Shown one piece after another: positions 1-7,326 of a DNA stretch of 7,326 bases; positions within the stretch are counted from its first letter, which is position 1; each line of letters opens with the position of its first letter. This DNA is from Candidatus Eisenbacteria bacterium (GTDB lineage Bacteria > Eisenbacteria > RBG-16-71-46 > JAFGJU01), in assembly GCA_026388185.1 (NCBI GenBank), contig JAPLKG010000013.1, positions 1-7,326 of the forward strand. Direction: 5' to 3'. The position numbers and the translations under genes are program-made. Below the pieces are notes generated by a model. It did not search any database, had not been told where the DNA came from, and saw only the letters and a program-made list of their open reading frames with translations.

Positions 1-1
1 G

Positions 2-3000
2 AGTGTATCTCCGAGCATATGGGATTATCGGCTTCCGTACACGGGCAGGTACGTGTTGTATGTGAGTGATAATGGGGGAGACCATACTGGTAGTTATTGG
101 TTGAGTTTGCAGTGTCGGCAGGACGTGAAGGCTAAGGCTGAAAGGATAGTCGCGGCCGAGGGAACAATGTCTGGCTCTCTAGAGAAGTACGGCGCCATGA
201 AGGCATACGTGTTTCTTGTAGACGCAGAAGACACCACGACCGTAACGGTCGTAAGAAGTTCAGGTTTTGTGGAACCGTTGATGGAGCTATACGGACCCTC
301 GGACAGCCTGATCGTAAGCGTTGGTGGCTCATCGAGCTCACAAATTTCAGATTCGTATTTCAAACGATCCGGCATGTACACGTTGTACATCAGTGACTAC
401 GGAAGTGACGAGATCGGCTCATACGAGCTTAGGTGGAGCGGAGTTCTGGCTGGTGGGCTGATCAGAGTGGCCTCCATTATTGAACCCTCAGGAGTCGTTT
501 CCTTTAGCCCAAGCATAGTCCCGAAGGCACTACTAACGAACATCGGTTGGGAGGAGCAGACCTTCGCTGCCAAATTCACCATTTACAATGTCTATTCAGA
601 TAGCTTAGTCGATTTGAGCCTGTCACCGGGTGAGAGTGACACACTGAGCTTCACTCCGTGGACGCCGACCGAACCCGCCGCGTATTTTGCCACTTGTTCA
701 ACCCAGGCCGAGGGCGGTCTCGTACGCAGCGAGAACAGACAAGCTTTTTCTTTGACGAGCGGGGTAGGGCCAGAGATTTATAGTAGGACGCCTGGTGAGG
801 CTGCAAATCGTGGAATGGCCACTGTGACTATAACAGGCCGCGGCTTCGAACCGGGGACAACCGCGAGTCTCGAGAACACGGTGGGCGGGACAGTCTTTGC
901 TGATACGGCAGCCGTACAGTTTGTGAGCCCTCAGGAGATAAGAGCTACGTTTGATCTGACCGGTGCGGTTCCAGGTACCTGGAACCTTAGAGTCACAAAT
1001 CCCGATAATGACTCTTACATCTTCTACGAAGGTTTCACGATTTCGGGATTCCCGGGCCAGGAGATCGCATTCGGGAGCTGGGAAGAGTTTAGCGTGGGGC
1101 AGGCCAGACCAACCCAAATAGGTGTGAACGTTCCTGATGGCGTCGACAATCTCTATGTTCTCATGAAAAAGACCACCCACATCGGATATTCAGACACTTG
1201 GACAGGAAGCATGAAACTCTTCAAAGACGGAGTGCAGGTCGCACTTGCAAGTGGTAGTGGCGATTTTGATGTTCATTTGCAAACCCCGCAGTACGGCTGG
1301 TACACCCTCGAAGTATCCGCCACAGGTTCCGGTGAAGGACTGGTCAAGGTCTGCGCCGCCTTGGATAGCTTGCAACTGGGGCAATGGAAAATAGGCCAAG
1401 TCCTGAGACCCTATGGCTGTGACTGGGGGCAGGTGGATGTTCCTCCGAGTCAGGCATCCTTGTTCTTCGAGACAGAGGGTTTTGGGCTGTGGAGTACACT
1501 TGATGTTTATCAGGGGTATCTGGGCAACCGAAGCCAGCACTGGCAATTCTCCAACATGGGTGCAGGGTATCACATAGAGGGCGTGATACAGAACCCAGCG
1601 GCGGGTCGATATTACTTGAGGTACATGGATTCGGCGGTCATGGAGGGTGTTGGTGGCCAGGCGCGCGAATACATGATTATTGCTGACACAGTCTCGGTTC
1701 AGCCACCGCCAGCTTCTGCGCCCACAATCACGGACGTTTCCTCATACAAGGGCGGTACTTTCGGATTCGTGACATTGATTATTTCTGGAGCATCTCTCGC
1801 GCCTCGAGCAATAGTATCGCTTGTGCGGGACGGCTACAGCAGTGTGGCCGCGACTTACGTAAGCGGCGACTCAACTATGAGAGGTCTCACAGTGACATTC
1901 GACTTGTCCGCCACTCCGGCGGGAGAGTGGAGGCTTGAGGTTGCAAACCCTGATGGTGAAATGGTGGCAGCTCCTCAGCCTTTTGTTGTAGAAGCTGGCG
2001 GACAGCCGGACATGTGGGTAAAGATTGTGGGAAGGGAACAGTTGCGGGTCGGCAGATACCAGAGGTATGTCATAAAATATGGCAACACGGGCAACGTTGA
2101 CGCAATTGGGGTTCCACTCTGGATAGCGTTTCCCGCCAGTTTGATTTGGAAGTTTGATACTCCGATTGCACCGCCGACGCCGAGAGAGGGCGAAGAGCCC
2201 TTTGACTGGAGTCGAATACCGATTAGTATCGAGTATGATTCTGAAACTCGCATACCGCTTCTGCTTCCGTTGGTTCCACCCGGCTGCGACGGAACAATCG
2301 AGATTGAACTGATGGTACCCGGGGCCACTCTCGCTCAGGGTTTCGATCTTTCCGTTTGGTTAAATCGTCCTCTCTTCAATCCCTTGCCAATTATACTACT
2401 AGATCCCCGCCAAGCTGAGGGTTCTTCTCGGATTCCGCACGTCCCTGTACTCGGCGGCCCCTGGTGGTCGAGCGATTGGTATCAATGCATAGTTGACTTA
2501 GGCACCGCTCTCATAAAGTTTCCGCCTGGCTGGGATTGCCTTTATTCCTGGGGGAATATGTTCGTAATGTACGAGCTAGAGAGATATCGAGCCCGGATAG
2601 GTGCGCCGCAGGAGCCGCAGAGCCTGATACAGGCTTTCACTGACATGCTTGCCGAGTGCTGTGATGAGTTCTCGCCTGGAAACCCACGTTGCGCAAAGCT
2701 GGAACTCTACAATGACTTGAAAAATCTCGTGCTTGCCGTGAAACCAGGATCACCATGTGAAAAGACTTTCAGCAAGTGGTACAAAGCCCTTCTACATATC
2801 CTTTTTGCCAGTTCGGTGACCCCCGAGGACAAGTGTGGCCTTGCGGGTTACGATCCAGACGACACGCCCCCGGGACAGCTACGGCGGTTCGTCCCTACTA
2901 CCGACGCACTTACCTACCGCATTGACTTCTGGAACAAGGAAGACGCGACTGCCCCCGCGCAGGAAGTGTTCGTGCTCGACACACTGTCCACCGGTTTCGT

Positions 3001-3964
3001 CGATTCCACTTTTGCCTTCAACGAATTCGGCTTTCTGCGTTGGACTATCCCCTTGGAGGGCGGTCAGTACTTCAATATCAACGTTGACATGCGTCCGGAC
3101 AAGAATTCAATCGTAAGTGTGGAGGGCAGGTATAACCAAAGTGCAAGGGAAGTGAGTTGGACCTTCCGGTCTCTTGATCCAGCAACTGGCGAACCTCCCG
3201 AAGATCCAATGGAGGGATTCATGCCGCCCATGACAGACAGCGGTTATGAGATTGGTTGGGTCGATTTCACCGTAAAACCGCGGACAGATTTGCCCAGCGG
3301 AACGAGAATTGCAAATCAGGCCTTTGTGAATTTCGATGGTGTGGGTCCGTGGAATCCTGCACCGAAGGACGGCCCTTATATCAACACCGTGGACGTGCTC
3401 GCACCTACAAGCCACGCAAAAGCACTAGGCGCTACGCAGCCTCAGACTTCCTTCAATGTTTGCATCTCAGGCCAGGACGAGGAACACGGTTCTGGAATTG
3501 CCCGGTATTTGATATACGTCTCTGACAACGGAGCAGAGCCTGAGTTGTGGCTTGCTACACAGGATAGTACTGTTACTTACAGGGGTGAGAGCGGACACAC
3601 CTACAGATTTAAGAGCGTCGCCGAAGACAATGTCGGAAATAGAGAATTGCCCCATCTGGATTACGACGCCGTCACCACAGTCAATATAGTTCCCGTGATG
3701 GCAGTCTCGCCTAGCCCCTTTGTCCCGGCTCGTGGGCATACAAATATGACCTTCTTTGGAGAAAAAGTGCGTGGCTCGGAGATCAAGATATTCAACAAGG
3801 CCGGAGAACACATTAAGACACTTGAGGTGTCTGCAGGACAAGAAACGATAATCTGGGACGGTAAGAGTGAGGATGGAAAAGACGTTGCCAGCGGTGTCTA
3901 TGTGTGGGTGCTCCGGACTCCCTCGGGGGAGGAGCACAGAGGCAAGTTTGCAATTATCAGATAA
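2..3964 (+). CDS. Large multi-domain secreted surface protein with FlgD-like/T9SS-type C-terminal domain (5' end outside window)
   Basis: The reading frame is open to the left edge: codons from position 2 read SVSPSIWDYRLPYTGRY and run into the GTG at 53, which is inside a PPC-like domain and is not the start. Residues below are counted from that GTG. Visible domains: end of a PPC-like beta domain (1-20); a second PPC-like unit (about 28-128); a CARDB/Ig-like unit (135-233); IPT/TIG-like units (239-330 and 557-647); further beta-rich PPC-like sequence (335-548); a DUF11/CARDB-like unit (652-760); a cysteine-containing, partly helical insert (about 803-928); a domain with the YDPDD and TYRIDFWN motifs typical of large bacterial extracellular proteins (929-1115); an Ig-like unit with YLIYVSDNG and GHTYRFKSVA (1118-1210); and a FlgD-like terminal domain with SPSPFVP, WDGKSEDGKDVASGVY and a final KFAIIR (1213-1303). 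Such a terminal domain resembles type A T9SS sorting domains, so export and surface attachment are inferred. No catalytic domain is visible; an enzyme could lie upstream of the window. Confidence 0.85.
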   Translation, partial: SVSPSIWDYRLPYTGRYVLYVSDNGGDHTGSYWLSLQCRQDVKAKAERIVAAEGTMSGSLEKYGAMKAYVFLVDAEDTTTVTVVRSSGFVEPLMELYGPSDSLIVSVGGSSSSQISDSYFKRSGMYTLYISDYGSDEIGSYELRWSGVLAGGLIRVASIIEPSGVVSFSPSIVPKALLTNIGWEEQTFAAKFTIYNVYSDSLVDLSLSPGESDTLSFTPWTPTEPAAYFATCSTQAEGGLVRSENRQAFSLTSGVGPEIYSRTPGEAANRGMATVTITGRGFEPGTTASLENTVGGTVFADTAAVQFVSPQEIRATFDLTGAVPGTWNLRVTNPDNDSYIFYEGFTISGFPGQEIAFGSWEEFSVGQARPTQIGVNVPDGVDNLYVLMKKTTHIGYSDTWTGSMKLFKDGVQVALASGSGDFDVHLQTPQYGWYTLEVSATGSGEGLVKVCAALDSLQLGQWKIGQVLRPYGCDWGQVDVPPSQASLFFETEGFGLWSTLDVYQGYLGNRSQHWQFSNMGAGYHIEGVIQNPAAGRYYLRYMDSAVMEGVGGQAREYMIIADTVSVQPPPASAPTITDVSSYKGGTFGFVTLIISGASLAPRAIVSLVRDGYSSVAATYVSGDSTMRGLTVTFDLSATPAGEWRLEVANPDGEMVAAPQPFVVEAGGQPDMWVKIVGREQLRVGRYQRYVIKYGNTGNVDAIGVPLWIAFPASLIWKFDTPIAPPTPREGEEPFDWSRIPISIEYDSETRIPLLLPLVPPGCDGTIEIELMVPGATLAQGFDLSVWLNRPLFNPLPIILLDPRQAEGSSRIPHVPVLGGPWWSSDWYQCIVDLGTALIKFPPGWDCLYSWGNMFVMYELERYRARIGAPQEPQSLIQAFTDMLAECCDEFSPGNPRCAKLELYNDLKNLVLAVKPGSPCEKTFSKWYKALLHILFASSVTPEDKCGLAGYDPDDTPPGQLRRFVPTTDALTYRIDFWNKEDATAPAQEVFVLDTLSTGFVDSTFAFNEFGFLRWTIPLEGGQYFNINVDMRPDKNSIVSVEGRYNQSAREVSWTFRSLDPATGEPPEDPMEGFMPPMTDSGYEIGWVDFTVKPRTDLPSGTRIANQAFVNFDGVGPWNPAPKDGPYINTVDVLAPTSHAKALGATQPQTSFNVCISGQDEEHGSGIARYLIYVSDNGAEPELWLATQDSTVTYRGESGHTYRFKSVAEDNVGNRELPHLDYDAVTTVNIVPVMAVSPSPFVPARGHTNMTFFGEKVRGSEIKIFNKAGEHIKTLEVSAGQETIIWDGKSEDGKDVASGVYVWVLRTPSGEEHRGKFAIIR

Positions 3965-3988
3965 TCTAGTATGTGACATGGAGGCTGT

Positions 3989-4870
3989 ATGAGCAAGGCG
4001 AGCGGAGCATGTTTGGTCTTGGCGTTCGTCCTAGGGGTCTCATTGTGGGGAAATGCCTATGCTATTGGTGAGGCGGGTGCGCAGTTTCTTAAGATGGGTG
4101 TGGGTGCAAGGGCATGCGCAATGGGGGAGGCATACGTCGCGATAGCAGATGATGCAACTGCCATTTACTGGAATACCGCTGGACTTGCAGAGATCCAGTC
4201 TCCGCAGATAACGGCTATGCAGAACTTCTGGCTAGCTGACATGAGCTATCAGTACCTTGGTTTGGTGTGTCCCTCACGTCTCGGCAGTCTCGGAATCTCT
4301 GCGGCCTACTCTTCCTCCGGCGAGATTCCCAAGTACGAGAACTTTCAACGTGAGGGAGAATATTCTGCGTATGATGCCGCTGGAACTATCGCATATGCCA
4401 GAAGACTAATGGGATCCGCTTCGTATGGAGTGAGTGTCAAATTCATCCAGGAGAAGATTGAAGAGGAAAGCGCCAGGGGCTTTGGGGTCGACGTCGGCCT
4501 TCTTTGCGCACCTGGTATCCTTCATGGCCTTAAGCTTGGGGTTGCTGTCAACAATATGGGACCTGGCATAAAGTTCATAGAGAAGGCAGACCCCTTGCCC
4601 TTGAGCGTAAGGGTTGGCGCAGCATACAAAACGGGGCCCTTGCTGCTGGCGGGCGATTTAGGCAAGCCAAGGGACAACGATGCTTACTTATGCGTGGGAG
4701 GGGAACTTGGAATTCGAGACATCCTGGCGTTAAGAGCGGGATATAATTCAGCTAATTCCTATTCAGCCGGCATCGGTTTGAAGTGGCGGAGAGTGTCAGT
4801 TGATTACGCCTACGTTCCGTACGAGTACCTCGGCGATACTCACCGATTCTCCGCCGGCGTGAGGTTCTAG
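3989..4870 (+). CDS. PorV/PorQ family outer-membrane beta-barrel protein
   Basis: This complete 293-residue protein starts at ATG 3989 with GGAGG at 3980-3984. Residues 1-25 form a signal peptide: a short basic start, a hydrophobic core LVLAFVLGVSLW, and a likely cleavage after AYA. The mature N-terminus carries the family hallmark: FLKMGVGARACAMGEAYVAI (33-52), then ADDATAIYWNTAGLA (53-67). The rest alternates short amphipathic strands and ends HRFSAGVRF with a terminal aromatic residue, as expected for an outer-membrane barrel. In characterised T9SS systems PorV is an outer-membrane shuttle that carries sorting-domain cargo to the attachment complex, and PorQ is a related barrel. The gene lies 24 nt after the large surface-protein gene with no terminator between them, so co-transcription is likely. 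The sequence does not decide between PorV, PorQ or another paralogue, so no symbol is given. Confidence 0.88.
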   Translation: MSKASGACLVLAFVLGVSLWGNAYAIGEAGAQFLKMGVGARACAMGEAYVAIADDATAIYWNTAGLAEIQSPQITAMQNFWLADMSYQYLGLVCPSRLGSLGISAAYSSSGEIPKYENFQREGEYSAYDAAGTIAYARRLMGSASYGVSVKFIQEKIEEESARGFGVDVGLLCAPGILHGLKLGVAVNNMGPGIKFIEKADPLPLSVRVGAAYKTGPLLLAGDLGKPRDNDAYLCVGGELGIRDILALRAGYNSANSYSAGIGLKWRRVSVDYAYVPYEYLGDTHRFSAGVRF

Positions 4871-5076
4871 GGGTTCCGTGGCAGTTGTCCGAATGCTATC
4901 TACGCGTATTCGTGCTGCACGCTACCCTTCCCATCGCCTCTTCACCACTTTCTGCCCTGCTTTCCCGCTGAAAGAATCTTCGGCTGACCTCACTAATTTA
5001 CTTGCCATCTCTTGCCTCAAGAGCGTTCATGGAGCTAGGCAGTCATTGTAACTGCTTGTTTGAAAAGCTATTAGAG
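4871..5076. other. Intergenic spacer without a recognised gene
   Basis: About 200 nt separate the PorV/PorQ-like gene from the lysine-rich gene. It contains a pyrimidine-rich stretch (about 4921-4966) and a weak inverted repeat GCTGAA/TTCGGC (4967-4972 with 4979-4984) that is not followed by a T-run. I see no convincing terminator, RNA gene or small ORF. The spacer marks a break between the surface-protein unit and the unrelated genes to its right. Confidence 0.4.
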
Positions 5077-5085
5077 AGGGGGTGA
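5077..5085 (+). promoter_or_regulatory. Ribosome binding site that fixes the start of the 181-aa gene
   Basis: AGGGGGTGA is a strong Shine-Dalgarno match 5 nt upstream of ATG 5091. An in-frame GTG at 5082 lies inside this element and so cannot be the start; ATG 5091 is chosen. Confidence 0.75.
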
Positions 5086-5090
5086 GAGAC

Positions 5091-5636
5091 ATGGCAAAGA
5101 AGGCGAAGAAAGGCAACGGCAAGGCCAAGGCGGCGGTGAAGCCTGAGCAGACTAAGCAGAACGCAGCGAAGGCTAAGGAGGCCCACAAGCCTCAAGCTCC
5201 CGACCTCGGCGCCCTGCGCAAGCCGGTGCTCGATGCCAACGCTGGCCTGACGAAGGCCGAAAGCGAGGCGAAGGTGCTTCTGGACAAGGCCGAAGCCCTC
5301 GTTGCGGCGGCTAGAGGCCAGTACCGCGAGGCGTTGGGGCTCTACCGCGAAGCCTGCCGGAAGGCAGGAGTGGACTGCGAGTTTGAAGGCGGGCGCTCTG
5401 AGAACGTGAGTCCGAAGGTAAGCTTCATCGTTGAGAAAGCTGACAAGGGCATCCGCGTGATGGTGAAGGGCAAGCCGGAGAGCGAGGAGATCATTCCGCT
5501 GGCAGCGCTCAAGGCATCGATTGGGAAGGCAGCCTATGCCTACACCGAGAAGCACGTGGGTCCGCGAGAGCGCGTTGGCAATAAGGGCGGAACGCTTGGG
5601 AATAAGCTGAGAGCTGTGATGGTGGGGAAGAAGTAG
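5091..5636 (+). CDS. Lysine/alanine-rich protein of unknown function (181 aa)
   Basis: I do not recognise this family. The protein starts at ATG 5091. Residues 1-35 are very rich in Lys and Ala (MAKKAKKGNGKAKAAVK...), like disordered, histone-H1-type nucleic-acid-binding tails. Residues about 40-92 are Ala/Leu/Glu/Lys-rich and probably helical or coiled-coil. Two cysteines, C89 and C96, lie close together. Residues 107-135 look like a beta strand region (VSFIVEKADKGIRVMVKGK). The C-terminal module (136-181) contains AAYAYTEKHVGPRERVGNKG, is strongly basic, and is duplicated at 6408-6548, where the protein sequence is kept at 43 of 46 residues. There is no signal peptide or membrane segment, so a cytoplasmic, possibly nucleic-acid-binding role is a guess from composition only. 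The gene is followed by its own hairpin and looks monocistronic. Confidence 0.75.
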   Translation: MAKKAKKGNGKAKAAVKPEQTKQNAAKAKEAHKPQAPDLGALRKPVLDANAGLTKAESEAKVLLDKAEALVAAARGQYREALGLYREACRKAGVDCEFEGGRSENVSPKVSFIVEKADKGIRVMVKGKPESEEIIPLAALKASIGKAAYAYTEKHVGPRERVGNKGGTLGNKLRAVMVGKK

Positions 5637-5678
5637 TGCGCTGAGTGAGGACCGTCTGTGATAGACGGCCTTGCTCTT
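5496..5678 (+). repeat. Duplicated segment, copy 1 (3' end of the 181-aa gene plus hairpin)
   Basis: This 183-nt segment aligns to 6408-6590 at a constant offset of 912 nt without gaps. The coding part (141 nt to the stop codon) has 21 differences by my count. The 4 nt after the stop differ completely, and the next 38 nt (5641-5678) are identical. Similarity ends abruptly at 5678, where copy 2 meets the intron. Confidence 0.9.
5643..5676 (+). terminator. Strong 3' hairpin, probable intrinsic terminator
   Basis: The arms GTGAGG-A-CCGTCT (5645-5657) and AGACGG-CCTTGC (5663-5674) pair around the loop GTGAT (5658-5662). Two more pairs extend the base (5643-5644 with 5675-5676), giving about 14 pairs with one bulged A at 5651 and two wobble pairs. 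The tail TTCTCATTTT (5677-5686) is T-rich but interrupted, so termination efficiency is uncertain. It starts 7 nt after the stop codon of the 181-aa gene and is repeated exactly at 6555-6588. Confidence 0.7.
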
Positions 5679-5701
5679 CTCATTTTGTGCGCATTGAGGC
5701 A

Positions 5702-5730
5702 TTGACAGGCAGGCACCTCACAGGTAAGCT
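5702..5730 (+). promoter_or_regulatory. Candidate sigma70-type promoter for the methyltransferase gene
   Basis: A perfect TTGACA (-35) at 5702-5707 is followed after 17 nt by TAAGCT (5725-5730), a weak -10 with 3 of 6 matches. It lies after the hairpin and about 70 nt before ATG 5802, the right place to drive the next gene independently. Support is by pattern only, and the promoter consensus of this organism is unknown. Confidence 0.35.
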
Positions 5731-5801
5731 AGCGGTGGCTGATTAAGCAGAGCATGTTGGGCGGAAACGGCGTAAGACGTAGTTAAGCAACCGGAGAGCC
5801 G

Positions 5802-6368
5802 ATGATTCAACTCGTTCTATTAGTAGTGATCGTAGTTTTCCCCATCTCGGAGGTTGCGCTTGCTTTCGTGAAGCGCTCAAGCAGTCGTGCTGCGCAAAGC
5901 GAAGATCGTGGCTCAATGCGCCTGCTCTGGCTCAGTGTTGCTCTCGGCATCGCGTTGGCCAACGCCGCTCAGTGGATTCCCTCGGCTCGTTTCCAAGGAC
6001 CTAGGTATACGATCCATCTCATCGCGCTTGGTCTACTGGTGAGCGGCCTCGCCATACGCTGGGCGGCCATCCTCACGCTCGGCCGATTCTTCACGGTCGA
6101 CGTGGCCATCCATTCCAACCACGCGGTTGTTCAGACGGGACTTTACCGCTTCATCCGTCACCCGTCCTACACCGGCCTTCTCCTCGCCTTCATGGGTCTG
6201 GGTGTGTCCTCCGCCAACTTGCTGAGTATCCTGGGGCTTCTTATTCCCATCGCCCTCGCAGTGCTCAACCGCGTGGCGAAGGAAGAAAAGGCCTTGCTCT
6301 CTTCCCTGGGTTCTGAGTACGCAGCCTACTGTGCTCGTACCAAGCGGTTCATCCCTGGCCTGCTCTAA
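5802..6368 (+). CDS. Isoprenylcysteine carboxyl methyltransferase (ICMT)-like integral membrane methyltransferase
   Basis: This complete 188-residue protein starts at ATG 5802 with GGAGAG at 5793-5798. Hydrophobic segments lie at about 3-22, 41-59, 70-91 and 124-155. The family signature is clear: GLYRFIRHPSYTG at 113-125 (the RHPxYxG motif, part of the S-adenosylmethionine site in this fold) and RVAKEEKALLSSLGSEYAAY at 157-176 with the paired Glu 161-162, ending TKRFIPGL. In eukaryotes ICMT methylates prenylated cysteine at protein C-termini. Bacterial relatives are mostly uncharacterised and share the fold with phospholipid methyltransferases, so the substrate here, protein or lipid, is unknown. 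Length is typical for the short bacterial forms. The gene sits between two copies of the unknown gene's 3' end, has its own candidate promoter, and has no terminator except the hairpin of copy 2 at 6555-6588. Confidence 0.88.
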   Translation: MIQLVLLVVIVVFPISEVALAFVKRSSSRAAQSEDRGSMRLLWLSVALGIALANAAQWIPSARFQGPRYTIHLIALGLLVSGLAIRWAAILTLGRFFTVDVAIHSNHAVVQTGLYRFIRHPSYTGLLLAFMGLGVSSANLLSILGLLIPIALAVLNRVAKEEKALLSSLGSEYAAYCARTKRFIPGLL

Positions 6369-6407
6369 CGCCGTGTCTTCCCAGGTACCTAAGGCGGATG
6401 AGGCCAC

Positions 6408-6548
6408 CCGCTTGCAGCGCTCAAGGCGTCGATTGGCAAAGCGGCCTATGCTTACACCGACAAGCACGTCGGGCCGCGAGAGCGCGTCGGCAACAAGGGT
6501 GGGACGTTGGGCAACAGGTTGAGAGCTGTGATGGCAGGGAAGAAGTAG
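6408..6548 (+). pseudogene. Truncated second copy of the 181-aa gene (C-terminal 46 codons only)
   Basis: The segment reads in frame to TAG 6546-6548 and encodes residues matching 136-181 of the protein at 5091-5636, with three substitutions (E153D, K172R, V178A). There is no start codon, and an in-frame TGA at 6399-6401 closes the frame just upstream. Compared codon by codon, 16 codons differ silently and 3 change the amino acid. This is the mark of two genes that diverged under protein-level selection before this one lost its 5' part. The sequence just upstream (6391-6407) would read KADEA in another frame and might be a frameshifted continuation, but the match to copy 1 is too weak to claim. 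The methyltransferase stop lies only 39 nt upstream of the homology. Confidence 0.85.
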
Positions 6549-6554
6549 CGATCT

Positions 6555-6588
6555 GAGTGAGGACCGTCTGTGATAGACGGCCTTGCTC
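6555..6588 (+). terminator. Second copy of the 3' hairpin, interrupted by an intron 2 nt after its base
   Basis: The sequence is identical to the hairpin at 5643-5676 (arms around the GTGAT loop at 6570-6574). Here the T-rich tail is replaced after TT by the intron. It may still end the methyltransferase transcript, or it may be weakened. It also fits the stem-loop target used by group IIC introns. Confidence 0.65.
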
Positions 6589-6976
6589 TTGTACGCCCAG
6601 CATGATGTTCACCTTGGAGGTGGAAGTCCTCCCGAAAGCTGGCCATAGCGATCGAAGCGAAGCGCAACTGCGGAAGGGTGACTGACCGTGGGAAGGAAGC
6701 GTGGAGCGAAGCCGCGGGCCGACGTACAGAAACCGGATTGGAGGCGACGCCGATCAGGGCGAGCGGGCAAGTGACCGCGAAGCTCTTATGGTCAAAGATC
6801 AGGCGGCGTAAATCCGGCGGTCGTGCGGTGAAGGGTGCATGTCTTATCTGGGGAGATCTTGCCTTACGTCTGAAAGGGCGACCCCGCTGAAAAGTGGGGG
6901 AGCAAGAAGTCAGCATAGGCCATAATATCTGCCTCAGGCAGAGAAGGGCCGAACAGAAAGGAGAGCAGAGGGAACG

Positions 6977-7078
6977 ATGGGTCTCAAAGGTACAGGGCCT
7001 CAGATGTCCGGGCAACTGGAGCTCCCGTTGGAGGGAGGGGTGAAGCCCCGAGCTACCGGCGGAGCGAGGAAGTACCGA
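6977..7078 (+). pseudogene. Stub of the intron-encoded reverse transcriptase/maturase N-terminus
   Basis: ATG 6977 is preceded by AAAGGAG (6957-6963) and lies where the intron-encoded protein normally starts, in domain IV. The first ~34 residues (MGLKGTGPQMSGQLELPLEG, then GVKPRATGGARKYR) recall the low-complexity leader often seen before the reverse transcriptase domain of such proteins. None of the reverse transcriptase blocks, the YADD motif, the maturase X domain or an HNH domain follows. The frame runs through domains V and VI to a stop at 7235-7237, outside the intron. I read this as an internal deletion of the ORF. The leader resemblance is from memory and is the weakest part of the intron call. 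Confidence 0.45.
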
Positions 7079-7119
7079 TGGCGGCACACGAGACCGGAAG
7101 CTCAAGATTCACTTCCTGA

Positions 7120-7151
7120 ACCGCCCGGTGCGGACCCGCATGCCGGGTGGT
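7120..7151 (+). ncRNA. Group II intron domain V
   Basis: A nine-pair lower stem (ACCGCCCGG 7120-7128 with CCGGGTGGT 7143-7151, one G-U pair) is followed by a two-nt 3' bulge TG (7141-7142) and a four-pair upper stem TGCG/CGCA with loop GACC. This is the domain V architecture. CGC at 7122-7124 can serve as the catalytic triad in the form used by IIC introns. The loop is not a GNRA tetraloop, which may reflect natural variation or decay. Confidence 0.8.
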
Positions 7152-7153
7152 GT

Positions 7154-7191
7154 GGCAGGGGATGTCGGGGCCTACCCGACACCCCTATGCC
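7154..7191 (+). ncRNA. Group II intron domain VI with branch-point A
   Basis: Three stacked stems pair: GGCA 7154-7157 with TGCC 7188-7191, GGGG 7158-7161 with CCCC 7182-7185, and GTCGGG 7164-7169 with CCCGAC 7175-7180, closed by the loop GCCTA. The unpaired TA at 7186-7187 lies on the 3' strand, and A7187 stands seven nt before CGAT's final T at 7194, the normal branch-point distance. Confidence 0.75.
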
Positions 7192-7194
7192 GAT

Positions 7195-7326
7195 TGCTGT
7201 ACGCATTTGTGAGCGCTCGCGGACCACCAGACGGTGAGAGCCCAGCTGTGTCTCGCGGTGGGATGTGGTCACAGAATCTCAAGATTTGCCGGAGGGCGGA
7301 GTCGAACTTGGGGCAAACGACTGGGG
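7195..7326 (+). other. 3' flank of the intron; no recognised gene
   Basis: The first bases carry TGTACGCATT (7198-7207), which matches 9 of 10 with TGTGCGCATT after the hairpin of copy 1 (5686-5695); this fits the start of the 3' exon. One frame (from 7197, with GTG 7209 and ATG 7263) stays open to the right edge, but the 40-odd residues match nothing I know. A tRNA-3'-end-like stretch occurs on the minus strand at 7287-7306. Confidence 0.4.

Follow-up and report, generated by a model that had tools for sequence, protein, structure and literature searches.

The window, by which we mean the whole stretch of DNA analysed here (7,326 nt), is contig C13 of a draft assembly of 2.62 Mb in 20 contigs that is 97.9% complete. 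It opens with a gene for a large, secreted protein whose C-terminal region is FlgD_ig/CHU_C-like (2-3964), next to one for a PorV/UPF0164-like outer-membrane protein (3989-4870), a predicted gene pair pointing to type IX-like secretion. The features that follow all lie on the + strand. An intact gene encoding 181 aa and belonging to no known family (5091-5636) stands at the head of an array, and its upstream region (4935-5090), common to contigs C1, C11 and C19, contains the 13-mer AGAGCGTTCATGG at 5020-5032. This head gene is followed by a terminator hairpin (5643-5676; 14 pairs, the core stem found by scan), a sigma-70-like promoter for the cassette gene, TTGACA-17-TAAGCT (5702-5730; 9 of 12 consensus bases), and the short form of an att-like site (5754-5788; core GTTAAGC at 5782-5788), which has a weak score (E 0.0025). 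A general promoter scan, requiring A as the second and T as the last base of the -10 hexamer and at least 4 of 6 matches per hexamer, did not list the promoter at 5702-5730. The cassette cargo is an ICMT-family methyltransferase-like membrane protein of 188 aa (5802-6368; PF04140, E 2.7e-18). Behind it come a head-gene tail of 46 codons plus stop (6408-6548), its terminator, and an ORF-less group II intron (6591-7193).

The head protein has no match above cut-off in Pfam and none in NCBIfam, and its predicted structure (mean pLDDT 58), a coiled coil with a small C-terminal part, was too uncertain for a fold search. Residues 140-180 are almost invariant across the copies. No relative turned up among plasmids and phages, in a set of 59 relatives or elsewhere in the phylum (47 genomes with the source), nor in GTDB and viral contigs, which were scanned with short back-translated patterns that distant relatives may escape.

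The end of the head gene with its stop and terminator (copy 1, 5496-5678) and the module behind the cargo gene (copy 2, 6408-6590, with its hairpin at 6555-6588) form a direct repeat with 87% identity across 183 nt. The initial annotation had described copy 2 as a truncated paralogue under a strong footprint of purifying selection, counting 16 silent and 3 conservative replacement differences. That count was essentially correct: the 46 aligned codons (6408-6545 against 5496-5633 in the intact neighbour) hold 21 nt differences and 3 amino-acid changes (E152D, K172R and V178A), and the Nei-Gojobori method gave S 17 and N 4, with dS 0.76, dN 0.040 and a ratio of 0.053 (codon-bootstrap 95%, 0.009-0.137), far from 1. 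The truncation and the footprint stand, as do the 46 codons of homology, but the end of that homology had been placed at the stop codon (6548), whereas it continues for a further 42 nt, to 6590, through the terminator hairpin.

Nor is copy 2 one of a pair. A DNA search of the genome with the 3' module found about 28 clear copies across C1, C10, C11, C13, C14, C18 and C19, and a search with the protein gave 22-24 matches. Intact relatives sought in the assembly amounted to three further full-length head genes (C1, C11 and C19, making four with C13) and a near full-length one on C10, starting from residue 51; the remaining copies retain 0 to 71 C-terminal codons. The 5' ends of the modules are thus scattered, with 0-181 codons retained, while the 3' end is fixed and the terminator is present in nearly all copies. 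The truncation runs the opposite way at C14:37541-37873 (-), where only the upstream region and the 5' end of a head gene, with the start codon ATT, are found.

The modules mark the seams in arrays whose genes are unrelated to one another, and the intact head genes lie upstream, at the array heads. On C1, C10, C11, C13, C18 and C19 these are single-orientation cassette arrays, each cassette having one gene and a recombination-site-like sequence, and the unit consists of an att core, a cargo gene, a head-gene 3' remnant, a terminator, a sigma-70 promoter and an att-like site. The usual order at a junction is terminator, promoter and an att-like site ending in GTTRGGC; C11:36814, C14:19991 and C11:28059 are exceptions without some of these parts. 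Other cargo includes SIR2-like, Abi_C/AbiJ-like and DUF4062 proteins (with and without TPR), a histidine phosphatase, a TPR protein, a CAAX-type protease and a nitroreductase; by their predicted products, some of the cargo genes are defence-like. The arrays are divided among several contigs of the draft assembly, and those of C10 and C1 are probably neighbours in the genome, because the final 141 bases of C10 (L012 19825-19965) are the first 141 bases of C1 (L009 1-141). A second conserved element, TATGAGGCCTCCCG..GTCAAGGG..CCCTTTGACCGG, lies 3' of cassette genes at C1:12123, C11:36035, C18:61586 (-), C14:18041 (-), C2:19016 and C2:32283.

Where did copy 2 accumulate its differences? Over the same codons, its dN to the four intact genes (0.046) does not exceed that among the intact genes (0.066), which supports the earlier proposal that selection acted during most of the divergence and that truncation came afterwards. 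Its dS is lower to fragments on other contigs (0.33 to C18:66331 and 0.37 to C19:2) than to the intact C1 gene (0.50) or the neighbour (0.76), so copy 2 did not arise by one recent duplication of 5091-5636. The pooled pairwise dN/dS was 0.05 for pairs of intact genes, 0.07 for pairs of an intact gene with a fragment and 0.10 for pairs of fragments; the small increase fits relaxed constraint after truncation. In a tree of the short alignment, whose support is weak, the fragments are dispersed among the intact genes. From the dS ranking and the pooled ratios we conclude that, as read from the codons, most of the divergence arose in functional head genes under protein-level selection and that the tails were cut late. 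The footprint in the tail would then be present because its codons come from head genes that were functional and had already diverged.

Continued expression of the C-terminal module, whether fused to another protein or from a different start, was not supported. We looked in the window for a fusion of the tail with the upstream cargo ORF and found none; the open frame of copy 2 begins only 2 codons ahead of the homology, and the earliest possible start is codon 33 of the 46. Some other tails in the genome contain a stop or a frameshift. Copy 2 is, with high confidence, an untranslated, repeated junction module.

What the seams do conserve lies 3' of the coding remnant. In 19 copies of the terminator hairpin 93.8% of the cells are paired, compared with 39-55% in slid versions, and covariation in these copies was not above shuffles; the hairpin of copy 2 has 14 bp. 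Since this pairing is kept and the copies share 88% identity in the terminator block, against 57% at fourfold-degenerate sites, the seams maintain the terminator, promoter and site, and not a peptide. A promoter of the type TTGACA - 17 or 18 nt - TATGCT, with at least 9 of 12 bases, occurs at 21 of 25 junctions, versus 4% of random stretches. Past the promoter there is usually a conserved stretch that ends in CTTATCTGGAAACGGCATAAGCCGTAGTTRGGC; beyond it the junctions are no longer similar, each leading into a different gene.

A sequence model of the att-like site found 32 places in the genome at E<=1, 27 of them at E<=0.001, and none at the latter threshold in 46 other genomes of the phylum. 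Its pattern was absent from viral contigs, the region had no Rfam match, and no consensus fold was conserved. Some sites stand alone, far from the arrays, and these carry no tail. The possibility that the site is an RNA leader was rejected: the copies at C2:18275 and C2:19175 lie upstream of an apparent promoter, which favours a DNA element over an mRNA leader. A weak att-like site was also seen immediately behind a tRNA gene (C8:217524).

The genome encodes seven tyrosine recombinases. Four are close Xer-like paralogues, three intact (286-288 aa, proteins 76-80% identical) and one without the N-terminus; two other Xer-like genes lie on C2. XerD and XerC are the best-scoring models for the four paralogues, at 193-204 bits, below the family cut-offs of 330-335. 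No recombinase in the assembly passed the cut-off of the integron integrase model TIGR02249 (265 bits), which the array-linked recombinases match with 85-93 bits in two pieces, skipping model positions ~183-236. As for an attI next to a divergent integrase gene, the arrangement looked for in an integron, two of the four have an adjoining att-like site, in one case divergent from the gene (C14:5628-5665, recombinase at C14:6044-6910) and in the other at the truncated copy (C14:32408-32444); no site is recognisable at the other two. The arrays are 6-12 kb away from the nearest paralogue.

The strongest sign of a link between recombinase and head gene is the 13-mer that their upstream regions share. 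There are exactly six copies of AGAGCGTTCATGG in the genome: two lie upstream of recombinase genes and four upstream of head genes, among them a broken one (C14:37641). Similar but inexact versions stand before the third recombinase and the C19 head gene. A scan of GTDB contigs for the recombinase, using N-terminal patterns, found none; matches in viral contigs were only 21-25% identical, and those in the phylum genomes only distant. Among the 47 phylum genomes, the head gene, the att-like site and close recombinase paralogues were found only in the source genome. Close to one array-linked recombinase, L009 2024-4071 (-) carries an IS91-type transposase (Y2_Tnp, Zn_Tnp_IS91) with a tyrosine recombinase of its own. 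Also, a block of several kb holding a recombinase paralogue and a DNA methyltransferase-like gene is repeated with 74-85% identity (C14:5789-12647, C14:32533-37500, C10:126508-131164 with C1:1-1673, and C11:14187-18649) and is perhaps a separate mobile element.

At copy 2 the expected promoter and att-like site are replaced by the group II intron, whose conserved D1-D4 structure scores above the Rfam gathering level (RF02001, 117 bits against 32; RF01998, 46.8 against 35) and whose boundaries were set by alignment with a second copy on C4. It starts at 6591, 2 nt past the end of the terminator stem at 6588. Class C introns typically insert just downstream of a terminator stem-loop (PMC7923331), and the position matches this class, which is judged here from the insertion place, the 603 nt encoding no reverse transcriptase. 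The 3' flank (7194-7295) matches C14:14607-14707 (94%), which is intron-free and directly follows a different terminator. The flanks thus come from different contexts, as recombination between two intron copies would produce according to the published model of cassette formation (PMC7923331). They may instead reflect a join made in assembly, for the contig stops 133 nt beyond the intron. Its last stretch, GCCGGAGG..CGAACTTGGGGCAAACGA at 7290-7326, is a further dispersed repeat that recurs at C14:25167, 26598 and 39915 (-).

Judged from sequence, copy 2 is best read as the tail of the methyltransferase cassette, a scar at the cassette's 3' end. We consider it reasonably likely that this scar belongs to an integron-like cassette system of unusual make-up, and it was probably site-specific recombination, acting at the att-like site, that assembled the arrays. 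In the mechanism we propose, a Xer-like tyrosine recombinase, one of the four genome paralogues, would join DNA at these sites, and a cassette would be born when an imprecise deletion fuses the gene downstream of one site to a point inside the head gene of a later module. Only fusions retaining terminator, promoter and site would stay useful, and for this reason the 3' end would be fixed while the 5' ends scatter. That the Xer-like paralogues themselves carry out the array-building recombination is a tentative assignment. A still more speculative extension is IntI-independent gene-cassette capture. Here the recombinase, Xer-like and present in several copies, would use att-like sites of its own and share its regulation with the previously undescribed head protein. 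The arrays that it builds would consist of transcription units complete in themselves, promoter and terminator included, and the head-gene tails would record cassette births. Recombinase action on the sites, the mobility of the cassettes and the deletion route are deduced from sequence, whereas the copy number, the fixed 3' and variable 5' ends and the conservation of terminator, promoter and site were observed directly, together with the missing expression signals of the tail, its non-neighbour origin and the presence of AGAGCGTTCATGG upstream of recombinase and head gene.

Could the arrays simply be a true sedentary integron, or integrase-free attC clusters (CALIN), with unusually long attC sites and an IntI that was lost or lies in an assembly gap? 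We regard this as unlikely, though it accounts for the GTTRRRY-like site cores and for the one-orientation, single-gene cassettes with their typical cargo. Most cassette boundaries read GTT(A/G/C)GGC or similar, several deviating from the GTTRRRY core, and the predicted RYYYAAC box in the cassette tail fits the beginning of its own cassette more closely than permuted ones (P 0.001-0.006; 18 cassettes, with three choices of window). Pairing beyond this first box, as attC would show between R''/L'' and L'/R' on its folded bottom strand, is weak, however; the near-complete assembly yielded no integron integrase, the array-linked recombinases fit the integron model only piecemeal and XerD/XerC best, and nearly every cassette has both a promoter and a terminator.

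Growth of the family by ordinary tandem segmental duplication, leaving truncated paralogues between genes, would explain homologous copies in one orientation. We find it very improbable: the DNA between the copies is unrelated, the cargo genes tested are not paralogous, fragments do not cluster with their neighbours, and the shared part ends at an att-like site that is also found alone elsewhere. More improbable still is that the C-terminal module serves as a mini-gene or peptide kept by selection and translated within the cassettes. The low dN/dS and the near invariance of residues 140-180 might suggest this, but copy 2 and several other copies have no usable start codon, some tails are interrupted, and at some junctions no codon is retained. 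Finally, 5'-truncated retro-insertion by a LINE-like process, reminiscent in its fixed 3' and variable 5' ends and in a genome with group II introns, is hardly credible when all truncated copies lie in arrays in cassette orientation and isolated sites are tail-free.

On the preferred reading, with copy 2 as a cassette scar, the seams bear on the origin of cassettes, an old open question in integrons. What can be read there is a scar: the tail of a homologous gene, cut at a different point in each cassette, with terminator, promoter and site retained. Provided that the recombinase does act on the sites, the arrays would represent a cassette system that lies outside the IntI family and bears on the evolution of IntI, which still retains ancestral double-strand recombinase activity (PMC4792948), from double-strand recombinases. 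The tail also carries a warning: when a gene fragment shows a low dN/dS, the value may reflect the history of its parent genes rather than current use.

Among known systems, the published group IIC-attC model of cassette formation (Leon and Roy, as summarised in PMC7923331) involves recombination between intron copies, and resembles the copy 2 junction in that the intron directly follows the cassette terminator and its flanks derive from different loci; here, unlike in that model, the intron is at one junction near a contig end and the other ~27 junctions are intron-free. XerC and XerD resemble the array-linked recombinases in model scores and in length, but the latter fall below the cut-offs and form four diverged paralogues tied to the arrays by a common upstream motif. 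Sedentary chromosomal integrons and CALINs share with our arrays the one-orientation single-gene cassettes split by a common recombination-site-like sequence ending in GTTRRRY, the varied accessory cargo and the isolated single sites elsewhere in the genome. They differ in the recombinase, Xer-like paralogues taking the place of IntI, whose hallmark is an additional specific domain (PMC9668308), and in the cassette end, which here nearly always consists of head-gene tail, terminator and promoter, whereas integron cassettes generally have no promoter (PMC8946536), with exceptions (PMC11014356). We do not claim membership among the integrons, because no IntI was found and attC-type pairing is weak past the first box; as a functional analogy, the closest description is that the system may work like an integron array.

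Follow-up and report, generated by a model that had tools for sequence, protein, structure and literature searches.

An ORF-less group IIC intron behind a terminator hairpin in a cassette-like array of a Candidatus Eisenbacteria genome

The stretch of DNA analysed here (the window, 7,326 bp) is contig C13 of a Candidatus Eisenbacteria draft genome (G000; 2.62 Mb in 20 contigs, 97.86% complete). Its 3′ part carries, on the forward strand like all window features with coordinates given below for the intron and its exon, an ORF-less group IIC intron of 604 nt (6591-7194; GUACG...CCGAU). The intron was delimited by two Rfam covariance models (RF02001 and RF01998), by a second copy in the same genome having the same ends (copy 2), and by alignment to nine other ORF-less introns. 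RF02001 (group-II-D1D4-3) covers the domain I core (6672-6842; 117.1 bits, E 2.7e-24) and RF01998 (group-II-D1D4-1) a second conserved core segment in the domain III region (6878-6949; 46.8 bits, E 3.1e-6), both scores exceeding the gathering score. Together with the affinity of the reverse transcriptase (RT) of full-length relatives, which is nearest to the GsI-IIC RT, these matches bear out the group IIC-like ribozyme proposed in the initial annotation of this DNA. A further match in this region, a c-di-GMP-I-GGC riboswitch at 6868-6954 (E 0.049), lies far under its gathering score, overlaps the intron core and was dismissed as a chance match.

The terminal 77 nt (7118-7194) fold, as expected, into a pair of hairpins (-51.2 kcal/mol, z -4.8). 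One is domain V (7118-7152), supported also by alignment to RF00029-matching relatives, with a 2-nt bulge and a CGC at 7122-7124, the triplet found in domain V of the O. iheyensis intron; the other is domain VI (7153-7192), in which the unpaired A7187 is the candidate branch point. The Rfam check suggested at the outset was thus successful with RF02001 and RF01998, while RF00029 missed domains V and VI of the window copy and matched only the homologous region of its relatives (30-42 bits), so that the assignment of these two domains rests on the fold and on the homologous ends. The homologous copies begin and end at the positions equivalent to 6591 and 7194. The 5′ end reads GUACG rather than GUGCG; since the full-length Eisenbacteria introns likewise start with GUACG, this is no defect, and the earlier recognition of a 5′ end and of domains V and VI holds. 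Overall, the ORF-less group IIC intron at 6591-7194 is real and well preserved, and it adds a fresh example to an established intron type.

The RT open reading frame has been deleted from domain IV, of which a remnant is left at 6946-7117, as judged from its length and from full-length introns (of G004 and others). Domain IV measures ~170 nt in the window and 165-207 nt in the ORF-less introns (a similarity that the search pattern itself imposed on the 18 scanned loci and that is therefore uninformative), as compared to 1403-1415 nt (~1,410 nt) in full-length relatives. As the initial annotation had claimed, only an N-terminal stub of the RT remains (QLELPL...), matching the first RT residues only; because it is one base short relative to copy 2 and the relatives, even this stub is frameshifted. 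The window intron encodes no RT and is not the retroelement form of group IIC. A hairpin is nevertheless conserved within the remnant (7037-7049, GGGG-UGAAG-CCCC). Over a set of 22 distinct sequences taken from ORF-less loci (including two off-target pattern matches) its pairing is retained in 121 of 198 cells as opposed to 100 ± 5 in shuffles, and none of 5000 shuffles, which ignore kinship, reaches 121; the UGAAG loop is kept while the stems vary. This hairpin may be the RT binding site, as the analogy to domain IVa in other introns suggests.

The 5′ exon ends in a terminator-like stem-loop of 15 pairs (6555-6588; fold z -4.45, with a terminator-like scan match at 6564-6580), which recurs in most of the paralogous units described below. 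It is separated from the intron by two nucleotides (TT), the spacer originally reported, the stem being one pair longer than the 14 pairs then counted. Copy 2 also lies behind a hairpin, as do all relatives with enough 5′ flank (read from their sequences), and the class IIC-like siting behind a terminator is thereby upheld. The position of the insertion can be seen directly in the window. The unit interrupted by the intron (6408-6590) is 87% identical over 183 bp to an intron-free paralogue 912 bp upstream (5496-5678, direct repeat D1), and this homology terminates exactly at the 5′ junction, at 6590, the intron-free copy running on beyond the junction point into the next part of the unit. The repeat supports the 5′ boundary independently of any model.

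The exon-binding site, whose absence from domain I the initial annotation would have counted towards a refutation, was located by covariation. Eighteen related introns were aligned, and the alignment columns were tested against the last three exon bases in the 15 introns with a known 5′ exon. Column 182 was perfectly complementary to the intron's own IBS1 in 12 of the 15, as compared to 5 for the second-best column and at most 9 for the best column in 500 shuffles. In the window it corresponds to EBS1 AAG (6769-6771, domain I), facing IBS1 CTT (6588-6590). Copy 2 has the same AAG/CTT pair, and the relatives show AAC/GTT, CAC/GTG, ACG/CGT and CAA/TTG, a clear covariation. An EBS1 picked by eye (CAAAGATC, near 6796) showed no consistent pairing across relatives and gave way to the column-scan result. 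No EBS3 is claimed: its candidate column (6811) pairs in 13 of 18 introns, yet 6% of shuffles equal it.

The 5′ exon belongs to a cassette-like unit present in ~29 copies in the host genome, in the window (5480-5800 and 6408-6590) and on six other contigs (C1, C10, C11, C14, C18 and C19; L054-L059), with several copies at contig ends; it is absent from 44 relatives. A typical unit comprises the 3′ end of a lysine-rich gene (gene A), a terminator hairpin, a TTGACA-N17-TATGCT-like box and a conserved end (...GGCATAAGCCGTAGTTRGRC), and each unit is typically followed by a different gene (ICMT, DUF4062, histidine phosphatase, TPR, CAAX protease and others). Scanning for consensus promoters gave no call in the unit of the window itself, so the box is no more than promoter-like. 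Near 5 of 17 cassette gene ends, versus ~1 expected, there is a motif similar to the integron R'' box, so that an attC nature of the unit is suggested only; no gene in the host genome passed the integron-integrase cut-off. The array looks like a cassette array and is not established as an integron.

Other observations on this array concern its gene content. Gene A (5091-5636 in the window; ~180 aa with a lysine-rich N-terminus) has several full or 5′-truncated copies in the genome that have the 3′ end in common; it matched no confident Pfam family, and no relative was found in viral contigs. Tyrosine recombinases lie near two of the arrays (L122 1227-3178 on C1 and L123 1037-2017 on C11), none over the integron-integrase cut-off; those of 286 and 326 aa are close paralogues, and one of 281 aa adjoins, by eye, an IS91-like transposase.

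Copy 2 (L002; G000:C4:4693-5336) is likewise ORF-less and is 90% identical overall to the window intron. It is internal to a contig of 70 kb, where it lies downstream of an NHL-repeat-like gene and behind a different hairpin of 11 pairs. Its flanks are unrelated to those of the window copy, which makes separate insertions the simplest reading. The two copies share 97.2% identity in domains I-III and 97.4% in domains V-VI as compared to 93.0% in the ORF remnant (Fisher p 0.035, on 24 substitutions), and EBS1, domain V and domain VI are intact in both. That the core is more alike than the remnant suggests, on these few substitutions, a ribozyme kept under constraint. The deletion end points differ: copy 2 keeps 40 nt absent from the window copy, a stretch that covers its own deletion junction and in which, by eye, something resembling the RT C-terminus is joined to the N-terminal stub. 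One ORF deletion shared by both copies and two separate deletions both fit this pattern. We do not claim the two copies as proof of movement after the ORF deletion, as the window copy lacks the very stretch carrying the junction of copy 2. Adjoining copy 2 is a sequence like the 3′ part of a tRNA (L002 1391-1440, GGTTCGAGTCCTACCTGGGGAGCC); ARAGORN called no tRNA near this copy.

In the full-length relatives of the same class (in G004, G012 and G044) an RT is encoded inside domain IV. The G004 protein consists of RVT_1 and maturase (GIIM) domains only and is closest to the GsI-IIC RT (E 6.8e-140, versus 1.5e-41 for LtrA). No RVT_1 match was obtained in the host genome, nor was a class-C RT found there by protein search; the same RVT_1 family search finds RTs in 6 of 13 relatives. 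Two other Eisenbacteria draft genomes with ORF-less copies likewise yielded no RT, and in the wider scan 9 of the 18 draft genomes with ORF-less IIC introns had no RVT_1 match. The dependence on a maturase in trans that the initial annotation assumed is thus left with no resident candidate in a 97.9%-complete genome, and the full-length relative with an intact RT that it recommended searching for was encountered in other genomes only.

The structure of the assembly bears on the same question. In another genome, G010, eleven contigs (C36, C59, C68, C83, C84, C92, C101, C115, C132, C147 and C156) each have only one end of a related IIC intron, near a contig end, and a multi-copy full-length intron thus probably broke that assembly. 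The host genome has no intron stubs at contig ends and only the two complete intron matches. The failure to find an RT, combined with the lack of stubs of the G010 type, makes a resident RT in the host genome unlikely.

A pattern scan over one genome per species gave 18 ORF-less IIC introns spread over five phyla (Eisenbacteria, Acidobacteria, Chloroflexi, Proteobacteria and Planctomycetota), and the same pattern gave no ORF-less intron match in a viral contig collection. In the ribozyme tree the ORF-less introns are interleaved with full-length ones: L104 clusters with L107, a full-length intron from the same genome (support 97), and L102 likewise with L109 (support 75, with 98 for a wider clade). 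The window intron and copy 2 make up a separate branch in a clade (support 100) that also holds introns of Alphaproteobacteria and Acidobacteria, and L095, an ORF-less intron from Eisenbacteria, stands apart from them. The tree rules out a single origin of all ORF-less introns; these being polyphyletic, the ORF was lost several times.

Two plasmid sequences deserve separate mention. A Rhizobium plasmid (NZ_CP020950.1; L136 2501-3132) carries a complete-looking, unannotated ORF-less IIC intron matched by RF02001, RF01998 and RF00029. An IncY plasmid with phage tail genes (NZ_CP021729.1; L135 2501-2994) carries an unannotated IIC-like remnant without RT, behind a hairpin, the deletion of which extends into domain V. 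Of the 370 plasmid records with a match to the query, 220 belong to Escherichia, and the E. coli ones among the matches listed have a partial match of the same kind.

The reading we favour, with a probability of roughly 65%, is that a IIC intron inserted behind the terminator and then lost its RT ORF (or arrived ORF-less), that its ribozyme was splicing-competent until recently, and that it is now immobile. The intron would have entered by reverse splicing behind the terminator hairpin, with the stem-loop and the three base pairs between EBS1 (AAG) and IBS1 (CTT) guiding it to the target, and a class-C intron RT would have reverse-transcribed it. Its RT ORF would later have disappeared from domain IV, or else the intron would have come in without one, copied by an RT supplied in trans. 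What we observe are a ribozyme core, defined ends, an ORF deletion, a terminator-adjacent position with a matching exon-binding site, and two copies whose sites are not homologous. From these we infer that the intron could splice, how it inserted, that it was mobilised in the past and that a source of RT was lost. To all appearances the ribozyme is intact, and it probably retained the ability to splice until recently. As the assembled genome has no RT, the intron is now probably immobile.

A less probable alternative, although one to be taken seriously, is that RT and splicing activity are both gone and the intron is drifting as a fossil, with nothing selecting for splicing behind a terminator. 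The missing RT and the frameshift of the stub relative to copy 2 fit this reading, as would low transcription behind a terminator, which is to be expected there. It accounts poorly for the contrast between a core that is 97% identical in the two copies and a faster-diverging ORF remnant, and for EBS1, domain V and domain VI being intact in both. We consider it distinctly improbable that the intron is self-sufficient, needing for its splicing either no intron-encoded protein or a host factor, a possibility raised for the Clostridium tetani intron C.te.I1. The genomes described above in which no RT was found (the host, the two other Eisenbacteria and half of the 18) speak for it. These are, however, draft genomes, in which an RT may sit on an unbinned contig or plasmid or may have been lost later, and we know of no mechanism for mobility without an RT.

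Also improbable, if less so, is that an RT outside the assembled bin (on a plasmid, in a collapsed repeat or in a co-resident element) still serves both copies in trans. The ORF-less introns of Thermosynechococcus are documented to have spread with an RT in trans (PMC2882425), and the retained domain IV hairpin agrees with such a service; a multi-copy full-length intron should, however, leave broken ends at contig ends, as in G010, in place of just two complete matches. An assembly artefact or a mis-binned contig is scarcely credible: the intron is followed by just 132 bp of a 7.3-kb contig, but the 5′ exon repeat is characteristic of the host genome, recurring on six of its other contigs, and copy 2 lies inside a contig of 70 kb.

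The interest of the locus is moderate and lies in the absent RT (mildly unusual), the internal empty-site control and the host array. A far-reaching reading, that ORF-less IIC introns persist and splice in RT-free genomes and that the window intron sits in an integron-like array whose terminators (one per unit, often with a promoter-like box) are landing sites for IIC introns, would be a long shot. Should closed genomes confirm the absence of an RT, the rule that ORF-less introns live with a related RT would need revising, and ORF-less IIC introns would offer natural compact ribozymes for testing splicing without a dedicated protein. According to a 2015 review, group II introns without an ORF are rare in bacteria and almost always occur alongside a related RT, C.te.I1 being the exception (PMC4424553). 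Our literature search returned nothing linking group II introns to Eisenbacteria; a 2008 survey of ORF-less introns or a 2007 paper on insertion at terminators may already list ORF-less introns of class IIC.

Among known systems, the bacterial class C introns B.h.I1, O.i.I1 and GsI-IIC have in common with the window intron the insertion behind intrinsic terminators (PMC4424553) and the short EBS1, and their class-C RT is matched in its full-length relatives; they differ in that the window intron has its RT ORF deleted and no RT was found in its genome. The TeI3 introns of Thermosynechococcus elongatus (PMC2882425) provide a parallel for a domain IV deletion with terminal traces kept and for several copies at different sites. 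In their case, however, 17 copies have identical break points and reside beside RT-bearing introns, whereas the window intron has two copies with different break points and no RT was found. C.te.I1 of C. tetani likewise lacks an ORF, and its genome has no related RT, a case described in PMC4424553 as the only exception. C.te.I1 is reported to undergo alternative splicing in a surface-layer protein gene (PMC3919590), whereas the window intron is a class IIC intron behind a terminator. Finally, the class C-attC introns of integrons (PMC7923331) are also IIC-type introns in a cassette-like array; the window intron differs from them in lying behind the terminator hairpin of its unit rather than at an established attC core site, and in a genome with no integron integrase over the cut-off.
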